From Halomarina salina (GTDB lineage Archaea; Halobacteriota; Halobacteria; Halobacteriales; Haloarculaceae), in contig NZ_JALLGW010000001.1 in the NCBI RefSeq assembly GCF_023074835.1, forward strand, positions 1,240,001 to 1,304,000: a stretch of DNA of 64,000 bases. The letters run 5' to 3'. The notes beneath the pieces were generated by a model, which saw only the letters and a list, made by a program, of their open reading frames with translations, was not told the origin of the DNA and did no database searches. Position 1 is the stretch's first letter. Each line of letters begins with the position of its first letter. Made by a program: the position numbers and the translations under genes. This document shows, in pieces, positions 1 to 64,000 of the stretch.

Positions 1-261
1 TGCCGGGAACCGCTTCCACCTTCACTGTCGTCCCCACGCAGTTCCGAGCGGTCTGAGTGAGCCAGTTTATACTCGGGGATGTTGAGAGTTAGAAACGTTC
101 CTTGGTGTATCAAGTCGAAGAAACGTCCGATACTCATAATAAAGGTTGTAGCTCTCCATTTCGAACTAGTATTGGTCATAGCCTGTGTCGCCCATTCACC
201 TCGGATTGCACTAGCGTCAGAACGGTCGGTGTGGACTTGGTGGTGGCTTGCTCGAAGCGGA
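1..261. other. Left-edge intergenic stretch, possible leftward promoter
   Basis: I see no convincing gene here. On the minus strand there is a TATA-like element (TATAAAC, about 67-75). It could serve a gene that starts near base 30-45 and runs out of the window to the left, but too little of it is visible to call. Confidence 0.25.
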
Positions 262-921
262 CTACTGCCGGTCCTCATCGGGGAGCATGAATGCGTTCGT
301 GGCGAGCGTCCGAATGGCGCGACGAAGTCGCTCTGTGACGGCCTGGTCGGAGATATCCAATTGGTCTGCGAGGGCTTGGGTCGACACCTCCCGCGGTATC
401 GAGTAGTAGCCCTCCTTCACAGCCTGAACCAGGGTTTCACGTTGGAGAGCGGTCAAGCCAAATTGTGCAGTAGAGCCGAGACCGGGATTGCTGGCGACAT
501 CCAGTAATTCGACCCGCATATCTACCTCTTCACACCGGTGGGCGAGTGCCGAGAGGCCATCGTGAGAACGGAGACGAAGTTCAAACTGCCAGCGTCGCCC
601 GGTTCCAGATGCCGTGAGAACGCTTGCGTCCGACCTTCGTAGGATATCGAGGAAGCCATCCCTGGTACTCTCCCAATCGAGCGCATACAGCGTCTCTTTA
701 GTCGTCGCCTCGATGGCAACAAACCGCTCGACGGATGGATGTGCTACGACTGCCTCCTGGTAGGACTCCTGATTACGACTCTGGACCTCAACGAACGGGA
801 CCAGAGACGCTTCGATTGGGACCACGGTTTGAAGGGAAATGATTGCTGGTGATTCGACGGAAAGAATTCGCCCTAGCTCGAACTCTTCCGAGCGAAGAGA
901 GAGCCGTACCCGCACGGTCAT
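262..921 (-). CDS. HTH_10 (Bat-type) transcriptional regulator
   Basis: About 219 residues, the usual size of single-module haloarchaeal Bat-like regulators. The N-terminal part (SEEFELGRILS, then a hydrophobic beta-rich stretch) fits the bacterio-opsin-activator sensing domain. The last 60 residues (LTALQRETLVQAVKEGYYSI, then a helix-turn-helix with SDQAVTERLRRA) form the HTH_10 DNA-binding domain. I chose the ATG at 921 over the one at 939: it aligns with the family N-terminus and lies about 30 bases downstream of a TATA-like box at 948-955, which suggests a leaderless transcript. It runs in the same direction as the glyoxylate genes but is separated from malate synthase by about 200 bases, so its target is unknown. 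Family assignment is solid; the ligand and regulon are not visible. Confidence 0.85.
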   Translation of the reverse strand: MTVRVRLSLRSEEFELGRILSVESPAIISLQTVVPIEASLVPFVEVQSRNQESYQEAVVAHPSVERFVAIEATTKETLYALDWESTRDGFLDILRRSDASVLTASGTGRRWQFELRLRSHDGLSALAHRCEEVDMRVELLDVASNPGLGSTAQFGLTALQRETLVQAVKEGYYSIPREVSTQALADQLDISDQAVTERLRRAIRTLATNAFMLPDEDRQ

Positions 922-947
922 AGAAGATGTGGTGCGCATTCCATTTC

Positions 948-955
948 AATAAAAT
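948..955 (-). promoter_or_regulatory. TATA-like box for the HTH_10 regulator
   Basis: ATTTTATT on the minus strand is centred about 30 bases upstream of the ATG at 921. This is the spacing expected for an archaeal leaderless promoter. Position and composition are the only support. Confidence 0.45.
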
Positions 956-1125
956 CTGTTGCCGTCTGCTTCTTTTCACACCAAGCAGAGAGGCCACATT
1001 GGCTGACTTCGAGCGCTCCTGAGACGCCTCTGAGCGATGCACACGCGGCACAAGTCTATCAGCTGAGTCACTATGGAGACGACTGAAAGAAAGCCGCAGC
1101 GACTGGAAAAATCGGAGCCGGTCGT

Positions 1126-2427
1126 CTACTGCCCGACGCTCATCGCCCGGTCGACGACGTCCTCGCTGTAGAGGTCGGCGAGGTCCTCGTGCTGGTCCGG
1201 ACGGTTCTCGTAGACGTCCTGGAACAGTTTGATGGGGGTCATCGCGGCCTGGTAGGTGGCCTCGTCCCACATCCGGTCGTTGCTGACGTCGATCTCGACG
1301 CCGTCGATACGGAGCGTCGCGGACTGCTCCATCGCGATTGCGCCGGTGCCACCCTCGCGAGCGGCCTCGAACTCCTCCATCGAGTCGACGATGTCGTCCA
1401 TGCTCGGGACGTACTCGGTCAGGTCGAGGAGTTCCTCTCGGAGTTCGTCCTCGTCGAGCGTCTGCTCGTCGCCGCCGACGGAGAGGGTGTAGCTCCCGCC
1501 GTCCTCCTCGAGGGAGACGCGATCGCCGTCGTACACCTGCACGCCGTCCTCGTCGGTGAGTTCGACCTGTTGAGTACCGGTGTCGAGCAGCCAGCTACCG
1601 GTCTGGGGCGGCAGCGGCGACTTGTTCGCCTCGACGACCTGGCCGGGGGTGAGCGACCAGATGCCGAGCATCCCCTTCGCCTGGTTGTCGGTCATGCGCT
1701 CGCGGTAGCCCTCGACGTCGCGGATGTCGTCGTACGGGCCGTCGACGGCGATGAGACCGGCGGCGCTGGCACCGCGCGAGGTGTTGTGACGCAGTTCCGG
1801 CCACTCCGGGAGCGCGCCCGTCGGCGTGATGGCGCGCATGTCCTTCGTGTAGTCGACCTCGCCGTCGACCAGCAGGAACAGGCGTTCGAGGTTGTTCGTT
1901 GGCTTGCCCATCTCCTCGCGGAGCGTGCCCATCGCGAGTTCGGCCTGGCCGCTCTCGATGATGACGGACATCTTCAGGCTCCCCTCGTCGAGACCGTACT
2001 CGTTCTCGACGATGGTGAAGAACTCGTCGGCCTTCTTCCAGTCGTCGATGTCGCCGACCTCAGGAATGACGAAGCCGTCGATGTGCTCGATGGCTCCCTT
2101 CTCCGGGTCCGCTATCTGGAGCAGGTGCTGGAGACACTGGTAGCGGGTCGCGGGGCTGTCCCGGTGCCAGACGATGCGCGGGTGGATCTCGCCGGGGAAG
2201 TCCGCGCCGTTCTCGGCGACGACCTCGACGATGTTGTCCGCGCCCTCGTCTCGCATCGAGGGGGCCGTCGCGTCCTCGTTGTCGGGCACCCAGACGTCCG
2301 GGGCCTGCATCCCGCGCAGGCCGGACGCGCTGCGAATCATCTTCGCGGAGTCCTCCTCGCCCTGCACCGCCGTCGGCGAGGTGAAGAACGTCCGGACGAA
2401 CTCTCTGTCGTGTTTGCGCTCAGCCAT
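1126..2427 (-). CDS. aceB: Malate synthase, haloarchaeal type
   Basis: Condenses glyoxylate with acetyl-CoA to malate, the second step of the glyoxylate bypass that allows growth on acetate and fatty acids. At 433 residues it matches the short haloarchaeal enzyme and is much smaller than bacterial forms A and G. Recognisable segments are the N-terminal KHDREFVRTFFTSPTAVQGE, the acidic and arginine-bearing barrel strands (VWVPDNEDATAPSMRDEG, HPRIVWHRDSPATRYQ), IEHIDGFVIPEVGDIDDWKK, and a C-terminal TYQAAMTPIKLFQDVYENRP. It lies 70 bases downstream of isocitrate lyase on the same strand, so the two are probably co-transcribed with aceA first. The ATG start is followed directly by the conserved N-terminus. 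Confidence 0.95.
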   Translation of the reverse strand: MAERKHDREFVRTFFTSPTAVQGEEDSAKMIRSASGLRGMQAPDVWVPDNEDATAPSMRDEGADNIVEVVAENGADFPGEIHPRIVWHRDSPATRYQCLQHLLQIADPEKGAIEHIDGFVIPEVGDIDDWKKADEFFTIVENEYGLDEGSLKMSVIIESGQAELAMGTLREEMGKPTNNLERLFLLVDGEVDYTKDMRAITPTGALPEWPELRHNTSRGASAAGLIAVDGPYDDIRDVEGYRERMTDNQAKGMLGIWSLTPGQVVEANKSPLPPQTGSWLLDTGTQQVELTDEDGVQVYDGDRVSLEEDGGSYTLSVGGDEQTLDEDELREELLDLTEYVPSMDDIVDSMEEFEAAREGGTGAIAMEQSATLRIDGVEIDVSNDRMWDEATYQAAMTPIKLFQDVYENRPDQHEDLADLYSEDVVDRAMSVGQ

Positions 2428-2497
2428 CGTAATCGACTCTGTAGGGAAGTGGAATGAACATTAAAGTAGGGGCAGTATTGGGGCGCTTCCGACGGGT

Positions 2498-3559
2498 TCA
2501 GTCGTCGTCGTTCTCGGAGGTCAGGGGCTCGGAGCGGTCCTCGCTGAACCCGGCCGAGTCCTCCATCCGCTGGCTGGCCTCGGGGTCGAACTCCGCCTCG
2601 ATGTCCTGGTAGCGCGGGACGAACGAGAGCTGGTGGTGGCTCTCGGTCTCGTGGCCCAGGTAGCGCTGTTCGAGGTCCATCTGGCCCTGTTCGGCGTTCT
2701 CGGCGAGGTTCTTCATGTCCTCGTAGGCGGCGTGTGCGCCCGAGTGCAGGGCGAACAGGGTGATGAAGATGTACTTGTAGCCGAGGTCGCCCAGTTCCGA
2801 GAACGTGAGCGGGTCCTCCTCCTCGCTCCAGGCGAAACTGGAGGAGTAGTTGAACGCGAGGTCGACGTCCGGGTGGGTCTCGTGGAGCGTCTCGGCGTAC
2901 TCGACGGCGTCCTCGCGGGACGGGTCGGGCATCTCGGGCCAGACCAGGTCGACGCCGGCGTCGGCGTAGATGCGACCGCGTTCGAGGTGCTCGTCCCAGT
3001 CGCCGTTCGAGGAGCCGTAGGCGTCCGTCCGGGCGATGATGACCGTGTCCTCGCTCTGCTTGGCGTCGACGGCCGCGGAGAACCGGGCCTCGGCCTTCTC
3101 GCGGGAGACGATCTGCTTGCCCGCGATGTGGCCACAGCGCTTGGGCGACGTCTGGTCCTCGATGTGGATGGCACCGACGCCGGCCTTCTCGTACTCGCGG
3201 ACGGCGCGCTGGACGTTGTGGATGCCACCGTAGCCGGTGTCACAGTCGGCGACGACGGGGAGGCTGGTCGCCTCGACGATGCGCTTGGCGTTCTCGACCA
3301 TCTCGGTCATCGTCACCATCTCCAGGTCGGGGAACCCGAACTGGCCCAGCACCGTCGAGTAGCCGCTCATGTAGACGGCGTCGTGTCCGGCCATCTCCGC
3401 CAGACGGGCGTCCAGCGCGTGGTAGAGGCCGGGGGCGAACACGTACGGTTCGCCGTCCAGCAGTTCTCGGAACTCTCGCCCCGCCGGGTTGTCGACGTCC
3501 CGGATGTTCGTCTCAGTGCTCCGCACTCGACTCGCGACCTTGTCCTGTGAATCCTTCAT
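2498..3559 (-). CDS. aceA: Isocitrate lyase
   Basis: Cleaves isocitrate to glyoxylate and succinate, the first step of the glyoxylate bypass. The 353-residue protein has the family signature KRCGH at about residues 140-144, containing the catalytic cysteine. Metal and substrate segments also fit: [15 protein letters not shown] and IARTDA. The C-terminal arm ends in an acidic tail (SENDDD), as usual for halophiles. It is the promoter-proximal gene of the aceA-aceB pair. A TATA-like element lies at 3615-3624 on the minus strand, about 60 bases before the ATG, implying a short leader. Confidence 0.96.
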
Positions 3560-3614
3560 GGTTCGGTTGGCACGCGGCCGCTCCGCGTGTCGTACCCCGT
3601 ACTCCCAGAAGCCG

Positions 3615-3624
3615 AGTAAAAACT
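3615..3624 (-). promoter_or_regulatory. Probable TATA box of the aceA-aceB transcript
   Basis: AGTTTTTACT on the minus strand is the most A/T-rich octamer upstream of aceA and sits about 60 bases before its ATG. The divergent kinase gene starts at 3784, so the 3560-3783 region serves both directions. An unusual AT-rich tract (GATAATGATAAT, 3634-3645) lies next to it. Confidence 0.4.
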
Positions 3625-3783
3625 GTTATGATTGATAATGATAATAGTCTTCAATGCCCTTTTCCTACCTAGTATGGGACTAGTCCGCACCTGCGTTCGA
3701 CTACCGTGTTCGCCGATAGCACGGCTCAGTCTCCTCCGACCGAAACTGTTGGGCGACTCCGGCGCGAACCTCCCGATAACCGG

Positions 3784-4725
3784 ATGGCCGACGACCCAGA
3801 GGACCCCGAGGGGGCCGACGAGGACGGACACGACTCCTCGGAGGCCGTCCCCACCGGGTTCCCCGACCGGCGAGCGTGGCGCGGCCGTATCGAGTCCGTC
3901 CTCGGGGGCCGCGTCGTCGCCAGCGAACGGCTGGAGGGTGGCGTCACCGGCCGAGCGGAGCGTGTCGACCTCGCCGACGGTCGTCGCGTCGTCGCCAAGA
4001 CCGCGCCCACCCCGCTCACCGTCGAGGCCCGGATGCTCCGCTACCTCGCCGAACACTCCTCGCTCCCCGTTCCCGACGTGCTCCACGCCAGCGACGACCT
4101 GCTGCTCCTCCCGTTCGTCGCGGGGTCGGGGTCGGTCACCTCCGCCGTCGAACGCGACCTCGCCGACCACCTCGCGGCGCTCCACGACGTGACCGCGAAC
4201 CGGTTCGGCTTCCCGTTCGACACCACCGCCGGACCGCTGCCGAAGCCGAACCCGTGGACCGACTCGTGGCCCGCGTTCGTCCGCGACCACCGACTGCGGT
4301 ACTACGCCGCCCTCGCCACCTCGGAGGTGGGGTTCTCGGACGACCTGCTCCGCCGCATCTGGCGACTCGGCGACCGACTGCCCGACCTGCTGGACGCCCC
4401 CGACGCCCCCGCACTGCTCCACGGCGACGTCTGGTACGAGAACCTCGTCGTGGCCGGCGACCGGGTGGCGGCGTTCGTCGACCCGGCGTGTTACTACGGC
4501 CACCCCGAGGCCGAGGTGACGTACGTGCTGTGGACCGAGACGGCCGGAGACGCGTTCCTGGAGCGGTACCGCGACCGGGCGACCCTCGCGCCGGGGTTCG
4601 AGGAGCGCCAGGCGGTCTACGAGGTGGTGTTCTACTGCCAGCAGGCGTGGTGGTTCGCGGACGTTGGCCGACGCGACGAACTGGTCGCGGCAGTTCGGGA
4701 ACGACTCGACCGACTGGGCGTCTGA
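3784..4725 (+). CDS. Fructosamine kinase / aminoglycoside phosphotransferase family protein
   Basis: A small-molecule kinase with the protein-kinase-like fold. A P-loop-like N-lobe (VLGGRVVASERLEGG, lysine in RRVVAKTAP) is followed by the catalytic loop HGDVWYENL and the metal-binding VDPACYYGHPEAE. The HGD-W-x-x-N loop and the YYGHPE block are typical of fructosamine-3-kinase-like proteins, which phosphorylate sugar amines on glycated proteins. I chose the ATG at 3784 because the 26 residues before it show no family similarity. The gene is divergent from aceA and followed by a membrane protein. The substrate is inferred from family only; another sugar or choline kinase role is possible. Confidence 0.75.
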   Translation: MADDPEDPEGADEDGHDSSEAVPTGFPDRRAWRGRIESVLGGRVVASERLEGGVTGRAERVDLADGRRVVAKTAPTPLTVEARMLRYLAEHSSLPVPDVLHASDDLLLLPFVAGSGSVTSAVERDLADHLAALHDVTANRFGFPFDTTAGPLPKPNPWTDSWPAFVRDHRLRYYAALATSEVGFSDDLLRRIWRLGDRLPDLLDAPDAPALLHGDVWYENLVVAGDRVAAFVDPACYYGHPEAEVTYVLWTETAGDAFLERYRDRATLAPGFEERQAVYEVVFYCQQAWWFADVGRRDELVAAVRERLDRLGV

Positions 4726-4839
4726 GGAGCACCACCAGCACAATCGTCAACTTATTGACTGTTCGAGGCCTACCTTTCGGGACCGTATGTGGGGGTACGA
4801 CCAGCGAGTACGGAGCCGTCACCGTCCGGAGTGGCGTCG

Positions 4840-5445
4840 ATGAGTTTCGCGACCATCCTCCCGCTGGCCATCGTGATGGTAGCCGGGCCGCAGCTACTCA
4901 GCGCCGTCTTCCTGGCGACGAGCGAACGGTGGCGGCGCAACTCGTTCGCGTACGTCCTCGGCGCGGCGCTCTCCATCAGCGCTATCGTCGCCATCGCGTA
5001 CTATCTGGGCGGGACCGGAGCGCGCGAGACGAACTCGCGACCGCTCCTCCCGTACGTCGTCGTCGCTCTCCTCCTCGCCGCGATGGTCCACACCTACCTC
5101 ACCCGCGAGGAGTCCGAACCCCCGAAGTGGATGGGCACGCTCACCAGCGCGAGTCCGTGGTTCTCGTTCCGACTGGGCTTCCTGCTGCTGGGGTTCTTCC
5201 CGACGGACATCCTCACCGCCGTCGCCGTCGGGACGACGCTCGCCTCCGAGGACCTCCCGCTCCTCGACGCGTGGGGGTTCGTCGCGCTCACGCTCCTGTT
5301 CATCGCGCTCCCGGGGCTGGCGGTGCTGGCACTCGGCGAACGCGCCGAGCGAGCGCTGCCGACCATCCGCGACTGGATGAACGACAACGCCTGGGTCATC
5401 AACGAGGTGGTGCTGGCGTTCTTCGTCGTGCTGACGCTCACCTGA
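4840..5445 (+). CDS. GAP/Sap-like multi-spanning membrane protein
   Basis: About 201 residues with six likely membrane segments, for example ILPLAIVMVAGPQLLSAVF, LLPYVVVALLLAAMV, WGFVALTLLFIALPGLAVLA and VVLAFFVVLTL. The pattern, with paired small-residue helices and a GFFPTDIL segment after the third helix, resembles GAP (Sap) family proteins, which in mycobacteria assist lipid export. I use the ATG at 4840, directly before the first hydrophobic segment. The longer frame from 4789 adds only polar residues. No substrate can be read from the sequence. Confidence 0.65.
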   Translation: MSFATILPLAIVMVAGPQLLSAVFLATSERWRRNSFAYVLGAALSISAIVAIAYYLGGTGARETNSRPLLPYVVVALLLAAMVHTYLTREESEPPKWMGTLTSASPWFSFRLGFLLLGFFPTDILTAVAVGTTLASEDLPLLDAWGFVALTLLFIALPGLAVLALGERAERALPTIRDWMNDNAWVINEVVLAFFVVLTLT

Positions 5446-5487
5446 TGGGACACGCCAGTTAATCTCCTCGCGTCGCGTACTCCGAGT

Positions 5488-5985
5488 ATGAGCCTGGACA
5501 CCACCCCTACCGACCCGCCCGTGGTCACCGACGGAACCATCGAGGGCGGTGACGACGGCGAACGACGGCAGGAGCTCCAGGCGTTCCTCTCGGACGACGA
5601 CGCCTGGGGCGAGGGGTTCTACCAGTGGGCCGACGAGACGCCGCTGTCCGACGACGACCCGGCGACCGCTCCGTTCCTGTCGATGGTGGGGTCGCTCGAC
5701 TTCTACTGGAACCCGGCCAGCGAGCGCGTCGAGTACGAGGCCCCGACGGTGCCCGACGACTGGGAGACTCGGGAAGCGTGTGCGGGCATCGACTCCTGGT
5801 CCACCGCCTCGATGGTCGAGGAGGAACTGGACTCGCTTGGGGAGACGGTGGCGAACACGCTCGACGACTACTTCGTCGACTGGGAACCGACCGAGCGCAG
5901 GGATTCTACCTACCACGAAATCTTTGGTCGGCAGTTCAACGGCGGTGACGACGACTTCCTGGAGGAGGAGGAGCACGAGGAGTAG
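5488..5985 (+). CDS. Conserved-looking acidic hypothetical protein
   Basis: 165 residues and very acidic, with no signal peptide or membrane segment. It has an aromatic central part (DAWGEGFYQWADE, LDFYWNPASERVEYEAP, DDYFVDWEPTERRD) and ends in a run of glutamates. Codon use matches the high-G+C neighbours, so it is likely a real soluble gene. It begins about 40 bases after the membrane protein in the same direction. I do not recognise a domain. It is the last ordinary gene before the lower-G+C island that begins near 6000. Confidence 0.6.
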   Translation: MSLDTTPTDPPVVTDGTIEGGDDGERRQELQAFLSDDDAWGEGFYQWADETPLSDDDPATAPFLSMVGSLDFYWNPASERVEYEAPTVPDDWETREACAGIDSWSTASMVEEELDSLGETVANTLDDYFVDWEPTERRDSTYHEIFGRQFNGGDDDFLEEEEHEE

Positions 5986-6388
5986 GCTGTCCAGTTTGCC
6001 TATCAGGTCGTGAGGGGTGCTAATGGTAGGATTTGAATACAGTTGTTGCTGGATTTGACCTCAGGCCCTCGCCCTTCCCAAACCGAACACATAATTAAAA
6101 TATCACATTATCTTCTTCGGACGGGTAAGTGCGCCCAAGGCTCGCATCCGAGTCTGGGTTCGGATGGATTCAAGCGGTTTGCCTCGCCTGATTTGGGAAA
6201 TTGCTGGGATTTTTTCCTGAAAGGAGGGAGTGGGAGTGCAAGCAGTCTTCTTGGGACGACCGGCAACAGAGGCGCCGATTTCTTTGATTCTACGGTCTCC
6301 AAACGAATTCTCTCGACCCTTCAATCCAGCATTTCACTTTCACTGTTCTTTGGTGTCACTTTTCACCATACATCCGTAACGGTCGGGT

Positions 6389-7462
6389 ATGTTCGGCTCT
6401 TCCGAAAATGGCCCTGAAGTCCGCGACTACGTGTATCTCGATGCCGGAAGCCTCGATTCTTGGTACGCCTCAATGTACGGCTGGGTCCCTGAATCCCGGC
6501 AGCAACAGGAAGGCCGTGAGTACACTGGCGAAGGTGGTGTCGGCGGCACAGCTGAGGCCGCAATCCCGTTGCTTGATTGGCTCGGAAAGCTCGGAATCGA
6601 CGGAAACCTTGGTGGCAGTATCACTGGCCAGAGAATGACCGAAACCGCGGATCGCGTCATTGACCAGGGCCTTCACACACAACTCCGGGAAGAGTTAGAT
6701 AGCGAGGACATGATCAAGCCAATCACGTCTGACGTGGAGCCCGGTGATGTCGTGGAGGTGACGGGAGAGGGGACGACCGATCCATTATATCGTCTCATTT
6801 TGGCGCTTCAGCGACTTATTGCAGTCGATGACTTGAAAACGATATCAAACCGTCTCGAAGAGCTTCAGCCTGAGGATAACACGGAGGACGGTCCTCGTGA
6901 TGGATTTCGGCCAGGAACGAAAGACCCGTTCGGTGAGGCTGCCGCAGACAATAGCGGCGGCCTCTTCGGTGGTGGTGGGAACTGGTTGGAACAGATGGCC
7001 GACCTAGGGCAGGGTACTGGGAACGAATTCATGCAATCTCGGAGTGACGCGATTGGGGAGGAACTCCAGCAAGCGCTAAACGTTATCTATGGGGACGATA
7101 TCTGCTTGATGCTGAACGTTGACGAAGAGGAAAATGAGAACACGGATGGCACCTATCCGCAATGCGGAATGCTGCTGTCTGAGGACAACCTACGGACGGA
7201 ACCTCGAGAATTCCTCTCTGAGAAAAAGTACACGGTACTTGGTCGGGTCGTAGAGACAAACAAGGATGGGAGCTGGAATTATGCAGAACTGCTCCGTGTC
7301 GCAGAGACGGTTCTCGACGATGATGATATAGATGAACTCCGCGAGACGTTTGAGGAGAGTATGGAAGACATGAACAGCTCAGAGGACGTTTCTGTGGATT
7401 CAGGGGCATTTACGACCGATGATTCGGTCGTGGTAATCAAGCCAGTCGCAGTTTACTGGTAG
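6389..7462 (+). CDS. DUF6414-like protein of the AT-rich island
   Basis: 357 residues. The N-terminal VRDYVYLDAGSLDSWYASMY, a glycine-rich segment (GGVGGTAEAA, GNLGGSITGQ), the middle GDVVEVTGEGTTDPLYRLI and the late KYTVLGRVVETNKDGSWNYA together resemble the DUF6414 layout, a family with no established biochemical role. There are no convincing membrane segments. Codon use is clearly less G+C-biased than in the neighbours (many T/A third positions), consistent with acquisition. It stands alone in its island, upstream of and facing tRNA-Thr. Family call is moderate; function is unknown. Confidence 0.65.
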   Translation: MFGSSENGPEVRDYVYLDAGSLDSWYASMYGWVPESRQQQEGREYTGEGGVGGTAEAAIPLLDWLGKLGIDGNLGGSITGQRMTETADRVIDQGLHTQLREELDSEDMIKPITSDVEPGDVVEVTGEGTTDPLYRLILALQRLIAVDDLKTISNRLEELQPEDNTEDGPRDGFRPGTKDPFGEAAADNSGGLFGGGGNWLEQMADLGQGTGNEFMQSRSDAIGEELQQALNVIYGDDICLMLNVDEEENENTDGTYPQCGMLLSEDNLRTEPREFLSEKKYTVLGRVVETNKDGSWNYAELLRVAETVLDDDDIDELRETFEESMEDMNSSEDVSVDSGAFTTDDSVVVIKPVAVYW

Positions 7463-7537
7463 GCAAGGCGCGAACACGCGAATATATCAAAATCACTGCG
7501 CTAAGGGTATTGAAACCCGATAACCAGTATAACACAT

Positions 7538-7555
7538 CTAAGCCGGGATTTGAAC
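7538..7555 (-). repeat. Partial copy of the tRNA-Thr 3' end
   Basis: These 18 bases match tRNA bases 7688-7705 (T-arm and part of the 3' acceptor arm) with one mismatch; the shared core is GCCGGGATTTGAAC. The copy lies 150 bases downstream of the tRNA 3' end, in the same orientation, separated by low-complexity CGCTCG-type sequence. Confidence 0.6.
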
Positions 7556-7685
7556 ACGCCGAGACGGTCCTGCTCGCTCGTTTCACTCGCTGCGCGGGCT
7601 GCGACTCGTCTGCTCAAATCCCGTGTTCGGCTTCTCGCTCACCCGTCACTCCTCGCTGTCGCTCGTCGTGAGGGGTTCGGAAGAA

Positions 7686-7756
7686 GCCTAGGCCGGGATT
7701 TGAACCCGGGCTCTCGTCCTTACCAAGGACGCGCTTTACCGCTAAGCTACCCAGGC
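7686..7756 (-). tRNA. tRNA-Thr (anticodon GGT)
   Basis: Read on the minus strand it folds as a full cloverleaf. The acceptor arm is GCCTGGG pairing with CCTAGGC (one G-T pair). The D arm contains AGCGGTAAAGC. The anticodon arm is CGTCC-TTGGTAA-GGACG, giving anticodon GGT. The T arm is CCGGG-TTCAAAT-CCCGG. The terminal CCA is not encoded, as is common in haloarchaea, and no intron is seen. The 3' side faces the AT-rich island. Confidence 0.95.
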
Positions 7757-7804
7757 GCCGTGCGCGTTTCGTAGATGCCCCGACGCGACTTTAGTGGTTT
7801 CGAT

Positions 7805-8428
7805 TCACGGGTCGGCGAACGCGCCGGTATCACGGGACACGCGCTCGGTCAGGTCGTGGTCGTCGAGGGCCGCCACGGCGGGGAACGGCGCGTCGAGCGT
7901 GCTCGCCAGGTCGGTGGCCATCGACCGCAGGTCGGCGGTCGGTTCGCCACCACCGGCCGTCACTCCGGCGACGACGGCGAGTTCGAGGACGTCGGCTTCG
8001 AGCGTCGTCTCCTCCTCCCCCCGAACGCGTCGTTCGGTCTCGTCGCGGCCGAACGCGCGGACGACGGCGACGGCGGCCTCGGCGGCCTCCGTGCACGCGA
8101 GGACGTAGAACCCGCGAGCGACCAGCGCGTTCGCGGCGAGGACGTGCATGTCGCCGCTGTCGCGGTCGCCCGACAGCCACGGCTCGTCGTCGGCCAGCGA
8201 GCGGGTGAGGCGGAGGCCCTCGTAGATCAACTGGACGCCGGCGGCGCGTTCGTAGAGCGCGTCGCCCTCGACGCCGTGGGTGCGGGCGACGAGCGTCGTC
8301 ACCACGCCGGGGACCATCGAGCCGTCGTCGATGAACGAGCGCAGGTCGTCGCGGAGCCGTGCCGGCTCGATGTCGTCGACCGACGCGCGCGCGGTCCGAC
8401 GGACTGCGGCGGCGTCCTCCATCGCCAC
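7805..8428 (-). CDS. Haloarchaeal conserved hypothetical, all-helical
   Basis: 207 residues, predicted largely helical, with no signal or membrane segment. The part around GSMVPGVVTTLVARTHG and GVQLIYEGLRLTRSLADDEP resembles the helix pairs of polyprenyl-synthetase-like proteins but lacks their DDxxD motifs. A haloarchaeal family of unknown function (DUF7114-like) is the likely home. It is divergent from the enoyl-CoA hydratase at 8483, with a 54-base gap. An enzyme role cannot be supported from motifs. Confidence 0.6.
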   Translation of the reverse strand: MAMEDAAAVRRTARASVDDIEPARLRDDLRSFIDDGSMVPGVVTTLVARTHGVEGDALYERAAGVQLIYEGLRLTRSLADDEPWLSGDRDSGDMHVLAANALVARGFYVLACTEAAEAAVAVVRAFGRDETERRVRGEEETTLEADVLELAVVAGVTAGGGEPTADLRSMATDLASTLDAPFPAVAALDDHDLTERVSRDTGAFADP

Positions 8429-8482
8429 GAGCTAGCCGCGGTACACGCAAAGACCTTTGGAAACCGCGGCCCAGCGACGCTC

Positions 8483-9199
8483 GTGCTCCGAATCGACGAC
8501 GCCGACGGCGTCCGGACGGTGACCCTCGACCGCCCCGAGCGACGCAACGCGCTCCCCCCCGACCTGCTCGACGCGCTCGAAGACGCCGTCGCCGACCCGC
8601 CCGAACCCGTCGTTCACCTGCGGGGTGCGGGCGACGCCTTCTGTGCGGGCGCGGACCTCGACGCCGTCTCTGACGTCGCCGTCGCGGTCGCCGACGGGGG
8701 CGACACCGACGCGGCGGCCGCCTTCGCCGAGCAGGGCCAGCGCGTCGCCCGGACCATCGCGGACTCGTCGGCCGTCGTGCTCGCCGGTGTCGACGGCGCG
8801 GCCCGTGGCGGTGGCGTCGAACTCGCGCTGGCGTGCGACCTCCGGGTCGCCACCGACGACGCGACGTTCGCCGAGACGGGCGTCACCTTCGGGCTGCTCG
8901 GCGCGTGGGGCGGCACCCTCCGCCTCCCGCGCATCGTCGGCGAGGGCAACGCGATGGACCTCGCGCTCTCCGGGCGCTCCATCGACGCCGAGGCGGCGCT
9001 CCGGATGGGGCTCGTCTCGCGCGTCGTCGAACGACCCGCGATGGTCGCCCGCGACCTGGCGGCGAACGACCACGCCGCCCTCGCCGAACTGAAACCGCTC
9101 ATGCGCGACCGGGGAGCGGACGCCGACCGCGAAGAACGGGAGACGAGCGCGTTCGCCACGCTCGTCGAGCGGAACGCCGAGGCGCTCAGGCGGGACTGA
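8483..9199 (+). CDS. Enoyl-CoA hydratase/isomerase family protein
   Basis: About 238 residues with the crotonase fold: TVTLDRPERRNAL near the N-terminus, the oxyanion-hole segments GDAFCAGADLDAV and GAARGGGVELALACDLRVA, and ETGVTFGLLGAWGGTLRLPR. It would hydrate or isomerise enoyl-CoA esters in fatty or branched-acid breakdown. The GTG at 8483 is the natural start; the longer open frame upstream runs antisense through the preceding gene. The second catalytic glutamate region (glutamate in E-T-G-V) is present. The exact substrate is unknown. A broken relative is found at 20261-20424 and 22061-22219. Confidence 0.85.
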   Translation: MLRIDDADGVRTVTLDRPERRNALPPDLLDALEDAVADPPEPVVHLRGAGDAFCAGADLDAVSDVAVAVADGGDTDAAAAFAEQGQRVARTIADSSAVVLAGVDGAARGGGVELALACDLRVATDDATFAETGVTFGLLGAWGGTLRLPRIVGEGNAMDLALSGRSIDAEAALRMGLVSRVVERPAMVARDLAANDHAALAELKPLMRDRGADADREERETSAFATLVERNAEALRRD

Positions 9200-9268
9200 C
9201 GCGACGGGCGCGCTCCGAGCGTAGGGAGAGGGGTGGCGACCGAGGACTTCCACGTCGCTCGGTCGTCC

Positions 9269-11767
9269 TCAGTCGTCGGACTCGACGTCCTCGTGGCCGG
9301 TGCCGGGTCTCTCCGGCGACTCGGACGCACCCGGCGTCGGCGGCAGGTCCTCGATGTCCTCTGCGGCCGCGACGCCGCCCGCGAGGTCCGACTGGTCGTC
9401 CGCCGGGCGGACACTGACGGGCGTGTGCTTGTACTCCGGAGCGTGCGCGTCGGGGTCGAGCGCCTCCTCGTCGGTCAGGAGGTTGACCGCCGACTCCTCG
9501 AAGTGCATCGGGATGAAGACGGTGCCAGGCCCCGGCCGTTCGGTGACCTGCGCGATGACGCGAATCGAGCCGTGTGGCGACGTGACGACGACGTACTCGT
9601 CGTCCGCGACGCCGAGCTCCTCGGCCGTCTCCGGGTGTATCTCGATGAAGTTCTCACCGCTGATGGCCATGATGCCCTCCTGGCGGTGGGTCATCGTCCC
9701 GGTGTGGTACTGGTAGAGCACGCGGCCCGTCGTGAGCGCGAGCGGGAACTCCTCGTCGACCTCGCGGGAGGGGCCGCGGACGTCCGGGGCGCGCATGTGG
9801 GCCAGGCCGTCGTCGGTCTCGAACTCGTCGAGGTACATCGTCCCGGTTCCGGGGTGGTCCTCGTCGTAGCAGGGCCAGCAGAGGCCGCCCTCCTCCTCCA
9901 GTCGGTCGTGGCTGATGCCGCCGTAGATGGGTGTCAGGTCGGCGACCTCGTCCATGATGTCCGCGGCGGTCTCGTAGCCCCAGTCGTTGCCGAACCGCTT
10001 CGACAGCTCCTGGACGATCTGCCAGTCCTGCTTGCTGTTGCCCTTCGGGTCGATGGCCTGCTTGACCAGTTGCACGCGCCGGGTCGAGGCGGTGAACGTC
10101 CCGTTCGACTCGGCGGCCGTCGTCGCCGGCAGGACGACGTCGGCGTGCTCTGCGGTCTCGGTCATGAAGATATCCTGGACGGCGAGGAAGTCGAGGTTCG
10201 CCAGTATCTCCTCGGCGTGGGCGACGTTCGGTTCGGACAGCGCCGGGTTCTCGCCCATCACGTACATCCCCTTGATGTCGCCGTCGTCGGCGGCGAGGAA
10301 CTGCTCGGTGATGGTCAGCCCCGGTTCGTCGGGCAGGTCGACGCCGTACGCCTCCTCGAACTTCTCGCGGTTCTCGTCGTCGGTGACCGACTGGTAGCCG
10401 GGGAAGTTCGGTGGAATCGGCCCCATGTCGCCGCCGCCGCCCTGCACGTTGTTCTGGCCGCGGAACGGCGAGAGCCCGGAGTGCTCCTTGCCGACGTGGC
10501 CGGTGACGAGCGCGAGGTTCGCCATCGCGACGACGTTCTCGGTACCGTGGGCGTGTTCGGTCAGGCCGAGCGTCCAGCAGAAGCAACAGGAGTCGGCCTT
10601 GGCGACGGCCTCGGCCGCCTCCTTCAGTTCCTCGGGCGGCGCGCCGGTGACCTCCTCGACGTACTCGGGTGTGAACTTCTGGACGCTCTCCTTGACCTCC
10701 TCGAAGCCCGTGGTGCGTTCCTCGATGAACGCCTCGTCGTGGAGGTCCTCCTCGATGACGTGGCGGACCATCCCGTTGATCCACACCGTGTCCTGGCCCG
10801 GCTCGACGCGGGTGTAGTGGGACTCCTCGAACTCCGCCATCCGAACCTCGCGCGGGTCGAACACGTAGATGTCCGCCCCGTCGAGGACGTTCTGCTTGAT
10901 GCGCGTCGCGAGCACCGGGTGGTTCTCGGTCGTGTTCGACCCGGTGATGAGGTAGCAGTCGGTGTTCTCCAGGTCGTCGTGGTCGACGGAGGCCGCCCCG
11001 TAGCCGACCATCGAGGAGAGCGCCGACACCGTCGGCGAGTGACAGAGGCGGTTGCAGTTGTCGACGTTGTGCGTCCCGAACGACTGCCGGACGAACTTCT
11101 GCATCGCGTAGTTGTCCTCGTTGCCCGCCTTCGACGAGGAGACGAACCCGAGCGCGTCCGCGCCGTGGTCGTCCTCGATGTCCCGCAGGCCGTCGGCGAC
11201 CCGGTCGAGCGCCTCGTCCCACGTCGCCTCGCGGAACTCGCCGTCCTCCTTGACCAGCGGTTCGGTGAGGCGGTCGTCGCTGTCGACGAAGTCCCAGCCG
11301 AACTTCCCCTTGACGCACGTCGAGATGCCGTTGATGGGCGCCTTCTCGGGGTCGGTCGGTCGCGTGCCGAGCACCTTCCCGTCCTTCGTGTACAGGTCGA
11401 ACCGACAGCCGACCGCACAGTACGTACAGGTCGTATCGGTGACGTCGACCTGCTCCAGTCGGTAGTCGCTGATGGCGTCGGCCATGTCGAACAGCCGGCC
11501 CTCGGTGAACGCCTTCGCGGCGGTCCCGGAGACGACGTGTTCGACCCGCTTGAGCGCCTCGTTCCGGACGGCAGAGGTGTCGAGCCCCGGCCCTTTGCCG
11601 GCCTCCGCGCCCTTGCTCGTCGGGACGACCGACTCGCTGCGCGACGAGGCCCGCTCCTTCGCCTGCTCCTTGGCGCGTTGCATGAAGCCCGCGACGCCCT
11701 TCTTGTACTCGCCCTGGTCGTCGCTCGACTCGCTCTCGCTTCGTCGTCCGGAGCCGTCGTCAGTCAT
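9269..11767 (-). CDS. fdhF: Formate dehydrogenase alpha-like molybdopterin oxidoreductase
   Basis: 832 residues. After a roughly 105-residue acidic/basic N-terminal extension comes the 4Fe-4S domain (CTYCAVGC at about 114-121, last Cys at about 151 in STCVKGKFG). The molybdopterin domains follow, with a metal-ligand cysteine in NRLCHSPT (about 242) and the GQNNVQGGGDMG and MYVMGENPALSEPN blocks. The C-terminal cap domain has TGRVLYQYHTGTMT. This is the FdhF/NarB branch, expected to bind Mo- or W-bis-MGD and oxidise formate. It overlaps the upstream Fe-S subunit by 8 bases, so they are translationally coupled. It is the last gene of the leftward cluster. Formate as substrate is inferred from family. 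Confidence 0.88.
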   Translation of the reverse strand: MTDDGSGRRSESESSDDQGEYKKGVAGFMQRAKEQAKERASSRSESVVPTSKGAEAGKGPGLDTSAVRNEALKRVEHVVSGTAAKAFTEGRLFDMADAISDYRLEQVDVTDTTCTYCAVGCRFDLYTKDGKVLGTRPTDPEKAPINGISTCVKGKFGWDFVDSDDRLTEPLVKEDGEFREATWDEALDRVADGLRDIEDDHGADALGFVSSSKAGNEDNYAMQKFVRQSFGTHNVDNCNRLCHSPTVSALSSMVGYGAASVDHDDLENTDCYLITGSNTTENHPVLATRIKQNVLDGADIYVFDPREVRMAEFEESHYTRVEPGQDTVWINGMVRHVIEEDLHDEAFIEERTTGFEEVKESVQKFTPEYVEEVTGAPPEELKEAAEAVAKADSCCFCWTLGLTEHAHGTENVVAMANLALVTGHVGKEHSGLSPFRGQNNVQGGGGDMGPIPPNFPGYQSVTDDENREKFEEAYGVDLPDEPGLTITEQFLAADDGDIKGMYVMGENPALSEPNVAHAEEILANLDFLAVQDIFMTETAEHADVVLPATTAAESNGTFTASTRRVQLVKQAIDPKGNSKQDWQIVQELSKRFGNDWGYETAADIMDEVADLTPIYGGISHDRLEEEGGLCWPCYDEDHPGTGTMYLDEFETDDGLAHMRAPDVRGPSREVDEEFPLALTTGRVLYQYHTGTMTHRQEGIMAISGENFIEIHPETAEELGVADDEYVVVTSPHGSIRVIAQVTERPGPGTVFIPMHFEESAVNLLTDEEALDPDAHAPEYKHTPVSVRPADDQSDLAGGVAAAEDIEDLPPTPGASESPERPGTGHEDVESDD

Positions 11768-12710
11768 CGGCCTCCTCCTCCCAGACGTGGTCGGTGTGCG
11801 CCTCCACGACCGGCGTGTTCTCGGTCTTCTCCTCGCTGAACATGCTGGTCATCCGGCGCGGTCGTTCGGTGAAGTCCTCGCCGACGGTCTCGCCGATGCT
11901 GTTGGCCTGGGTGAACCCCGGTACTGGAATGGTCCCCATGTCGACGAGTCCCTCCTCGACGATGGCTCCGGTCGGGCAGACCGTCGCGCAGTGGCCACAG
12001 GAGACGCAGGTCGACTCCATCATCTCTTCGGCCCCGTTCTGGAACCCGATGCGGGTGTCCTCGCCGTGGCCCTCCACTCGCAGGACGCCGGCGACCTGCA
12101 CGTCGTTGCAGGCCTCGACGCAGCGGTTGCAGAGGATACACTTGTTGCGGTCGATCTGGATGAACGGCGAGGAGACGTCGACCGGTTCGTACGTCTCGCG
12201 GTCGTGGTTGACGCCGTAGCGCGGGTCCTCCACGTCGGCCTCGATGGAGGCGTCCTGGAGTTCACACCGGCCGTTCTGCCCGCAGGTCGTACACAGCAGG
12301 TTGTGGTCCGAGAGCACGAGGTCGAGGTTGACGTCCCGCGCCTCGGTCGCTCCGCCCGAGTCGGTTCGGACGGTCGCGCCGTCCTCGGCGGGGTACGAAC
12401 AGGACGGGACGAGACCGTCCTCCTCGGTCTCGACCATGCAGGTCCGACACTCGCTGCGCGGACCGATGCGCTCCTCGTGGTCGTACGAGCAGAGCGCCGA
12501 GACCTCGGCGTCGGTCTCGACGCGCTCGAGAGCGTCCAGCAGGACGCTGCCCTCGTCGAGCGTCACCGGTTGGCCGTCGACCGTGACCGTCGCCGTCTCC
12601 GTGCTCCCGACGTCGGGGTCCGTCGCGGTCCCCGTCGCCAGCGTCTGACCGATCTGTGGCTGGTCGGTCTCGTTGCGTCGCGTGCTCTCCCAGATTGGGT
12701 CGGAACTCAT
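11760..12710 (-). CDS. NuoG-like iron-sulfur subunit of the dehydrogenase complex
   Basis: 316 residues. A 2Fe-2S ferredoxin domain (cysteines in ALCSYDHEERIGPRSECRTC and SCSYP) is followed by the NuoG-type Cys-rich segment CTTCGQNGRCELQ, then two 4Fe-4S motifs: CILCNRCVEACNDVQV and CVSCGHCATVCPTGAI. This is the electron wire found between NAD- and formate-reacting subunits in NAD-linked formate dehydrogenases. The ATG at 12710 overlaps the upstream NuoF-like stop (ATGA) and precedes the ferredoxin domain. The longer open frame upstream lies inside the NuoF-like gene and was not used. The tail after the clusters (PGFTQANSIGETVGEDF) is short and polar. Confidence 0.88.
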   Translation of the reverse strand: MSSDPIWESTRRNETDQPQIGQTLATGTATDPDVGSTETATVTVDGQPVTLDEGSVLLDALERVETDAEVSALCSYDHEERIGPRSECRTCMVETEEDGLVPSCSYPAEDGATVRTDSGGATEARDVNLDLVLSDHNLLCTTCGQNGRCELQDASIEADVEDPRYGVNHDRETYEPVDVSSPFIQIDRNKCILCNRCVEACNDVQVAGVLRVEGHGEDTRIGFQNGAEEMMESTCVSCGHCATVCPTGAIVEEGLVDMGTIPVPGFTQANSIGETVGEDFTERPRRMTSMFSEEKTENTPVVEAHTDHVWEEEADD

Positions 12711-14287
12711 GTCTGTGTCACCTTCTGACGTTCGCAGGCCCCCGTCGGACAGCGGCCGTCCGCGTGGGCGCGGAACTCCGGTTCGAACTCGTCCATCGCG
12801 GTCAGTACGGGTCGCGGTGCGGTCTGCCCGAACTGACAGATGCTCGTGTCGCCCATCACGCGCAGCAGTTCGCGTAGCTTCTCCGAGCGGTACTCGCCGT
12901 CGTAGACGTCGCGCAGTATCTCGACGAGCTGCGTCGACCCCTCGCGGCAGGGGACACACCGGCCGCAGTTCTCGTCCTTGGCGAACTTCGCCCGGTTCCC
13001 GGCGAACGACACCATACACTGGTCCTCGCCGAGCAGTTCGACGACGCCGTTCGTGCCGAGACCGGCGGCGATCAGCGCGTTCGCCCGCGCCGGGACGTCC
13101 AGCGTCCGACTCAGGCCGCCGAACTGGCCGCCGATGCAGGCGGCCTTCAGGTGGCCGTCGAACTCGACGGCCTCCCGCGCCGTCGAGAGGTCGTCGTCCG
13201 TCGACAGTTCGATCGTCGCCGGGGCGTCGACGTCGCTGGCGACCGTGAACAGTCGCGTGCCGGGGTCCGACGACGCCGCGACGGTCGGCTCCGCGTCCGA
13301 CGCCGCCGCCCGGAGGACCGCGCCGACCTGCACGAGCGTCCGCGGCGTGTGGACGAGCGTCGGCCGACCGTAGAGCCCCTCCTGGCTCGGGTACGGCGGC
13401 CGCAAGCGTGCCTCGATGCGGTGGTTGCCCTCCAGCGCCTCGATGGCCATCGTCATCTCGCCCGCCATGTACTCGTCGGGGCCGGCGAGCACCTCGACGG
13501 GCGGCAGGTCGTCGAGTTCCTCGGCGAGGGCGGAGGCGGCCGCACTCACCCGGTCTCGCGCCAGCGAGTCGCCCTTCCCCGTGTAGACGACGACGTTCGT
13601 CGCGCCGACGGCGTTGGCCGTCGCGAGCGCGGCGTCGAGGACGGAGAAGGGGTCGCTCTCCAGCAGCAGGCGGTCCATGTCGGCGTTCGGGTCCGCCTCG
13701 TTCGCGTTGACGACGACCGCCGCGTCGCCCTCGGTGTCACGGGCGGTCGCCCAGTGCTCGGCGACTGGTTCGTCGGTCGTGCCGTCGCCCCGACCGCGAC
13801 CACGGAGGTTTGCCTCCTGGAGGGCCGCCACCGACTCGTCGTCCTCGTCGACGTCCGGACAGACGTACTCCCCGATGGTCTGCCGGTCGTCCAGGCTCAG
13901 GGGTGACGCCCACCCGCACGCACTCAGGACGGTCCGTTCGCCGACCGCTATCGGCGTCTCCTCGGGTATCGGGAGCGCCGTCGTCTCCGGATCGTGCTCC
14001 GCGACGGCCAGCGCCTCGTCCGTCGAGAGCGTCCCGTCGTCGAGGTCCTCGACGACCGTCCGGAGCCGGTCGACCGAACAGCGGGAGAAGAATGCGGTCT
14101 CGCCGTCGAGCGTGGCCATCACGAGCGGCTCGAGGGTCACCAGCCCCGTCGACCCGACCTCCGCGACGCTCACCTCGTCGGCCTGCTCGCGGGCGGTGTG
14201 TAGCAGTTCTCGCGCCTGTGTGTGCTGTCGTCCCCCCGAGGAGACCCTGAGGGCCGGGTTCTCCCCGAGGATTCCCGCATCGTGCAT
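12707..14287 (-). CDS. NuoF-like NAD(P)H/FMN-binding subunit
   Basis: About 526 residues from the ATG at 14287 (an upstream ATG at 14338 is possible). The C-terminal half follows NuoF/HoxF: FMN-site segment VVNANEADPNADMDRLL, EYMAGEMTMAIEALEGN, PPYPSQEGLYGRPTLVH, and the 4Fe-4S motif CGRCVPCREGSTQ with SICQFG. The N-terminal part looks like a thioredoxin-fold remnant (TLEPLVMATLDGE) but lacks the four cysteines of a NuoE-type 2Fe-2S site. It probably passes electrons from the Fe-S subunit to NAD(P)+. It overlaps the next gene by ATGA. It is the first of the three tightly coupled genes. Confidence 0.85.
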   Translation of the reverse strand: MHDAGILGENPALRVSSGGRQHTQARELLHTAREQADEVSVAEVGSTGLVTLEPLVMATLDGETAFFSRCSVDRLRTVVEDLDDGTLSTDEALAVAEHDPETTALPIPEETPIAVGERTVLSACGWASPLSLDDRQTIGEYVCPDVDEDDESVAALQEANLRGRGRGDGTTDEPVAEHWATARDTEGDAAVVVNANEADPNADMDRLLLESDPFSVLDAALATANAVGATNVVVYTGKGDSLARDRVSAAASALAEELDDLPPVEVLAGPDEYMAGEMTMAIEALEGNHRIEARLRPPYPSQEGLYGRPTLVHTPRTLVQVGAVLRAAASDAEPTVAASSDPGTRLFTVASDVDAPATIELSTDDDLSTAREAVEFDGHLKAACIGGQFGGLSRTLDVPARANALIAAGLGTNGVVELLGEDQCMVSFAGNRAKFAKDENCGRCVPCREGSTQLVEILRDVYDGEYRSEKLRELLRVMGDTSICQFGQTAPRPVLTAMDEFEPEFRAHADGRCPTGACERQKVTQT

Positions 14288-14389
14288 CGTACCACTGTCA
14301 CGGGGGATGGGCATGGGTTCTCTGCTTGCACATGTCACTCCTTCACATCCCAGCCCCCTGTCGCGGTTTTCCCACCAGCCGCTGACCGT

Positions 14390-14566
14390 TCAGCTCAGCT
14401 CACCGTCTTTCTCCTTCGGGTTCGACGGGACGTACTCGAATCCCGGTGTAGGGTAGGGTCGCTCGTGCTCCCCGCGAAGCGCCCGAGCGACGGCGAGTGT
14501 AGCGAGCAGTCCGACGAACGCTACCGTACCGATGATGCGCTGGCCGGTCAGCCGGTCGATTGCCAT
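14390..14566 (-). CDS. Small single-pass membrane protein in the Fdh cluster
   Basis: 58 residues: MAIDRLTGQR, then one hydrophobic helix (IIGTVAFVGLLATLAVARAL), then a short charged tail with PYPTPGFEYVPSNPKEK. The start at 14566 was preferred to 14638 because it places the helix directly after a short N-terminus. It lies between the second molybdopterin oxidoreductase and the NuoF-like gene, all leftward, so it may anchor the complex to the membrane. That role is inference. Confidence 0.5.
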   Translation of the reverse strand: MAIDRLTGQRIIGTVAFVGLLATLAVARALRGEHERPYPTPGFEYVPSNPKEKDGELS

Positions 14567-14647
14567 GCGGTGACAGACGCCATCCCCCGGCAAATAGCTA
14601 CGGCCGTCCAGCGTCGTGGCCGAGCCGAACGTCCCCACCGCGGTCAG

Positions 14648-16573
14648 TTACGGCTCCCCGACGGGGGTGACGCGAACCGCCGACCGCCCGCTCCTGACCA
14701 GCGGGTCGGCGACGTCGGCGTGGAGGTAGACCGTCCCGCGACGGACCGCGTCGCCGACGTCCGCGACCGTCTCGACGTTCGCCTCGCCCGCCTCGACGCG
14801 GACGCGGTCGCCGTCCGCCACGTCCAGTCGCTCGGCGTCGGCGGCGTTCAGCCCCAGTCGGTCGTCGGCCTCGCCCGGCCCGTCGAACCCGCCAGCGCGA
14901 CTCCCGACGACGAGGACCAGTTCGTCGTCGCCGGGCGGGTCGACGCGCCCCTCGACGCTTCCGAACGCGGCCCGGCCGTCGGGCGTGTCGAACGACTCGG
15001 CGTAGAGCGCGTCGCCACGCCCTCGTGGCCAGCGCTCGCCCACGTCGTCCGAGAGGTCCGCGTACGGCGCGACGACGGTCCGGAGTTCGTCGGACGCCAC
15101 CGCTGACGTCGCGGGCGGCGTCCACTCTTCGACGAGTCGGTCCGCGAGTTCGACGAGCACGTCGAAATCGGCGCGTGCCTCACCCGGCGGGTCGGCGGTC
15201 GGCGCGAGTCGCTGGACGCGCCGGTCGATGTTCGTCACGGTTCCGGACTTCTCCAGGCCGACGGCCGCCGGGAGGACGACGTCGGCGTGTTCGGTCGTCT
15301 CCGTCTCGAACGCGTCCACGACGACGAGCGCGTCCAGCGACTCGAACCGGTCCGCGACCCACGCGTCGTCGCGCTTGGCGACGGCCGGGTTCTCGCCGAC
15401 GACGAGCGTCCCGAACACCGATTCGCCGAACGCGGCCAGCGCCTCCCGTTCGTCCAGTCCGGGCGTCGTCGGCGGTTCCGTCCCCCAGACGCTCGCCAGT
15501 CGGTCGCGGGCAGCCTCGTCGTCGAGGGAAGCGTGGCCGGGGAGGCGGTCCGGGCGACAGCCCGTGTCGGTCGCCCCCTGCTCGTTGTTGAGGCCGCGCA
15601 GGAGCGTGAACCCGGTGCCGGGCCGGCCGACGTTCCCCGTCAGCGTCAGCAGGTCGAGGATGGCGTCGGCCGTGGGCGACCCCTCGTCGTCCTCGATGCC
15701 GGTGCCGCCCATCGCCACGACGCGGTCCGCCGCTGCGATGCGGTCCGCGAGATTCCGTATCTCCTCGGCGTCGACGCCCGTCGCGGCGGCCGCCCGCTCG
15801 ACGTCGAGGGCGGTCAGTGCGGCCGCGAACGCGTCGAACCCGGTCGTCCGCGCTTCGACGAACGTCTCGTCGACGGCCCCGCGGTCGAGGAGCGTCGCGC
15901 AGACGAGGTGGAAGAACAGCGCGTCGGTGCCCGGTCGCGGTGCGAGGTAGCGGTCGGCGGCGCGGGTCGTCTCGTTGCGACGCGGGTCGACGTGGACGAG
16001 TTCGCGGTCGTCGTCACCCGCTGCCCGGACGAACGCGTCGAACGCGACCGGTTGCTGGACCGCCGGGTTCGCCCCGGCGACGAGCACGAGGTCCGACTCG
16101 GCGAGGTCCTCGTAGGTGTTCGTCGACGCCGGCCACCCGAAGCGCCGTTCGAGCGCACCCGCCGCGGAGCCGTGACAGAGCCGCGCCCGGTTGTCGACGT
16201 TGTTCGTCCCGAGCGTCCGGGCGAGCGCCGCCAGCAGGTAGTTCTCCTCGTTGGTGCAGTGTGGCGCGCCGAAGAACGCGAGCGCGTCCGGACCGCGAGC
16301 GTCGCGGACGCTCCCGAGCCGGTCGGCGGCCTCGTCGAGAGCGGTCGCCCAGTCGACGGCCACCAGGTCGCCGTCGCGACGCACCAGCGGTCGCGTCAGT
16401 CGCTCGTCGTCCGCGACCGTCTCGAACGCCGTGGCTCCCTTCGCGCAGAGGCGTCCGTCCGGGTTGGCGGGTCCCGTCCGCCCTCGTGCCCGCCCGCCCT
16501 CGCCGGGTGTGAGGCGGCACCCGACCGCGCAGAGCGGGCAGACCGTCTCGCTCTCGTCGGACGAATCGGCCAT
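14648..16573 (-). CDS. Second molybdopterin oxidoreductase (FdhF/NasA-like)
   Basis: 641 residues, about 190 shorter than the FdhF-like neighbour because it lacks the long N-terminal extension. 4Fe-4S cysteines are at about 12, 15, 19 and 43 (CPLCAVGC, RLCAKG). The metal ligand cysteine is in RLCHGSAAG (about 133). Cofactor segments include GLNNEQGATDTG and LVVGENPAVAKRDDAW, and there is a molybdopterin dinucleotide-binding C-terminus (ADAERLDVADGDRVRVEAG). Family members include formate dehydrogenase and assimilatory nitrate reductase. It is the most upstream gene of the leftward cluster and may be a paralogous catalytic subunit or an accessory protein. The substrate is not readable. Confidence 0.8.
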   Translation of the reverse strand: MADSSDESETVCPLCAVGCRLTPGEGGRARGRTGPANPDGRLCAKGATAFETVADDERLTRPLVRRDGDLVAVDWATALDEAADRLGSVRDARGPDALAFFGAPHCTNEENYLLAALARTLGTNNVDNRARLCHGSAAGALERRFGWPASTNTYEDLAESDLVLVAGANPAVQQPVAFDAFVRAAGDDDRELVHVDPRRNETTRAADRYLAPRPGTDALFFHLVCATLLDRGAVDETFVEARTTGFDAFAAALTALDVERAAAATGVDAEEIRNLADRIAAADRVVAMGGTGIEDDEGSPTADAILDLLTLTGNVGRPGTGFTLLRGLNNEQGATDTGCRPDRLPGHASLDDEAARDRLASVWGTEPPTTPGLDEREALAAFGESVFGTLVVGENPAVAKRDDAWVADRFESLDALVVVDAFETETTEHADVVLPAAVGLEKSGTVTNIDRRVQRLAPTADPPGEARADFDVLVELADRLVEEWTPPATSAVASDELRTVVAPYADLSDDVGERWPRGRGDALYAESFDTPDGRAAFGSVEGRVDPPGDDELVLVVGSRAGGFDGPGEADDRLGLNAADAERLDVADGDRVRVEAGEANVETVADVGDAVRRGTVYLHADVADPLVRSGRSAVRVTPVGEP

Positions 16574-16688
16574 GTGGGAGGTAGACGGAGCGCGTCCTTA
16601 TCGGTTCGGTCAGTGGTCGCGGTGGGGCGCTCGTCTGGTGGGTACGATGACGAGCGTGGCGACCTACCGTCCTTCGTGGCTTCTCCGC

Positions 16689-17762
16689 TCAGTTCACCGG
16701 GAACCGGAGGAGCGCGCCGACGCCGCCGAACGCGTCGGTGAACTGTGTCCCGCGCTCGGTGTCGCTCGGGACGACGAGTCCCTCGCCACCCTGTCGCTCG
16801 ACGGCGGTTCCGAGTTCGTCGCGACGGTCTCGCGGCACCGACGACGCGAGGAGCAGCGTGTCGACCGCTCCGAACTCGACGGCTCGTTCGACCGCAGCCT
16901 CGCCGTAGGTGACGTCGTCGCCGTCGCGGAGTCGAGCGAAGAAGTCGTCGAGGTGCTCGCGGGCGGCGCGCTGTTCGGCGTCGAGCAACTGGTCGCTGGC
17001 CTGCTCGACGAGGTGTTCGAGACCCTGCTCGGTGGCGTACTCGACGGCGTACTCCCCGAGCAGTCGCTCCTGCAGGCGGTGGTCGAGGTAGCCGCCGTCG
17101 ACGAACGCTCGCGTCGTGGTGAGCGTCCCACCGACGACGAGTCCGGCGACGGGGTCCTCGCCGAGGAAGGCGTCCGCGGCGACGTCGGCGACCTGCCCGA
17201 AGAACTCGCTGGCCTGGCGCTCGCGTTCGCGGGCGAAGCGCTGGGCCGACTGGCCGCCCGCACGGGTCTTCCCCATCACCTGGCTCTCGCTGCTCCAGAC
17301 CGGGCGGACGCGCTCGCCGACGAGTCGGCCGACGGCGGCGCGGCCGCGTTCCACGACGACGAGGCCGAACGTCTCGTCGGGGGCGACGGCGTCTTCGAGC
17401 GGGTCGAGGACGAACCGGTCGTCACAGCGGTACGTCGAGGCGGCGACGGGCGTTGGCAGGTCGTCGAAGACGAACGAGCGGAGGTCGCCGTCGACGACGC
17501 CCGCGTAGGCGACGAGGCCGTTCTCGGGCGTCTCGTCGTACTCGCGGAGCGTGCGCTGGAGGCGGTCGAGCGCCCGCTGGACGCGGTCTCTCGTGCGGTC
17601 TGCCTTGATGTTCTCGGCGCTGGCGTGTTCGCCCGCGAGACGCTCGCGGACGGAGCGGAGCGACTTTTCTGGTGGTACCGAGACGGTGACGAGTTCGGTG
17701 CCGTCGCCGTCGAGCGATTCGAGGTGTGCGATACTGTCGCGGAGGTCGTACGTGTCTGACAT
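16689..17762 (-). CDS. eRF1-like GGQ protein (Vms1/release-factor paralogue)
   Basis: 357 residues with the layout of class 1 release factor aRF1: an N-domain with ENIKADRTR (NIK at about 51-53, where aRF1 has NIKS), a central domain with GKTRAGGQSAQRFARERE (GGQ at about 169-171), and a C-terminal domain (EAAVERAVEFGAVDTLLLAS). The GGQ loop normally triggers hydrolysis of peptidyl-tRNA on the ribosome. The protein is about 55 residues shorter than canonical aRF1, and the NIKS serine is replaced by alanine. That points to a rescue factor of the Vms1/ANKZF1 or archaeal eRF1-paralogue type, not stop-codon decoding. It lies 115 bases upstream of the Fdh cluster in the same direction. Confidence 0.75.
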   Translation of the reverse strand: MSDTYDLRDSIAHLESLDGDGTELVTVSVPPEKSLRSVRERLAGEHASAENIKADRTRDRVQRALDRLQRTLREYDETPENGLVAYAGVVDGDLRSFVFDDLPTPVAASTYRCDDRFVLDPLEDAVAPDETFGLVVVERGRAAVGRLVGERVRPVWSSESQVMGKTRAGGQSAQRFARERERQASEFFGQVADVAADAFLGEDPVAGLVVGGTLTTTRAFVDGGYLDHRLQERLLGEYAVEYATEQGLEHLVEQASDQLLDAEQRAAREHLDDFFARLRDGDDVTYGEAAVERAVEFGAVDTLLLASSVPRDRRDELGTAVERQGGEGLVVPSDTERGTQFTDAFGGVGALLRFPVN

Positions 17763-18019
17763 GACGTGCTGGTGACTGTGTGGTCGGAGGCGGTTCGCGT
17801 GCGGCCGCGCAGACGACGGTCGACGGTGGACCGTGGCAGACTGCGGTCGGCCGCGACACCAGCTACAGGAGGACGGCGACGCCGCTCACGGACCGGGGAG
17901 TCGAGTCGAATCCCGCGCGTGAGCGGTGCATACCTGTAACGAACGCGACGAGGCGTGTAAAAGCGTTTCGCGGAATCTCGTCGGGAGGACTCGACTGGAA
18001 TCCGTTCAGAGACCGAGAC

Positions 18020-18874
18020 TCAGAGCGAGAGCGCGTCGGGCGCTGGCGGGAGGTGGCGCTTGTGCTCGCTCTGGGCGTACAGTTCGTCGACGCGGGCGAC
18101 GACCGAGTCGTCGACGTCGAGCGTGCTCGCCGTCGCGGAGGCCGACAGCGGGCCGTCGACGTGGAGCACGAGAATCGCGTCGAGCAGGTCGTAGCTCAGG
18201 CCCATCTCCTCCTCGTCGGTCTGACCGGCCCACATCTCGGCGCTCGGGGGCTTCTCGACGAGGTCCTGCGGGACGCCGACGTAGTCCGCAAGCTGGCGGA
18301 CCTGCCGCTTGTAGAGGTTGCCGATGGGGTTACAGTCGACGGCCTGGTCGCCGTACTTCGTGAAGTAGCCCGTCAGCGTCTCCGAGCGGTTGCCCGTCCC
18401 GAGGACGATACGGGACTCCGCGTTGGCGACGAAGTAGTTCAGGACGCCCCGCGTCCGCACGCGGACGTTCCCGGCGGCGGTGCGAAGCGGGTCCGAACCG
18501 ATGCGGTCGTCGACGTTCTCCAGCGGTGCGGCCTCGAAGAACGCGTCCACGATGGGTTCGATGTCGACGACGTCGTACTCGATGTCGAGCAGTTCGGCGA
18601 CGCGCTCGGCGTCGCTCATGTTCCCCTCCGTGTTGACCTCGCTCGGGAGGACGAGGCCCCGGACCGCACCCTCGCCCAGCGCCTCGACGGCGAGGTGAGC
18701 GGTCAGCGTCGAGTCGATGCCGCCCGAGAGCCCGATGACCGCCCCGTCGGCTCCCGCGTCGTCGACGACACGCCGGATGAACTGGGTGATGTGCTCGCGG
18801 TGGGCGTCGAGTTCGTCGTCGGAGAGCGTGAGGTCGATGGGCAGGTCGTTCGTCGCGGCGACTGCGTCACTCAT
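18020..18874 (-). CDS. nadE: NAD synthetase, ammonia-dependent
   Basis: 284 residues. It joins ammonia to deamido-NAD with ATP to give NAD. The PP-loop is SGGIDS at about 50-55, followed by LVLPSEVN. The substrate-binding segments NVRVRTRGVLNYFVANAESR, GTGNRSETLTGYFTKYGD and CNPIGNLYKRQVRQLA are typical of archaeal NadE, which lacks the glutaminase domain. Length agrees with the family. It stands alone, about 250 bases from each neighbour. Confidence 0.95.
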   Translation of the reverse strand: MSDAVAATNDLPIDLTLSDDELDAHREHITQFIRRVVDDAGADGAVIGLSGGIDSTLTAHLAVEALGEGAVRGLVLPSEVNTEGNMSDAERVAELLDIEYDVVDIEPIVDAFFEAAPLENVDDRIGSDPLRTAAGNVRVRTRGVLNYFVANAESRIVLGTGNRSETLTGYFTKYGDQAVDCNPIGNLYKRQVRQLADYVGVPQDLVEKPPSAEMWAGQTDEEEMGLSYDLLDAILVLHVDGPLSASATASTLDVDDSVVARVDELYAQSEHKRHLPPAPDALSL

Positions 18875-19114
18875 GTCGGTCGGAACGCATTCTACCGACT
18901 AATAGGTGCCCTGTCGTGCGATATTTCCGGACGTTCGTTCAGCTGTGGCGCAGTGTGGCGGGTCGAACTACGACAACGGTTTGGAAGGCCGGGTAAGGGC
19001 CGAAATCCGTTCGTTCTCGGATGTGGTCTACTCGCGTGGAGTCGCTACGTTCAAGTGGTGCGATGGAGAATTACCGATGCTGAACGCACCGACAGAGAGG
19101 TGCCCCAGACGAGA

Positions 19115-19185
19115 GCGCCGTTGGTCCAGTGGTAGGACATTGGCTTCCCAAGCCAATAGCCCGGGTTCAATTCCCGGACGGCGCA
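19115..19185 (+). tRNA. tRNA-Gly (anticodon CCC)
   Basis: Cloverleaf read directly: acceptor GCGCCGT pairing with ACGGCGC and discriminator A; D arm with CCAGTGGTAGG; anticodon arm TTGGC-TTCCCAA-GCCAA giving CCC; T arm CCGGG-TTCAATT-CCCGG. No intron and no encoded CCA. A 24-base exact copy of its 3' end follows 99 bases later. Confidence 0.95.
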
Positions 19186-19262
19186 TTTCTGTCCGAGCGA
19201 CAGCGAGGACGAAATCGCTACCGAGGGAATCGAATCAGCGAGCGACCGCAGGGAGCGAGTGA

Positions 19263-19286
19263 GGTTCAATTCCCGGACGGCGCATT
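19263..19286 (+). repeat. Exact 24-base copy of the tRNA-Gly 3' end
   Basis: Identical to 19164-19187, covering the T-arm 3' half, acceptor strand, discriminator and two trailing Ts. The interval is a low-complexity run rich in GAGCGA/CAGCGA. The layout matches the one at tRNA-Thr and looks like an attachment-site duplication or tRNA-trailer repeat. Confidence 0.85.
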
Positions 19287-19402
19287 CCCCCTCCGAACTC
19301 GCCGAACCGTCGAGCAACTGCACTCCACTAACGAGAGCACAGAATGCCCACGGTGTCTCCGCGAACCCCAACGCTACCCGTCGGGGACTCGTTCGTCGCC
19401 TC

Positions 19403-20185
19403 ATGACTCGAATCGCGCTCACGGGCGCGGCTGGCAACGTCGGTCGGGAACTCGTCGCGGCGGTCGAGGACGGCGACTTCGACGACCACGAGGTCGACGC
19501 GTTCACGCACTCCGAACACGAGGACATCGAGAGCGAGTTGCTGGAGGTCACCGACCCGGACGACGTCCACGAGAAACTCGCGGGTTACGACGTCGTCTTC
19601 CACCTCGCGGGGGCCTCGGAGCCGGACACCGAGTGGGACCTGGCGCTGGAGACGAACGTCGAGGGGACGAAGCACGTCCTCGACGCGGCCGTCGAGCACG
19701 ACGTGGACCGGGTCGTCTTCGCCTCTTCGAACCACGCGGTCGGGACGTACAACGCGGCGGACGACGACCCCGAGCACATGACGCTCGACCACGCGGAACC
19801 GGTGTGTGGCGACGCGCCGCCGAGTCCGGACTCGTTCTACGGCGTCAGCAAGGTCGCCTGCGAGGGCCTGACGAGCTTCTACGCGAACAGACACGACCTG
19901 GAGATCGTCAACCTCCGCATCGGCTGGTACATGACGCCCGACGACCTGCGCGACGTCGTCGCCGAGGCGGAACCGGAGCGCGAGCGGTTCGCCCGCGCGA
20001 CGTGGCTGAGTCCCCACGACTGCCGGGACGTGTTCCTCAAGTCGGCGACCGCGGACCTGCCGTACTCCCCGGTGACGGTCAACGCAATCTCGCAGAACAG
20101 CGAGCGGTACTTCACGCTCACCGAGACGATGCGGACGCTGGGCTACGAACCGCTCGACGACGCTGCCGAGACGCTGGCGGAGTAG
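19403..20185 (+). CDS. NAD-dependent epimerase/dehydratase (extended SDR, Azf-like)
   Basis: 260 residues. A glycine-rich nucleotide loop, LTGAAGNVGRELV, is followed by the acceptor-side segment VVFHLAGASEPDTEWD, VVFASSNHAVGTY (active-site serine) and FYGVSKVACEGL (Tyr-x-x-x-Lys). The SSNHAVG block is shared by uronate dehydrogenases and by haloarchaeal NAD-dependent glucose-6-phosphate dehydrogenase (Azf), which have this length. The ATG at 19403 begins the Rossmann strand; the longer frame from 19259 reads through tRNA-derived sequence. Substrate is a sugar acid or sugar phosphate by family, not proven. Confidence 0.8.
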   Translation: MTRIALTGAAGNVGRELVAAVEDGDFDDHEVDAFTHSEHEDIESELLEVTDPDDVHEKLAGYDVVFHLAGASEPDTEWDLALETNVEGTKHVLDAAVEHDVDRVVFASSNHAVGTYNAADDDPEHMTLDHAEPVCGDAPPSPDSFYGVSKVACEGLTSFYANRHDLEIVNLRIGWYMTPDDLRDVVAEAEPERERFARATWLSPHDCRDVFLKSATADLPYSPVTVNAISQNSERYFTLTETMRTLGYEPLDDAAETLAE

Positions 20186-20260
20186 CGCCACCCGGGTAAT
20201 CGTACCCACAGCGTGCTTCTCGTACGGTCCCCTGCGCGGTACCGCAGGAGGCGCGAGGAG

Positions 20261-20424
20261 CTGACGACGGAGAACGGACTGGCGCGCGTCGAGGTCGACG
20301 ACCACCGGGCGGACGTGCTCATCGACCGCCTCGAGAAGCGCGACGCGATGGACCTGGCGGTCGTCGCGGACTCACCGAGGCGGTCGACCGAATCGCCGAG
20401 ACGGACGAGGTCCGGGGGGAACGT
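20261..20424 (+). pseudogene. N-terminal remnant of an enoyl-CoA hydratase gene
   Basis: Conceptual translation gives TTENGLARVEVDDHRADVLI then DRLEKRDAMDLAVVAD. After a one-base shift near 20370 it continues as GLTEAVDRIAETDEVRG. This is the standard first 50 residues of a haloarchaeal crotonase. It has no ATG (CTG at 20261), carries a frameshift, and stops just before the SDR gene. A matching C-terminal piece lies at 22061-22219. I judge it a decayed fragment, not a leader of the SDR gene. Confidence 0.65.
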
Positions 20425-20452
20425 TATTGTGAGCGGTCGGTCATCGTCCGGT

Positions 20453-21304
20453 ATGTCGTTCCAAGCCCCCGACCTGAGCGGCCGAACCGCGTTCATCACG
20501 GGTACGACGCGCGGCGTCGGCAAGGAGATCGCGCTCTCGCTGGCCGACGCCGGCTGTAACGTCGTCTCGACGGGCAAGACCGTCGACGACAGCGACTCCG
20601 ACTTGGAGGGGACCATCCACAAGACCGCCGAGGAGTGCGAGGAGCGGGGCGTCGACGCCCACGCTATCCAGTTGAACCTCCGGGACACCGAGGCGATTGA
20701 CGAGGCCGTCGACGAGGCCATCGACGTGTTCGACGAGATCGACATCGTCATCAACAACGCGAGCGCCATCCAGCTCGCCTCCGTCGAGGAGATGCCCGCC
20801 AACCGGTTCGACCTCGTCACCGACGTCAACGTGCGCGGCACGTACGTCACCTCGCGAGCGTTCATCCCGCACCTCAAGGAGAACGGCGGCGGACACATCC
20901 TGACGAACGCGCCGCCGGTGAAGGTGTCCAGCGCGCCCGGAAAGGCAGCCTACGCGTGGGCGAAGATGGGCATGACGTTCGTGACGCTCTCGCTCGCGAG
21001 CGAACTCCAGGGCGACGGCATCGCCGCCAACGCGTTCTGGCCGGTGACGGCCCTCGACACCCGCGCGACGCGGTACTTCGGGCTCGGCACCGAGGAGGAC
21101 TGGCGGACGCCCGACATCCTCGCCGACACGGTGCTCGAACTGCTGGACCGCGACCCGAGCGAGTTCACGGGGCACGCCGTCTACGACGAGGACGTCCTGC
21201 GCGAGGTGGGCGTCGAGGACTTCTCGGAGTACAACTGCACGCCCGGCGACCCCGCGCCGACCTCGGCGCAGATGTTCGACCCCGAGTTCCAGCGGTCGGG
21301 GTAG
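20453..21304 (+). CDS. Short-chain dehydrogenase (HSDL2-like SDR)
   Basis: 283 residues. NAD(P)-binding TAFITGTTRGVGKEIALSLA, DIVINNASAIQLASVEEMP (NNAS) and the catalytic pair in AAYAWAKMGM (Tyr-x-x-x-Lys) identify a classical SDR. The C-terminal part (FWPVTALDTRATRYFGLG, EFTGHAVYDEDVLREVG) matches the hydroxysteroid-dehydrogenase-like-2 subgroup. The position where SDRs usually carry the catalytic Ser reads HILTNAPP, also seen in that subgroup. Start at 20453 begins the conserved MSFQAPDLSGRTAF. The gene lies between two pieces of a broken crotonase gene, suggesting rearrangement here. Confidence 0.85.
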   Translation: MSFQAPDLSGRTAFITGTTRGVGKEIALSLADAGCNVVSTGKTVDDSDSDLEGTIHKTAEECEERGVDAHAIQLNLRDTEAIDEAVDEAIDVFDEIDIVINNASAIQLASVEEMPANRFDLVTDVNVRGTYVTSRAFIPHLKENGGGHILTNAPPVKVSSAPGKAAYAWAKMGMTFVTLSLASELQGDGIAANAFWPVTALDTRATRYFGLGTEEDWRTPDILADTVLELLDRDPSEFTGHAVYDEDVLREVGVEDFSEYNCTPGDPAPTSAQMFDPEFQRSG

Positions 21305-21340
21305 CCCGGACGCTCGGCGGGACGCAGCACCGTGGCTCCG

Positions 21341-21928
21341 CTACGCCGAGCCTCGGGCGGGAATCGGCACGTCGAGTTCACCGGTGAGCGTGTACTGGCT
21401 CCCGAGCAGGCCACCACCGTCGAGGCCGACGGTCGCGTCGACGTGCAGCGTGGACGCTCCCGCTTCCTGCCGGTCGACGAGGAAGTGGAGGTTCGCGGTC
21501 TCGTCGGCGAGGTCACCGAAGTCGTCGATTCTGACTGTACTGACGTTGCTTCCCCGACTGCCGCTAAACGTGGCCGAGACGTACGGTTTCTCGACCGTGA
21601 CGGGCGTCACGAGCGCGACGATGGTGGCGACGGGTTCACCGTCCCGTACCATCCGGAAGTCGAACGTCGCATCGGTCAGTTCGGTGCCGTCTCGGTGCGG
21701 GAGATGTGCCGTCACACGGATAGAACCGGTATCCGGGACGCTCGGCGAGAAGCCGAGCGACGCAACCTCCTCGTCATCGTCTCGGAAGGAGAGGTACGGG
21801 TCGGTGCCGTCGTCGTCCGCGTCCCGGACGGGGTTGGAGATGGTCGTCTCGGAACCGGGGAGGGAGCAGCCAGCCGTGGCCCCGACGCCGAGCGCGCCGA
21901 GTCCAGCGAGGACCTGTCGCCGTCTCAT
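21341..21928 (-). CDS. Tat-type lipoprotein, function unknown
   Basis: 195 residues. Its N-terminus has twin arginines (MRRRQVLAGLG), a hydrophobic stretch and a lipobox-like AGCSLPGSE, so it is probably exported folded by Tat and anchored through Cys 20 or so. The mature part is beta-rich: ASLGFSPSVPDTGSIRVTAH, TFDFRMVRDGEPVATIVALV, TLHVDATVGLDGG. No enzyme motif is seen. The ATG at 21928 gives the clean signal peptide; the longer frame to 22216 is antisense to other genes. It is convergent with the SDR gene. Confidence 0.75.
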   Translation of the reverse strand: MRRRQVLAGLGALGVGATAGCSLPGSETTISNPVRDADDDGTDPYLSFRDDDEEVASLGFSPSVPDTGSIRVTAHLPHRDGTELTDATFDFRMVRDGEPVATIVALVTPVTVEKPYVSATFSGSRGSNVSTVRIDDFGDLADETANLHFLVDRQEAGASTLHVDATVGLDGGGLLGSQYTLTGELDVPIPARGSA

Positions 21929-22060
21929 GGTCGGGCGTCGTTCTGGTGTAGTGAAACGTCTTCCGGAGGTGAAAGCGAGCGGTTGTCCCTTCGACAGTGG
22001 CTCGTTCGCCACGAACGCCCGCGAGCGAACGCTTTTGCGCCCGCCGGGTGAGCGACTCGC

Positions 22061-22219
22061 ATGGCCGACCCCGACGACGAGAACTTCGAGACGACGCTCG
22101 ACGACGGCGCCCCCCGCGCCGAGACAGAGGGGATGGTTAGGGCGGCGCAGACGGACGATTTCGACGAGGGCGTCCGCGCGTTCGTCGAGAGACGCTCGCC
22201 CGGGTTCGAGGGGCACTGA
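22061..22219 (+). pseudogene. C-terminal remnant of an enoyl-CoA hydratase (52 codons)
   Basis: The frame from ATG 22061 to TGA 22217-22219 ends in ETEGMVRAAQTDDFDEGVRA then FVERRSPGFEG, the ordinary C-terminus of crotonases (EGv-AF-eKR-P-F-G). Nothing of the active site remains. The first 20 residues (ADPDDENFETTLDD) are acidic filler. It could be expressed as a small protein, since it is intact as an ORF and ends 5 bases before the next gene, but it reads best as a fragment of the gene whose N-terminus is at 20261. Confidence 0.6.
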
Positions 22220-22224
22220 CCGGG

Positions 22225-23247
22225 ATGGTGCTCGTCCTCTCCGACGACGACGTGCGGGGGGTCCTCGACCTCGACCCGCTCGCCGAGGCGGTCGAGGACG
22301 CGCTCGTGGCGCAGACGCGGGGAGCAGTCGAACGCCCGGAGCGGCCCCACTACCCCGTCGGTGCCGGAGTCGACGGCGAGACGGGGCCCGACGGAGGAGG
22401 GTGCCCCGACGAACAGGACGCCCGCGGGACGGCGCTCGCCATGCCCGCGTACGTCCACGGCGCGCCGTACTTCGCGACGAAACTCGCCAGCGTCCACCCG
22501 GCTAACCGGGGACGTTCGCTCCCGACGCTCCACGCGCAGCTCGTCCTCGCGGACGCGACGACGGGTGCGCCGGTGTCGGTGCTGGGCGCGACGACCCTCA
22601 CCAACGCCCGGACGGGCTGTATCGGTGGGCTGGCGGCGCGCGACCTGGCGGCCGGGCCGGTCACCCTCGGCGTCCTCGGCGCGGGCGCACAGGCGCGCTG
22701 GCAGACCCGCGCCGTCGCCGCGCTGGCGGACCTGGAGAGGGTCCGGGTCTACTCGCCGAGCGACTCGAAGCACGACTGCGTCGCCGACCTGCGGGCAGAG
22801 GGACTGACGGCCGACGCGGTTGACTCCCCGGCGGCGGCCGTCGAGGGGGCTACCGTCGTCGTCACGGCGACGACCAGCGCCGACCCGGTCGTTCCGGCGA
22901 ACGCGGTCGGTCCGGGGACGCTCGTCGTGGGCATCGGTGCCTACGAGGCGTCGATGCAGGAACTCCCGGCGGCGCTCGTCGAGCGCGCCGACCGCCTGTA
23001 CGCGGACGTCCCCGAGGAGGCCGTCGAGACCGGCGACGTCGCGGCTACCGACCGGACGGTCGCGGACCTCGTCCCGCTCGGCGCGCTGTTCGACGGGACC
23101 ACCGAGCGGGCGACGGCCGGTCCCGTGGCAGACGACGAGGTAGTGGTCGTCGAGAGCGTCGGGTCGGCGGTGATGGACGTCGCGGCGGCGACCGTCGTCT
23201 ACGAGGCGGCGACCGAGGCCGGGGTGGGGACCGACCAGCCACTCTGA
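22225..23247 (+). CDS. Ornithine cyclodeaminase / mu-crystallin family protein
   Basis: 340 residues with the OCD layout: N-terminal dimerisation strand (LVLSDDDVRGVLDLDP), PYFATKLASVHPANRGRSLP with the substrate lysine, STLT-like region LGATTLTNARTGCIGGLAA, and the Rossmann segment LGVLGAGAQARWQTRAVAAL. Members are NAD(P)-dependent alanine dehydrogenase (as in Archaeoglobus), ornithine cyclodeaminase or ketimine reductases. An insertion around DGETGPDGGGCPDEQDA is not typical. The substrate cannot be told from motifs. Confidence 0.85.
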   Translation: MVLVLSDDDVRGVLDLDPLAEAVEDALVAQTRGAVERPERPHYPVGAGVDGETGPDGGGCPDEQDARGTALAMPAYVHGAPYFATKLASVHPANRGRSLPTLHAQLVLADATTGAPVSVLGATTLTNARTGCIGGLAARDLAAGPVTLGVLGAGAQARWQTRAVAALADLERVRVYSPSDSKHDCVADLRAEGLTADAVDSPAAAVEGATVVVTATTSADPVVPANAVGPGTLVVGIGAYEASMQELPAALVERADRLYADVPEEAVETGDVAATDRTVADLVPLGALFDGTTERATAGPVADDEVVVVESVGSAVMDVAAATVVYEAATEAGVGTDQPL

Positions 23248-23646
23248 ACTCGGAGGGCTGGACGCAGGGAACCCGTTCGTGGCGGTCTGCGAGCGCTCCG
23301 GCCGTCTCGGGACTCGGCTCGCGACTCGCGGGCCTCGATGCTCCGCCCCGCCTGGCGCTCGGCCAGTCGCTCGATGGACGACGCTGCTCGTCGGTACCCG
23401 TCCGGGGTGGCTATGTCAACAATTGCCTCGATACGTAGTACCATCTATCGGGGGATGGACCGATAGAACGACGGAGCTGTGTAGGCAACAGCAAGGCTAT
23501 CATTGACCGGGGCGTCACCGTCGCGCCCCACACGCTCTATGGGGTGAGCGGAGCCTGGGAGTCGACCCCTGCCAGCGGCGTCATCGGCCACTGCAGTCGG
23601 ACGTGGGCTTTCCATATGAAGCACTACAGATATCGTCGTCACAAGA
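23248..23646. other. Intergenic stretch before the Bat-like gene
   Basis: About 400 bases without a convincing gene. The last 40 bases are AT-richer (CCATATGAAGCACTACAGAT) and may hold the promoter of the sensor gene. A small antisense frame (23199-23444) has poor coding character. Confidence 0.3.
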
Positions 23647-25764
23647 ATGATGAGTGACTGTGGTGAACGACTCGTAGTGAAACTCTCACGTGGAGCCAAT
23701 GTTCTCACGGTTCTCTGCGTGGGATTGGACGCGGAGCAGACCGAGTCGATAGCCGCGTATCTGGATGGGTTCGGCGAGCAGTCGTGCGAACTGACCGCCG
23801 CGTCGCCCGCGGAGGCGGAGCGAATCGCGGAGCGCGAACAGTTGACGTGCGTCATCGCGCAGTACGACCTGCCCGAGGGCGACGGGCTGTCGGCGCTGAC
23901 GCGCTGTCTCGCGGCCCAGCCGGACCTCCTGACGATACTCGTCTCCCGGCACGACGAGGAGTCGCTCATCGACCGAACCTACGAGGCGGGGGTCGACGAG
24001 TTCGTCCACTACACCGGCCCGGAGAAGGGGCGGGTCGTCGAACACCACCTCTCGACGTACCTCGGGGAGGCGGAGGACGGGGCCAGCCCTCCGCGGACGA
24101 GTCGGTACCTGGAGACGCTCGCGTCGACGACGTCCGACGCCATCGTCTCGGTCGACGAGTCCAGCACCATCCGCTACGCGAACCCGGCGGTGGCCGAGGT
24201 GTTCGGGTACGACCCGTCGGAGGTGGTCGGCGAGCCGCTGACGATGCTGATGCCCGAGGGGCTCACGGACGACCACCGGGCGGGCGTGCGACGGTACCTC
24301 GAAACGGGCGAACGGACGCTCGACTGGGACGATATCGAACTCCCCGGCCGCCACAAAGCGGGCCACCATATCCCGCTGAGCATCTCGTTCTCGGAGTTCT
24401 CCGTGGGCGAGGAGCGCTACTTCACCGGTATCATCCGCGACATCCGGGACCGGAGACGGCTGCAGTCCGAACGCGACCTCTACCACGACGCGACCCAGCA
24501 GATACTCAAGGCCGACTCGTTCCACGAGGGCCTCCGCATCGCGGTCGACGCCATCGGCGAGGCGATGGACTGGCGCTACGGCGAGGCGTGGGTCTGCCCG
24601 GACGGCGAGCACCTCGAACGCGTCCCCGACCCGTACGTCACGTCCCCGGAAACAGAGACGTTCGCCGAGGCGACCGACGACGTGACGTTCCACCTGAACG
24701 AGGGCTCCGTCGGCCGCGTCTGGCAGTCGGGAGAGTCCGAGTGGCTGACCGACGTCGCTACCGACGACGCCCCGTTCTTCCGGTCGGCGGCCGCGACGGA
24801 GGCCGGTCTGCACGCGGCGCTCGGCGTCCCCATCGTCAGCGACGGGACGGTCGTCGCCGTCATGGTGTTCCTCCTCGCGGAGCCACGAGAGCCAGACGAG
24901 ACGATGGTCGACGCGACGAGGACCATCGCCGCCGACCTCGGGCGGTTGATGGAGCGTCTCGAAGCGGAGACGGCGCTCCGCGAGGAGCGCAACCTCAACG
25001 AGCGCATCCTCGAGACCAGCCCGGTCGGTATCGCCATCCTCGAACGGGACGGTACCTTCAGTTACGTCAACGACCGGGCGACGGAGATTCTCCACGTCGG
25101 CGAGTACGACCCGCCGCTCACGGCCGCCGACCTCGACCTCCAGATGGTCTCGTTCGACGGCGAACCGGTCGACACGAGCGGGAACCCCTACCGTCGGGTG
25201 GTGGAGTCGACGGAGTCGGTATCGGGAGAGCTACGCATCGAGACGGACGACGGGCCACGCTGGCTCGCTGTCGACGGCGCACCGCTCGACCACGAGGCCG
25301 GGGAGGGGAGTGCGATGGTGTTCTCCCTGCAGGACGTCACCCAGCGAAAGCTCCGCGAACGCCGCCTGCAGCAGCACGAGGTCGTGATGAACACGGTCAG
25401 CGACGGTCTCTACGCCCTCGACGGGGAGGGACGCTTCGTCGTGGTCAACGACGCGTACTGCCGACTCATCGGGTACGACCGCGAGGAACTCGTCGGGAGG
25501 CCGGCCAGCGAGTTCGTCGAGAGTCGATTGATCGAGGAGGCACGCGCGCTCCAGGAGCAGATTCGGCGTGGCGGTGACGACGAGGCGACGATGGAACTGA
25601 CCCTGACCACCGCGTCGGGTGAGCAGGTCCCCATCGAGGCACGGATTACGCTGTTCGAGTACGAGAAGGCGTCTACGGGCGAACCGGGGTCGTCCGCGAC
25701 ATCAGCGACCGCCAGCGCCGCGAGGAGCGACTCGCTCGCCTCAACGAGGTCGGGCAGGCGCTGA
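23647..25764 (+). CDS. Upstream half of a frameshifted Bat-type sensor: receiver-like, PAS, GAF, PAS, PAS
   Basis: The 705-residue reading frame starts with a receiver-like domain (CVIAQYDLPEGDGLSAL, about 20-135). PAS 1 follows (DAIVSVDESSTIRYANPAVA, about 155-265), then a GAF domain (about 280-445), PAS 2 (ILETSPVGIAILERDGTFSY) and PAS 3 (DGLYALDGEGRFVVVNDAY). Near base 25665 the frame leaves the family pattern and ends in a low-complexity serine/alanine tail. The frame one base back reads EGVYGRTGVVRDISDRQRRE, the expected end of a PAS domain, and joins the next entry. The receiver has Gln where the phosphorylated Asp is expected. The two halves are best read as one gene of about 1,258 codons with a one-base deletion. 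Confidence 0.8.
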   Translation: MMSDCGERLVVKLSRGANVLTVLCVGLDAEQTESIAAYLDGFGEQSCELTAASPAEAERIAEREQLTCVIAQYDLPEGDGLSALTRCLAAQPDLLTILVSRHDEESLIDRTYEAGVDEFVHYTGPEKGRVVEHHLSTYLGEAEDGASPPRTSRYLETLASTTSDAIVSVDESSTIRYANPAVAEVFGYDPSEVVGEPLTMLMPEGLTDDHRAGVRRYLETGERTLDWDDIELPGRHKAGHHIPLSISFSEFSVGEERYFTGIIRDIRDRRRLQSERDLYHDATQQILKADSFHEGLRIAVDAIGEAMDWRYGEAWVCPDGEHLERVPDPYVTSPETETFAEATDDVTFHLNEGSVGRVWQSGESEWLTDVATDDAPFFRSAAATEAGLHAALGVPIVSDGTVVAVMVFLLAEPREPDETMVDATRTIAADLGRLMERLEAETALREERNLNERILETSPVGIAILERDGTFSYVNDRATEILHVGEYDPPLTAADLDLQMVSFDGEPVDTSGNPYRRVVESTESVSGELRIETDDGPRWLAVDGAPLDHEAGEGSAMVFSLQDVTQRKLRERRLQQHEVVMNTVSDGLYALDGEGRFVVVNDAYCRLIGYDREELVGRPASEFVESRLIEEARALQEQIRRGGDDEATMELTLTTASGEQVPIEARITLFEYEKASTGEPGSSATSATASAARSDSLASTRSGRR

Positions 25765-25835
25765 CGACAGCCGAGACGCCCGGCGAGGTCGCCGACATCG
25801 TCGTCGAGGGGGCACAGGAGATACTCGGGCTCCCG

Positions 25836-27425
25836 TTGACGACCATCAAGTACTACAACGAGGCGACCGGCCACCTCGAACCCCAGACGCGGACGCCGGA
25901 ACTCAGGGCGCTCATCGGCGACGACCCGCTGTTCGGCGTCGACTGGCATCTCGCCTGGCAGGCGTTCGTCGACGACGAGGAGCGCATCGTCGACGACATC
26001 GCGGCCGCGGACGTGGAGACGGGCGAGACGCCACTGGGGAGCGCCATGGTGCTCCCGATCGGCGAGCACGGCGTCTTCATCGCCGGGACCGAGACGGCCG
26101 GGTCGTTCACCGACACCGACGTCCTGGTCTCGCGCATCCTCGTCGCGAACACGCTCGCGGCCCTCGACCGCGTCGACCGCGAGCAGGAACTCCGGACCCA
26201 GAAGTCGCGGCTCGAAGAGCACAACGACGCGCTCGAACGGCTCAACCGTCTCAACGGCGTCATCCGGGGGCTCACGGGGAAACTGGTCGAGGCGTCCACT
26301 CGCGAGGAGATAGAGACCGCGGTCTGCGAGGAACTCGCCGGGACGGACCCCTACGTCTTCGCGTGGGTCGCCCAGCAGGGAGCCGTCGGGAACGAGGTCA
26401 CGCCACGGACGAGCGCCGGCCGCGAGGACGGCTACCTCGACGACATCGAGATCACGGTCGACGACAGTCCGACCGGCCAGGGGCCGGCGGGGACGGCGTT
26501 CAAGACGCGCAAACCGGCCGTCCAGAACAACCTCCACGTCGACCCGCCGTTCGAGCCGTGGCGACAGCAGGCGCTCCAGCGCGGCTACCGGGCGGGCATC
26601 TCCATCCCGCTCGCCTACCGCGAGACGGTGTACGGCGTGTTGAACCTCTACGCCGACGAACCGGGCGTGTTCGACGAGATGGAGGTCGCCGTGCTCGGCG
26701 AACTCGGGAACATGGTCGGGTACGCCATCAACGCCATCGAGCGCAAGAGAGCCATCGTCGGCGACGCCGCGGTCGAACTCACGTTCACCGTCACCGACGA
26801 CACCATCCCCGCCATCGGGTTCGCCGACGTGACCGACGGGACGTTCGAGTTCGAGACCCTCGTCGAGCGGCCCGACGGGTCGTTACGGGTGTTCTTCGAG
26901 ACGACCGGCGTCGACCCGGAGACCGTCTACGAGTTCGCCGACAGGACGACGACGGTCGACCACCTGACGTTGCTCACCGAGGGCGAGGAGAGCTGCCGGT
27001 TCGAGGCCATCGTCGGCGAGGACAGCTTCTTCGCCGACCTCGTCTCCTACGGCGCGTACCCGACCGCGATGTACGCCGGGTCGGAGGGTGGCGAGGTCAC
27101 CATCGAACTCCCGCGGAACGGTGACGTCAAGGCGTTCATCCGGATGTTCGTCCGACGGTACGAGGGCGCCGAACTGGTCGCTCGGGTCGAGCAGAACCGA
27201 CCCGTCAGGACCTCTGCGGAGTTCGAGGCGACCTACCGCGACCGACTGACCGAGCGACAGGCGGAGGTGCTCGAGACGGCGTACTTCAGTGGCTTCTTCG
27301 AGTGGCCACGTGAGACGAGCGGGAAGGAACTGGCGGCGCTGCTGGACATCTCGCAACCGACCGTCAGCCGCCACATCCGGACGAGCGAGCGCAAACTGTT
27401 CGGACTGCTGTTCGACGACGAGTAG
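25836..27425 (+). CDS. Downstream half of the Bat-type regulator: GAF, GAF, Bat domain, HTH_10
   Basis: The frame is open from about 25665; TTG at 25836 is only the first plausible start inside it, so the true N-terminus is that of the upstream half. Two GAF domains (LPLTTIKYYNEATGHLEPQT; YVFAWVAQQGAVGNEVTPRT) come first, followed by the bacterio-opsin-activator domain (VELTFTVTDDTIPAIGFADV). The HTH_10 domain is at the C-terminus (LTERQAEVLETAYFSGFFEW, LLDISQPTVSRHIRTSERKL). As an isolated polypeptide it could still bind DNA but would lack the sensor half. It is followed by HalOD1 and small genes in the same direction. Confidence 0.8.
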   Translation: MTTIKYYNEATGHLEPQTRTPELRALIGDDPLFGVDWHLAWQAFVDDEERIVDDIAAADVETGETPLGSAMVLPIGEHGVFIAGTETAGSFTDTDVLVSRILVANTLAALDRVDREQELRTQKSRLEEHNDALERLNRLNGVIRGLTGKLVEASTREEIETAVCEELAGTDPYVFAWVAQQGAVGNEVTPRTSAGREDGYLDDIEITVDDSPTGQGPAGTAFKTRKPAVQNNLHVDPPFEPWRQQALQRGYRAGISIPLAYRETVYGVLNLYADEPGVFDEMEVAVLGELGNMVGYAINAIERKRAIVGDAAVELTFTVTDDTIPAIGFADVTDGTFEFETLVERPDGSLRVFFETTGVDPETVYEFADRTTTVDHLTLLTEGEESCRFEAIVGEDSFFADLVSYGAYPTAMYAGSEGGEVTIELPRNGDVKAFIRMFVRRYEGAELVARVEQNRPVRTSAEFEATYRDRLTERQAEVLETAYFSGFFEWPRETSGKELAALLDISQPTVSRHIRTSERKLFGLLFDDE

Positions 27426-27517
27426 CGTCGATGCTAGCTATCTAGCAGTGGGCTCCCGCGTGACCCGTATAGGGTTATCGCGATTACGTATGCGTGGAGG
27501 GGGTCTACACTGGAGCG

Positions 27518-27853
27518 ATGACAGACACCACCGTCGATACTACTTCCCTTGCCGACGTTTCGGGTGGCATTACGGACGGTCGGGCCGCCGACTCGCTGCT
27601 CGTCGACATCGTCGAGCGACTGGCCGCCGCGCGCGGCGACGACCCCCTCGACCTCCCGCCGCTCAACGACTACATCGACGTCGACGCCCTCGCGACGCTG
27701 TTCAAAGCACCGGCTGGCGGGCAGTCGGCGGCGTTCGGTTCCGTCACCTTCCGCGTCGAGGAGCACGAGGTCCGCATCTACCAGGACCGGACCATCTACG
27801 TCCACAGGCCAGGCAACGGCGACCGGTCGTCTGCCCTGGAGGGGTCCTTCTGA
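27518..27853 (+). CDS. HalOD1 output-domain protein
   Basis: 111 residues. The region LLVDIVERLAAARGDDPLDL, PPLNDYIDVDALATLF and FGSVTFRVEEHEVRIYQDRT is the HalOD1 (halobacterial output domain 1) pattern, a small alpha/beta domain found alone or fused to signalling proteins; its biochemical role is not established. The ATG at 27518 follows a 5' region with a TATA-like ATTACG near 27482. It is 2 bases from the next small gene, so the two are probably one transcript. Confidence 0.8.
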   Translation: MTDTTVDTTSLADVSGGITDGRAADSLLVDIVERLAAARGDDPLDLPPLNDYIDVDALATLFKAPAGGQSAAFGSVTFRVEEHEVRIYQDRTIYVHRPGNGDRSSALEGSF

Positions 27854-27855
27854 GC

Positions 27856-28014
27856 ATGCGTCGGGGGAAGACGGACCGGTCGGAGGACGGTCGGCACCGA
27901 CGGTACCAGGAGATCGAGTTCGACGGGAGCGACGGCCCGTGGACGATCATACAGGACACCGAACACCAGCAGCGCTGGATCCAGTCGAACGTCACCGCGG
28001 AGGTCCGCCGGTAA
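27856..28014 (+). CDS. Small haloarchaeal protein, 52 residues
   Basis: Sequence starts MRRGKTDRSEDGRHRRYQEI and continues EFDGSDGPWTIIQDTEHQQR. It is rich in charged residues with a central PWTIIQD strand and has no membrane segment. Its tight spacing behind HalOD1 (2 bases) and a clean ATG and stop suggest a real gene of the DUF7331-like small-protein type. Function unknown. Confidence 0.6.
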   Translation: MRRGKTDRSEDGRHRRYQEIEFDGSDGPWTIIQDTEHQQRWIQSNVTAEVRR

Positions 28015-28110
28015 CCCGACGGCCTGTTCGACGGGTCCGACGGGTCGTCCCCTGCCGCCCTCGACGGCGCGGCCTCCGACTCGTTCGAACGACCGCGACA
28101 GCCACCACCC

Positions 28111-28374
28111 ATGAACCAGACATTCAAACTCATCTGCCGAACGTGCGACTACGAACGAACGGTGTCGGGACTCGACCCCGCACTCGACCTCGCTGGGAGT
28201 CACAAGGACGACGAGGGCGAAGACCACTCCGTCGACATCTACTCGTTCGCGTATCTCGCGTCGGGGGTCGACCGGGACCGACTGCCCAGTGCACCGTGGC
28301 TGGACGACACCGACCCGAGGTCGGCCGACCCCTCGGCGGTCGGAGACGACGGCCTCGCCGACACCGACGACTGA
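28111..28374 (+). CDS. Small protein with one CxxC pair
   Basis: 87 residues. The N-terminus FKLICRTCDYERTVSGLDPA has one CxxC knuckle followed by DLAGSHKDDEGEDHSVDIYS, in which two histidines could complete a zinc site. The rest is acidic and disordered. Similar small treble-clef-like proteins are common in haloarchaea and usually unstudied. It stands 97 bases after the preceding small gene. Confidence 0.6.
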   Translation: MNQTFKLICRTCDYERTVSGLDPALDLAGSHKDDEGEDHSVDIYSFAYLASGVDRDRLPSAPWLDDTDPRSADPSAVGDDGLADTDD

Positions 28375-28758
28375 ACCGCCCGCTCCGGTCGCAGCGCTTC
28401 CTGTCCGCTGGTCGTCTCGCTCACCGAGTTCGACGGAAGAAGGGCTCGCTGCGTCCGAGAACCGCTGTAGGTCGTGCTTTCGCGGCGTCTGTAGCGTGTG
28501 GGACGACGTGCTGGCGCGTCCGACCGACCGGTCTCGGCTTCGCTCGTCTTCTCCGTCACCTTCGTCCTCTCCGGGACCGTCGTCCTCTCCGTCACCTCGT
28601 CGTCTTCGTCGTCGCTATCGTCTTCGTCTCGTTTCGTGTTCGTCGCCCCTCGTCGTCGGTCCTCCGGACAGCCGTCCTCGGGCGTCCGTTCCCGTGGGTC
28701 CGGTCTCGTCAGCGTCGCCGCGCACGTCGGTCGGCGCGACTGCCGCTTCGAGACGGCG
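28375..28758. other. Low-complexity intergenic stretch
   Basis: No gene is supported. The middle (about 28540-28640) is a run of CGTC/TTCG triplets giving open frames on several strands with serine- or arginine-only translations, which I treat as noise. It is the tail-to-tail interval between the small-protein genes and the PadR gene. Confidence 0.4.
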
Positions 28759-29091
28759 TCACGGGAGCCGACCGGTCCCCCACTGGTGGTACTCCTGGAG
28801 CGCCTCCACGCCCGCGTCGGAGATGGTGTAGTAGTTCGTCCGGCGGTCGATCTCGCCCTTCGACACCAGTTCGCGGTTGACGAGGGTGTCGAGGTTCGGA
28901 TAGAGCCGCCCGTGCGTTATCTCGCGGTCGGTCTGCTCCTCTAGCTCCTGGCGAATCGTCTGCCCGGACGGCCTGTCCAGGCCGGCGATGCAGTAGAGGA
29001 GGTCCCGCTGGAACCCCGTGAGCTCGTGTATCGTTCGGATGTCTACTCCACTGCCGGAACCGTCGTCGACACCTGCGTTAGACCCCAACAT
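28759..29091 (-). CDS. PadR-family transcriptional regulator
   Basis: 110 residues. The winged helix runs from ELTGFQRDLLYCIAGLDRPS through GQTIRQELEEQTDREITHGR and LYPNLDTLVNRELVSKGEID to RRTNYYTISDAGVEAL, the PadR pattern of haloarchaea. It lacks the long C-terminal dimerisation helix of classical PadR, as is usual for this archaeal subgroup. I chose the ATG at 29091: TCAATAACAA lies about 27 bases upstream as a TATA element. A 21-base perfect palindrome at 29150-29170, upstream of that promoter, could be its operator. Confidence 0.8.
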   Translation of the reverse strand: MLGSNAGVDDGSGSGVDIRTIHELTGFQRDLLYCIAGLDRPSGQTIRQELEEQTDREITHGRLYPNLDTLVNRELVSKGEIDRRTNYYTISDAGVEALQEYHQWGTGRLP

Positions 29092-29149
29092 GGGAGCGTA
29101 CCTTCTAATCAGACGACATTTGTTATTGACTGTCATAACTGCGAGTCGA

Positions 29150-29170
29150 TTGCAACGGTAACCGTTGCAA
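29150..29170. promoter_or_regulatory. 21-base perfect palindrome upstream of the PadR gene
   Basis: Half-site TTGCAACGGT, one central base, then ACCGTTGCAA: ten perfectly paired bases on each side. It lies about 60-80 bases upstream of the PadR start and over 200 bases upstream of the ZIP transporter. Size and symmetry fit a dimeric winged-helix operator; the binding protein is inferred. Confidence 0.6.
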
Positions 29171-29380
29171 ACGGCCGGAATTCGACCAGTCCGGACCTAC
29201 GACTGTTAGATACTAGTTAAATGGTTGCCATATTCGCGCGCCGGCTCGTTCGAAGCGAATCTCCGAAGAGCGACCCGCTACGCCGCTCGCTCGGCGAAAT
29301 CGCTCGGTCGTACTCTGCGAACTCAACACTGAAGGGCGTCCCATCAGTCACTGGCGGTAGACGCGGATGCATCTCGACGA

Positions 29381-30220
29381 GTGGTGGGCGGCGTGGTAGT
29401 CGGACAGCTAGCGCAGTGGTTCGGGTCCGGTCCGGTGGTCGACGGACTGCTCGGCGGCGTGTTCATCGCCGCGTGCAACCTGCTCGGGGCGTCGCTGGTG
29501 TTCGTCTGGCGCGACCCCTCCGAGCGGGCGCTGGACGCTGCGCTCGGGTTCGCTGCCGGCGTGATGCTCGCCGCGAGTTTCACGAGCCTCATCATCCCCG
29601 GCATCGAGACGTACTCGAACGGGAACCCGGTTCCCGTCCTCCTGGGCGTCGTGCTGGGGGCGCTGTTCCTGGACCAGTCGGACGCGCTCGTCCCGCACGC
29701 CCACTACCTCCTCACGGGCCGTCGCCGCCGGGACGCCGCCAACCCCGGCACGGACCTGCCGGTGAACGACGAGCGACTGGCCGGGGTCGTGCTGTTCATC
29801 CTCGCCATCACGCTCCACAACATGCCCGAGGGTCTCGCCGTCGGCGTCGGGTTCGGCAGCGGCGACCCGTCGACGGCCATCCCGCTGATGGTCGCAATCG
29901 GCATCCAGAACATCCCCGAGGGGCTGGCCGTCTCGGTCGCGGCCATCAACGCCGGACTGGACCGGCGGTTCTACGCCGCGTTCGCCGGCATCCGGTCGGG
30001 CCTCGTCGAGATTCCCCTGGCCCTCCTCGGCGCGTACGCCGTCCAGACGGTGTCGGTGTTGCTCCCCTACGCGATGGGCTTCGCCGCGGGGGCGATGCTG
30101 TTCGTCATCAGCGACGAGATCGTTCCGGAGACCCACACCGGGGGCTACGAGCGCGTCGCCACCCTCGGAACCATCCTCGGCGTCGTCGTGATGCTCTACC
30201 TCGACATCTCGCTCGGGTGA
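29381..30220 (+). CDS. ZIP-family metal transporter
   Basis: 279 residues and eight likely membrane helices. Helix 4 carries the metal-site motif HNMPEGLAVG and helix 5 carries QNIPEGLAVS, the hallmark pair of GufA-type ZIP proteins that import zinc or other divalent metals. The cytoplasmic loop after helix 3 contains HAHYLLTGRRRR. The histidine usually expected in helix 5 is Gln here, as in other GufA-like members. The first usable start is GTG at 29381. It is divergent from the PadR gene, so the palindrome may affect both. Confidence 0.85.
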   Translation: MVGGVVVGQLAQWFGSGPVVDGLLGGVFIAACNLLGASLVFVWRDPSERALDAALGFAAGVMLAASFTSLIIPGIETYSNGNPVPVLLGVVLGALFLDQSDALVPHAHYLLTGRRRRDAANPGTDLPVNDERLAGVVLFILAITLHNMPEGLAVGVGFGSGDPSTAIPLMVAIGIQNIPEGLAVSVAAINAGLDRRFYAAFAGIRSGLVEIPLALLGAYAVQTVSVLLPYAMGFAAGAMLFVISDEIVPETHTGGYERVATLGTILGVVVMLYLDISLG

Positions 30221-30251
30221 GCACGACGACCACGAGACGGGCACGGTCCGG

Positions 30252-30608
30252 TCAGCGCCGTTCCACCTCAGTCGTCCTCTCGGTGACGCGGTCGCCCGTG
30301 TTACGCGTCCCCTCGGGTTCGAAGAGGAGGACGACGGCAGGCTCGTCGGCGACGGGCCGGTGTTCGACGCCCGCAGGGACGACGTGCAGTTCGTCCTCGT
30401 CGAGTTCGACGGTCTCGTCGCGGAACTCGATTCGAATCGCGCCCTCGACGACGAGGAACAGTTCGTCGACGTCGGGGTGGGCGTGCCAGTCGAACGCGCC
30501 CTCCATCCGCGCGAGTTTGACGTGCTGTCCGTTGCACTCGGCGAGCAGTCGCGGCGACCACGGGTCGTCGAGTGCGTCGGCCGCCTCGGCCAGCGAGACC
30601 GGGTCCAT
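30252..30608 (-). CDS. Cupin-domain protein
   Basis: 118 residues from ATG 30608 (a GTG at 30632 would add 8). The two cupin motifs are readable: DWHAHPDVDELFLVVEGAIR (metal-binding His, His and Glu) and HVVPAGVEHRPVADEP (last His). It is a small single-domain beta-barrel, possibly a metal-dependent isomerase, dioxygenase or sugar-binding protein; the family alone does not decide. It is divergent from the asparagine-synthase-like gene, sharing the 30609-30776 region. Confidence 0.75.
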   Translation of the reverse strand: MDPVSLAEAADALDDPWSPRLLAECNGQHVKLARMEGAFDWHAHPDVDELFLVVEGAIRIEFRDETVELDEDELHVVPAGVEHRPVADEPAVVLLFEPEGTRNTGDRVTERTTEVERR

Positions 30609-30776
30609 GTCGCCCCGTCGCGGCCACTTCACTAATCAAGCACGGATTTACTCCGCGTACGGGACCGTCGGCGTCTGTACCGGGGTCCCGGAGAGTCGTC
30701 GACGGCTGACGGTACTCGGGAGGTAACTCTCGATAGCGGACGAATACTGATACGTGTCCTGGTAGATGATGGACAC

Positions 30777-32588
30777 ATGCCCGAGTACGTCCACCTCGCG
30801 TACCCACAGGAGTGGGTTCGAGGTGACGACACCGCCGTCCGGGGAACCGCGTTCGCCGACGGCGAGCGCTTCGACGCGCACGCCCTCCACGACCAGTTCG
30901 CCGACGTCACCTCACGCGAGGAGTTTCGCCAGGTCCTCACGTCGTTGCAGGGGTACTACGCCGTCGTCCACGCGGTCGACGGGACGGTGTTCGCCGCGAC
31001 GGACCACGCCCAGAGTATCCCGCTGTTCTACGCCCCCGAGTCCGGCGTCGTCTCCGACAGCGCCCGGTGGGTCCGCGAGACGCTCGACGACCCGACGGTC
31101 GACGCCGTCGCCGAGGCCGAGTACCTCACCGCGACGTACGTCACCGGCGACGAGACGCTCTACCCCAGTATCAGGCAGCTTCAGGCGGGGGAACTGCTCG
31201 CCCTCGACACGTCGGGCGCGACGCCGACGGTGCACACCGAACGCCACTGGACGTACTCGCCCACGGCGACCGCGGACGACCCGGACGCGACGCCCTCCGA
31301 GCGACTCGCGGCCTTCGACGACGCCATGGTCGAGTCGTTCGAGCGCACGCTCGCCGTCGCAGACGGGCGACCCGTCGTCGTCCCGCTGAGCGGCGGGTAC
31401 GACTCGCGGCTCATCGCCTCGATGCTGGTCCGCCTCGACTACGAGGGCGACGTCTACACCTTCACCTACGGCCAGCCCGGGAGCCCGGACGTCCGCGTCG
31501 CGGAGGACATCGCGGCGAGCCTCGGCCTCCCCTGGCGATACGTCGAGTACACGGCCGACGACTGGTACGAGTGGTTCAACGGCGTGGAACGGGAGGCCTA
31601 CTACGAACGGGCCGACAACTTCGACGCCATCCCGAACCTGACCGGGTGGCCCGCCATCGGCGAACTCCTGGCGGACGGCTGGCTCCCGGAGGACGCGCTG
31701 GTCGTCCCCGGCCAGACCGTCGCCGGTATCGGGGGGCACCTCCCGGACCCACTGCTCGACGCGGTCACCGAGGACGGTGCGGTCGCCCCGGAGGCCATCG
31801 ACCCCGAGAACGACGCGGCGACCGACGCCTTCGTCGAGAGCGTCCTCGACGAGCACTACGTGCAGTGGGACCGGACGGACGCCCTCGACCGGGCGTTCGC
31901 CGAGCGCATTCGAAAGGTCGTCGACGGCGTCTGCCAACCGGGTGACCCGACGAGCGCCTACGCGGCGTGGGAGTGGCAGGAGCGCCAGTCGAAGTTCCTC
32001 TGTAGCGACGGTCGCATCTACGAGCACTGGGGACTCGACTGGTGGTTGCCGCTGTGGGACCCCGGCGTCGCCGCCGCCTGGGGGGCGTTCCCCGCGACGG
32101 CCCGCGCCGACAAGCGTCGGTACACGGAGTACGTCGAGACGCTGTACGCGGACGTCGCGGACGTCGACGACACCGAGGCGGAACGCACGCACGCCAACGA
32201 CAGTCGGCTGACGGCGGGCATCACGCGCGCCCTCTCGGCCGTCGAGGACTCCCCGCTCGCGGACCTCGCCCGCCCGCTGTACCGGCGTTATCGGACCAGG
32301 ACCCACTCCCGCTCGCACGGCCACCTCGGTCACCTCGGGATACTCCCGCCGGAGCAGTTCGACCGCCTCTACACCGCGGAGCGGACCCACCACGCCCTTC
32401 GTGCGGTCGAGGCGCTCGGCCGGGTGGCGTTCGACCCGCCCCACGAGCGTGGGTGGCCGGGCGAGACGCTGTCGGTCGCGGCCCTCGACCGCACGCGATC
32501 CGCGAACGGGCCGGTCGCGACGAGTCCGCGGTCCGACTCCGTCGCTCCGGACGACGGCGAACTCGTCGAACCGACGTCCGACGACTGA
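30777..32588 (+). CDS. Asparagine-synthase-like amidotransferase without the glutaminase cysteine
   Basis: 603 residues. An N-terminal Ntn-like domain of about 150 residues (SLQGYYAVVHAVDGTVFAAT) begins MPEY, so the Cys 2 nucleophile of AsnB glutaminase is missing. The ATP-pyrophosphatase domain follows with SGGYDSRLIASML (about 205-217) and a helical C-terminal part (WEWQERQSKFLCSDGRIYEH). Such proteins act as ligases or amidotransferases in surface polysaccharide or natural-product pathways, or use free ammonia. The last 60 residues are acidic and unstructured. There is no clear pathway partner nearby, so substrate is open. Confidence 0.8.
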   Translation: MPEYVHLAYPQEWVRGDDTAVRGTAFADGERFDAHALHDQFADVTSREEFRQVLTSLQGYYAVVHAVDGTVFAATDHAQSIPLFYAPESGVVSDSARWVRETLDDPTVDAVAEAEYLTATYVTGDETLYPSIRQLQAGELLALDTSGATPTVHTERHWTYSPTATADDPDATPSERLAAFDDAMVESFERTLAVADGRPVVVPLSGGYDSRLIASMLVRLDYEGDVYTFTYGQPGSPDVRVAEDIAASLGLPWRYVEYTADDWYEWFNGVEREAYYERADNFDAIPNLTGWPAIGELLADGWLPEDALVVPGQTVAGIGGHLPDPLLDAVTEDGAVAPEAIDPENDAATDAFVESVLDEHYVQWDRTDALDRAFAERIRKVVDGVCQPGDPTSAYAAWEWQERQSKFLCSDGRIYEHWGLDWWLPLWDPGVAAAWGAFPATARADKRRYTEYVETLYADVADVDDTEAERTHANDSRLTAGITRALSAVEDSPLADLARPLYRRYRTRTHSRSHGHLGHLGILPPEQFDRLYTAERTHHALRAVEALGRVAFDPPHERGWPGETLSVAALDRTRSANGPVATSPRSDSVAPDDGELVEPTSDD

Positions 32589-32749
32589 CCGGGAGGACGG
32601 TGGAGCGAGTCGGACCGGCGAGAACGAGCGTGCGGCCGAATCGGAGGTGAAACGAGGCCGAGCGAGTGGTCGAGAGGGTAGTGGCGAGAAGGAGCGAGCG
32701 GCCGAGAAGAGGAAGGTGCGGCGAAGCCGAGTGGCGTGTTCGAGGACGG

Positions 32750-34132
32750 TCAGCGCGCCGGGGCGGGGTTCGCGACGCTGCGGAGTCGGTTCTCCGGGTC
32801 GTACCGGGCGGCGAGGTCCGCGAGGCGGTCGTGGTTCTCGCCGTAGGTCGCCCTGCCGCGCTCGTCGTCCTCGACGAAGCCGGGGAAAGCGGGGTACGAC
32901 CCGTCCATCGAGCGTGGACGGAGCGCCTCCCAGTGACGGCGCGCCCACTCGACGTTCTCCTCGTCGGCGTCGGGGTCGTCCCACGACGCGGCGAGCATCA
33001 CCGTGAACTCGGCGTCGCGGAACCCGAACGCCGTGGCGGCGTCCTCGACGTCCGACACCGCGCCGCCCAGGTGCCAGAGTTCGACCGAGGACTCCGGGGA
33101 GGGCGCGTCGGCGAACGCGGCGACGAGGTCGTCGAGCACGTCGTCGTCGAGCGTCTCGGCGTACAGCGAGTGCCACGAGTAGCGCCGGCCGTCGGGGAAC
33201 AGGTCGCGAGCGACCTCGTGGAGCGCCGCCAGCGGCATCGGCCCGCTGGTGTCCAGCACGGGCTCGCCGAGCTCGCGCAGCGGTGCGAGCGCGCGTTCGC
33301 CGTCCTCGACCGGGCCGGCGTAGACGCTGTACACCATCACGATGGGTGCGCCGTGGGCCTCCGGGGGAACCATCGGGAGCGGCGGGACGTGCATCAGTCC
33401 GACGAGCGTCGTCGCCTCGCGGGGGGCCGTCGCGGCCCACTCGCGGAACGCACGGAGCGTCTCGCCCGCGGTCTCGACGGGGTAGGCGACCTGTGCGATC
33501 ATGACCTCGGGGCCGACCGCGACGAGGTCGAGTTCGAAGGCGGTGACGACGCCGACGGCCGCGCCGCCGCCGCGGACCGCCCAGAACAGGTCGGCGTGCT
33601 CGGACTCGCTGGCCGTCAGCACCTCGCCGTCGACGGTGACGAGTTCGACCGCCGTGAGGTGGTCGATGCCGAGGCCGTGTGCGCGCCGGAGCCAGCCGAT
33701 ACCGCCGGCGAGCGTCGACCCGGCGATACCGGTCTGGGCGGCGGAGCCGACCACCGGCGCGAGGCCGTGCTCCTGCGCGGGGCCGAGGACGTCGCCGACG
33801 CGAGCGCCGGGGCCGACCCTTGCCGTCCGCGTCGCGGGGTCGACGCTCACCGCGTCCATCGCGCGCAGGTCGAGGACGAGGCCGTCGTCGACGACGGCGC
33901 TCCCGGTGACGTGGTGGCCGCCGCCGCGTACCGCGAGCGGCAGGTCGTGGTCGCGGGCGAACCGGAGCGCGGCGACGACGTCGTCGGTGCGTTCGGCCCG
34001 GACGATAACTGCGGGATAGCGGTCGACGGCACCGTTCCAGACCGCTCGGAGGTCGTCGTAGGCGGCGTCCTCAGGTCGGACGACGTCGCCGGAGACGGCG
34101 GCGCGGAGGTCGGATACGGTCGACTCACTCAT
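32750..34132 (-). CDS. FAD-linked oxidase (PCMH/BBE type)
   Basis: 460 residues. The FAD-binding PCMH domain is clear (PAVIVRAERTDDVVAALRFA, LAVRGGGHHVTGSAVVDDGL with the flavin-attaching His, GGIGWLRRAHGLGIDHLTAV). A berberine-bridge-like C-terminus is also present (RRHWEALRPRSMDG, YGENHDRLADLAARYDPENR). The second flavin-attaching Cys is absent (GGIGW), so flavin would be linked by one bond or none. Enzymes of this group oxidise sugars or alcohols. The start at 34132 (MSESTVSD) was preferred over 34162. Confidence 0.85.
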   Translation of the reverse strand: MSESTVSDLRAAVSGDVVRPEDAAYDDLRAVWNGAVDRYPAVIVRAERTDDVVAALRFARDHDLPLAVRGGGHHVTGSAVVDDGLVLDLRAMDAVSVDPATRTARVGPGARVGDVLGPAQEHGLAPVVGSAAQTGIAGSTLAGGIGWLRRAHGLGIDHLTAVELVTVDGEVLTASESEHADLFWAVRGGGAAVGVVTAFELDLVAVGPEVMIAQVAYPVETAGETLRAFREWAATAPREATTLVGLMHVPPLPMVPPEAHGAPIVMVYSVYAGPVEDGERALAPLRELGEPVLDTSGPMPLAALHEVARDLFPDGRRYSWHSLYAETLDDDVLDDLVAAFADAPSPESSVELWHLGGAVSDVEDAATAFGFRDAEFTVMLAASWDDPDADEENVEWARRHWEALRPRSMDGSYPAFPGFVEDDERGRATYGENHDRLADLAARYDPENRLRSVANPAPAR

Positions 34133-34405
34133 CGGTCGAGATTGGTGTTCCATGTAACTCACTGCCCGGGTGGGCGACCAGCGAACTGGTTAGTTCTGAT
34201 TGACAGGTTATCGTATTAAATCTGCTGTGACAGCTCGTCTCCGATGGGGACGTCGGCAGGCGACGATTCTCGGCGAGCGGACGGGAGCCGGCCCCCGAAA
34301 CGCCAGCCTACACTCGTCGGTCGGTCGAACTGTCCCGTCGACGACCCAGTGAACGCGGCTGGTAACCGAGGACCGAGGCGATGGTCGGCCACCGTCGTGT
34401 CCCCG

Positions 34406-35149
34406 TCAGAAGCAGGCGTCGAGGTCGCGGTCGGCGACGATGCGCCGGAGTTCGGCGGTCGCCGCCTCGTCGAACCGCATCGGACGACGCCACCACGGCC
34501 CCTTCCCCGAGTCGCTCGACAGGTCCGTCACGAGGCGGTTCGCGTCGGTGCCCGCCTCCCGCCCGGAGAGCGGCACCGCGCGTTCGAACAGTCGCGAGTA
34601 CTCCTCGTCGCCCAGTATCAGTACCTCCGCGTCGAACTCCTCGCGTCGGACGTGCGCGTTCGTCCGGAACGGCGCGCGCTCGGCGTCCTCCATCGCGCGG
34701 TACGCCTCGCCCGTCACCGCGTCGCGGGCGAGACACATCGCGCCGACGAGGTACGCACCCCAGCGCGGGGACTGCCACCACGACGGCTCCCCCTGCTGGC
34801 CGAGCGTCGCGTAGAAGTAGAGCCAGTCGCCCGCGTCGAGTTCCGACAGCGGCCGTGCCTTCACGCCGTGTTCGTCGCCGTAGGTGTAGCGTTCGCCGCC
34901 CGCCTCGGGGAACTCGGGGTCGAAGTGCATGGGCGTCTCCGCGACGCTGCTCACGTCCGTCTCGACGTCGAGGTCGGCGTACGTCGGCACCGCCTCGCGG
35001 GTCGGTTTCGACTCCGGGATGGGGAGGTACTCGAACGTTCCGTCGGGATGGATCGGCCCCCTGAATCCGGGCTGGTTCGTGTTCGCCGCGACGTTGATGG
35101 CGACCGCTCGCGGGTCGCGCCGGGTGTCCCCCGGCGTCTCCTCGTCCAT
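34406..35149 (-). CDS. Nmad3-like putative nucleotide-modification protein
   Basis: 247 residues. The N-terminal block AVAINVAANTNQPGFRGPIH followed by FEYLPIPE is the signature of Nmad3-type proteins, a family proposed from genome context to act with DNA or nucleotide modification. Further segments are YTYGDEHGVKARPLSELDAG, DWLYFYATL and WGAYLVGAMCLARDAV. The ATG at 35149 overlaps the stop of the sugar-dehydrogenase gene (ATGA), so it is translationally coupled. The neighbourhood shows no other modification or restriction gene. The family call is moderate and no activity is established. Confidence 0.6.
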   Translation of the reverse strand: MDEETPGDTRRDPRAVAINVAANTNQPGFRGPIHPDGTFEYLPIPESKPTREAVPTYADLDVETDVSSVAETPMHFDPEFPEAGGERYTYGDEHGVKARPLSELDAGDWLYFYATLGQQGEPSWWQSPRWGAYLVGAMCLARDAVTGEAYRAMEDAERAPFRTNAHVRREEFDAEVLILGDEEYSRLFERAVPLSGREAGTDANRLVTDLSSDSGKGPWWRRPMRFDEAATAELRRIVADRDLDACF

Positions 35150-36315
35150 CACTCGCCCTCCGCTGGCCGGAACCGGAGCAGTCGGTCGTCGCTCTCGCTC
35201 GGACTGCCGCGGCCATCGCGGTTGCTCGTCGTCGCGTAGAGGTGGCCGTCCGGCCCGATGCTCGTGGTCCGCAGTCGTCCGAACTCGCCCTCGAACAGTC
35301 GCTCGTCCTCGACCACCTCGTCGTCCTCGTCCAGGCGGACCCGGTGGAGGTGGGTCCCCGAGAGCGTCCCGAACAGCAGGTCGCCGCGCCACGCCCGAAC
35401 CGCGCCATCGGTGGGGTAGACGGCGAGGCCTGCGGGCGCGATGGTCGGCGTGTAACTGGCCAGCGCCGGGACGAACTGGTCGTCGTCGCCCGACTCGACG
35501 CCGCGGACGACGGGCCAGCCGTAGTTGCCGCCCGCTTCGAGGCGGTTCACCTCGTCGTCGGTGTCCGGGCCGTGTTCGGTCTGGTAGAGCGCTCCTCCCT
35601 TCACCGCGAGTCCCTGCGGGTTCCGGTGACCGTAGGTGAAGACGGCGGGGTGGCCCACGTCGGGGTTGTCCGGGTGTGGCTCGCCGTCGAACGCGAGCCG
35701 CAGTACGGAGCCGTTGAGGCGTTCGGGGTCCTGCGCGAGGTCGGCGACCGTGGCGTCGCCCGCGGTGACGTAGAGCGCGCCGTCCCACACTAGCAAGCGA
35801 CCGCCGTCGTGGTACCTCGCGCCCGGTATCCCCTCGAAGACGGGTTCGAAGTTCCAGTCGTCGTCCGTGTCGTGGCGGAGCACCCGATTCCGCGTCTCGC
35901 CGTCGGCGGTGTACGTCTGGCAGGTGAACGCGATACTCTGGTCCTCGGGGTGGAGAGCGAGACCCATCAGGCCGCCCTCGCCCGTCGCGCCCGTCGAGGT
36001 GAGGTCGGCGAGCACGGTCCGCTCGCCGTCGCGGAGGCGGACGACGCGTCCCGGCCGTTCGGTGAGGTACACTTCCGCTGGGTCGTCGCCGGGGAACGCG
36101 ACTCCCCAGGGGACGTCGAGGCCCGTTGCGACCGTCTCGGCGACGACCCGCTGACCGTCGCCTGCCGTCGTGGTGACGGTTCCGTCGGTACCGGTAGCAC
36201 CGTCGGTGTCCGTCGCCGTCGGTCCGGGGTCGGTCCCTCCGTCGATACCGGAACAGCCAGCGAGTCCGGCGAGTACGCCCGTCCCGGCGACCCGGAGGTA
36301 GGTCCGCCTGTCCAT
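35149..36315 (-). CDS. PQQ-dependent sugar dehydrogenase (Tat lipoprotein)
   Basis: 388 residues. The N-terminus MDRRTYLRVAGTGVLAGLAG is a twin-arginine signal followed by a lipobox cysteine (GCSG). The mature part is a six-bladed propeller of the GSDH/sorbosone dehydrogenase family: LDVPWGVAFPGDDP, EGGLMGLALHPED (active-site His region), YHDGGRLLVWDGALYVTAGD, YGHRNPQGLAVKGGALYQTE and HGPDTDDEVNRLEAGGNYGW. It would oxidise aldoses on the outer face of the membrane, if PQQ is available. A short gap separates it from the acyltransferase upstream. Confidence 0.9.
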   Translation of the reverse strand: MDRRTYLRVAGTGVLAGLAGCSGIDGGTDPGPTATDTDGATGTDGTVTTTAGDGQRVVAETVATGLDVPWGVAFPGDDPAEVYLTERPGRVVRLRDGERTVLADLTSTGATGEGGLMGLALHPEDQSIAFTCQTYTADGETRNRVLRHDTDDDWNFEPVFEGIPGARYHDGGRLLVWDGALYVTAGDATVADLAQDPERLNGSVLRLAFDGEPHPDNPDVGHPAVFTYGHRNPQGLAVKGGALYQTEHGPDTDDEVNRLEAGGNYGWPVVRGVESGDDDQFVPALASYTPTIAPAGLAVYPTDGAVRAWRGDLLFGTLSGTHLHRVRLDEDDEVVEDERLFEGEFGRLRTTSIGPDGHLYATTSNRDGRGSPSESDDRLLRFRPAEGE

Positions 36316-36366
36316 AGTCGACGTTGTCCCGTGCGGGGAAAAGTCGTCCGTCGTCGCTCGCTCCGC

Positions 36367-37299
36367 TCAGCGTCGGTGCGGGCGCTCGTGCGGGTCGACC
36401 GGTCCGCCGACGTCGCGGCCGAACTCGTCGAACACGTCCAGGTCGTCGGGCAGGTCGTAGGGAATCTCGCGGTCGGACTGGTGGTTCGGCAGGCTGCCGT
36501 CCTCGGGGACCGGTTCGGCGACGTCCTCGTACCCCGGTTTCACGGCGATGGAGCGCGCGGGCATCCCGACGACGACGTGGTGGGCGGGCACGTCGCCCTG
36601 GACGACCGCCCGTGCGCCGACGACGCTGTTCTCGCCGACGGTGCAGCCGGCCCGGACCATCGCGTCGTAGGTGACCCGTGCGTCGTCCTCGACGACCGTG
36701 TGGAAGTTGCTCACCTCCGTCTGGTCGACGATGTCGTGGTCGTGGCTGTAGATGTGCGCGCCGTCGGAGATGGAGACGCGCGACCCGATGTCGAGGCGAC
36801 CCCGGTCGTCGAGGTGGACGTCGTCGTGGATGACCGTGTTGTCGCCGACGGTGATGTTGTGGCCGTAGGAGAAGGAGACGTCCTTGAAGATGCGGAGGTT
36901 CTCGCCCGCCTCCTCGAACAGGTGGTCGGCGAGCATCTGGCGGAACCGGAGGGCGAAGTCGACGTTGTCGGCCATCGGCGTGGCGTCGAACTGTCGCCAG
37001 AGCCACTGGAGGTGCTTCGAGCGCCGGAACCGCTCCTCGTCCTTCTCGGCGTAGTACTCCGACTCGATGGTCGAGTTGCACGGGTCGTACCCCTGCAACC
37101 GGACGCGCTCTGCGGGCGAGACGTCGCCCCCCGCCTGCCACCGTTCCCACGCCTCCCGGTCCCCGTAGAGGTCGACCAGCGTGTCCCGGACCACCTCGCA
37201 CGTGTCCTCCGGCCCCGACAGTCGGTCGTCCACCTCCGTCAGGAACGCCTCCAGTCCCTCCTCGGCGTCCGACGGTAGCGAGACGTGCCGTTTCGTCAT
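36367..37299 (-). CDS. Left-handed beta-helix acyltransferase
   Basis: 310 residues. Hexapeptide repeats run from ITVGDNTVIHDDVHLDDRGR to VRAGCTVGENSVVGARAVVQ, with the catalytic-type His in SDGAHIYSHDHDIVDQTEVS. The roughly 130-residue N-terminal part is helical (CEVVRDTLVDLYGDREAWER) and is typical of the haloarchaeal subgroup related to maltose/galactoside O-acetyltransferases. I use the ATG at 37299; the extra residues of the longer frame lie in promoter DNA. The acceptor is unknown, perhaps a sugar or lipid-linked sugar. Confidence 0.82.
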   Translation of the reverse strand: MTKRHVSLPSDAEEGLEAFLTEVDDRLSGPEDTCEVVRDTLVDLYGDREAWERWQAGGDVSPAERVRLQGYDPCNSTIESEYYAEKDEERFRRSKHLQWLWRQFDATPMADNVDFALRFRQMLADHLFEEAGENLRIFKDVSFSYGHNITVGDNTVIHDDVHLDDRGRLDIGSRVSISDGAHIYSHDHDIVDQTEVSNFHTVVEDDARVTYDAMVRAGCTVGENSVVGARAVVQGDVPAHHVVVGMPARSIAVKPGYEDVAEPVPEDGSLPNHQSDREIPYDLPDDLDVFDEFGRDVGGPVDPHERPHRR

Positions 37300-37501
37300 G
37301 GAACCGGATTGGGACGGTGCGGCCATAGGGTTTCCGTTGGGCACATCTGCGAACCCAACGACGGGGCGGGTGTCGACAGTCACTCGATGCGGTCGCACGC
37401 GGTGGCGCCGCCGACCACCCGACCGAGGCGACGAAGCGCGCGTCCGACGCCGCGAGAAGCCAACCGCGGCTGATAAGTTCTTCAGACCGCTAGCTTCGGA
37501 C

Positions 37502-38554
37502 ATGCACTACCGGACGCTCGGTGACTCCGGCGTAGAGGTGAGCGAGGTCGGCTTCGGCGCGTGGGTCGTCGGCACCGACTGGTGGGGCGACCGCTCCGAG
37601 GACGACGCCAAGGAGATGATCCGCTTCGCACTCGACCAGGGCATCACGTTCTTCGACACCGGCGACGTCTACGGCCACGGCCGCTCCGAGGAACTCGTCG
37701 GCGAGGCGCTCGCGGACGTCCGCGACGAGGTGACCCTCGCTACCAAGATCGGCTACGACTTCTACGACAACCCGCAGGCGGGCCACGGTGAACTCCCGAA
37801 GGAGATGGACGCCGACTACCTGCGCGACGCCTTCGAGCAGTCGCTGGACCGTCTCGACACCGACTACGTCGACCTGCTGCAGCTCCACAACGCGAACGCC
37901 GCGGAGGTCGACGACGAGGTGCTCGAACTCCTCGACGAACTGCGCGAGGAGGGCAAGGTCGACGCTATCGGGTGGGCGCTCGGCCCCTCTATCGGCTGGC
38001 TGGCCGAGGGCGAGGCCGCCGTCGAACACGACTTCGATGCCATCCAGACCGTCTACAACCTGTTCGAGCAGGTGCCGGGCCAGCACTTCCTCGACACCAT
38101 CCGCGAGCACGACGCCGACACGAGTCTCGTCGCTCGCGTCCCGCACTCCTCGGGCCTGCTGAACGAGCAGGTCCGCCCCGACACCGAACTGGAAGAGGGC
38201 GACCACCGCGGCTTCCGGCCCGACGAGTGGTACGAGACCGGCTGGGAGAAGCTGGAGAACCTGCGGTTCCTCGAACGCGACGGCGAGCGGACGATGGCGC
38301 AGGCGGCCATCCAGTGGCTCCTGAGCCACGACGAGGTGGCCTCCGTCACGCCGACGTTCCGCACCCGCGAGGACGTCGAGGAGTGGGCCGCCGCCAGCGA
38401 GACGCCGCCGCTGACGCCCGGCGAGGTCGAACGCGTCGAGGAACTGTACGAGCAGAACTTCGGCGTCGACCGCGACGACGGGATGGACGCGCTCCGCTCG
38501 TCGGTCGAGGGGAAGGACCTGGAGGGTACCGGCATGCAGTGGGCCGGTCGCTGA
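37502..38554 (+). CDS. Aldo/keto reductase
   Basis: 350 residues. TIM-barrel reductase with VSEVGFGAWVVG, TFFDTGDVYGHGRSEELVGE (catalytic Asp and Tyr), VTLATKIGYDF (Lys) and DYVDLLQLHNAN (His). The NADP-binding end is SVTPTFRTREDVEEWAAA. It reduces aldehydes or ketones with NADPH. A TATA-like GATAAGTTC at 37472-37480 lies about 25 bases upstream of the ATG, pointing to a leaderless transcript. It is divergent from the acyltransferase. Confidence 0.9.
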   Translation: MHYRTLGDSGVEVSEVGFGAWVVGTDWWGDRSEDDAKEMIRFALDQGITFFDTGDVYGHGRSEELVGEALADVRDEVTLATKIGYDFYDNPQAGHGELPKEMDADYLRDAFEQSLDRLDTDYVDLLQLHNANAAEVDDEVLELLDELREEGKVDAIGWALGPSIGWLAEGEAAVEHDFDAIQTVYNLFEQVPGQHFLDTIREHDADTSLVARVPHSSGLLNEQVRPDTELEEGDHRGFRPDEWYETGWEKLENLRFLERDGERTMAQAAIQWLLSHDEVASVTPTFRTREDVEEWAAASETPPLTPGEVERVEELYEQNFGVDRDDGMDALRSSVEGKDLEGTGMQWAGR

Positions 38555-38683
38555 ACCGTCGTCGCCGAGCCGTCTAACGCCGCGCTCTCGCGCATCTCTG
38601 TCTCACCGGTCCTGTTCGTCACGACCGACCAGCGACGCGACTCCCGAGCGAGTGTCGGCCCTATCGGACGCGGCAGAGCGCCG

Positions 38684-39076
38684 TCACGGCCAGCTGAGCC
38701 CCGGCAGGCGCGAGAGGACGCCGCCGTGGGCGAACGGTGAGTCGTGGAACGTCAGCAGTTCCGGGGTCCCGAGGTCGTCGAGCAGGTCGACGAACGCCGT
38801 CCGACCGACGCCGCTGTCGTAGTCCGTGACGCTCCACGGCGGCCACAGCGTGAGGCGCTCGAACCCCCGCGTCGGGTCGTGGCGGACGTAGACGTCCGCG
38901 AGGCCGTCCCGGCCGACGAGACAGAGGTCGCCGTCCGCGACCCGGAGCGCCTCCGCGAGGTCGGCCCCCGCGACGGCGTCGAGGTCGTCGCGCTGGACGG
39001 CCTCCCAGACGGTCCGACACGCCCGCTGGTCGGAGCAGTCGAGGAGGAGTTGCCGGACGGTCGAGTCCCCTGACAT
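38684..39076 (-). CDS. Hypothetical haloarchaeal protein, 130 residues
   Basis: Soluble and acidic, of mixed alpha/beta type: VRQLLLDCSDQRACRTVWEA, VADGDLCLVGRDGLADVYVR, LTLWPPWSVTDYDSGVGRTA. I do not recognise a domain. The start at 39076 gives a compact protein; the frame continues further upstream but without a sensible sequence. It is divergent from the TrkA-N gene at 39234. Confidence 0.55.
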   Translation of the reverse strand: MSGDSTVRQLLLDCSDQRACRTVWEAVQRDDLDAVAGADLAEALRVADGDLCLVGRDGLADVYVRHDPTRGFERLTLWPPWSVTDYDSGVGRTAFVDLLDDLGTPELLTFHDSPFAHGGVLSRLPGLSWP

Positions 39077-39201
39077 GGGCGTCCACTGGGACGAGACCAG
39101 CATAAACCGTCGGGTCGGTTCGGTAGCGACGCGAGACCGGGCGACGGACCCGGTGCGACGGCGACACCGACGGCGGCGAATCGGGTGACGACTCGGGGTC
39201 A

Positions 39202-39210
39202 TCCTTTTTA
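39202..39210 (+). promoter_or_regulatory. TATA box of the TrkA-N gene
   Basis: TCCTTTTTA is centred about 28 bases before the ATG at 39234, the expected spacing for a leaderless haloarchaeal transcript. Confidence 0.5.
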
Positions 39211-39233
39211 CCACGGGCGTGGGAGGGAGACAC

Positions 39234-39899
39234 ATGAAGTTCGTCATCGCCGGCTACGGGCGCGTCGGGATTCGGACCGCGGACATCCTCGGCTCGGAGG
39301 GCCACGAGGTCTCCATCGTCGACAACGACCCCGAGAAGATAGAACGCGCTACTTCGGAGGGGTTCGACGCCTACTTCGGCGAGGGTGACGACGAGGAGGT
39401 GCTCCGCGAGGCGGGACTGGAGACCGCGGACGCGCTGGGTGGGCTGACGGGCGACCTGAACGTCAACCTGAGCGCGTGCGTCATCGGCGACGCCTACGAC
39501 TGTCGGACGGTCATGCGCATCGACGACGACTACCACGCCGACATCTACGAGAAGTACGCCGCGGAGGTCGACGAGGTCATCTACCCCGAGCGACTCGGCG
39601 CGGCGGGGGCGAAGACGGCGCTGCTCGGCGGCGACTTCGACGTGCTCGGCGACCTCACCGAGAGCCTCTCGGCGGCGAGCGTCGTCGTCGACGAGGGAGC
39701 GTCGGTCGTCGGCCAGCGCGTCGTCGAGGTGGACGTGCCCGACGGCGTGCTCATCTACGCCCACGGCAGCGCGAACGAACCGATGACCATCCCGCTGCCC
39801 CAGACCGAGATCGGCGTCGGCGACGAGGTCGCGTTCATCGCCGAACCGGACCTCGTCGCGTCGGTGCGAGCGCAGTTCAGCGGCGAGGAAGCGGCCTGA
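39234..39899 (+). CDS. TrkA-N/RCK potassium-channel regulatory protein
   Basis: 221 residues. An NAD-binding RCK-N domain (MKFVIAGYGRVGIRTADILG, VSIVDNDPEKIERA) is followed by a small C-terminal RCK-C domain (VVEVDVPDGVLIYAHGSANE, EIGVGDEVAFIAEP). Proteins of this kind sense NAD(H) and gate Trk/Ktr potassium uptake, which is central to salt-in osmoadaptation. No channel gene lies beside it in the window. The ATG at 39234 fits both the Rossmann strand and the promoter. Confidence 0.88.
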   Translation: MKFVIAGYGRVGIRTADILGSEGHEVSIVDNDPEKIERATSEGFDAYFGEGDDEEVLREAGLETADALGGLTGDLNVNLSACVIGDAYDCRTVMRIDDDYHADIYEKYAAEVDEVIYPERLGAAGAKTALLGGDFDVLGDLTESLSAASVVVDEGASVVGQRVVEVDVPDGVLIYAHGSANEPMTIPLPQTEIGVGDEVAFIAEPDLVASVRAQFSGEEAA

Positions 39900-40330
39900 A
39901 GGCCGCGGCGCGTCGCCGGTGACCGACGCGGTTCTGGTCAGAGGAGCGGGAACGCCGTAGACACTGATTCGCGCGAGTCGACACTCCGACGGGGGCGTGA
40001 AGGTGAAAGGGAGTCGACGGTGGAAGGGGAGTCGAAGGTGGAAGTGAACGGCGCGTGCCCGTGACGCGCCCAGGGACGTTGTGTGCCCTGTAAACGCCGG
40101 GCGCGCGGTGGGGAGGATGGGGACGAGACCGCAGCGCGCGCCCGGTTCGGGCATACACCGGTCAGGACTTAAATCCGCGTCAGACGCGCGTATGCCGCTT
40201 CTCAGTCGACGCACGAACCGCACGACGACGCTGCCGCGAGCGGGGAGTTATTGGGGCGTGTGTGCCTCGAACTGTCAGACGTGTCATACGAGTGGGGGAG
40301 ATTGAAGCGACCGCCCCTCGACGTCGTCGT
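39900..40330. other. Long intergenic region before the DapA-family gene
   Basis: 431 bases. Two near copies of GAGTCGANGGTGGAAG lie at about 40011-40041. A TATA-like CTTAAATCC is at 40168-40176. A 37-codon frame (40192-40305) ends in a cysteine-rich GVCASNCQTCHTSGGD; it is intact but has no other support. The TATA element could give the downstream gene a leader of about 130 bases. Confidence 0.35.
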
Positions 40331-41197
40331 ATGCACGGTACTGGTGCACCGGTAGTGACGCCGTTCGACGAGTCCGGAGCGGTCGACGAGGCCGCGCTGC
40401 GGGAGACTGTCGAGTGGCAGGAGGCGCGCGGTATCGACTTCCTCGTCCCGTGTGGCTCGACGAGCGAGGCCCCGCTCATGACGCCGGACGAACGCGCCCG
40501 CGTCACCGAAGTCGTCTGTGACGCCGCGAGCGGTCCGGTGCTGGCGGGAACGGGCCACGCGGGACTGGCCGCGACGAAGGACCAGACCGAACGCGCGTCC
40601 AAGGCGGGGGCCGACGGCGCACTGGTCGTCACCCCGTTCTACTTCGACCACGGCCCCGAGACGATGCGCCGTTACTACGAGGCCGTCGCCGACGCCAGTC
40701 CGATTCCCGTCTACCTCTACAGCGTCCCGGTGTTCACGGACGTCGCGCTCGACCCGGACACCGTCGAGTCGCTGGCGACCCACTCGAACGTCCACGGGAT
40801 GAAGGATTCGAGCGGGGACATCGGGACCTTCCAGCGCCTCCGGGACCGGACGCCCGACGACTTCGACCTGTTCGTGGGGAGCGGGAGCGTCTACGCGCCG
40901 GCGCTCGACGCGGGGGCCGACGGGAGCATCACGTCGCTCGCGAACCTCGTCCCCGAGGCGGCCAGCGAGGTGTACGAGACGCACGCGGAGTACGGGGCAG
41001 AGGCCCGCGAGCTGAGCGCGGCGCTGGTCGAACTGAACGTCGCCGTCACCGAGACGTACGGGATACCGGGGCTGAAGGCGGCGATGCGCGACCGGGGCGC
41101 GCCAGCGGGCTACCCCCGGTCGCCGTTCGAGGACGTGGACGACGAGACGCGAGAGCAACTGACGGAACTCGTCGACGACGTCCTCGTGCTGGTCTGA
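40331..41197 (+). CDS. DapA/NanA/KDG-aldolase family protein
   Basis: 288 residues. A class I aldolase with the Schiff-base lysine in NVHGMKDSSGD (about residue 158) and the catalytic tyrosine in IPVYLYSVP (about 130). The substrate loop is PCGSTSEAPLMTPDE. Members are dihydrodipicolinate synthase, N-acetylneuraminate lyase and 2-keto-3-deoxygluconate aldolase. The GSTSE loop (DapA usually has GTTGE) favours an aldolase of the KDG type over lysine synthesis, but this is not decisive. There is no lysine-pathway gene nearby. Confidence 0.8.
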   Translation: MHGTGAPVVTPFDESGAVDEAALRETVEWQEARGIDFLVPCGSTSEAPLMTPDERARVTEVVCDAASGPVLAGTGHAGLAATKDQTERASKAGADGALVVTPFYFDHGPETMRRYYEAVADASPIPVYLYSVPVFTDVALDPDTVESLATHSNVHGMKDSSGDIGTFQRLRDRTPDDFDLFVGSGSVYAPALDAGADGSITSLANLVPEAASEVYETHAEYGAEARELSAALVELNVAVTETYGIPGLKAAMRDRGAPAGYPRSPFEDVDDETREQLTELVDDVLVLV

Positions 41198-41237
41198 GGC
41201 GGGTCGCCGGAGCCGTCGTCCGACCGTCGTTGCGACG

Positions 41238-41987
41238 TCACCGCTCGGGTGCGGGCGTCGCCCGCGTCGCCGTCGCCTTCAGCGTCGCGACGACCCGACT
41301 CCCTGGCTCCAGTCCGAGTCGGTCGACGCTGTCGACGGTGACCAGTGCCGCGAGGGTAGGCTCTTGCTCAGCGTCGCCGTCCGTGTCGTCGCTCGCTTCG
41401 CTCTCCACGTCGCCGCTGTCAGTCTCCGCCTCGACGGAGACCGTGACCAGTGCGACGGCCTCGCCACGGTCGACGCCCGTCACCCGCGCCTCGAACCGGT
41501 TGCGTGCGCTCGTCCCACCCGCTGCGGGAGCGTCGTCCGGGGCGTGGAGCGTGACGCTGTCGGCGCGAATCGTGACCTGCACGCGGTCGGTCTCCGGTGC
41601 GAGCGCCCGCATTCGCCCGGCGGCCGTCTCGACGGTGGCGAGTTCGCCGTCGCGGTCGACGACGCGGCCCGTCAGGATGGTCTCCTCGACGGCCGCCGTC
41701 CCGGAGAGCGCGCTCTGGAGTCGGTCGAACCGGGCGAGCAGGTCGCGGGCGTTCTCGGTGAGGTGACTCCCACCGCCGCCGGCACCGCCGCGCTGACGCT
41801 CGACCAGCGGCCCGAACGCAGCCTCCAGGTCGTCGAGTCGCTCGTGAGCGCGGGCGTACGACCGGCCGAGGGCGCTCGCCGCGGCGTTGAGCGACCCCTG
41901 CTCGTCGACCGCACGCAGGAGCGTCGCGTCGCGCTCGTCGAACGTCGTCCCGGCCTCGCGGAGTCGAGCGTCGAACCCCGGGTCCAT
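41238..41987 (-). CDS. ModE-like regulator with TOBE domains
   Basis: 249 residues. The N-terminal LysR-like winged helix (RDATLLRAVDEQGSLNAAAS, ALGRSYARAHERLDDLEAAF, GGGGSHLTENARDLLARF) is the ModE DNA-binding module. Two TOBE/Mop-type segments follow (LTGRVVDRDGELATVETAAG; FEARVTGVDRGEAVALVTVS), which in ModE bind molybdate or tungstate. An acidic stretch lies between them and the end. The gene is divergent from the tungstate transporter with a palindrome between, so it probably represses the transporter when metal is plentiful. Confidence 0.85.
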   Translation of the reverse strand: MDPGFDARLREAGTTFDERDATLLRAVDEQGSLNAAASALGRSYARAHERLDDLEAAFGPLVERQRGGAGGGGSHLTENARDLLARFDRLQSALSGTAAVEETILTGRVVDRDGELATVETAAGRMRALAPETDRVQVTIRADSVTLHAPDDAPAAGGTSARNRFEARVTGVDRGEAVALVTVSVEAETDSGDVESEASDDTDGDAEQEPTLAALVTVDSVDRLGLEPGSRVVATLKATATRATPAPER

Positions 41988-42062
41988 GGCCGAACTGCGT
42001 CGTCCTGGGGGAAAAACCACCCGGCGCGACCGACGGGCCGGGGTGGCTGTCGGCCCGCTGCC

Positions 42063-42082
42063 GACGGTCAGTCGTGACTGTC
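42063..42082. promoter_or_regulatory. Palindromic operator between the ModE-like gene and the transporter
   Basis: Imperfect inverted repeat GAC-G-GTCA, four-base spacer, TGAC-T-GTC. A further half-site TGACCGTC lies at about 42092-42099. It stands about 60-80 bases upstream of the binding-protein ATG, just before a TATA-like GTTAAG at 42106-42111. Binding by the ModE-like protein is inferred from position and symmetry. Confidence 0.55.
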
Positions 42083-42140
42083 GGCCCGTCGTGACCGTCG
42101 CAACCGTTAAGCGACTCCTCCGAGAACCACCGATATACCG

Positions 42141-43223
42141 ATGAGGGAACAACGGACGGCGACCCGTCGCCGCGTGCTGGAGGCGGCCGGCACTGTGGGC
42201 CTCGCGAGCGTCGCCGGACTCGCTGGCTGTCTCGGCGGTGCCGCGCCGCAGGGTGAGACCGAGAGTCTGGCCAGTGGAGCCGGGACGGGGTCCGACAGTA
42301 CGAGCGGCCGCGGCGGACGGGACTCGCTGACCGTGTTCCACGCCGGGAGCCTCTCGCCGCCGTTCTCGGCCGTCGAGGACGCGTTCGAGGCCGAACGCGG
42401 GGTCGCGGTCGACCGCGAGCCGAAGGGGTCGGTCGGGTCGACGAAGAAGGTGACCGAGCAGGGCCGTTCGGCGGACGTCCTCGGCGTCTCCGACTACCGG
42501 CTGCTGCGCGACGTGCTCGTCCCGGAGTTCGGCGACTGGTACGCCATCTTCGCCACGAACGCCCTCACCATCGCCTACACCGACGACTCGACCGGGGCCG
42601 ACGAGATCGGTCCCGACAACTGGTGGGAGGTGCTCGCCCGCGACGACGTCACGTTCGCCCACAGCGACCCCGCCGTGGACCCGAACGGCTACCGGTCGGT
42701 GATGGCGATGCAACTCGGCGCGGTCGAGTTCCGGGGCGAACGCCTGTTCGACGAGTCCACCTCGAAAGCACTCCGCGAGAAGGCGCTCGTCCCCACCGGA
42801 ACCGAGACGGAGCTGTTCGGACAGCTCCGGTCGGGGAAGCTGGACTACGCCTGGCAGTACCAGTCGGCGGAGGCGAGCCGGGACGTGAACACCGTCGACC
42901 TCCAGCCGGCGGTCGACCTCTCGGAGGCATCAGCCGAGTACGCCGACCACTACGCGAACGCCGCGGTCGAGGCCGGCGGCACCACCTACACCGGCGCGCC
43001 CATCGCCTACGGCGTCGCCGTCCCGGGTACCGCCGAGGCTCCCGACCTCGGCCGGGAGTGGGTCGAGTTCCTCGTCTCGGAGCCGGGACGCGAGATACTG
43101 GCCGAAAACGGGTTCTCGCCGGTCGCCCCGGCCGTCGTCCCGTCGTCGGTCGAGGGCGCGGTCCCCGAGAACGTGCTGGCGCACGCCGAAGCGCGCGAGA
43201 CGCTCGGCCCGCTCCGGTTGTGA
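42141..43223 (+). CDS. wtpA: Tungstate/molybdate-binding lipoprotein
   Basis: 360 residues. Signal and lipobox (VAGLAGCLGG) are preceded by arginines (ATRRRVLEAAG), so Tat export is likely. A serine/glycine-rich linker leads to the binding protein: LTVFHAGSLSPPFSAVEDAF, SADVLGVSDYRLLRDVLVPE, SDPAVDPNGYRSVMAMQLGA and KLDYAWQYQSAEAS. The FHAGSL start is that of WtpA/ModA-2 proteins, which capture tungstate or molybdate oxyanions outside the cell. It is the first gene of a three-gene transporter operon. Confidence 0.9.
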   Translation: MREQRTATRRRVLEAAGTVGLASVAGLAGCLGGAAPQGETESLASGAGTGSDSTSGRGGRDSLTVFHAGSLSPPFSAVEDAFEAERGVAVDREPKGSVGSTKKVTEQGRSADVLGVSDYRLLRDVLVPEFGDWYAIFATNALTIAYTDDSTGADEIGPDNWWEVLARDDVTFAHSDPAVDPNGYRSVMAMQLGAVEFRGERLFDESTSKALREKALVPTGTETELFGQLRSGKLDYAWQYQSAEASRDVNTVDLQPAVDLSEASAEYADHYANAAVEAGGTTYTGAPIAYGVAVPGTAEAPDLGREWVEFLVSEPGREILAENGFSPVAPAVVPSSVEGAVPENVLAHAEARETLGPLRL

Positions 43224-43259
43224 GATGAGACGGACGGCAGCGCCGACGAGGTGTGGGAG

Positions 43260-44519
43260 ATGACCGCGACGGCCACCGGGAGTGGTGGGGCGGGGTTCCT
43301 CGGTCGCGGGTCGGTCGTGCTCGGCGTCCTCGCGGTCCAGGTCGTCGCGTTCGTCGCGGCGTACGCCGTCGACCGCCCGACGCTGTACGCGCTGTTCGCG
43401 CTCGGGAGCGCCGCCGCTCTGGTCGGGGTACAGGCCGGGTGGCGCGGGTTCGCAGCGGCTCTCGTCGGGACGGCCCTCGCGGGCCTCGTCGGCCAGCAGT
43501 TCGGGAGCGTCTGGATTCTCGTCGCGGGTCCGGTCGCACTGACGGCGGCCGTCGGGCCGACGCTGGCGGGCGACGCGTGGCGCGGCCTCGCGTTCGCCGT
43601 CGGCGGGACGGCCGTGCTCGCCGCCGCCGCGTCGCTGCTCGGGTCGCTCGTCCTCCTGGTGGCCGGCCCCGTCGTCCTCGCCGCGACCGTCGTCAGCGTC
43701 GACGGCGAGTGGGTCGGCGTCGCCGGGGCGACCCTCGGCACCGTGTTGCTCGTGGCGCTCGGACTCCCGCTGGCGCTGTTCGTCGCCGACCAGAACCCCG
43801 ACCTCGTCGTCGAGCAGGCGCTCGACCCGGCGGTCCACACGATGCTCTATCTGACCGTCTACGCCCCGCTGCTGGCGGCGCTGTTCACGCTCGCCGTCGG
43901 CGTCCCGCTGGCGTACCTGCTGGCGAAGGGGTTCCCCGGCCAGAGCCTCGTCGAGACGCTCGTCGACCTCCCGCTGGTGGTTCCCCACTCTGTCGCGGGA
44001 CTGCTCGTCCTGTTCGGCTTCGGCGAGGGGGCGGTGTTCCCCGACCTCCCGATTCTGGGGGCGATGCCGGGGCTGATTCTGGCGATGGCGTTCGTCAGCG
44101 CGCCGTTCGCGGTCAACGTCGCCCGCGAGGCGTTCGAGTCCGTCGACGCCCGACTGGAGTACGCCGCGCGGGTCCACGGCGCGTCGGGTGCGGACGCGTT
44201 TCGGCGCGTGACGCTCCCGCTGGCCGGTCGGGGCATCGTCACCGGCGGCCTGCTGGCGTGGGCGCGGGCGGTCTCCGAGTTCGGCGCGGTGGCCGTCGTC
44301 GCGTACAACGTCCGGTTCGACTTCCCTCTCCCGATAATCGGGACGCGGGAGACGAGCAGCCACGCGCCGGTCTACGTCTTCCAGACGTACACCGGCGGGT
44401 CGCTCGCCGAGTCGAACGCGGTCGGCTTCCTCCTGCTCGTGGTGAGTCTCTGTCTCTTCCTGGCCGTGCGGTGGCTGGCGTACGGCGGCGAGAGCGCCGC
44501 GTCGAGGGCGATGCCGTGA
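43260..44519 (+). CDS. wtpB: Tungstate/molybdate ABC permease
   Basis: 419 residues. The C-terminal half is the classical permease domain with the EAA-like loop EYAARVHGASGADAFRRVTL and the segment YLLAKGFPGQSLVETLVDLP. The N-terminal half (about 170 residues) adds five or so further hydrophobic helices (VVLGVLAVQVVAFVAAYAVD, VILVAGPVALTAAVGP-like), making it about 170 residues longer than typical WtpB. The start may be GTG 43251 or ATG 43260. Its stop overlaps the ATPase start (GTGA). Confidence 0.85.
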   Translation: MTATATGSGGAGFLGRGSVVLGVLAVQVVAFVAAYAVDRPTLYALFALGSAAALVGVQAGWRGFAAALVGTALAGLVGQQFGSVWILVAGPVALTAAVGPTLAGDAWRGLAFAVGGTAVLAAAASLLGSLVLLVAGPVVLAATVVSVDGEWVGVAGATLGTVLLVALGLPLALFVADQNPDLVVEQALDPAVHTMLYLTVYAPLLAALFTLAVGVPLAYLLAKGFPGQSLVETLVDLPLVVPHSVAGLLVLFGFGEGAVFPDLPILGAMPGLILAMAFVSAPFAVNVAREAFESVDARLEYAARVHGASGADAFRRVTLPLAGRGIVTGGLLAWARAVSEFGAVAVVAYNVRFDFPLPIIGTRETSSHAPVYVFQTYTGGSLAESNAVGFLLLVVSLCLFLAVRWLAYGGESAASRAMP

Positions 44520-45475
44520 GCCTCGACGCCACCGTTCGGACGACGTTCACCGCGCCCGGTGCCGAGCCGTTCGTCGTCGACGCCGACCTCACCGTGCCGG
44601 ACGGCGAGACGCTCGTCGTCCTCGGCCCCAGCGGGAGCGGGAAGACGCTCGTCCTCGAGACGGTCGCCGGCCTCCACGAGAACGGCGGTAACGTCGCACT
44701 CGACGGCCGCGACCTGACGGGCCTGCCTCCGGAGAAACGCGGGTTCGGCTTCGTCTTCCAGGACTACGCGCTGTTCCCGCACATGACCGTCCGGGAGAAC
44801 GTCGCGTTCGGGACGCGCTACCGCGACACCGCACGCGACCCCGACGACCTGCTCGACTCGCTGGGCGTCGCCCACCTCGCCGAGCGCACGCCGCGGACGC
44901 TCTCCGGGGGCGAAGCCCAGCGCGTCGCCCTGGCCCGAGCGCTCGCGGTCGACCCGCAGGCGCTCCTCCTCGACGAACCGCTGTCGGCGCTGGACGTGCC
45001 GACCCGCGAGTCACTGCGCCGGGACCTCGCGGGCGTCCTCGACGGCGTGACGGCCGCGTACGTCACCCACGACCGGACGACGGCGCGGGCGCTGGCCGAC
45101 CGCGTCGCCGTGATGCGCGACGGGAGGGTCGTCCAGACGGGCACCGTCGAAGCGGTGTTCGAGCGCCCCGCGACGTCGTTCGTCGCGCGGTTCACCGGCG
45201 CGAACGTGCTCCCCGCGTCGCTGGTCGGGGATGGCGACGAGCAGACCGGAGGCGAGTCGCGGTCGGTCGCCGTCCGTCCCGAACACGTCCGTCTCGACGG
45301 TGGCACCCTGAGGGCGACGGTGCGGAGCGTCGTCCGCGAGGACGGCGCGACGCGCGTCACGCTCGCCGCCGACGGCGTCGAGTTCGCCGCGTACACCGAC
45401 GACCCGCCTCGGGTGGGGGCGTCCGTCGGGGTCTCGGTCCCCGAGGAGCGACGCGTCGTGCTGGACGACGCCTGA
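44516..45475 (+). CDS. wtpC: Tungstate/molybdate ABC ATPase
   Basis: 319 residues. Walker A GPSGSGKT (about 37-44), Q-loop FQDYALFPHM, signature LSGGEAQRVALARAL (about 129), Walker B LLLDEPLSALD and switch histidine YVTHDRTTA. The C-terminal 80 residues (SVAVRPEHVRLDGGTLRATV) form a TOBE domain, as in molybdate/tungstate transporters. It starts at a GTG overlapping the permease stop, so translation is coupled. It energises oxyanion import. Confidence 0.92.
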   Translation: MSLDATVRTTFTAPGAEPFVVDADLTVPDGETLVVLGPSGSGKTLVLETVAGLHENGGNVALDGRDLTGLPPEKRGFGFVFQDYALFPHMTVRENVAFGTRYRDTARDPDDLLDSLGVAHLAERTPRTLSGGEAQRVALARALAVDPQALLLDEPLSALDVPTRESLRRDLAGVLDGVTAAYVTHDRTTARALADRVAVMRDGRVVQTGTVEAVFERPATSFVARFTGANVLPASLVGDGDEQTGGESRSVAVRPEHVRLDGGTLRATVRSVVREDGATRVTLAADGVEFAAYTDDPPRVGASVGVSVPEERRVVLDDA

Positions 45476-45557
45476 CCCTCGCGTGCGGTGCCGACGGGCA
45501 GACCTGGCGTGCGCGGACGACCGGAGTGACTTTTCCTCGGGCCGTCCCAGTGAGCGT

Positions 45558-45659
45558 ATGGAGTCGTGGGCGGCGCTGTTCGAACGGGCGGCCGAGTTCG
45601 GGGTCGACGAGGGCGAGGTACGGGAGACGCTCGACGCACTCCGGGACGACGATGAGTGA
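45558..45659 (+). CDS. 33-residue ORF overlapping a PIN-like gene
   Basis: MESWAALFERAAEFGVDEGE then VRETLDALRDDDE: one amphipathic acidic helix-turn. Its stop overlaps the ATG of the next gene by 8 bases, a spacing typical of coupled small partner genes. No family is recognised. It could be a partner or antitoxin-like peptide, or simply a leader. Confidence 0.45.
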   Translation: MESWAALFERAAEFGVDEGEVRETLDALRDDDE

Positions 45660-46164
45660 CGAAGCGGCCGGTGCCGGTGAGAAGAGCGGGCCGCCCGAGA
45701 GCGTCCACGCCACCCGCGTCGTCGCGGACGCCGACGTGCTGGCGGCGGACCTGCTCGTCGGTGGGCCGTCGCGGGAGGCGCTGGACCTCGTCAGAGCGCA
45801 CTCGTGGGTCGACCTCGTGGCGAGCGACGCGCTCCTCGCCGACGCCGAGGCGGTCGTCGCGGACCTCGCCGACGGGTCGCTGGCCGCCGACTGGCGCGAG
45901 CGGTGTGAAGACCTCCGCGTGGTCGTCGACCATCCCGACGGCGACCACCCGGCCGTCGCCTCGGCGCACCACGGCGACGCCGCCCACCTCCTCTCGCTGG
46001 ACGAGGGTCTCCAGAGCGCGAGGGCGGGAGCGGCTATCCACGCTCACGTCGAGACGAGCGTGAAAGCGCCCGACGCGTTCGTCGCGCTGTTCGACCCCGA
46101 GTCGCTGTACCCGGCGCTGTTCGACGCGCCGTATCCGGGGCCGGACCGCGACCCGCGAGGGTAG
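45652..46164 (+). CDS. PIN-like domain protein (DUF7384-like)
   Basis: 170 residues. RVVADADVLAADLLVGGPSR has the first acidic residues of a PIN nuclease fold, VDLVASDALLADAEAVVADL is the next helix-strand, and HPDGDHPAVASAHHGDAAHL with LLSLD the late acidic site. PIN domains cleave RNA; some members lose activity. It is coupled to the 33-residue frame upstream. The ATG at 45652 gives a normal length. Toxin or RNA-processing roles are both possible. Confidence 0.65.
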   Translation: MSDEAAGAGEKSGPPESVHATRVVADADVLAADLLVGGPSREALDLVRAHSWVDLVASDALLADAEAVVADLADGSLAADWRERCEDLRVVVDHPDGDHPAVASAHHGDAAHLLSLDEGLQSARAGAAIHAHVETSVKAPDAFVALFDPESLYPALFDAPYPGPDRDPRG

Positions 46165-46186
46165 TCGTCCCAGTTCGCTCCGGTCG

Positions 46187-46843
46187 CTACCGTTCGGCGT
46201 AGAACTCTGCGAACGTGGCCAGTGCCCGACCACGGTGGGAGATGGCGTTCTTCTCGGCGGCGCTCATCTCCGCGAGCGTCGTCCCGTCGTGCTCGAAGAT
46301 GGGGTCGTAGCCGAACCCGCCCTCACCACGTGGTTCGACGATGCGCCCGCGGACTCGCCCCTCGAACAGTTTCACGGGGACGTCCCCGGCAACGACGGAG
46401 TCGGTGGTGCTGGCCGTCGCGCGGTCGTCGGCCGAGAGGTCGTGACCCCGTCGGTCGCCGTAGTCGACGGCGTCGGGCGTCGCCGCGAAGTCCTCGCCGT
46501 CGCAGTACGCGATGGTGCACTTGAACTGCGCCCGTGGCGTCTCGCCGGTCTCTTCGGCCCGGTCGCGCGCGAGGTCGCCCACTCGCTCGACGCCCAGCGT
46601 CTCCTCGACGTACGCGGAGTACGGGCCGGGGAAGCCGTCGAACCCGTCGACGAACAGTCCCGCGTCGTCGACGAGGACGGGGTCACCGACGTGAGCGTAC
46701 GCCTCCCGCGCGCCGCGGGCCGCGATGGGCCCGAGGTCGTCGGCCTGGACCTCGGTGTAGTCGAAGTCGACCGCCCGGACCTCGTCGAGGTACTCCTCGG
46801 CCTCGCGGACCTTCCCCTCGTTCGTCGTCACGTAGTGGAGCAT
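46187..46843 (-). CDS. XTP/dITP pyrophosphatase
   Basis: 218 residues of the RdgB/Ham1 family, which hydrolyses non-canonical purine triphosphates (dITP, XTP) to monophosphates and keeps them out of DNA. Conserved parts: MLHYVTTNEGKVREAEEYLD, DPVLVDDAGLFVDGFDGFPG, GRIVEPRGEGGFGYDPIFEH and KNAISHRGRALATF. A roughly 25-residue insertion (SADDRATASTTDSVVAGDVP region) is longer than in bacterial forms. Start at 46843 fits the first beta strand. It converges on the PIN-like gene. Confidence 0.92.
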   Translation of the reverse strand: MLHYVTTNEGKVREAEEYLDEVRAVDFDYTEVQADDLGPIAARGAREAYAHVGDPVLVDDAGLFVDGFDGFPGPYSAYVEETLGVERVGDLARDRAEETGETPRAQFKCTIAYCDGEDFAATPDAVDYGDRRGHDLSADDRATASTTDSVVAGDVPVKLFEGRVRGRIVEPRGEGGFGYDPIFEHDGTTLAEMSAAEKNAISHRGRALATFAEFYAER

Positions 46844-47019
46844 ACGCGCCCTGCGGTCGGGGGGAGAAAAGCGGCGTCGATAGCCGACGCCCCCGACGCG
46901 GTCGACGTGCGCCGGGACGGTTCCCGCCGGCGGCGACGCTCGGCGGTGGCCGGTGGTCGACGAAGTAGAAGTACAGCGACGTACGCGTTCGGTCGCGTCC
47001 TGCCCGTCTCTCGGCGGCG

Positions 47020-47283
47020 TCAGTCGACGATGACTTCGACGGGTTCGTCCTCGGGCATCTCGTCCTCGCCGCGGCGCTCGGTGTACAGGAGGACGCCGGC
47101 GACGGCGAGGACGACCCACGCCCGCCAGTTCGAGAGGTTGAGGGTGTAGCCGATGCCGAACGGCTTCTCGACCAGCATCCCTTCGCCGGGCTGCCAGTAC
47201 GAGGAGAACATCCGTCCGATGCTCGGCCGTTCGAAGTTGTACGGGACCCCGAATATCTCGCCAGTCTGTGACCTGTCTGCCAT
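47020..47283 (-). CDS. DUF5808-like small membrane protein
   Basis: 87 residues. EIFGVPYNFERPSIGRMFSS and FGIGYTLNLSNWRAWVVLAV fit the DUF5808 pattern (N-terminal GIFYxN, then GYTLNLxN), ending in one membrane helix (AWVVLAVAGVLLYT) and an acidic tail. In bacteria this domain occurs with membrane proteins of unknown role. It is divergent from the glycerophosphotransferase gene. Confidence 0.65.
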   Translation of the reverse strand: MADRSQTGEIFGVPYNFERPSIGRMFSSYWQPGEGMLVEKPFGIGYTLNLSNWRAWVVLAVAGVLLYTERRGEDEMPEDEPVEVIVD

Positions 47284-47370
47284 GGCGGCGTTACGGTGGG
47301 CGACGTTAAACCGTTTGCCACGAGCGCCGCGGGCGACGACCTACTTATTCACGCGTCACCTCTATAGGGT

Positions 47371-48594
47371 ATGGCTGCCCGCCGCCGACGTTGGCTGGAG
47401 TACGCCCTCACTAGCATCGGCTCCCTCACCGTCCTCCTCGGCTGTCTCGGACACGCACTGACCGCCCGTCTCACCCGAATCCTCGGCCGGGACGACGACT
47501 GCTGGGTGTTCGGCGCACGGCGGGGGAGTGGGTTCGTCGACAACAGCCGCTACCTCTTCGAGTACGTCGCCGAGGAGCGCCCGGAGGTACGGGCGGTGTG
47601 GCTCTCGACGGACCCCGAGACCGTCGCCACCGTTCGCGAGCGAGGCTACGAGGCGTACCACGCGCGTTCGCTCAGGGGACGCTGGCTGACGCTCCGGTCC
47701 GGCTGTGTCGTCGTCACGCACGGTCTGCGCGACGTGTCGCTGGCGCTGACCGGCGGCGCGTTCGTGGCGAACCTGTGGCACGGCGTCCCCCTGAAGACCA
47801 TCGGGTTCGACGCGGAGCTGGGCGAGCAGTCCTGGCTCCGCCGCCGTGCCCACCGCTTCGTCGCTGCTCGGAACGACCTCGTCGTCTCCCCGTCGCCGAT
47901 GGCCGTCCACCAGATGGCGACCGGGCTGGGGGTTCCCCGCGACCGGGTTCGGGTCCTGCCGTACCCGCGCTACGACCCGCTCGTCGTCCCCGAGGCGGTG
48001 GAAGGGGGCACCGTGGACGCCGACGCCCACGAACGCCTCGCGGAACTCCGTGCCGAGGGCCGACTCGTCTTCTACGTCCCGACGTTCCGCGAGGAGGGAG
48101 CGGACCTCGGCGAGCGCGTCGACTTCGCCGCGCTGGACGGACTGCTGTGCGAGCAGGACGCCCACCTCGTCGTCAAACCCCATCCGTACGAACGGCTCGA
48201 CCGAGCCACCGACCTCGACCGGGTCACGGTGCTCGACGCCGTGGACGACCTGTCGGCGGTGCTGCCGTTCGCGGACGTGCTGCTGACCGACTACTCGTCG
48301 GCGTTCGTCGACCACCTCCTCCTCGACCGACCGCAGGTGTTCTACGCTCCGGACCTCGACGAGTACCGCGCGGAACGGGGGTTCTACTACGACTACGAGT
48401 CGCTCGTTCCCGGCCCGGTCGCACCCGACGACGGGGAACTGGTGACGTCGCTGGAGGAGGCCCTGACCGAGGACCCGGACGCCTCGCGACGCCGTGCGCT
48501 TCGCGAGACGTTCCTGACGGACACCGGCGTGCGACCGTCGACGGTCGTCTTCGCGGCGATTCGGGCCGGACTCGACGACGGCGTGGTTACATAG
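47371..48594 (+). CDS. CDP-glycerol glycerophosphotransferase family protein
   Basis: 407 residues, TagF-like. An N-terminal hydrophobic stretch (WLEYALTSIGSLTVLLGCLG) would hold it at the membrane. Characteristic blocks are SGCVVVTHGLRDVSLALTGG, HGVPLKTIGFDAELG, YPRYDPL, VVKPHPYERL and LLTDYSSAFVDHLLLDRPQV then FYAPDLDEYRAERGFYYDYE. In bacteria this family transfers glycerol phosphate from CDP-glycerol to build teichoic acid. Here it probably adds glycerol-phosphate units to a surface glycan or lipid. A TATA-like CTTATT about 25 bases upstream suggests a leaderless start. Confidence 0.85.
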   Translation: MAARRRRWLEYALTSIGSLTVLLGCLGHALTARLTRILGRDDDCWVFGARRGSGFVDNSRYLFEYVAEERPEVRAVWLSTDPETVATVRERGYEAYHARSLRGRWLTLRSGCVVVTHGLRDVSLALTGGAFVANLWHGVPLKTIGFDAELGEQSWLRRRAHRFVAARNDLVVSPSPMAVHQMATGLGVPRDRVRVLPYPRYDPLVVPEAVEGGTVDADAHERLAELRAEGRLVFYVPTFREEGADLGERVDFAALDGLLCEQDAHLVVKPHPYERLDRATDLDRVTVLDAVDDLSAVLPFADVLLTDYSSAFVDHLLLDRPQVFYAPDLDEYRAERGFYYDYESLVPGPVAPDDGELVTSLEEALTEDPDASRRRALRETFLTDTGVRPSTVVFAAIRAGLDDGVVT

Positions 48595-48659
48595 CGCTCG
48601 GTACGTCACTCGACCACAGCGCTGGGACACGTAGTCGAACGTACATTAGATGGAGAAGA

Positions 48660-48667
48660 TTAATATT
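48660..48667 (+). promoter_or_regulatory. TATA box of the phosphodiesterase gene
   Basis: TTAATATT is centred about 27 bases before the ATG at 48691 in otherwise G+C-rich DNA, a textbook leaderless haloarchaeal spacing. Confidence 0.6.
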
Positions 48668-48690
48668 CTGGACGTGTAAGGAGACACCAG

Positions 48691-49566
48691 ATGCAGCGAG
48701 GCCGCTCGACGGCGGTACCGGAGTCGGTGGGAGAGTCCATCGCCACCAGCGGGACGGACGTCATCGCCCACCGTGGGTTCGCGGACGTCGCCCCCGAGAA
48801 CACCCTCGCGGCGCTGGAACGTGCCACCGCGGCCGGGGACGAGGGACGACCGGCGATGGTCGAACTGGACGTGATGCCGTGTGCTAGCGGCGAACTCGTC
48901 GTGTTCCACGACGCGACACTCGACCGTCTCACGGACCCGCCCGCGGCGCTCGCCGGCCGGTCCGTCTGGGAGACGCCACTGGAGACGCTCCGCGGCCTCG
49001 ACGTACTGGACAGCGGCGAGCCGATTCCACTCCTCCGCGAGGTGTTCGACGTGGTCCCACCCGACGTCGTGCTCAACGTCGAGTTGAAACACCCCGGCGT
49101 CCCGCCCGGGCCGACCGGTATGCTCACGCCGGAGGGCGTCGACCGGGAACGGGCACGCTGGCGACCGTTCGTCGAACGGGTCCTCGACGTCGCCGCCATC
49201 CACGACCACGACCTCCTGGTCTCCTCGTTCTTCGAGGGAGCCATCGCGGCGGTCCGGGACGTCGATCCGTCGGTTCCGGTGGCGAACGTGTTCCACGACG
49301 CCATCGAGGAGGGGTTCACCGTGGCCGACCGCCACGACTGCGAGGCGGTCCACGCGCCCTGGAACATGATCTACGGGACGCCCATGTTCAACGAGGAGTA
49401 CGTCTCCGGACCGTTCGACTCCATCGACCTCGTGGGTCGCGCCCACGACGACGGGCGGGCGGTGAACGTCTGGACCGTCGAGACCGCAGAACAGGCCCGC
49501 TCCCTCCGCGACGCGGGCGTCGACGGCATCATGGTCGACGACCCGGCCGTCGTCGCGGAGAACTGA
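48691..49566 (+). CDS. Glycerophosphodiester phosphodiesterase
   Basis: 291 residues. The GDPD motif pair is clear: IAHRGFADVAPENTLAALER (catalytic His and Arg) and VELDVMPCASGELVVFHDAT (Glu, Asp and His), then LNVELKHPG and VDGIMVDDPAVV. It cleaves glycerophosphodiesters to glycerol phosphate and an alcohol. There is no signal peptide, so it acts inside unless another signal is used. Placed between a glycerophosphotransferase and a nucleotidyltransferase-phosphatase, it may recycle polymer or lipid head groups. Confidence 0.9.
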   Translation: MQRGRSTAVPESVGESIATSGTDVIAHRGFADVAPENTLAALERATAAGDEGRPAMVELDVMPCASGELVVFHDATLDRLTDPPAALAGRSVWETPLETLRGLDVLDSGEPIPLLREVFDVVPPDVVLNVELKHPGVPPGPTGMLTPEGVDRERARWRPFVERVLDVAAIHDHDLLVSSFFEGAIAAVRDVDPSVPVANVFHDAIEEGFTVADRHDCEAVHAPWNMIYGTPMFNEEYVSGPFDSIDLVGRAHDDGRAVNVWTVETAEQARSLRDAGVDGIMVDDPAVVAEN

Positions 49567-49816
49567 CGCCCGGCCGGCCCGCCAGCTTTCGACACCCCGC
49601 CGATTCTCATCGGAGTCATTCACGAACGTTGTGTGGGGACGGGAACTGTGAGCGAGTATATGGAGATTGTCTCCGGATTTCCTGCCTTACTCCCGAATCT
49701 GACTCTCATCAGCGACTGATTATATCTATTTCTACGAATTCTCTATATAGCTGTATAGCAGGCCATATGCCTAAGGATACACATCCGTTTCGTCCGGGTG
49801 GAGGACGAGACCACAC
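49567..49816. other. AT-rich promoter region of the nucleotidyltransferase gene
   Basis: Clearly AT-rich DNA with TATA-like runs: GATTATATCTATT (49718-49730) and CTATATAGCTGTATAG (49743-49758). A start from the second would give a leader of about 40 bases. No gene is seen. AT-rich spacers like this are often seen beside acquired surface-polymer genes. Confidence 0.45.
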
Positions 49817-51376
49817 ATGAACCACGCCGTCATCTTGGCCGCGGGTATCGGCTCGCGGCTTCGACCGATCACGTTGAGTGTTCCGAAGGGGTGCGTACCG
49901 GTCGCCGGGCGGCCGATTCTCGCCCACCAGCTACACGCCTACGCCGACGCGGGCGTCGAGAACGTCACCGTCGTCGCGGGCTACCTCGCCGACCAGACGC
50001 GGTCGTGCTGCCGGGCCGTCGCCGAGGAGCGCGACGACCTCTCGGTGAGCGTCGTCGAGAACGAACTGTACGCCAACACGAACAACCTCTACTCGCTCAA
50101 CCTGCTCAGAGAGCGCCTGGCGGGCGAACCGTTCCTGCTCAGCAACGGCGACGTGGTGTTCGACCCGGAGGTCGTCGAGCGACTGCTCGCGGCCGACGGC
50201 AAGTCGGCCATCGCCTGCGACTACACGACGTACTCGGGCGAGGCGATGAAGGTGACCGTCGACGAGACCGACCACGTCGACCACATCGCCAAGGACGTCG
50301 AGCGAGGGGACGCCCACGCGACCTCCATCGACCTGTACCGCTTCTCCGGTGCGTTCTCGGCTCGCCTGTTCGACCGGGCCGAACGGCTGCTGGACGCGGA
50401 GTACGACGCGTGGACGGAGGTGGCCATCGACGACCTGCTCGACGAGTCGGCCGTCGTCCCGGCCAGTATCGGCGGGTCCGACTGGGTCGAGATCGACGAC
50501 CACGACGACCTGCAGGTCGCGGACCGGACGTTCGGCGACGTCGCCCTCGACACGTTCGAGGCGGTGTTCTTCGACCTCGACGGCACGATCTACCTCGGCG
50601 ACTCGCTGGTCGACGGCGCCGCGGAGGTCGTCGAGACGCTCCGCCGACGCGGCGTGAGCGTCTCCTTCCTGTCGAACAACTCCTCGGCGTGGAAGGACGA
50701 CTACGTCGAGAAACTCGAGGCGCTGGGCATCGACGCGACGACCGACGACGTGGTACTGTCGACGGACGGCGTCATCGCCTACCTCGACGAACGGGACGCG
50801 GCCGAGACGTACGTCGTCGGCACCGACGCGATGCGCGACGCCATCGCCGACAGCGGGGTCCCCCTCGCAGCAGACGCGAGCGACGACCCGGAGTACGTCG
50901 TCGTCGGGTTCGACACCGACCTCACGTACGAGAAGGTCCGGGAGGCGACGCTCGCCATCCGGAACGGGGCGGAGTTCCTCCTCGCACACGGCGACACCGT
51001 CTGCCCGACGGCGGAGGGGTTCGTCCCCGACTGTGGCGCAATCGGTGCGCTCGTCGAGACGGCCGCCGGGCGCCCCCCGAAGCGCGTGTTCGGCAAGCCC
51101 GACCCGGAGATGCTGACGCACGTCCTCGCCGACGAGGGCCTTGACCCCGAGGACGTGGTGGTCGTCGGCGACCGACTGGAGACGGAGATTCGCCTCGCCG
51201 ACACGCTCGGCTGTTCGTCGGTCTGCGTCCTGACGGGCGACGCATCGCGCACGGACGTCGCCACGAGCGAGGTCCAGCCGTCGGCGGTGGCCGTGACGGT
51301 CGGCGACCTCCGCGACTCGTTCCGAGGAGCGCCCAGGAGCGACGAGCGCGGTGAGTCCGTCAGCTACACCGACTGA
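49817..51376 (+). CDS. Nucleotidyltransferase fused to a HAD phosphatase
   Basis: 519 residues in two domains. Residues 1-240 are a LicC-like sugar/alditol phosphate cytidylyltransferase (HAVILAAGIGSRLRPITLSV, PKGCVPV, ANTNNLYSLNLLRERL, LSNGDVVFD). Residues 250-519 are a NagD-type class IIA HAD phosphatase (AVFFDLDGTIYLGDSLVDGA, SFLSNNSSAWKDDYVEK, GKPDPEMLTHVLADEG, VVVGDRLETEIRLADTLG). The fusion could make a CDP-activated alditol (for example CDP-glycerol) and hydrolyse a phosphate ester in the same pathway. The linked glycerophosphotransferase makes glycerol phosphate the simplest guess. Choline phosphate or another alcohol is possible. Confidence 0.85.
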   Translation: MNHAVILAAGIGSRLRPITLSVPKGCVPVAGRPILAHQLHAYADAGVENVTVVAGYLADQTRSCCRAVAEERDDLSVSVVENELYANTNNLYSLNLLRERLAGEPFLLSNGDVVFDPEVVERLLAADGKSAIACDYTTYSGEAMKVTVDETDHVDHIAKDVERGDAHATSIDLYRFSGAFSARLFDRAERLLDAEYDAWTEVAIDDLLDESAVVPASIGGSDWVEIDDHDDLQVADRTFGDVALDTFEAVFFDLDGTIYLGDSLVDGAAEVVETLRRRGVSVSFLSNNSSAWKDDYVEKLEALGIDATTDDVVLSTDGVIAYLDERDAAETYVVGTDAMRDAIADSGVPLAADASDDPEYVVVGFDTDLTYEKVREATLAIRNGAEFLLAHGDTVCPTAEGFVPDCGAIGALVETAAGRPPKRVFGKPDPEMLTHVLADEGLDPEDVVVVGDRLETEIRLADTLGCSSVCVLTGDASRTDVATSEVQPSAVAVTVGDLRDSFRGAPRSDERGESVSYTD

Positions 51377-51421
51377 CGGCTCGCGTTGGAGGAGGGTAGA
51401 CGTCGAACCGTTCGTCTCTTC

Positions 51422-53116
51422 TTACTGATACCGGCCACGGCCCTCGACGTCCCGCAGCTGCGCGAGCACCGCCTCGCCCGCGTCGCCGCCCGCCTCGCGG
51501 TACGCCGTCTCGAACGCGTCGAGCAGCGGCGCCGGTTCGTCGGCCGTCCCGACGACCGACCCCTCGAACACGTGGAGGTCCATCGCGTAGTCCTCGGCGT
51601 CGTCCGAGTGGTAGCCGAGGCCGAAGTCGACGAGCCACGTCCGCTCGCCCGTCCCGCCGTCGGGGTGGGTGCCGTCCTCCGCTCCCGTGCCGTCCGTCGG
51701 TCCAGCGCCGTCGGCCGCCGGGACCCTCACGTTCCGCGTCGTCGGGTCGCCGTGGACGAGCCCGGCGTCGTGCAGCGTCGCCAGGTGCCGACCGACGCTG
51801 GCGACGTGCGCCGGGTCGAGTCGGCCCGCGAGGTCCGTCCCGCCCACCCGTTCCATCGTGATGGCGGCGTCGCGCGGGTCCACGTCGCGGACGACGGGCG
51901 TCGAGACGCCCAGTTTGCGGGCGTCGTGGAGGAGGCGGGCCTCCGCCCGCGTGCGCTCGCGGCGGAGGCGAGCGTCGAGCGACGGGTGGCGGTACGTCTT
52001 CGGGTTCCGTGATTTTTCGACGACGTCGCCGAGCGTGACCGTCGCCTCGGCTCCGCGCTGGGTGGTCCCCTCGCGGAGCGCCGCGGTCCGCGACACGTCC
52101 TCGTCGCTGCGCCAGGTGACGGGCACGTCGTCGGGCCGCCAGTTCGGGCGCACACGGGAGTCCTCGACGGCAGTCGTGTCGCCCGCCGCGGCCATCGTCG
52201 CGCCGAGGACGGCTATCATCCCCGCGTTGTCCCTGAGGAACCGCGGCTCCGGGGCGTGGAACGACGCGCCGCGCTGGTCGCACATCTCGGAGAGCATCTC
52301 GCGAAGGCGACCGTTCTGGCCCACGCCGCCGCCGAGGACGAGTTCGTCGCTGCCCGTCAGCGACAGCGCCCGCTCTGCCACCTCGGTGAGCATCCCGAAG
52401 ACGTGCTCCTGCAGCGAGAAGCAGACGTCCTCGACGGGTACTCCCTCGTCGACGGCCTGCTTCGCGGCGGACATGATGCCGGAGAAGGAGAACTCCATCC
52501 CCTTGACGACGTACGGCAGGTCGACGTACTCGCCGTCTTTCGCCGCCTCCTCGACCTTCGGGCCACCGGGATGCGACCAGTCGAGGTGGCGGGTGAACTT
52601 GTCGATGGCGTTGCCGACGCCGGTGTCCATCGTCTCGCCGAGCATCCGGTAGCGGCCGCCGTGGTAGCCGAGCAGGTGGGCGTTCGCGCCGCTGGCGTTC
52701 AGACAGACCGGCGAGGAGAACCCGGCCGACGCGCGCCCGATCTCGAGGTGGGCGAGCATGTGGTTGACGCCGACCAGCGGCACGTCAAGTCGCTGGGCGA
52801 CGGTCCGGGCCGCGGTGGCGACGATACGGAGACAGGGGCCGAGCCCCGGTCCGCGAGAGAACGCGACGGCGTCGACCGGCGGACTCGGCGACTCGTCACC
52901 CTCCCGGTCGTCGGGTGCCGTTTCGCGGGCGTGGTCCAGCGCTTCGGCGACGACCTGCGGGACGGCCTCGCGCATGTGTTCGGCCGCCTCGCGCGGGTGG
53001 ATGCCGCCGCTCTCTGGTTGGTAGGCGTCGGTGAAAATCCGCGTGGCGTCGGTCCCGGTGTCGTGGACGGCCGCGCTGGCCGCCCACGCGGTGCCTTCGA
53101 TGCCGAGGACGCGCAC
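51422..53116 (-). CDS. Kae1-Bud32 fusion (tRNA t6A synthesis)
   Basis: 564 residues joining two KEOPS subunits. Residues 1-330 are Kae1 (FSRGPGLGPCLRIVATAART, metal-binding His pair in VGVNHMLAHLEIGRA, ELVLGGGVGQNGRLREMLSE), which transfers threonylcarbamoyl to A37 of tRNA. Residues 350-564 are the atypical kinase Bud32 (LRRERTRAEARLLHDARKLG, LVHGDPTTRNVRV, WLVDFGLGYHSDDAEDYAMD), which regulates Kae1. The start is GTG at 53116, giving V-R-V-L-G-I-E. The 14 residues of the longer frame overlap S27ae. It closes the leftward informational cluster. Fusion is common in archaea. Confidence 0.95.
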   Translation of the reverse strand: MRVLGIEGTAWAASAAVHDTGTDATRIFTDAYQPESGGIHPREAAEHMREAVPQVVAEALDHARETAPDDREGDESPSPPVDAVAFSRGPGLGPCLRIVATAARTVAQRLDVPLVGVNHMLAHLEIGRASAGFSSPVCLNASGANAHLLGYHGGRYRMLGETMDTGVGNAIDKFTRHLDWSHPGGPKVEEAAKDGEYVDLPYVVKGMEFSFSGIMSAAKQAVDEGVPVEDVCFSLQEHVFGMLTEVAERALSLTGSDELVLGGGVGQNGRLREMLSEMCDQRGASFHAPEPRFLRDNAGMIAVLGATMAAAGDTTAVEDSRVRPNWRPDDVPVTWRSDEDVSRTAALREGTTQRGAEATVTLGDVVEKSRNPKTYRHPSLDARLRRERTRAEARLLHDARKLGVSTPVVRDVDPRDAAITMERVGGTDLAGRLDPAHVASVGRHLATLHDAGLVHGDPTTRNVRVPAADGAGPTDGTGAEDGTHPDGGTGERTWLVDFGLGYHSDDAEDYAMDLHVFEGSVVGTADEPAPLLDAFETAYREAGGDAGEAVLAQLRDVEGRGRYQ

Positions 53117-53121
53117 GCTCC

Positions 53122-53268
53122 CTACTCGTCGTCCGTGTTCCACTCGGTGTAGCCGCACTTCCCGCAGTGGACGCGGTCGGAGTGCTCCGCGAGGAACGTG
53201 TCGCCACAGCGCGGGCAGGTCTGCTTGTCGGTGGTGCCGTCGTCGTTGTAGTAGGTGTTGCGTGCCAT
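53122..53268 (-). CDS. Ribosomal protein S27ae
   Basis: 48 residues: [12 protein letters not shown] then zinc-finger [20 protein letters not shown] with CGYTEW, the complete four-cysteine S27ae. It is a 30S subunit protein without the ubiquitin part found in eukaryotes. Start at 53268 (MARNTYY). One base separates it from the S24e stop. Confidence 0.93.
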
Positions 53269-53269
53269 C

Positions 53270-53590
53270 TCAGGCCTCCTCTGCCTCGGCGTCGCCGTCG
53301 GCGTCCTCGTCGGCACCGATCTTGTTGCGGTCGAGCATGTACTCCTGCTCGACGTCGCTGGCTGCGTCGGCCGTCTCGTAGACCTTCGCGTAGCCGGCGG
53401 TCTTGCGCATGCCGAACTTCGTGTCGAGTTCGTGGACCACGACCTCGTCGGCGTCCTTGTTCAGTTTCGCGGCGAGCGAGTCGCGCACGGAGAGGCGCGA
53501 CGGGGTCGCCTCGTCGTGGACGACCTCGAAGCGCACGTCGGAGCGGTGCAACATCGGGTTGCTCTCCTCCGAGATGACGTTGATTTCCAT
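53270..53590 (-). CDS. Ribosomal protein S24e
   Basis: 106 residues. [20 protein letters not shown] is the standard N-terminus, followed by [40 protein letters not shown] and [20 protein letters not shown]. The C-terminal tail is extra acidic ([13 protein letters not shown]). The ATG at 53590 fits the family start. It is followed at once by S27ae, as in most archaea. Confidence 0.94.
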
Positions 53591-53683
53591 GGTTACGTTG
53601 TTCGACAATGCTCCTGTCGCGGCTAAAAGGATTTCGAGTCGGATAGCCCGCGAGGAGGACGGCCCTGCCAAGACGGCGACGCC

Positions 53684-54181
53684 CTACAGGAACAGGCGGA
53701 TGTCGTCCAGCACGTCGTTGTCCTCCTCGTCCGGCAGGTCGAGTGTCGCGGGGTCGCGCCACGCGGCGGTCCAGTCGTGCCCGGCCTCCGGGTCGAGGTC
53801 GGTCGAGTCGACCGGTGAGGCGGCGAACACCACGTCGTGACTCGTCGTCTCCTCGCCGTCCTCGGAGCGATAGGTGCAGCGGCGAACCCGGCGGACGTCG
53901 TCGATGGTCGCCTCGACGCCGGTCGACGTCTCGACGATGTCGCGCGCCCCGGCCACGTAGTCGTCACCGGGGTCGACCACTGTGTAACACAGCGCCGGGA
54001 GGTCGACCGCCTCGTGTTCGAGGAGGCAGACGCGACCCGCATCGTCCGTGAGGCCCGCGATGGTCGTCCCCGCGGCGGACTCGAACAGGTCGTAGTGGTG
54101 CTGGTGGACTTCGGGGGATTTCTCGACGTACTCCACGTCGTCGCGGTCGCGCAGGGTCTCGGGGTCGGTGAGTGCGTCCAT
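53684..54181 (-). CDS. Nudix-like protein with a degenerate box
   Basis: 165 residues. The fold is suggested by AGLTDDAGRVCLLEHEAVDL and LCYTVVDPGDDYVAGARDIV, where a Nudix box should read G-x5-E-x7-R-E-x2-E-E. Here the Arg-Asp-Ile-Val-Glu-Thr-Ser-Thr-Gly version keeps only part of it. Haloarchaea carry many such Nudix-like proteins. The active site may be altered, so hydrolysis of a nucleoside diphosphate derivative is not assured. It sits between S24e and the dephospho-CoA kinase, leftward. Confidence 0.6.
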   Translation of the reverse strand: MDALTDPETLRDRDDVEYVEKSPEVHQHHYDLFESAAGTTIAGLTDDAGRVCLLEHEAVDLPALCYTVVDPGDDYVAGARDIVETSTGVEATIDDVRRVRRCTYRSEDGEETTSHDVVFAASPVDSTDLDPEAGHDWTAAWRDPATLDLPDEEDNDVLDDIRLFL

Positions 54182-54275
54182 GGTGCGTGCGGTCACTCTC
54201 GACCCAGCCAGAAGTCGCCTGGAACGGCCGTCGAGAGCGCCGCCGCTATCGATTGCGTCAACTCGTAGAAGTATC

Positions 54276-54297
54276 CTCCGATTTTGTTTCGTCGGAG
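54276..54297. other. Short inverted repeat between two leftward genes
   Basis: CTCCGA, a ten-base loop, then TCGGAG, with T-rich sequence on its right. Since the flanking genes run leftward, the T run is on the wrong side for a terminator of the upstream gene. It may be a structural or promoter element for the Nudix-like gene. Confidence 0.3.
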
Positions 54298-54351
54298 TTT
54301 TCTATGTAATAATTCGGATGCTGCCCACTTAACCGTTCCGGCGAGTGGGGG

Positions 54352-54876
54352 TCAGAGTCCGAGGACGTCGGCCGCACCGTCCCGGTCGCCCTCCATCTTC
54401 GCGAGGAACTCGCGCATCGCGGCACGGGTGTCCCCGTCGACGCGGACGTGGACCATCCCCTCGTCGGGTTGGCCGTAGACGACGCTCGCGCCGTCCGGTG
54501 CGACGGCGATGGCCGGGACCGCCGCGAGGTCCTCCTCGCCCTCGACGAGGATGAGCGTCGAGGTGTCGGTCTCCAGTGCGTCGGCGAGCGCCGCGAGGAG
54601 GTCCCGCGAGAGGGTCGCCGCGGGGTTCTCCACGTGGACGACGCTGTCGAACGCCTCGCTCTCGACGCGTTCGTCGGCGGGCAGCTCCGCCCGTTTCGTC
54701 TGGCCGTCGACCAGCGCGACGTCGGGGGTCGTCTCCCGCAGGAGGTGGTTCGTGACGACGTCGCCGACTGCCACGAGCGGCCGCCCCGCGTCGGTCAGCA
54801 GTTCCGCCGGGTCGGTGTGGAGCGGGCCGACCGGCTCCTTCAGTTCCGTCCGCAGGGCCTCCGGAAGCTGGAGCAT
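54352..54876 (-). CDS. GTP-dependent dephospho-CoA kinase
   Basis: 174 residues of the archaeal DUF359 family, which makes coenzyme A from dephospho-CoA with GTP. Signature stretches: LVAVGDVVTNHLLRETTPDV, ALVDGQTKRAELP, VENPAATLSRDLLAALADAL, LILVEGEEDLAAVPAIAVAP and VVYGQPDEGMVHVRVD. The family replaces bacterial CoaE in archaea. It lies about 50 bases downstream of Spt4 in the same direction, in a conserved archaeal gene order. Confidence 0.92.
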   Translation of the reverse strand: MLQLPEALRTELKEPVGPLHTDPAELLTDAGRPLVAVGDVVTNHLLRETTPDVALVDGQTKRAELPADERVESEAFDSVVHVENPAATLSRDLLAALADALETDTSTLILVEGEEDLAAVPAIAVAPDGASVVYGQPDEGMVHVRVDGDTRAAMREFLAKMEGDRDGAADVLGL

Positions 54877-54928
54877 CGTCAGGCCACCTCGGCCCGGTTC
54901 GTCCGGACGGCGGTGGCGCGGGCCACGG

Positions 54929-55126
54929 TCAGCGCACCTTCAGCGCGTACGCGCCGGGTTCGGTCACGCCCATCTCCTCGGCGATCTCGGAGCTCTCGGG
55001 GTGGGCGATGACGACGTAGCCCGCCCAGTCCTCGGTGAGCGAGGTCGAGCCACAGACCACACAGGACTGCTCCTCGCCGGCGTCCTGCACGCGGTGACAC
55101 TCGCGGCAGACGAGTCGTGTCGCCAT
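54929..55126 (-). CDS. spt4: Transcription elongation factor Spt4 (RpoE'')
   Basis: 65 residues. The zinc finger is formed by CRECHRV and CVVCGSTSL; EDWAGYVVIAHPESSEIAEE is the Spt5-contact part. Spt4-Spt5 clamps RNA polymerase for processive elongation. Start at 55126; two bases from the RpoE' stop. Confidence 0.93.
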   Translation of the reverse strand: MATRLVCRECHRVQDAGEEQSCVVCGSTSLTEDWAGYVVIAHPESSEIAEEMGVTEPGAYALKVR

Positions 55127-55128
55127 CC

Positions 55129-55695
55129 TCACTCACCCGCCGTGGCTTCCTGCTCGCGTTTCTCGCGGAGCCAGCCGTGCTTGCCGAGACCCGGCTGTTT
55201 CGCCGTCAGGCCGATCTTCGAGTCCCGCGGGTTGCGCTCGTCGATGCTCTTGGTGACGATGCGCGCCCGGACGGCGTCGCCGACGCCGAGCGTCTGGTTG
55301 GACTCGCGGGAGGCGAGCTGCTGGCCCTCCTCGTCGAACGCGAGGTACTCGTCGGAGATCTGGGAGACGTGGAGCAGCCCGTCGACGGGACCGATGCCGA
55401 CGAACGCCCCGAAGTTGACGACCTCGACGACCTCCCCGTCGACGACCTCCTGCATGTCTGGGTCGAACGTGATGGCGTCGAACTCGGCCTGGTAGTAGAC
55501 GCCCGGCTTCCCGGGGAGGACCGAGCCGTCGCCGATGTCGACGACGTCGACGACCGAGACGACGGAGCCGACCTGTTCGTCCATCCGGCCTTCGAGCTTG
55601 TCCTGCAGCAGTTCCTTCACCAACTGGTCGGACACGTCTGCGAGGAACCGTGGCGGCACCTCGACCGTGTCGCGGAGTCTGACCCTCTTGTACAT
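55129..55695 (-). CDS. RNA polymerase subunit E' (Rpo7)
   Basis: 188 residues. MYKRVRLRDTVEVPPRFLAD is the RpoE' tip; the S1/OB domain reads GEVVEVVNFGAFVGIGPVDG, then LLHVSQISDEYLAFDEEGQQ. It forms the polymerase stalk with subunit F and helps initiation and binding of nascent RNA. The last 20 residues are charged. It is two bases from the PIN gene upstream and two from Spt4 downstream. Confidence 0.95.
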   Translation of the reverse strand: MYKRVRLRDTVEVPPRFLADVSDQLVKELLQDKLEGRMDEQVGSVVSVVDVVDIGDGSVLPGKPGVYYQAEFDAITFDPDMQEVVDGEVVEVVNFGAFVGIGPVDGLLHVSQISDEYLAFDEEGQQLASRESNQTLGVGDAVRARIVTKSIDERNPRDSKIGLTAKQPGLGKHGWLREKREQEATAGE

Positions 55696-55697
55696 GT

Positions 55698-56066
55698 TCA
55701 GTGGGTTGCGAGTTTGTTTCGGCCCCTTATACCGATTGCCTTGCCGGGAAGACGGTCACGGAGGGGGCCGTCTCTCGTGACCACGTACGCCACCGCGTCG
55801 CGCTCGGCCAGTTCGACCAGCGCGTCGTCGGCGTAGTCGGCGTCCGTCTCGACGACGCTACACCGCTCGACGAGGTCGCGGCCGACCGACGCGGCGGTCG
55901 CCTCCTTCCCGTTGCCGTCTGCGAGCTTCTCGAGTTCCATGACCACCGCACGCGGCGCGACGAGGTCGTACGCGCCTGCGCCGACGATGCGGTCGAGTTC
56001 GTCGAACACGCGCACGTCGCACTCGACCGGCATCATCAGCGCGCTGGTGTCCATGGCGACCTTCAT
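55698..56066 (-). CDS. PIN-domain protein of the archaeal RNA polymerase/IF2 cluster
   Basis: 122 residues. KVAMDTSALMMPVECDVRVF has the first catalytic Asp, APRAVVMELEKLADGNGK the Glu, and DADYADDALVELAERDAVAY with VVTRDGPLRDRL the remaining acidic residues. This is the small Fcf1/VapC-like PIN protein that sits between aIF2-gamma and RpoE' in many archaea. A role in rRNA processing or decay is likely but not shown for this member. It is 16 bases after the aIF2-gamma stop. Confidence 0.85.
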   Translation of the reverse strand: MKVAMDTSALMMPVECDVRVFDELDRIVGAGAYDLVAPRAVVMELEKLADGNGKEATAASVGRDLVERCSVVETDADYADDALVELAERDAVAYVVTRDGPLRDRLPGKAIGIRGRNKLATH

Positions 56067-56082
56067 GTCCCGTGTTCGTCCG

Positions 56083-57363
56083 TCACTCGGTGAGCGTCCC
56101 GACGCCGATGAGTCGCCAGCGCGTCCCCACGCGGCGGTTGATGGCTATCTTCGCGCCGACCTCGGCGCAGACGGGTCGCTTGAGGTTCACCTCGGCTTCA
56201 TCCTCGCGAGCGCTCGTCACCGCGCCGACGGTTGTCGACGTCCCGACGGTGAGCATCAGCGGCTCGCCCGTCGATATCTCCTCGATCTCTTCGCCGTTGT
56301 CGAGCGGACCCTGTCCGCTCGACCCGCCCGCGGAGCCCTGGTTCACGCTGCCGACGAGTCGGTCGAGCAGTTCGACGTCCATCGTGAAGGAGTTCCACGT
56401 CGGCGGGAGACTGCCGGGCGGTCCGGCGACCTGCCCCGCCAGCGCGTCACCCTTCGTCAGCGACGGGTCGAGGCCCGTACCGACGCCGAGCAGACCGCCC
56501 GGTCCGACCTCGTCCACGATGTCGCCACCGGCCTGGAGCGAGCGGACGGTCGTCCGAATCTCGTGGTACTCGGCCTGGCCGCCCTCCTCGATACGGCGAC
56601 CCGGCTGGAGTTCTATCTCGTCGCCCTTCTCCAGGCGGCCCTCGACGAGACTCCCTCCGAGGACGCCGCCCATCAGGTCCTCGAACGTCGTGCCGGGGCG
56701 GTTGATGTCGAACGAGCGGGCGACCTGCATCCGCGCGTCGGCGTCCGGGTCGCGCTCGGGCGTCGGAATCGCCTCCTCGATGGCCTGCATGAGGAGGTCC
56801 ATGTTGACCTCCTGCTGGGCCGAGATCGGCACTACGGGTGCGTCCTCGGCGACGGTGCCCTCGACGAACTCCTGTATCTGTTCGTAGTTGTTCCGGGCCG
56901 TCTCGCCGTCGACGAGGTCGACCTTGTTCTGTGCGATGACGATGTTCTCGATGCCGATGATGTCGAGCGCCATCAGGTGCTCTGCGGTCTGTGCCTGTGG
57001 CACCGGTTCGTTGGCCGCCACGATGAGGACCGCGCCGTCCATCATCGACGCGCCCGAGAGCATCGTCGCCATCAGCGTCTCGTGACCGGGAGCGTCGACG
57101 AACGAGACGGTGCGAACGGGTTCGCTCTCCTCGCCGTTGTCGCACTCCTCGTCGACGGTGTAGCACTCCGGTTCGTCCATGCCAGGGCACCGACGGAACG
57201 TCGCGTCCGCGTACCCGAGGCGGATCGAGATTCCGCGCTTCATCTCCTCGGAGTGCTGGTCGGTCCACTCGCCGCTCAACGCCTGCACGAGCGTGGTCTT
57301 GCCGTGGTCGACGTGGCCGACCAGACCGATGTTCACCTCCGGTTGTCGGTGGTTCCCTGTCAT
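56083..57363 (-). CDS. Translation initiation factor aIF2 subunit gamma
   Basis: 426 residues. GTPase motifs: [19 protein letters not shown] (G1 at about 16-23), [20 protein letters not shown] (zinc knuckle), [20 protein letters not shown] (G3), [10 protein letters not shown] (G4). Domain II has [20 protein letters not shown]. The factor carries initiator tRNA to the small subunit with alpha and beta. ATG 57363 begins [14 protein letters not shown]; the longer frame reads into repeats. A TATA box lies at 57399-57405. Confidence 0.96.
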
Positions 57364-57398
57364 ATCGAGAGTAATACCGTGTAGTCCTGTCGTCGCGG

Positions 57399-57405
57399 AT
57401 TTAAA
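57399..57405 (-). promoter_or_regulatory. TATA box of the aIF2-gamma operon
   Basis: CTTTAAAT on the minus strand, about 39 bases before the ATG, giving a leader near 12 bases. It probably drives the leftward run through PIN, RpoE' and Spt4. Confidence 0.6.
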
Positions 57406-57412
57406 GTTGCTG

Positions 57413-57439
57413 TTCTGGGGACCCGGCGGGTCCCCAGAA
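57413..57439. repeat. Perfect 12-bp hairpin upstream of the aIF2-gamma promoter
   Basis: TTCTGGGGACCC, three-base loop, GGGTCCCCAGAA. It lies just outside the TATA box and overlaps the first copy of the 37-base repeat. Confidence 0.7.
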
Positions 57440-57467
57440 TCAGTGAGACGAACGACAGTGAGTCTCA
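57431..57467. repeat. 37-base intergenic repeat, copy 1
   Basis: Identical to 57688-57724. Its second half can fold through TGAGAC and GTCTCA. A diverged relative sits at 57590-57627 with an 8-bp perfect stem (GAGACGCG/CGCGTCTC). Confidence 0.75.
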
Positions 57468-57687
57468 CGTGATTCACGCGAAGAGCGAGTGGAACGAGCG
57501 ATGAGTGTGAAATAGACCGGTCCGTAGAGCAGCCAGGACCGAAGGTCCCGCCCCGTTCTGGGGAGCGACCGAGCGAAGCGAGCGAGCGACCCAGAACCAG
57601 CGAGACGCGCCCGCAGGAGCGCGTCTCGCGCGGTTCCACGGAACGAGCGAGCGAAGCGAGCGAGTGACGTGAGCGTTGTCACGACAC

Positions 57688-57724
57688 TCCCCAGAATCAG
57701 TGAGACGAACGACAGTGAGTCTCA
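57688..57724. repeat. 37-base intergenic repeat, copy 2
   Basis: Exact second copy, 257 bases after the first, same orientation. The 57440-57960 interval between and after the copies has GAGCGAGCGAAGCGAGC-type low-complexity DNA and no supported gene. Confidence 0.75.
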
Positions 57725-58002
57725 GGCGACACACACGAAGAGCGTGAAACGAGCGATGAGCGTACGTCAGCGAATCGGTGGTTCGATAGCGTGATGAGAG
57801 CGACCGAGCGTCTCGCGCGCGATACCCGTGAGGGAGCGACCGAACGAGTGGCAGTGACTGTCTCAGTCAGACGACTTCTCGTCCAAGCCGTCGACGACTC
57901 GCGCCCCGGACAGGTCCACGTCGGAGAGCGAGTGAGACGGCCGTCGAACGCCCGTCAGACACCTCCACAACGCCTTTCACGGCGGTATCCGAGACGGCGA
58001 GT

Positions 58003-58113
58003 ATGCCACCGCTGCGACCGCTGGCAGTGTTGCTCCTCGCCAACGTCACCGACGTGGTGGGCCGGGAGGAGGAGGACCTGCCCGGCGAGGAGATACCCGT
58101 AAGCGAGGAGTGA
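58003..58113 (+). CDS. Possible 36-residue small protein
   Basis: MPPLRPLAVLLLANVTDVVG then REEEDLPGEEIPVSEE: a short hydrophobic start and an acidic tail, with ATG and stop. No family is recognised and the only support is composition and position after the repeat region. CGCCTTTCAC about 25 bases upstream is a weak TATA candidate. Confidence 0.3.
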   Translation: MPPLRPLAVLLLANVTDVVGREEEDLPGEEIPVSEE

Positions 58114-58234
58114 CACGGCGACGAACCTGACCGAGACGTTCACCCGAGCGGACAGAAGAACAGTTTAGTTGGTCGGGCTACAGAAATGTAGTTCAGATAA
58201 CAGCTTTTGTCGGGTACTGCGTACGCCTACCTGT

Positions 58235-58489
58235 ATGAGTGCCCCAATCAGTCTCTCGGTCGCGGTCGGCAGCGAGCGTGGTACCGCCTTCGAACGGCGG
58301 GTCGTCGTCCCCGGTCAGGTCGTCGCGGCGGCCCTGCGGCTCCTCCAGTTACTGGCGGTCCTGCTGGTCCTCGTGGTCGCGCTGGCGGTCGTTCCGCCCG
58401 TCTTCGTCGGCATCGTCGCACTGGCGCTGCTGTTCACCCTTCCCGCCGTCGTCGCGACGCTGTTCGCCCGGTGGGCGGGTCGGCTCTGA
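58235..58489 (+). CDS. Small two-helix membrane protein
   Basis: 84 residues from ATG 58235: MSAPISLSVAVGSERGTAFE, then two hydrophobic helices (LLQLLAVLLVLVVALAVVPP, FVGIVALALLFTLPAVVATL) and a short basic end. Coding composition fits the neighbours. No domain is recognised. It ends 43 bases before the DUF5787 gene. Confidence 0.5.
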   Translation: MSAPISLSVAVGSERGTAFERRVVVPGQVVAAALRLLQLLAVLLVLVVALAVVPPVFVGIVALALLFTLPAVVATLFARWAGRL

Positions 58490-58532
58490 GGGCGTCCACA
58501 CGGTTTTTCTTCGACTCACACCAACGAGCGGT

Positions 58533-59480
58533 GTGCGCGAGTTCGGCTTCGAGATGCGCCTGTGTGCCCGGCTGGAGAGCGAGGGCCACCTCGTGAGTCG
58601 CCAGCTCGGAACCGGCACCCGGAGCAGGCGCATCGTCGACGCCGTCCTCGTCGACCCCGGCCCGTCGTTCGAGGAGCGGACACGCATCACCGACGCGACG
58701 ATTCCCGCGGCGGCCATCGAGGCAGATGTGGGGACCGGCACGGCGCGCTACTGGCGGGACGTGCTCGACGACTACCACCCCGAGTTCGCCCGCGAGGTGG
58801 TCGAGGAGGCCGTCGAGGCGGGCTTCTTCGAACGCGAACGCCGGGGCGGCCGCGAGTACGTCCGGCAGACGACCCGCTACCCCGGCGACTGGTTCTCGCG
58901 ACTCGTCGGCGTCGAGAACAAACCCGACCTCTCGCGACCGGGCGACCTGGAGACCCAGTTACGGAAGGACGTCTCGCTCGGCCTGCTGGACGAGATCGTG
59001 CTCGCGACGGCCTCGTACGTCACCGGCGCACACCTCAACCGCATCCCCGAGGAGGTCGGCGTCTGGCGCGTCGACCCCGACGACGGCCGGTACGAGGTCG
59101 TCCGCGAACCGACGCCGCTCGACCCGAGCGTGCCCGGCGTCGAGGTGGTCGAGGAGGGGCGAACGGAGACGCGCGTCGAGGTCGTCGACGCCGCCGAGAA
59201 GGCACGCCTGCGCCGTCGCGTCGCCGAGCGTGCCTACGGGAAGGGCTGGCGCGTCCCGGTTCCGGACTGCCCGCACGTCGAACTCCAGACGGTCGGCGGC
59301 GTCGGACCGGTACCGTTCTGCACGCGAGAAGAACGCGTCGTCGGCCCCGGTCGCGGCTGCCCGTGTGCCGAGGGCGTCCGCGACGTCGCACTCGACGACT
59401 ACCGGGCGGCGACCTCGCCGTGGGTGCGCGACCCGCCGGGTGTCGTGCGACGGCAGTCCGGGCTCGACCGATTCCGCTGA
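58533..59480 (+). CDS. DUF5787-like protein, possible nuclease fold
   Basis: 315 residues from GTG 58533. The N-terminal VREFGFEMRLCARLESEGHL and RRIVDAVLVDPGPSFEERTR are followed by RLVGVENKPDLSRPGDLETQ and LRKDVSLGLLDEIVLATASY, which look like the Glu-x-Lys core of a PD-(D/E)XK nuclease with a preceding acidic residue. Late cysteines (FCTREERVVGPGRGCPC) may bind metal or a cluster. The family is haloarchaeal and uncharacterised. The GTG start is inferred by the domain boundary. Confidence 0.6.
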   Translation: MREFGFEMRLCARLESEGHLVSRQLGTGTRSRRIVDAVLVDPGPSFEERTRITDATIPAAAIEADVGTGTARYWRDVLDDYHPEFAREVVEEAVEAGFFERERRGGREYVRQTTRYPGDWFSRLVGVENKPDLSRPGDLETQLRKDVSLGLLDEIVLATASYVTGAHLNRIPEEVGVWRVDPDDGRYEVVREPTPLDPSVPGVEVVEEGRTETRVEVVDAAEKARLRRRVAERAYGKGWRVPVPDCPHVELQTVGGVGPVPFCTREERVVGPGRGCPCAEGVRDVALDDYRAATSPWVRDPPGVVRRQSGLDRFR

Positions 59481-59534
59481 GTCGTCCACACGGCTCGGGG
59501 GGAGAGGAGCGCCGTGAGGGAGAGCAGCCGTCGG

Positions 59535-60041
59535 CTACCTGACCGTCGAGACGTCGTACTGTTCGAACAGGTCGCGGGTCCGTTCGTCGCGATGGGCGTT
59601 CAGGACGCTCACGCCCGTGACCGACGCACCGGTCTCCTCGACGAGTTTGCACGCCGCCCACATCTGTCCGCCCGTCTCGATCCAGTCGTCGACGAGGAAC
59701 ACGCGGTCGTCCGGGCCGACGAGCTCTCGGGCGAGTTCGAGCGTCTTCGTCTCGCCGGAGTAGTCGGTCAACTGCCGTCGGTGGAGCTCCTCGTCTCGCA
59801 GCGGGAACTTCCCGCCCTTCCTGACCGGGACGAACCCACAGCCGAGGTCACGGGCGACTGCCGACCCGAGGACGAGCCCGAGCGCCTCGACCCCGCCGAC
59901 GTGCGTGCAGTTCCCCGGCGCGGGTCGCCCGAGGTCCGTCACGAGGTTGTCGAACGCCTCCGGGTCGGCGAACAGCGGCGTCACGTCGTACCGACCCACG
60001 GCGTCGGTGTTCAGTCGACGGTGGTAGTACCCGTACTCCAT
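59535..60041 (-). CDS. Phosphoribosyltransferase family protein
   Basis: 168 residues. The PRPP motif VFLVDDWIETGGQMWAACKL is typical of type I phosphoribosyltransferases, and CTHVGGVEALGLVLGSAVAR with GCGFVPVRKGGKFP supplies the first loop. The order and length fit purine (adenine/hypoxanthine-like) enzymes of archaea. Acceptor base not certain. It is convergent with the DUF5787 gene. Confidence 0.8.
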   Translation of the reverse strand: MEYGYYHRRLNTDAVGRYDVTPLFADPEAFDNLVTDLGRPAPGNCTHVGGVEALGLVLGSAVARDLGCGFVPVRKGGKFPLRDEELHRRQLTDYSGETKTLELARELVGPDDRVFLVDDWIETGGQMWAACKLVEETGASVTGVSVLNAHRDERTRDLFEQYDVSTVR

Positions 60042-60132
60042 ACTGCCCTCTCGCGCTCGACCGTAAGGTTCGTTTCGGCCACAGAGGGGCGCTCGACGGG
60101 AGGAAACGGCAGTTCTCGCCGCAACGCCACCC

Positions 60133-60957
60133 CTACAGCGTGAACTGCTCGCCGTCGACCGCGACGTCCTCGGCGAACGCCTCCTCCGGCGTCGGGAAGT
60201 GCGAGACGTGGACGAGGCGGTACGTCTCGGGGGCGAGTTCCGCGGCCAGCGCCCGTGCGCCCTCGAACGTCATGTGCTTGGTGCCGAACGTCCGCGGCGT
60301 CCCGTCGTCGTCCTCGTGGGTGCCGCCGTGGGGGTGGTACTCGCAGAGCCGCGCGGGGACGATGCCGTCGACCAGCAGCAGGTCGGCGTCGGCGAGTTCC
60401 GCCCGCGAGTCGTCGGGGACGGCGTAGGAGGTGTCGCCGCTCACCGCGAGCGTCGCGCCCGTCTCGGGGTCCCGGACGGTGAGGCCGTAGCAGACCAGCG
60501 GCGGGTGGTCGACGGGGACGAGCGTCACCTCGAACCCGCAGGTCTCGAACGTCTCGAACGGCGACTCGGGATGGACCGTCACCCGGTCGAGGTAGTCGAA
60601 CTTGCTCGACACGGTGTCGGCGACGCTCTCACCGGTCGCTGGGTCCGTCTCGTCGGCGGCGTAGACGGGCAGCGAGTCGAGCAGGCGGTAGGCGTTGCCC
60701 AGGCCGTCGAGGTGGTCGAAGTGGATGTGCGATATCACGGCCGCGTCCGGTAGGTCGACGTCGTCCCGGAGGAACTGGTGGCGGAAGTCCGGCGAGCAGT
60801 CGACGAGGAGCGACTCGCCGGTGCGTTCGTTCTCGACGTGGACCGAGAACCGAGAGCGCTCGACGTCACGGCTCCTCGCCGCCGAACAGGTGTCGCAGTC
60901 ACACCCGACGGTCGGGGTCCCCGTCGTGTCGCCGGTACCGAGCAGCGTGACCTCCAC
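60133..60957 (-). CDS. Metallo-beta-lactamase fold hydrolase (PhnP-like)
   Basis: 274 residues. The metal site is AVISHIHFDHLDGLGNAYRL (HxHxDH) with later LAVSGDTSYAV and LVHVSHFPTPEEAF. An N-terminal CDCDTCSAARSRDVERSRFS is as in PhnP-type phosphodiesterases that bind an extra zinc. It would hydrolyse a cyclic phosphate or similar ester. GTG at 60957 is the start (V-E-V-T-L-L-G-T-G). It lies 2 bases after the AAA gene, so co-transcribed. Confidence 0.85.
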   Translation of the reverse strand: MEVTLLGTGDTTGTPTVGCDCDTCSAARSRDVERSRFSVHVENERTGESLLVDCSPDFRHQFLRDDVDLPDAAVISHIHFDHLDGLGNAYRLLDSLPVYAADETDPATGESVADTVSSKFDYLDRVTVHPESPFETFETCGFEVTLVPVDHPPLVCYGLTVRDPETGATLAVSGDTSYAVPDDSRAELADADLLLVDGIVPARLCEYHPHGGTHEDDDGTPRTFGTKHMTFEGARALAAELAPETYRLVHVSHFPTPEEAFAEDVAVDGEQFTL

Positions 60958-60959
60958 GG

Positions 60960-62393
60960 TCAGTCGTCGGCGTGGTCGTGGGCGTGTTCCTCGTCGGCGT
61001 GGTCGTGCGAATCGTGGTCGTGCGCGTCGTCGTCCGAGTGGTCGTGGTCGTGACCGTCCGCGTCGACGCCGTTCCCGGCGATGAGGTCGGAGCTGTCGTC
61101 CATCATGTCGAGGTTCTTGAGGTTGTCGCGCTCCTCGAAGTCCGTGACGGCGTCGAGCAGGTCCTGCTGGGTGAGCGTCGTCCGCTCCTCGGTGAGCGCT
61201 TCGAGCACCGCCTCGCGGAGCACGAGTCGGAGGTCGCTGCCCGTCAGCCCCGACGTCTCCCTGGCCAGCGCATCGGGGTCGAAGTCGACGATGTCCATCT
61301 CGCGGGTGATGACCCGGAGGATGTCCGCACGCATCTGGTCGTCCGGCTTCGGGAAGTTGACGATCTCGTCGAACCGCCGCCACGCCGCCGAGTCGAGCTG
61401 GTTCGGGTGGTTCGTCGCCCCGATGAGCAGCACCTCGTCGCGGATGAGCGAAATCTCGTCGATGGACTTCAGCAGCGTGTTGACGGCGCGCTTGATGGCC
61501 GCGTGCTCGTCGGAGGAGCGCGTCTTCGCGACGAAGTCGAACTCGTCCATGAAGAAGATACACGGCGACAGGCGCTTGGCGACCATGAACGCCTTGTCGA
61601 CGTTCTTCGCCGTCTCGCCGAGGTACTGGCTGGTGATCATCGACAGTTTCACCTCGACGAACGGCAGGTCGAGTTCGTGCGCCAGCGCTCGGGCGATGGA
61701 GGTCTTCCCGGTGCCAGGCGGGCCGACGAACAGCAGTTTGCCTATCTCGCGCAGGCCGATCTGGGCGAGGTAGTCGCGGTGTTCGATGGCCTTCACTATC
61801 TTCCCGATCTCGCCCATCTGGTCGTCGGTGAGCACGAGGTCGTCGAGGGTCATCTCGACCTCCTCGGGCGCGCGGACCTCCACGAGGTCGAGCATCTCCT
61901 CGTCGTCCTCGTCGAACATCTGGTCGAGCAGGCTGTCTATCCACACCCGGTCGGCGTGGACGGGGCGGTTGTTCGCGCGGGCGGCCTCGTAGTCCACGTC
62001 CTCGAACTCCTCCTCGAAGTACTGCGCGAGCGTCGGGTTCGCCATGAGACGCTCGTCGTCGGCACGTTCGGTGAACCACTTCTCTGCCATCCCCGTGTCG
62101 GTGAAGCCGATGGTCCCCGAGAACTCCTCGCGCTCGGTGAACATCAGGTCGGAGACGGCCTCCCACGGGTGGGCGAGGTCGGTCGCCTCGGCGACGGCCG
62201 TCTCGGAGGTCGAGAGCGGGCGTTCGATGCCGCCCGGTGCGGGGCGGCCGGTGGACTCGTCGGGCGTCGCGTCGGCGCTCCAGAAGGCGCGTCGATACGA
62301 CGGCGGCAGGTCGCCCGGGTCGAGTTCGCGGTTCTCGCTGTAGACGTGCGCTGTCAACAGCAGTTCGACGACGTCGAGCGCCGGGGCGGTCAT
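60960..62393 (-). CDS. AAA+ ATPase with His-rich C-terminal tail
   Basis: 477 residues. The N-terminal 190 residues are acidic and helical (LEVPS-like helices, YFEEEFEDVDYEAARANN). The AAA module has Walker A GPPGTGKT (about 224-231), pore-like SQYLGETAKNVDKAF, Walker B CIFFMDEFDFV, LLIGATNHPNQLDSAAWRRF (sensor 1, Arg fingers) and the sensor 2 helix SGLTGSDLRLVLREAVLEAL. It is a single-ring AAA protein related to classical Cdc48/proteasome ATPases. The last 35 residues are His/Asp repeats (DGHDHDHSDDDAHDHDSHDH), a likely metal-binding tail. The role is not established. Confidence 0.85.
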   Translation of the reverse strand: MTAPALDVVELLLTAHVYSENRELDPGDLPPSYRRAFWSADATPDESTGRPAPGGIERPLSTSETAVAEATDLAHPWEAVSDLMFTEREEFSGTIGFTDTGMAEKWFTERADDERLMANPTLAQYFEEEFEDVDYEAARANNRPVHADRVWIDSLLDQMFDEDDEEMLDLVEVRAPEEVEMTLDDLVLTDDQMGEIGKIVKAIEHRDYLAQIGLREIGKLLFVGPPGTGKTSIARALAHELDLPFVEVKLSMITSQYLGETAKNVDKAFMVAKRLSPCIFFMDEFDFVAKTRSSDEHAAIKRAVNTLLKSIDEISLIRDEVLLIGATNHPNQLDSAAWRRFDEIVNFPKPDDQMRADILRVITREMDIVDFDPDALARETSGLTGSDLRLVLREAVLEALTEERTTLTQQDLLDAVTDFEERDNLKNLDMMDDSSDLIAGNGVDADGHDHDHSDDDAHDHDSHDHADEEHAHDHADD

Positions 62394-62488
62394 TTCCCGG
62401 AGAGTTACGTCTTGACCGCAATAAGACCGTCGGAGAGCGCCTGTCCTGCCGCCCGCACCGAACTCCTACACGTCGGCCGCAGCCGCCC

Positions 62489-64000
62489 TCAGCCGTACAC
62501 CGGGTCGTCGAGCGACGGATGCCCCGACGACGCACTCAGCGACCCGTCCCCCGACGACGGGTCGAGTGCGTCGAAGACGCGCGACTCGACGTCGGCGTAC
62601 TGCTGCCAGTCCTCCCGGACGAAGACGACGAACTCGCTGGAGTAGCCGTAGCGCTCGAACGTGTGCTTCTCGTAGCCGTCGAGGTACTGCTCGATGTCCG
62701 AGGCGTTCCCGCCGTCGTTGCCCGACCGGTTGGCCAGCGTGATGACGACGGGCGGGAGCGCCGACGGGTCGGTACGGCCGACGTCGTTCGCGCGGTGGCG
62801 ACTGGTGACGCTGACGCCCGGCGAGCCCCGCCCCTCGGCGTACTGCTGTTGCTCGATGTACCACGCCATCGGGAGGCGGTCGAACCACTTCCCCGTGTTC
62901 CCCGGCTGGTTCGCCTGCGACTCCCGCGCCATGAAGAACTCCTTGCCGAAGTAGAGGACGTCCGTCCCCGCGTTCTCCCGAGTGATGGTCGCCACCTCGC
63001 CGTTCAGCAGCGTCTTCATGTCGCCCGTCGACGACTGGGCGTACTGGACGAGCTGGTTGTTCGTCGACTCGTGTTCGGGGACGTACACCTGCGTCCCGGT
63101 GGCGTAGCCGACCTGTGCGACGACGAGCAGGCAGACGATGGCGGCCAGGGCGACGCCCTCCCGGTCGTCGTCCGCGAACGCCTCCGCGCCCCAGCGAGCC
63201 ACCAGCGCGAGGCCGACGGCGGCGGGGATGGCGAGGGCGACGACGGCGTGGACGGCCGCCCAGGGTGCCTTGATGTCCGTGGCGATGGGGTAGCCGAGCA
63301 CCGAGAAGACGCCCCAGAACACCCCGAGCATGACGAGCGGCCGCGGGCCGCCCCCGCGGTACCGGTCGGCGAGGGTTCCGACCACCGCGAGCGCGGACAC
63401 CGCCAGCGCGCCCGCCTCCATCGTCTTCAGGTAGTGTTCGAGGTACGGCAGGAACGGGTGGTCGTGGCTCTTCCCCCACTGGTTGGCGAACGACTCCCAC
63501 GCGCCGAACGTCGCCTCGTCGAGGACGGCGACGAACGGGCCGGGGTCGCCGCCCACGAGCGACCCGAGCGACGAGTACAGGTCGAGGCCGCCGGCGCTGT
63601 ACGGCGGCCCGTACCCGCCGCCACGTGGCGCGTAGAAGAACACGATGACGACGAAGAACCAGAGGACGAGTCCGACTGCGACGACGAGTGCCCGGCCGCC
63701 CCACCGGTCGATTCCTCCGAATCGGTGCCGGATTCGCTCGTCGTCGTCTTCGCTGATTCCGGCCACGCCGCGGCCGAGTCGAGCGAGCGTCTCCCGCGCC
63801 CGGACGCCGCGAGCGCGGTCCCTGAGGAGCATCGCGTCGAGGAGGAGGACGCCTGCGGCGAGCCAGCAGACGGGGTAGAGCAGCGCGTTCTCCTTCGCGG
63901 TCAGCGCGAGCGCCATCGTCCCGACGGCGACGAACAGCCAGCGAACGCGGCGCGTGTCGTACGCGCGGACGAACCCGCCCAGCGCCACGAGCATGAACGC
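62489..64000 (-). CDS. Agl23-like multi-spanning membrane protein (partial)
   Basis: The visible 501 residues are the C-terminal part; the start is beyond the right edge. Membrane helices alternate with DRARGVRARETLARLGRGVA. The segment LTAKENALLYPVCWLAAGVL and the long outer-facing domain (VYVPEHESTNNQLVQYAQSS, WFDRLPMAWYIEQQQYAEGR) fit the TIGR03663/Agl23 family, GT-C-like proteins linked to lipid-linked oligosaccharide flipping or assembly in N-glycosylation. The C-terminal soluble part ends in an acidic serine-rich tail. Other Agl genes would lie to the right. Confidence 0.8.
   Translation of the reverse strand, partial: AFMLVALGGFVRAYDTRRVRWLFVAVGTMALALTAKENALLYPVCWLAAGVLLLDAMLLRDRARGVRARETLARLGRGVAGISEDDDERIRHRFGGIDRWGGRALVVAVGLVLWFFVVIVFFYAPRGGGYGPPYSAGGLDLYSSLGSLVGGDPGPFVAVLDEATFGAWESFANQWGKSHDHPFLPYLEHYLKTMEAGALAVSALAVVGTLADRYRGGGPRPLVMLGVFWGVFSVLGYPIATDIKAPWAAVHAVVALAIPAAVGLALVARWGAEAFADDDREGVALAAIVCLLVVAQVGYATGTQVYVPEHESTNNQLVQYAQSSTGDMKTLLNGEVATITRENAGTDVLYFGKEFFMARESQANQPGNTGKWFDRLPMAWYIEQQQYAEGRGSPGVSVTSRHRANDVGRTDPSALPPVVITLANRSGNDGGNASDIEQYLDGYEKHTFERYGYSSEFVVFVREDWQQYADVESRVFDALDPSSGDGSLSASSGHPSLDDPVYG

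Follow-up and report, generated by a model that had tools for sequence, protein, structure and literature searches.

A one-base frame change divides a Bat-type sensor-regulator gene in the assembled sequence of Halomarina salina

Bat, the bop-inducing factor, is described in a passage of PMC2253796 as a protein with GAF, PAS and HTH domains, and the Bat-type regulators, Halobacterium Bat among them, follow the order REC-PAS-GAF-BAT-HTH_10; the gene family and its architecture are thus already known. Among the routes of gene inactivation treated in PMC4500146, one is the small indel that breaks an otherwise full-length haloarchaeal gene. For fucA1 of Saccharolobus solfataricus, the account given in PMC8211752 is one of programmed frameshifting, with an A-AAA-AAT heptamer and a stem-loop. 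The gene described here lies at 23647-27425 on the plus strand of the window, the whole 64,000-nucleotide stretch of DNA that was analysed. It shares the C-terminal BAT and HTH_10 domains and the sensor domain types of the Bat-type regulators, but differs from those of Halobacterium in having more sensor domains (three PAS and three GAF) and, in the sequence as assembled, in switching reading frame at 25660-25676. With disrupted haloarchaeal genes, the frameshift pseudogenes, it has in common a small indel in an otherwise full-length gene, here seen in the assembled sequence. Among the papers listed in literature searches, none reports this break. The features of the locus are as follows.

23647..25764, plus strand: upstream frame of 705 codons with receiver-like, PAS, GAF, PAS and PAS domains (open reading frame and Pfam)
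25623..27425, plus strand: downstream open frame of 600 codons with the end of the third PAS, then GAF, GAF, BAT and HTH_10 (open reading frame and Pfam)
25623..25764, plus strand: overlap of 142 bases, open in both frames
25660..25676, plus strand: frame-change loop of 17 bases (alignment with homologues; shift placed at 25670 by a frame model)
27518..27853, plus strand: HalOD1-domain neighbour, which also adjoins the intact homologue in H. rubra (L039), Haloarcula pellucida (L043) and Halomicroarcula rubra (L041)
28111..28374, plus strand: 87-aa neighbour with no Pfam match, which also adjoins the homologue in H. rubra (L039) and H. oriensis (L040)

The domain content of both frames agrees with a preliminary description of this DNA, which had read the upstream frame as receiver-like, PAS, GAF, PAS and PAS, and the downstream frame as the end of the last PAS followed by GAF, GAF, Bat and HTH_10. 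Pfam returned Response_reg at 29.8 bits for the upstream frame, slightly below the cut-off of 30.2, together with three PAS stretches and one GAF; for the downstream frame it gave two GAF_2 stretches, BAT (PF15915) at 126.9 bits and HTH_10 (PF04967) at 66.1 bits, the last two above their cut-offs. An NCBIfam search yielded PAS and sigma-70-like matches below their cut-offs and nothing further. A C-terminal pair of BAT and HTH_10, in that order, as expected of a Bat-type protein, is therefore found in the downstream frame, but sensor and output domains do not share one protein here, the sensor lying in frame 1 and the output in frame 3; all seven closest homologues carry REC, the PAS/GAF sensor and the output domains in a single protein. 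Judged from its sequence, the locus as sequenced is a broken gene of the Bat-type family and not a working member. At the position that we take to be the phospho-acceptor of the receiver-like domain (window 23725-24010), assigned by eye from receiver motifs, the residue is Q, with Q, S, E or R at the same place among the seven aligned homologues, which suggests a pseudo-receiver across the whole homologue group.

Elsewhere in this genome, HTH_10 has 71 matches, 70 of which exceed the family cut-off. Four lie in open frames of just 82-91 codons (L081:3687-3842, that is G000:C1:1977686-1977841; C2:619492; C1:1429866; C1:1695834), one of them with an internal TAA; these short frames are likely to be remnants or stand-alone HTH pieces.

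The seven homologues closest to the window gene, each 57% or more identical to it over the downstream half, are all open in one frame across the junction, and they include a second copy in the same genome. Their single frames span 1287 (L010), 1254 (L017), 1258 (L018), 1251 (L043) and 1249 (L044) codons, with L011 and L041 shorter at 1004 and 985 codons; L010 and L018 are the same loci as L040 and L042 (H. oriensis JCM 16495), and L011 is the same as L039 (H. rubra ZS-47-S). The intact paralogue L017 is situated on contig C2 of the window's own genome. More distant homologues (L045, L046 and L047) are likewise uninterrupted. Two of the seven, from H. oriensis and H. rubra, belong to the same genus and have downstream neighbours in common with the window locus, and the recurrence of the HalOD1 and 87-aa genes beside the homologues indicates that the locus is orthologous; intact single-frame orthologues with shared neighbours are what accompanies a frameshift pseudogene. 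The comparison with relatives that had been proposed at the outset thus gives one uninterrupted protein, the opposite of two separately bounded genes. A family-wide search found a match with E<=1e-100 in 77 of 146 genomes; of the matches listed, the window gene alone consists of two adjoining pieces in different frames, at a threshold that would miss short halves. Two other Bat-type genes carry irregularities of their own: a distant one in Halomicroarcula sp. SYNS111 (L052:7176-7197, NZ_CP119794.1; 36% identity) changes frame inside the BAT domain, with tblastn pieces in frames 1 and 3, and another (L120, G114:C50:20218-22308) has one internal TAG in a frame of 1293 codons.

The break itself is delimited by the conserved flanks ARITLFE (frame 1, ending at 25659) and GRTGVVRDISD (frame 3, starting at 25677). 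Between them lie 17 bases in the window and 18 in five of the seven homologues, namely H. oriensis L010, H. rubra L011, Halomicroarcula rubra L041, Haloarcula pellucida L043 and Haloarcula salina L044; the remaining two, L017 of the same genome and L018 of H. oriensis, form a separate paralogue clade with 15 bases. The window loop is exactly one base shorter than the five 18-base loops, the exact base within it being ambiguous, and a net one-base deletion accounts for both halves, as previously proposed. The downstream frame is -1 relative to the upstream frame, and a TGA directly precedes its opening at 25623. Its first start codons are TTG 25836, GTG 26013 and ATG 26046, so that neither ATG nor GTG occurs over 343 bases past the break. 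The last ~33 codons of the upstream frame, at about 25665-25761, form an out-of-frame tail that stops at 25764. The joined frame had been given as 1,258 codons, a count that agrees with initiation at the second ATG (23650).

We queried the position of the break independently using a frame HMM of 19 states in which shifts are allowed, trained on 193 frames of this genome. The model places the missing base at 25670, a call kept at a shift prior of 1e-15 and lost at 1e-20. In a positive control, all 55 single-base losses introduced in silico into L010 were detected, and the intact gene gave no calls. Over 464 kb, made up of the window plus 400 kb of surrounding sequence and holding 359 coding segments longer than 300 nt, the model made 59 shift calls, 3 of which pass a filter, set after the first run on the window, that asks for no ATG/GTG until more than 40 nt past the shift and for 80 aa on each side, and that misses true breaks which chance to have a nearby start. 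The other 56 were removed because an ATG/GTG that could serve as a start lies on or close to the shift, or because one arm is shorter than 80 aa; the majority resemble neighbouring genes that overlap. Only the call at 25670 has long arms (684 and 584 codons), the other two passing calls being candidate shifts at 28772 in the window and at L077:2271. The candidate near 28772 (window 28421-29136, minus strand) lies beside a 125-aa minus-strand open reading frame. None of the ten other loci of this genome with BAT above 100 bits has a shift inside the BAT gene, with L085 and L092 showing a shift call outside it. Across 30 loci, 25 gave a single central segment with no shift, the rows for L103, L104, L106 and part of L120 being uninformative as the model, trained on the window's genome, did not model them. 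A second split Bat gene called by the HMM in the same genus (L122, G005:C1 about 3499329-3501038) was rejected, its upstream segment being an IS66 transposase; this GAF-GAF-BAT-HTH_10 frame with the transposase directly upstream may be a Bat gene that an insertion element has interrupted. The split of a Bat-type sensor-regulator by a one-base frameshift, put forward in the preliminary description, is upheld by the open frames, the Pfam domains, the seven uninterrupted homologues and the HMM call.

Both halves evolve much as their intact counterparts do. End branches are 0.38 for the upstream half (relatives 0.35-0.57) and 0.27 for the downstream half (relatives 0.12-0.31), and pairwise dN and dS resemble those between intact homologues. 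Of the positions that never vary in the other rows, 161 of 172 are retained upstream and 184 of 203 downstream, the downstream retention of 0.906 being narrowly the lowest of eight rows (others 0.911-0.968). Branch lengths and conserved positions thus lie within the range of intact relatives and relaxed constraint after the break was not found, although a very recent break would look alike. Since neither half is faster than in relatives, the break is either recent or an artefact, and long decay does not fit.

Taken together, these observations make it probable that a recent, real frameshift struck a Bat-type gene of the layout divergent receiver-PAS-GAF-PAS-PAS-GAF-GAF-BAT-HTH_10 and severed its output half. 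A net loss of one base would have occurred recently in the loop that leads into the final strand of the third PAS; in a structure predicted for the H. oriensis PAS (mean pLDDT 83.9) this loop sits between the last two strands, E86-98 and E102-111, so that the third PAS of the upstream product is without its final strand. Translation would then run ~33 codons out of frame to the stop at 25764, which implies that the first start gives a product with no DNA-binding domain. The predicted product is a 705-residue sensor fragment that would be without the GAF-GAF-BAT-HTH_10 output half, and the downstream half lacks a start codon of its own close to the break. We infer that the base loss is present in the living cell, and from the domain layout the product is presumably non-functional as a transcription factor.

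The most serious competitor is a gene that is intact in the organism and an assembly that is short of one base. We hold this to be a lesser but real possibility: it accommodates every observation as well, both halves are conserved as in the intact relatives with nothing else broken, and a lone break in a sound gene, with no decay beyond it, is the expected look of an error. Against it, the 17-base loop contains no homopolymer of three or more and the longest homopolymer in 464 kb is 7, so a read error of the homopolymer type is not indicated. The 550,715 bases read contain no ambiguous bases. With 3 of 59 calls in 464 kb resembling possible true breaks, the assembly appears accurate rather than riddled with breaks, and a generally frameshift-ridden assembly was rejected. 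Between the two we favour a recent real frameshift over an assembly error, with moderate confidence.

It is improbable that the locus holds two working genes, the first for a sensor fragment and the second for a GAF-BAT-HTH_10 regulator with an internal start. GTG 26013 or ATG 26046 would yield the second GAF, BAT and HTH_10, and shorter Bat-type frames, for example of 680-721 codons, occur in the same genome; however, such a start would cut the first downstream GAF in mid-domain, the upstream stop at 25764 falls about 250 nt before 26013, homologous residues between the break and 26013 are conserved as elsewhere, and the split is absent from the relatives examined. Programmed -1 ribosomal frameshifting that joins the frames is more doubtful still. 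Its direction and the 142-base overlap resemble archaeal fucA1, where, as set out in PMC8211752, two overlapping frames are likewise related by -1, but the heptamer and stem-loop present there have no counterpart here: no in-frame slippery heptamer X XXY YYZ occurs in 25600-25770 or across the upstream frame, in agreement with the preliminary description, the RNA folds after the site are weaker than shuffles (z +0.39 for 25663-25743 and +1.02 for 25667-25727), and no relative examined has the arrangement. The earlier ranking of decay or error above programmed shifting holds, but phase variation, listed with them, is rejected, there being no homopolymer at the break and, in 25580-25760, no unit of 2-6 bases in three or more tandem copies.

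It is also conceivable, though we think it a long shot, that the split is kept on purpose, either as two proteins (the sensor half plus a GAF-BAT-HTH_10 half with an internal start) or through rare slippage giving a little full-length regulator; a single base loss would then have made a two-piece switch out of a one-component regulator. Annotation should record a single frameshifted gene at this locus and not two proteins. If the break is real, one regulator copy would have been switched off recently, with an intact paralogue remaining on contig C2.

Follow-up and report, generated by a model that had tools for sequence, protein, structure and literature searches.

A candidate haloarchaeal gene cassette for CDP-activated glycerol-phosphate transfer, with a fused nucleotidyltransferase-HAD protein

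Can an archaeon activate glycerol phosphate with CTP and use it for a teichoic-acid-like decoration of its envelope? The question is raised by three genes of Halomarina salina that lie together in a window of 64,000 nucleotides (the whole stretch of DNA analysed), and encode a TagF-like transferase of the PF04464 family, a glycerophosphodiesterase (GDPD), and a nucleotidyltransferase (NT) fused to a HAD phosphatase. The preliminary description of the locus proposed that the three proteins make a CDP-activated glycerol, transfer it and turn over the product, and that this is not a standard haloarchaeal pathway. The latter remark is fair, since strong matches to PF04464 (>100 bits) were found in 46 of the 292 sampled Halobacteria genomes, and a literature search returned nothing on teichoic acids or a teichoic-acid-like pathway in haloarchaea. 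If the proposal is true, teichoic-acid-like chemistry would not be restricted to bacteria, archaea would draw on a precursor of their own lipids, glycerol-1-phosphate (or on the achiral 2-isomer), to decorate the envelope, a TagD-independent source of CDP-glycerol would be defined, and a function would be assigned to the NT-HAD fusions and NT-TagF gene pairs that recur in about 30 of the 292 sampled haloarchaea. In this paper, we argue that the cassette probably works as a self-contained module that transfers CDP-activated glycerol phosphate, and we infer glycerol to be its most likely alcohol.

All three open reading frames are intact and on the same strand, their coordinates had been given exactly, and the Pfam and NCBIfam matches agree with the families first claimed for them (Table 1). 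The cassette is flanked by housekeeping genes, with a divergent HAM1 gene before the transferase gene and a convergent Kae1-Bud32 gene after the fusion gene, and some 20 other genomes have it whole or nearly whole, in collinear form, with identities of 40-84%. Because of this collinearity and of a confident AlphaFold2 model of the fusion protein (22 homologues in the input, mean pLDDT 90.7, pTM 0.86), the open reading frames are taken as real genes, and the cassette is a real, conserved archaeal gene set. The further statement that each gene stands behind an AT-rich promoter is only partly borne out: the two internal gaps, as candidate promoter regions, have 51-53% GC against 69-70% in the genes; the region upstream of the transferase gene has 62% GC and just one short TA-rich stretch.

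Table 1. Positions of the cassette features, counted from the first nucleotide of the window
Feature	Position	Strand	Length	Basis or remark
PF04464 (TagF/TarF-like) polyol-phosphate transferase gene	47371..48594	+	407 aa	Pfam E=1e-60
AT-richer gap between transferase and GDPD genes	48595..48690	.	96 bp	51% GC; candidate promoter region
GDPD-family glycerophosphodiester phosphodiesterase gene	48691..49566	+	291 aa	PF03009 E=2e-27
AT-richer gap 5' of the fusion gene	49567..49816	.	250 bp	53% GC; TTATATCTA- and CTATATAG-like stretches
NT-HAD fusion gene	49817-51376	+	519 aa	PF12804/PF00483 + Hydrolase_6/Hydrolase_like
N-terminal NT domain of the fusion (LicC/PntC/IPCT type)	49817..50551	+		Profile search, conserved residues
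C-terminal HAD-IIA domain of the fusion (NagD/glycerol-phosphate phosphatase type)	50552..51376	+		Pfam, invariant residues, Foldseek

The Pfam match to the NTP transferase domain covers residues 4-146 of the fusion protein. When a profile of 28 NTs was compared with solved structures, the best match was LicC (1jyk, 2.5e-30), followed by PntC (7e-25) and IPCT (2e-22); these nearest relatives of known structure are without exception cytidylyltransferases that act on non-sugar or cyclitol phosphates. The domain belongs to the LicC/COG1213-type superfamily by this profile match, by its GxG(T/S)R...PK loop and by its metal D/E/D set, D112, E225 and D227 being conserved at the metal-site positions. 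Its R14, K24 and K159 are also conserved and equivalent to R15, K25 and K153 of PntC, where an alanine change at each leaves less than 10% of the activity (PMC6697681). Two lysines that LicC lacks, that of an E-A-M-K motif and the invariant K159, show little or no variation among the fusions; both are present in IPCT and one in PntC. The residue aligned with LicC Trp136, which we take to be the choline-box residue that binds choline, is Ala or Ser in the fusion NTs. A phosphocholine-specific, LicC-like activity was considered and is disfavoured, as the replacement of Trp136 and the extra lysines are evidence against choline, though they do not name the substrate. Known CTP:glycerol-phosphate cytidylyltransferases are almost all HxGH enzymes of the TagD type (PMC8262930). 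None of the 22 genomes that encode the fusion has a match above the cut-off of the TagD model (TIGR01518), and the sub-cut-off matches in these genomes are presumably FAD-synthetase-like proteins. To our knowledge, no enzyme of the fused NT-HAD type has been assayed so far.

The alcohol is suggested by bacterial relatives. Bacillota proteins score at least 200 bits with the NT profile, much higher than LicC does, and in 8 of the Bacillota loci examined the NT gene adjoins a homologue of glycerol-1-phosphate dehydrogenase (G1PDH), with a PF04464 or TagF-like gene in 7 of the 8. Furthermore, in one genome (G564) the G1PDH-homologue, NT and HAD genes are consecutive at two capsule-type loci with TagF in the same locus, and at one of them they lie directly behind flippase and PF04464 genes; the G564 dehydrogenase scores 264.8 bits against the model of NAD(P)-dependent glycerol-1-phosphate dehydrogenases, below its cut-off of 413. 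In the NT tree, two HAD-linked bacterial NTs form one clade (support 96/97) with the haloarchaeal fusions and with those of an outgroup, a family that belongs to this phylum but not to the haloarchaea, and the HAD-less NTs fall outside this clade. In the HAD tree, too, the bacterial HADs fall on the same side as those of the fusions (99/98), which is weak support because long branches meet there. It counts against glycerol that the G1PDH link is found in bacteria, whose G1PDH-linked NTs have just 26-36% identity to the NT of the window. The haloarchaeal loci have NT, HAD and PF04464 and no G1PDH-like dehydrogenase.

Alternatively, the cassette might make and transfer another CDP-activated alcohol phosphate or acid, such as phosphoglycerate, inositol, choline/ethanolamine or pentitol phosphate. 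Enzymes of the COG1213 type use phosphocholine, inositol-1-phosphate, phosphoglutamine and phosphoglycerate, and one of them, CpgD, did not use glycerol-1-phosphate (PMC12275187), both of which speak against our reading; PF04464 in turn also covers ribitol-phosphate enzymes such as TarL. A sugar-isomerase-like neighbour, the TIM barrel described below, points in the same direction. We nevertheless consider another substrate unlikely, given the Ala/Ser at the Trp136 position, the pairing of the bacterial homologues with G1PDH homologues, and a survey of recurrent neighbours that revealed no conserved kinase or polyol dehydrogenase in the cassette. A short-chain dehydrogenase gene does lie near the cassette at 10 fusion loci, yet it was rejected as a member because the proteins of different lineages are mostly 24-33% identical and belong to separate subfamilies, and because 43 such matches occur in the genome. 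With cytidylyltransferases as relatives, no TagD match above the cut-off in the fusion genomes, G1PDH-homologue and TagF genes as neighbours of the bacterial NTs, and the co-occurrence described next, CDP activation and transfer of a glycerol-type phosphate, as proposed in the preliminary description, is the best fit.

Of the 292 Halobacteria genomes sampled, 22 from 8 genera and 5 families encode the fusion, counting only matches that span both domains, since a search with the whole fusion matches 292 of 292 genomes, mostly via the generic HAD-IIA domain; in one of the 22 (G256) the match is split. A separate contig scan, swamped by the HAD motif, recovered four haloarchaeal fusions only, and tblastn found no fusion on plasmids at 80% coverage or more. 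The co-occurrence of the genes, which the preliminary description had named as a check, was confirmed, as all 22 fusion genomes are among the 46 with strong PF04464 matches, and a GDPD gene lies inside the cassette at 20 of the 22 fusion loci. The hypergeometric probability for the fusion and PF04464 is 1e-20, a figure that ignores shared descent, and it is 1.5e-4 at the genus level (8 of 8 genera), where shared descent is removed only in part. The transferase gene is no more than about 3 kb from the fusion gene in 19 of the 22 genomes, and the pairwise identities of one cassette protein correlate with those of the others (r=0.87-0.94), as joint inheritance predicts. A CbiR/EndoIV-like TIM barrel gene adjoins the cassette in 16 of the 22 genomes; the protein resembles sugar isomerases/epimerases as well as phosphodiesterases, and in the genome of the window it is present only as a 45-48% homologue elsewhere, away from the cassette. 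Our reading does not account for its linkage.

The transferase consists of a single transferase domain and an N-terminal hydrophobic helix (residues 12-30 by hydropathy). Its H137 and H271 are invariant across 22 homologues and align with H444 and H584 of S. epidermidis TagF, presumably the catalytic histidines of that enzyme. The profile match and the two retained histidines place it in PF04464, below the cut-offs of the NCBIfam equivalogs TarF, TagF and TarL (TarF, 92.9 bits against 550), and its putative activity is to move glycerol phosphate from CDP-glycerol. Given the helix, its likely place of work is the inner face of the membrane, and its acceptor is likely to be linked to a lipid or a glycan. 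In 11 further genomes, a stand-alone NT gene and a PF04464 gene are immediate neighbours and no HAD or GDPD gene accompanies them; several of these pairs lie within glycosyltransferase islands. The pooled neighbours of these pairs, a set that includes two further TagF loci, are rich in glycosyltransferases and also include aminotransferases and pyruvyl transferases, and a plasmid glycan island of Halorussus aquaticus has the order GT4-NT-TagF-ABC transporter-lyase-GT2. In the outgroup family, the NT-HAD fusions also lie in glycan islands, and PF04464 is present in 2 of 3 partial genomes. The neighbours of the fusion cassette itself show no glycan-gene theme, which leaves the acceptor obscure.

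Such a lack of glycan genes would also be explained if the cassette served a cytosolic phosphodiester solute, e.g. diglycerol phosphate or a glycerophospho-alcohol, with the transferase condensing CDP-glycerol with an alcohol phosphate, the HAD stripping the terminal phosphate, and the GDPD (and the TIM barrel) degrading the product. This would account for the HAD, the GDPD and a phosphodiesterase-like TIM barrel travelling with the transferase, and the NT does resemble the archaeal IPCT of the di-myo-inositol phosphate solute pathway. However, the transferase has its hydrophobic helix and matches polymer and glycan transferases, related NT-TagF pairs lie in glycan islands, and in bacteria the HAD-linked versions are found at capsule-type loci, in one case immediately after a flippase gene; we therefore regard a solute pathway as improbable.

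The HAD domain (Hydrolase_6/Hydrolase_like, residues 250-498 of the fusion by Pfam) retains an invariant DxD...K...D catalytic set (D253/D255, K427 and D452) and belongs to HAD-IIA (TIGR01460, 127.3 bits against a cut-off of 100.15). Foldseek matched it to NagD-type phosphatases and to the glycerol phosphate phosphatase Rv1692 of M. tuberculosis. A phosphatase of this kind could work against the pathway that we propose. In the GDPD, the HR, ExD and HD sets are intact (H27/R28, E58/D60 and H73/D74, invariant among homologues). By hydropathy, neither the GDPD and its homologues nor the fusion protein has a hydrophobic N-terminal segment or signal peptide; the GDPD of the window thus lacks the signal peptide of the secreted GlpQ type and is predicted to be cytosolic, which is odd for polymer turnover. 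The notion that the GDPD turns over a surface product is therefore not supported, and recycling of internal glycerophosphodiesters is the more likely role. A GDPD and a glycerol-phosphate phosphatase do form a recycling route, and the Rv1692 match agrees with it, but that the cassette is only a glycerophospholipid recycling set, with NT and transferase as unrelated neighbours, is very improbable, as the 22 genomes and the outgroup lineage encode NT and HAD as a single polypeptide, and the fusion never occurs without PF04464 among the sampled Halobacteria.

Under glycerol-phosphate transfer, the NT domain would convert CTP and sn-glycerol-1-phosphate or glycerol-2-phosphate into 1- or 2-linked CDP-glycerol, and the TagF-like protein, anchored by its helix at the inner membrane face, would pass glycerol phosphate to an acceptor linked to a lipid or a glycan; the outcome would be a teichoic-acid-like decoration or a short polymer. 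The HAD domain may adjust the precursor, either by hydrolysing glycerol phosphate or by forming glycerol-2-phosphate, which the pneumococcal Gtp3 is claimed to do. The cytosolic GDPD would return glycerol phosphate from glycerophosphodiesters. In the bacteria the glycerol phosphate would come from a dehydrogenase dedicated to it, whereas every archaeon makes sn-glycerol-1-phosphate for its lipids, and a dehydrogenase gene would therefore not be needed in the cassette. Tentatively, and at lower confidence than in the transfer module as such, we suggest that haloarchaea make an envelope decoration or polymer of glycerol phosphate (perhaps achiral glycerol-2-phosphate) via a LicC-family synthase fused to a substrate-preparing HAD, i.e. 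in a second way, independent of TagD, in which teichoic-acid-like chemistry has evolved and which bacterial capsule loci of the gtp type also use.

The chemistry, CDP-polyol phosphate activation and transfer, is of a known kind, and the variant here is a fused activating enzyme in archaea. Synthesis of CDP-2-glycerol has reportedly been assigned to pneumococcal Gtp1-3 by Wang et al. (2010, J Bacteriol). By annotation, the pneumococcal wchX-gtp1-gtp2-gtp3 genes (capsule loci 23F and 15) resemble the cassette in having a glycerol phosphotransferase, a nucleotidyl transferase and a phosphotransferase in one locus, the order in 23F being wchX, gtp1 (dehydrogenase), gtp2 (nucleotidyl transferase) and gtp3 (phosphotransferase) (PMC3493582). 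The consecutive dehydrogenase-NT-HAD genes of G564 follow this annotated order. Two Bacillota loci with G1PDH-NT-HAD and TagF (L150 and L155) match the annotated gtp parts, L150 also in order, and in the NT tree they join the archaeal fusions on one supported branch. Compared with the gtp locus, the archaeal cassette has NT and HAD fused, a GDPD added and no dehydrogenase gene. With Gram-positive wall teichoic acid synthesis (TagD/TarD with TagB/TagF/TarF) it shares the PF04464 transferase and its conserved catalytic histidines, but the activating enzyme is of the LicC/COG1213 and not the HxGH TagD type (PMC8262930, PMC12275187), and the host is an archaeon without peptidoglycan. LicC and PntC, the nearest solved structures, have the R, K and metal-ligand residues in common with the NT, which differs from LicC in the Ala/Ser for Trp136, the extra conserved lysines (E-A-M-K, K159) and the HAD fusion; no licA/licD or phosphonate genes were seen among the recurrent cassette neighbours. 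The archaeal IPCT/DIPPS of di-myo-inositol phosphate synthesis has a related cytidylyltransferase domain with 'EAxK' and 'IxK' motifs, but the cassette has HAD and TagF instead of the CDP-alcohol phosphatidyltransferase (DIPPS) domain. Finally, CpgD, the Caulobacter phosphoglycerate cytidylyltransferase, is of the same superfamily and likewise converts a three-carbon phosphate into its CDP-activated form, for use in an envelope molecule, although it takes phosphoglycerate rather than glycerol-1-phosphate, is unfused and belongs to a bacterial lipid pathway (PMC12275187).

Among the 22 genomes that encode the cytidylyltransferase-HAD fusion, the cassette is adjoined in 16 by a gene for a xylose-isomerase-like TIM barrel protein (two are tabulated; 14 other genomes also have it), and the gene is absent beside the cassette in the window's genus. 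The best NCBIfam model for this protein is the CbiR cobamide phosphodiesterase, for which the member shown scores below the cut-off. In Halohasta-type genomes, a bacteriorhodopsin-family gene lies a short way downstream of the cassette. The fusion ORF of one genome, G256, carries a stretch of ~26 residues duplicated around one ambiguous residue, which is probably an assembly join.

Coordinates of features at the compared loci (L) and in the window's genome (G000)
Feature	Location
TIM barrel gene beside cassette	L064:6788-7576
TIM barrel gene beside cassette	L074:11633-12418
TIM barrel homologue	G000:C1:1698600-1699364
Bacteriorhodopsin-family gene	L077:11327-12073
Its counterpart	L080:8142-8906
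G256 fusion ORF	L082:9220-10824
Non-haloarchaeal fusion	L114:8961-10481
Non-haloarchaeal fusion	L115:1254-2756
Island L175	Halorussus aquaticus plasmid NZ_CP100401.1, 136719-161774

The plasmid island L175 combines glycosyltransferases, a cytidylyltransferase, a TagF-like transferase, an ABC transporter and polysaccharide lyases. Fusions also occur inside glycan gene islands of non-haloarchaeal members of the phylum, with a degenerate nucleotide loop (LAANDNxQLRP versus LAAGxGxRLRP). In bacteria, a glycerol-1-phosphate dehydrogenase homologue is paired with a LicC-type cytidylyltransferase, without HAD, at six loci (L149, L152, L153, L156, L159 and L163), which may represent a CDP-1-glycerol route of bacteria.
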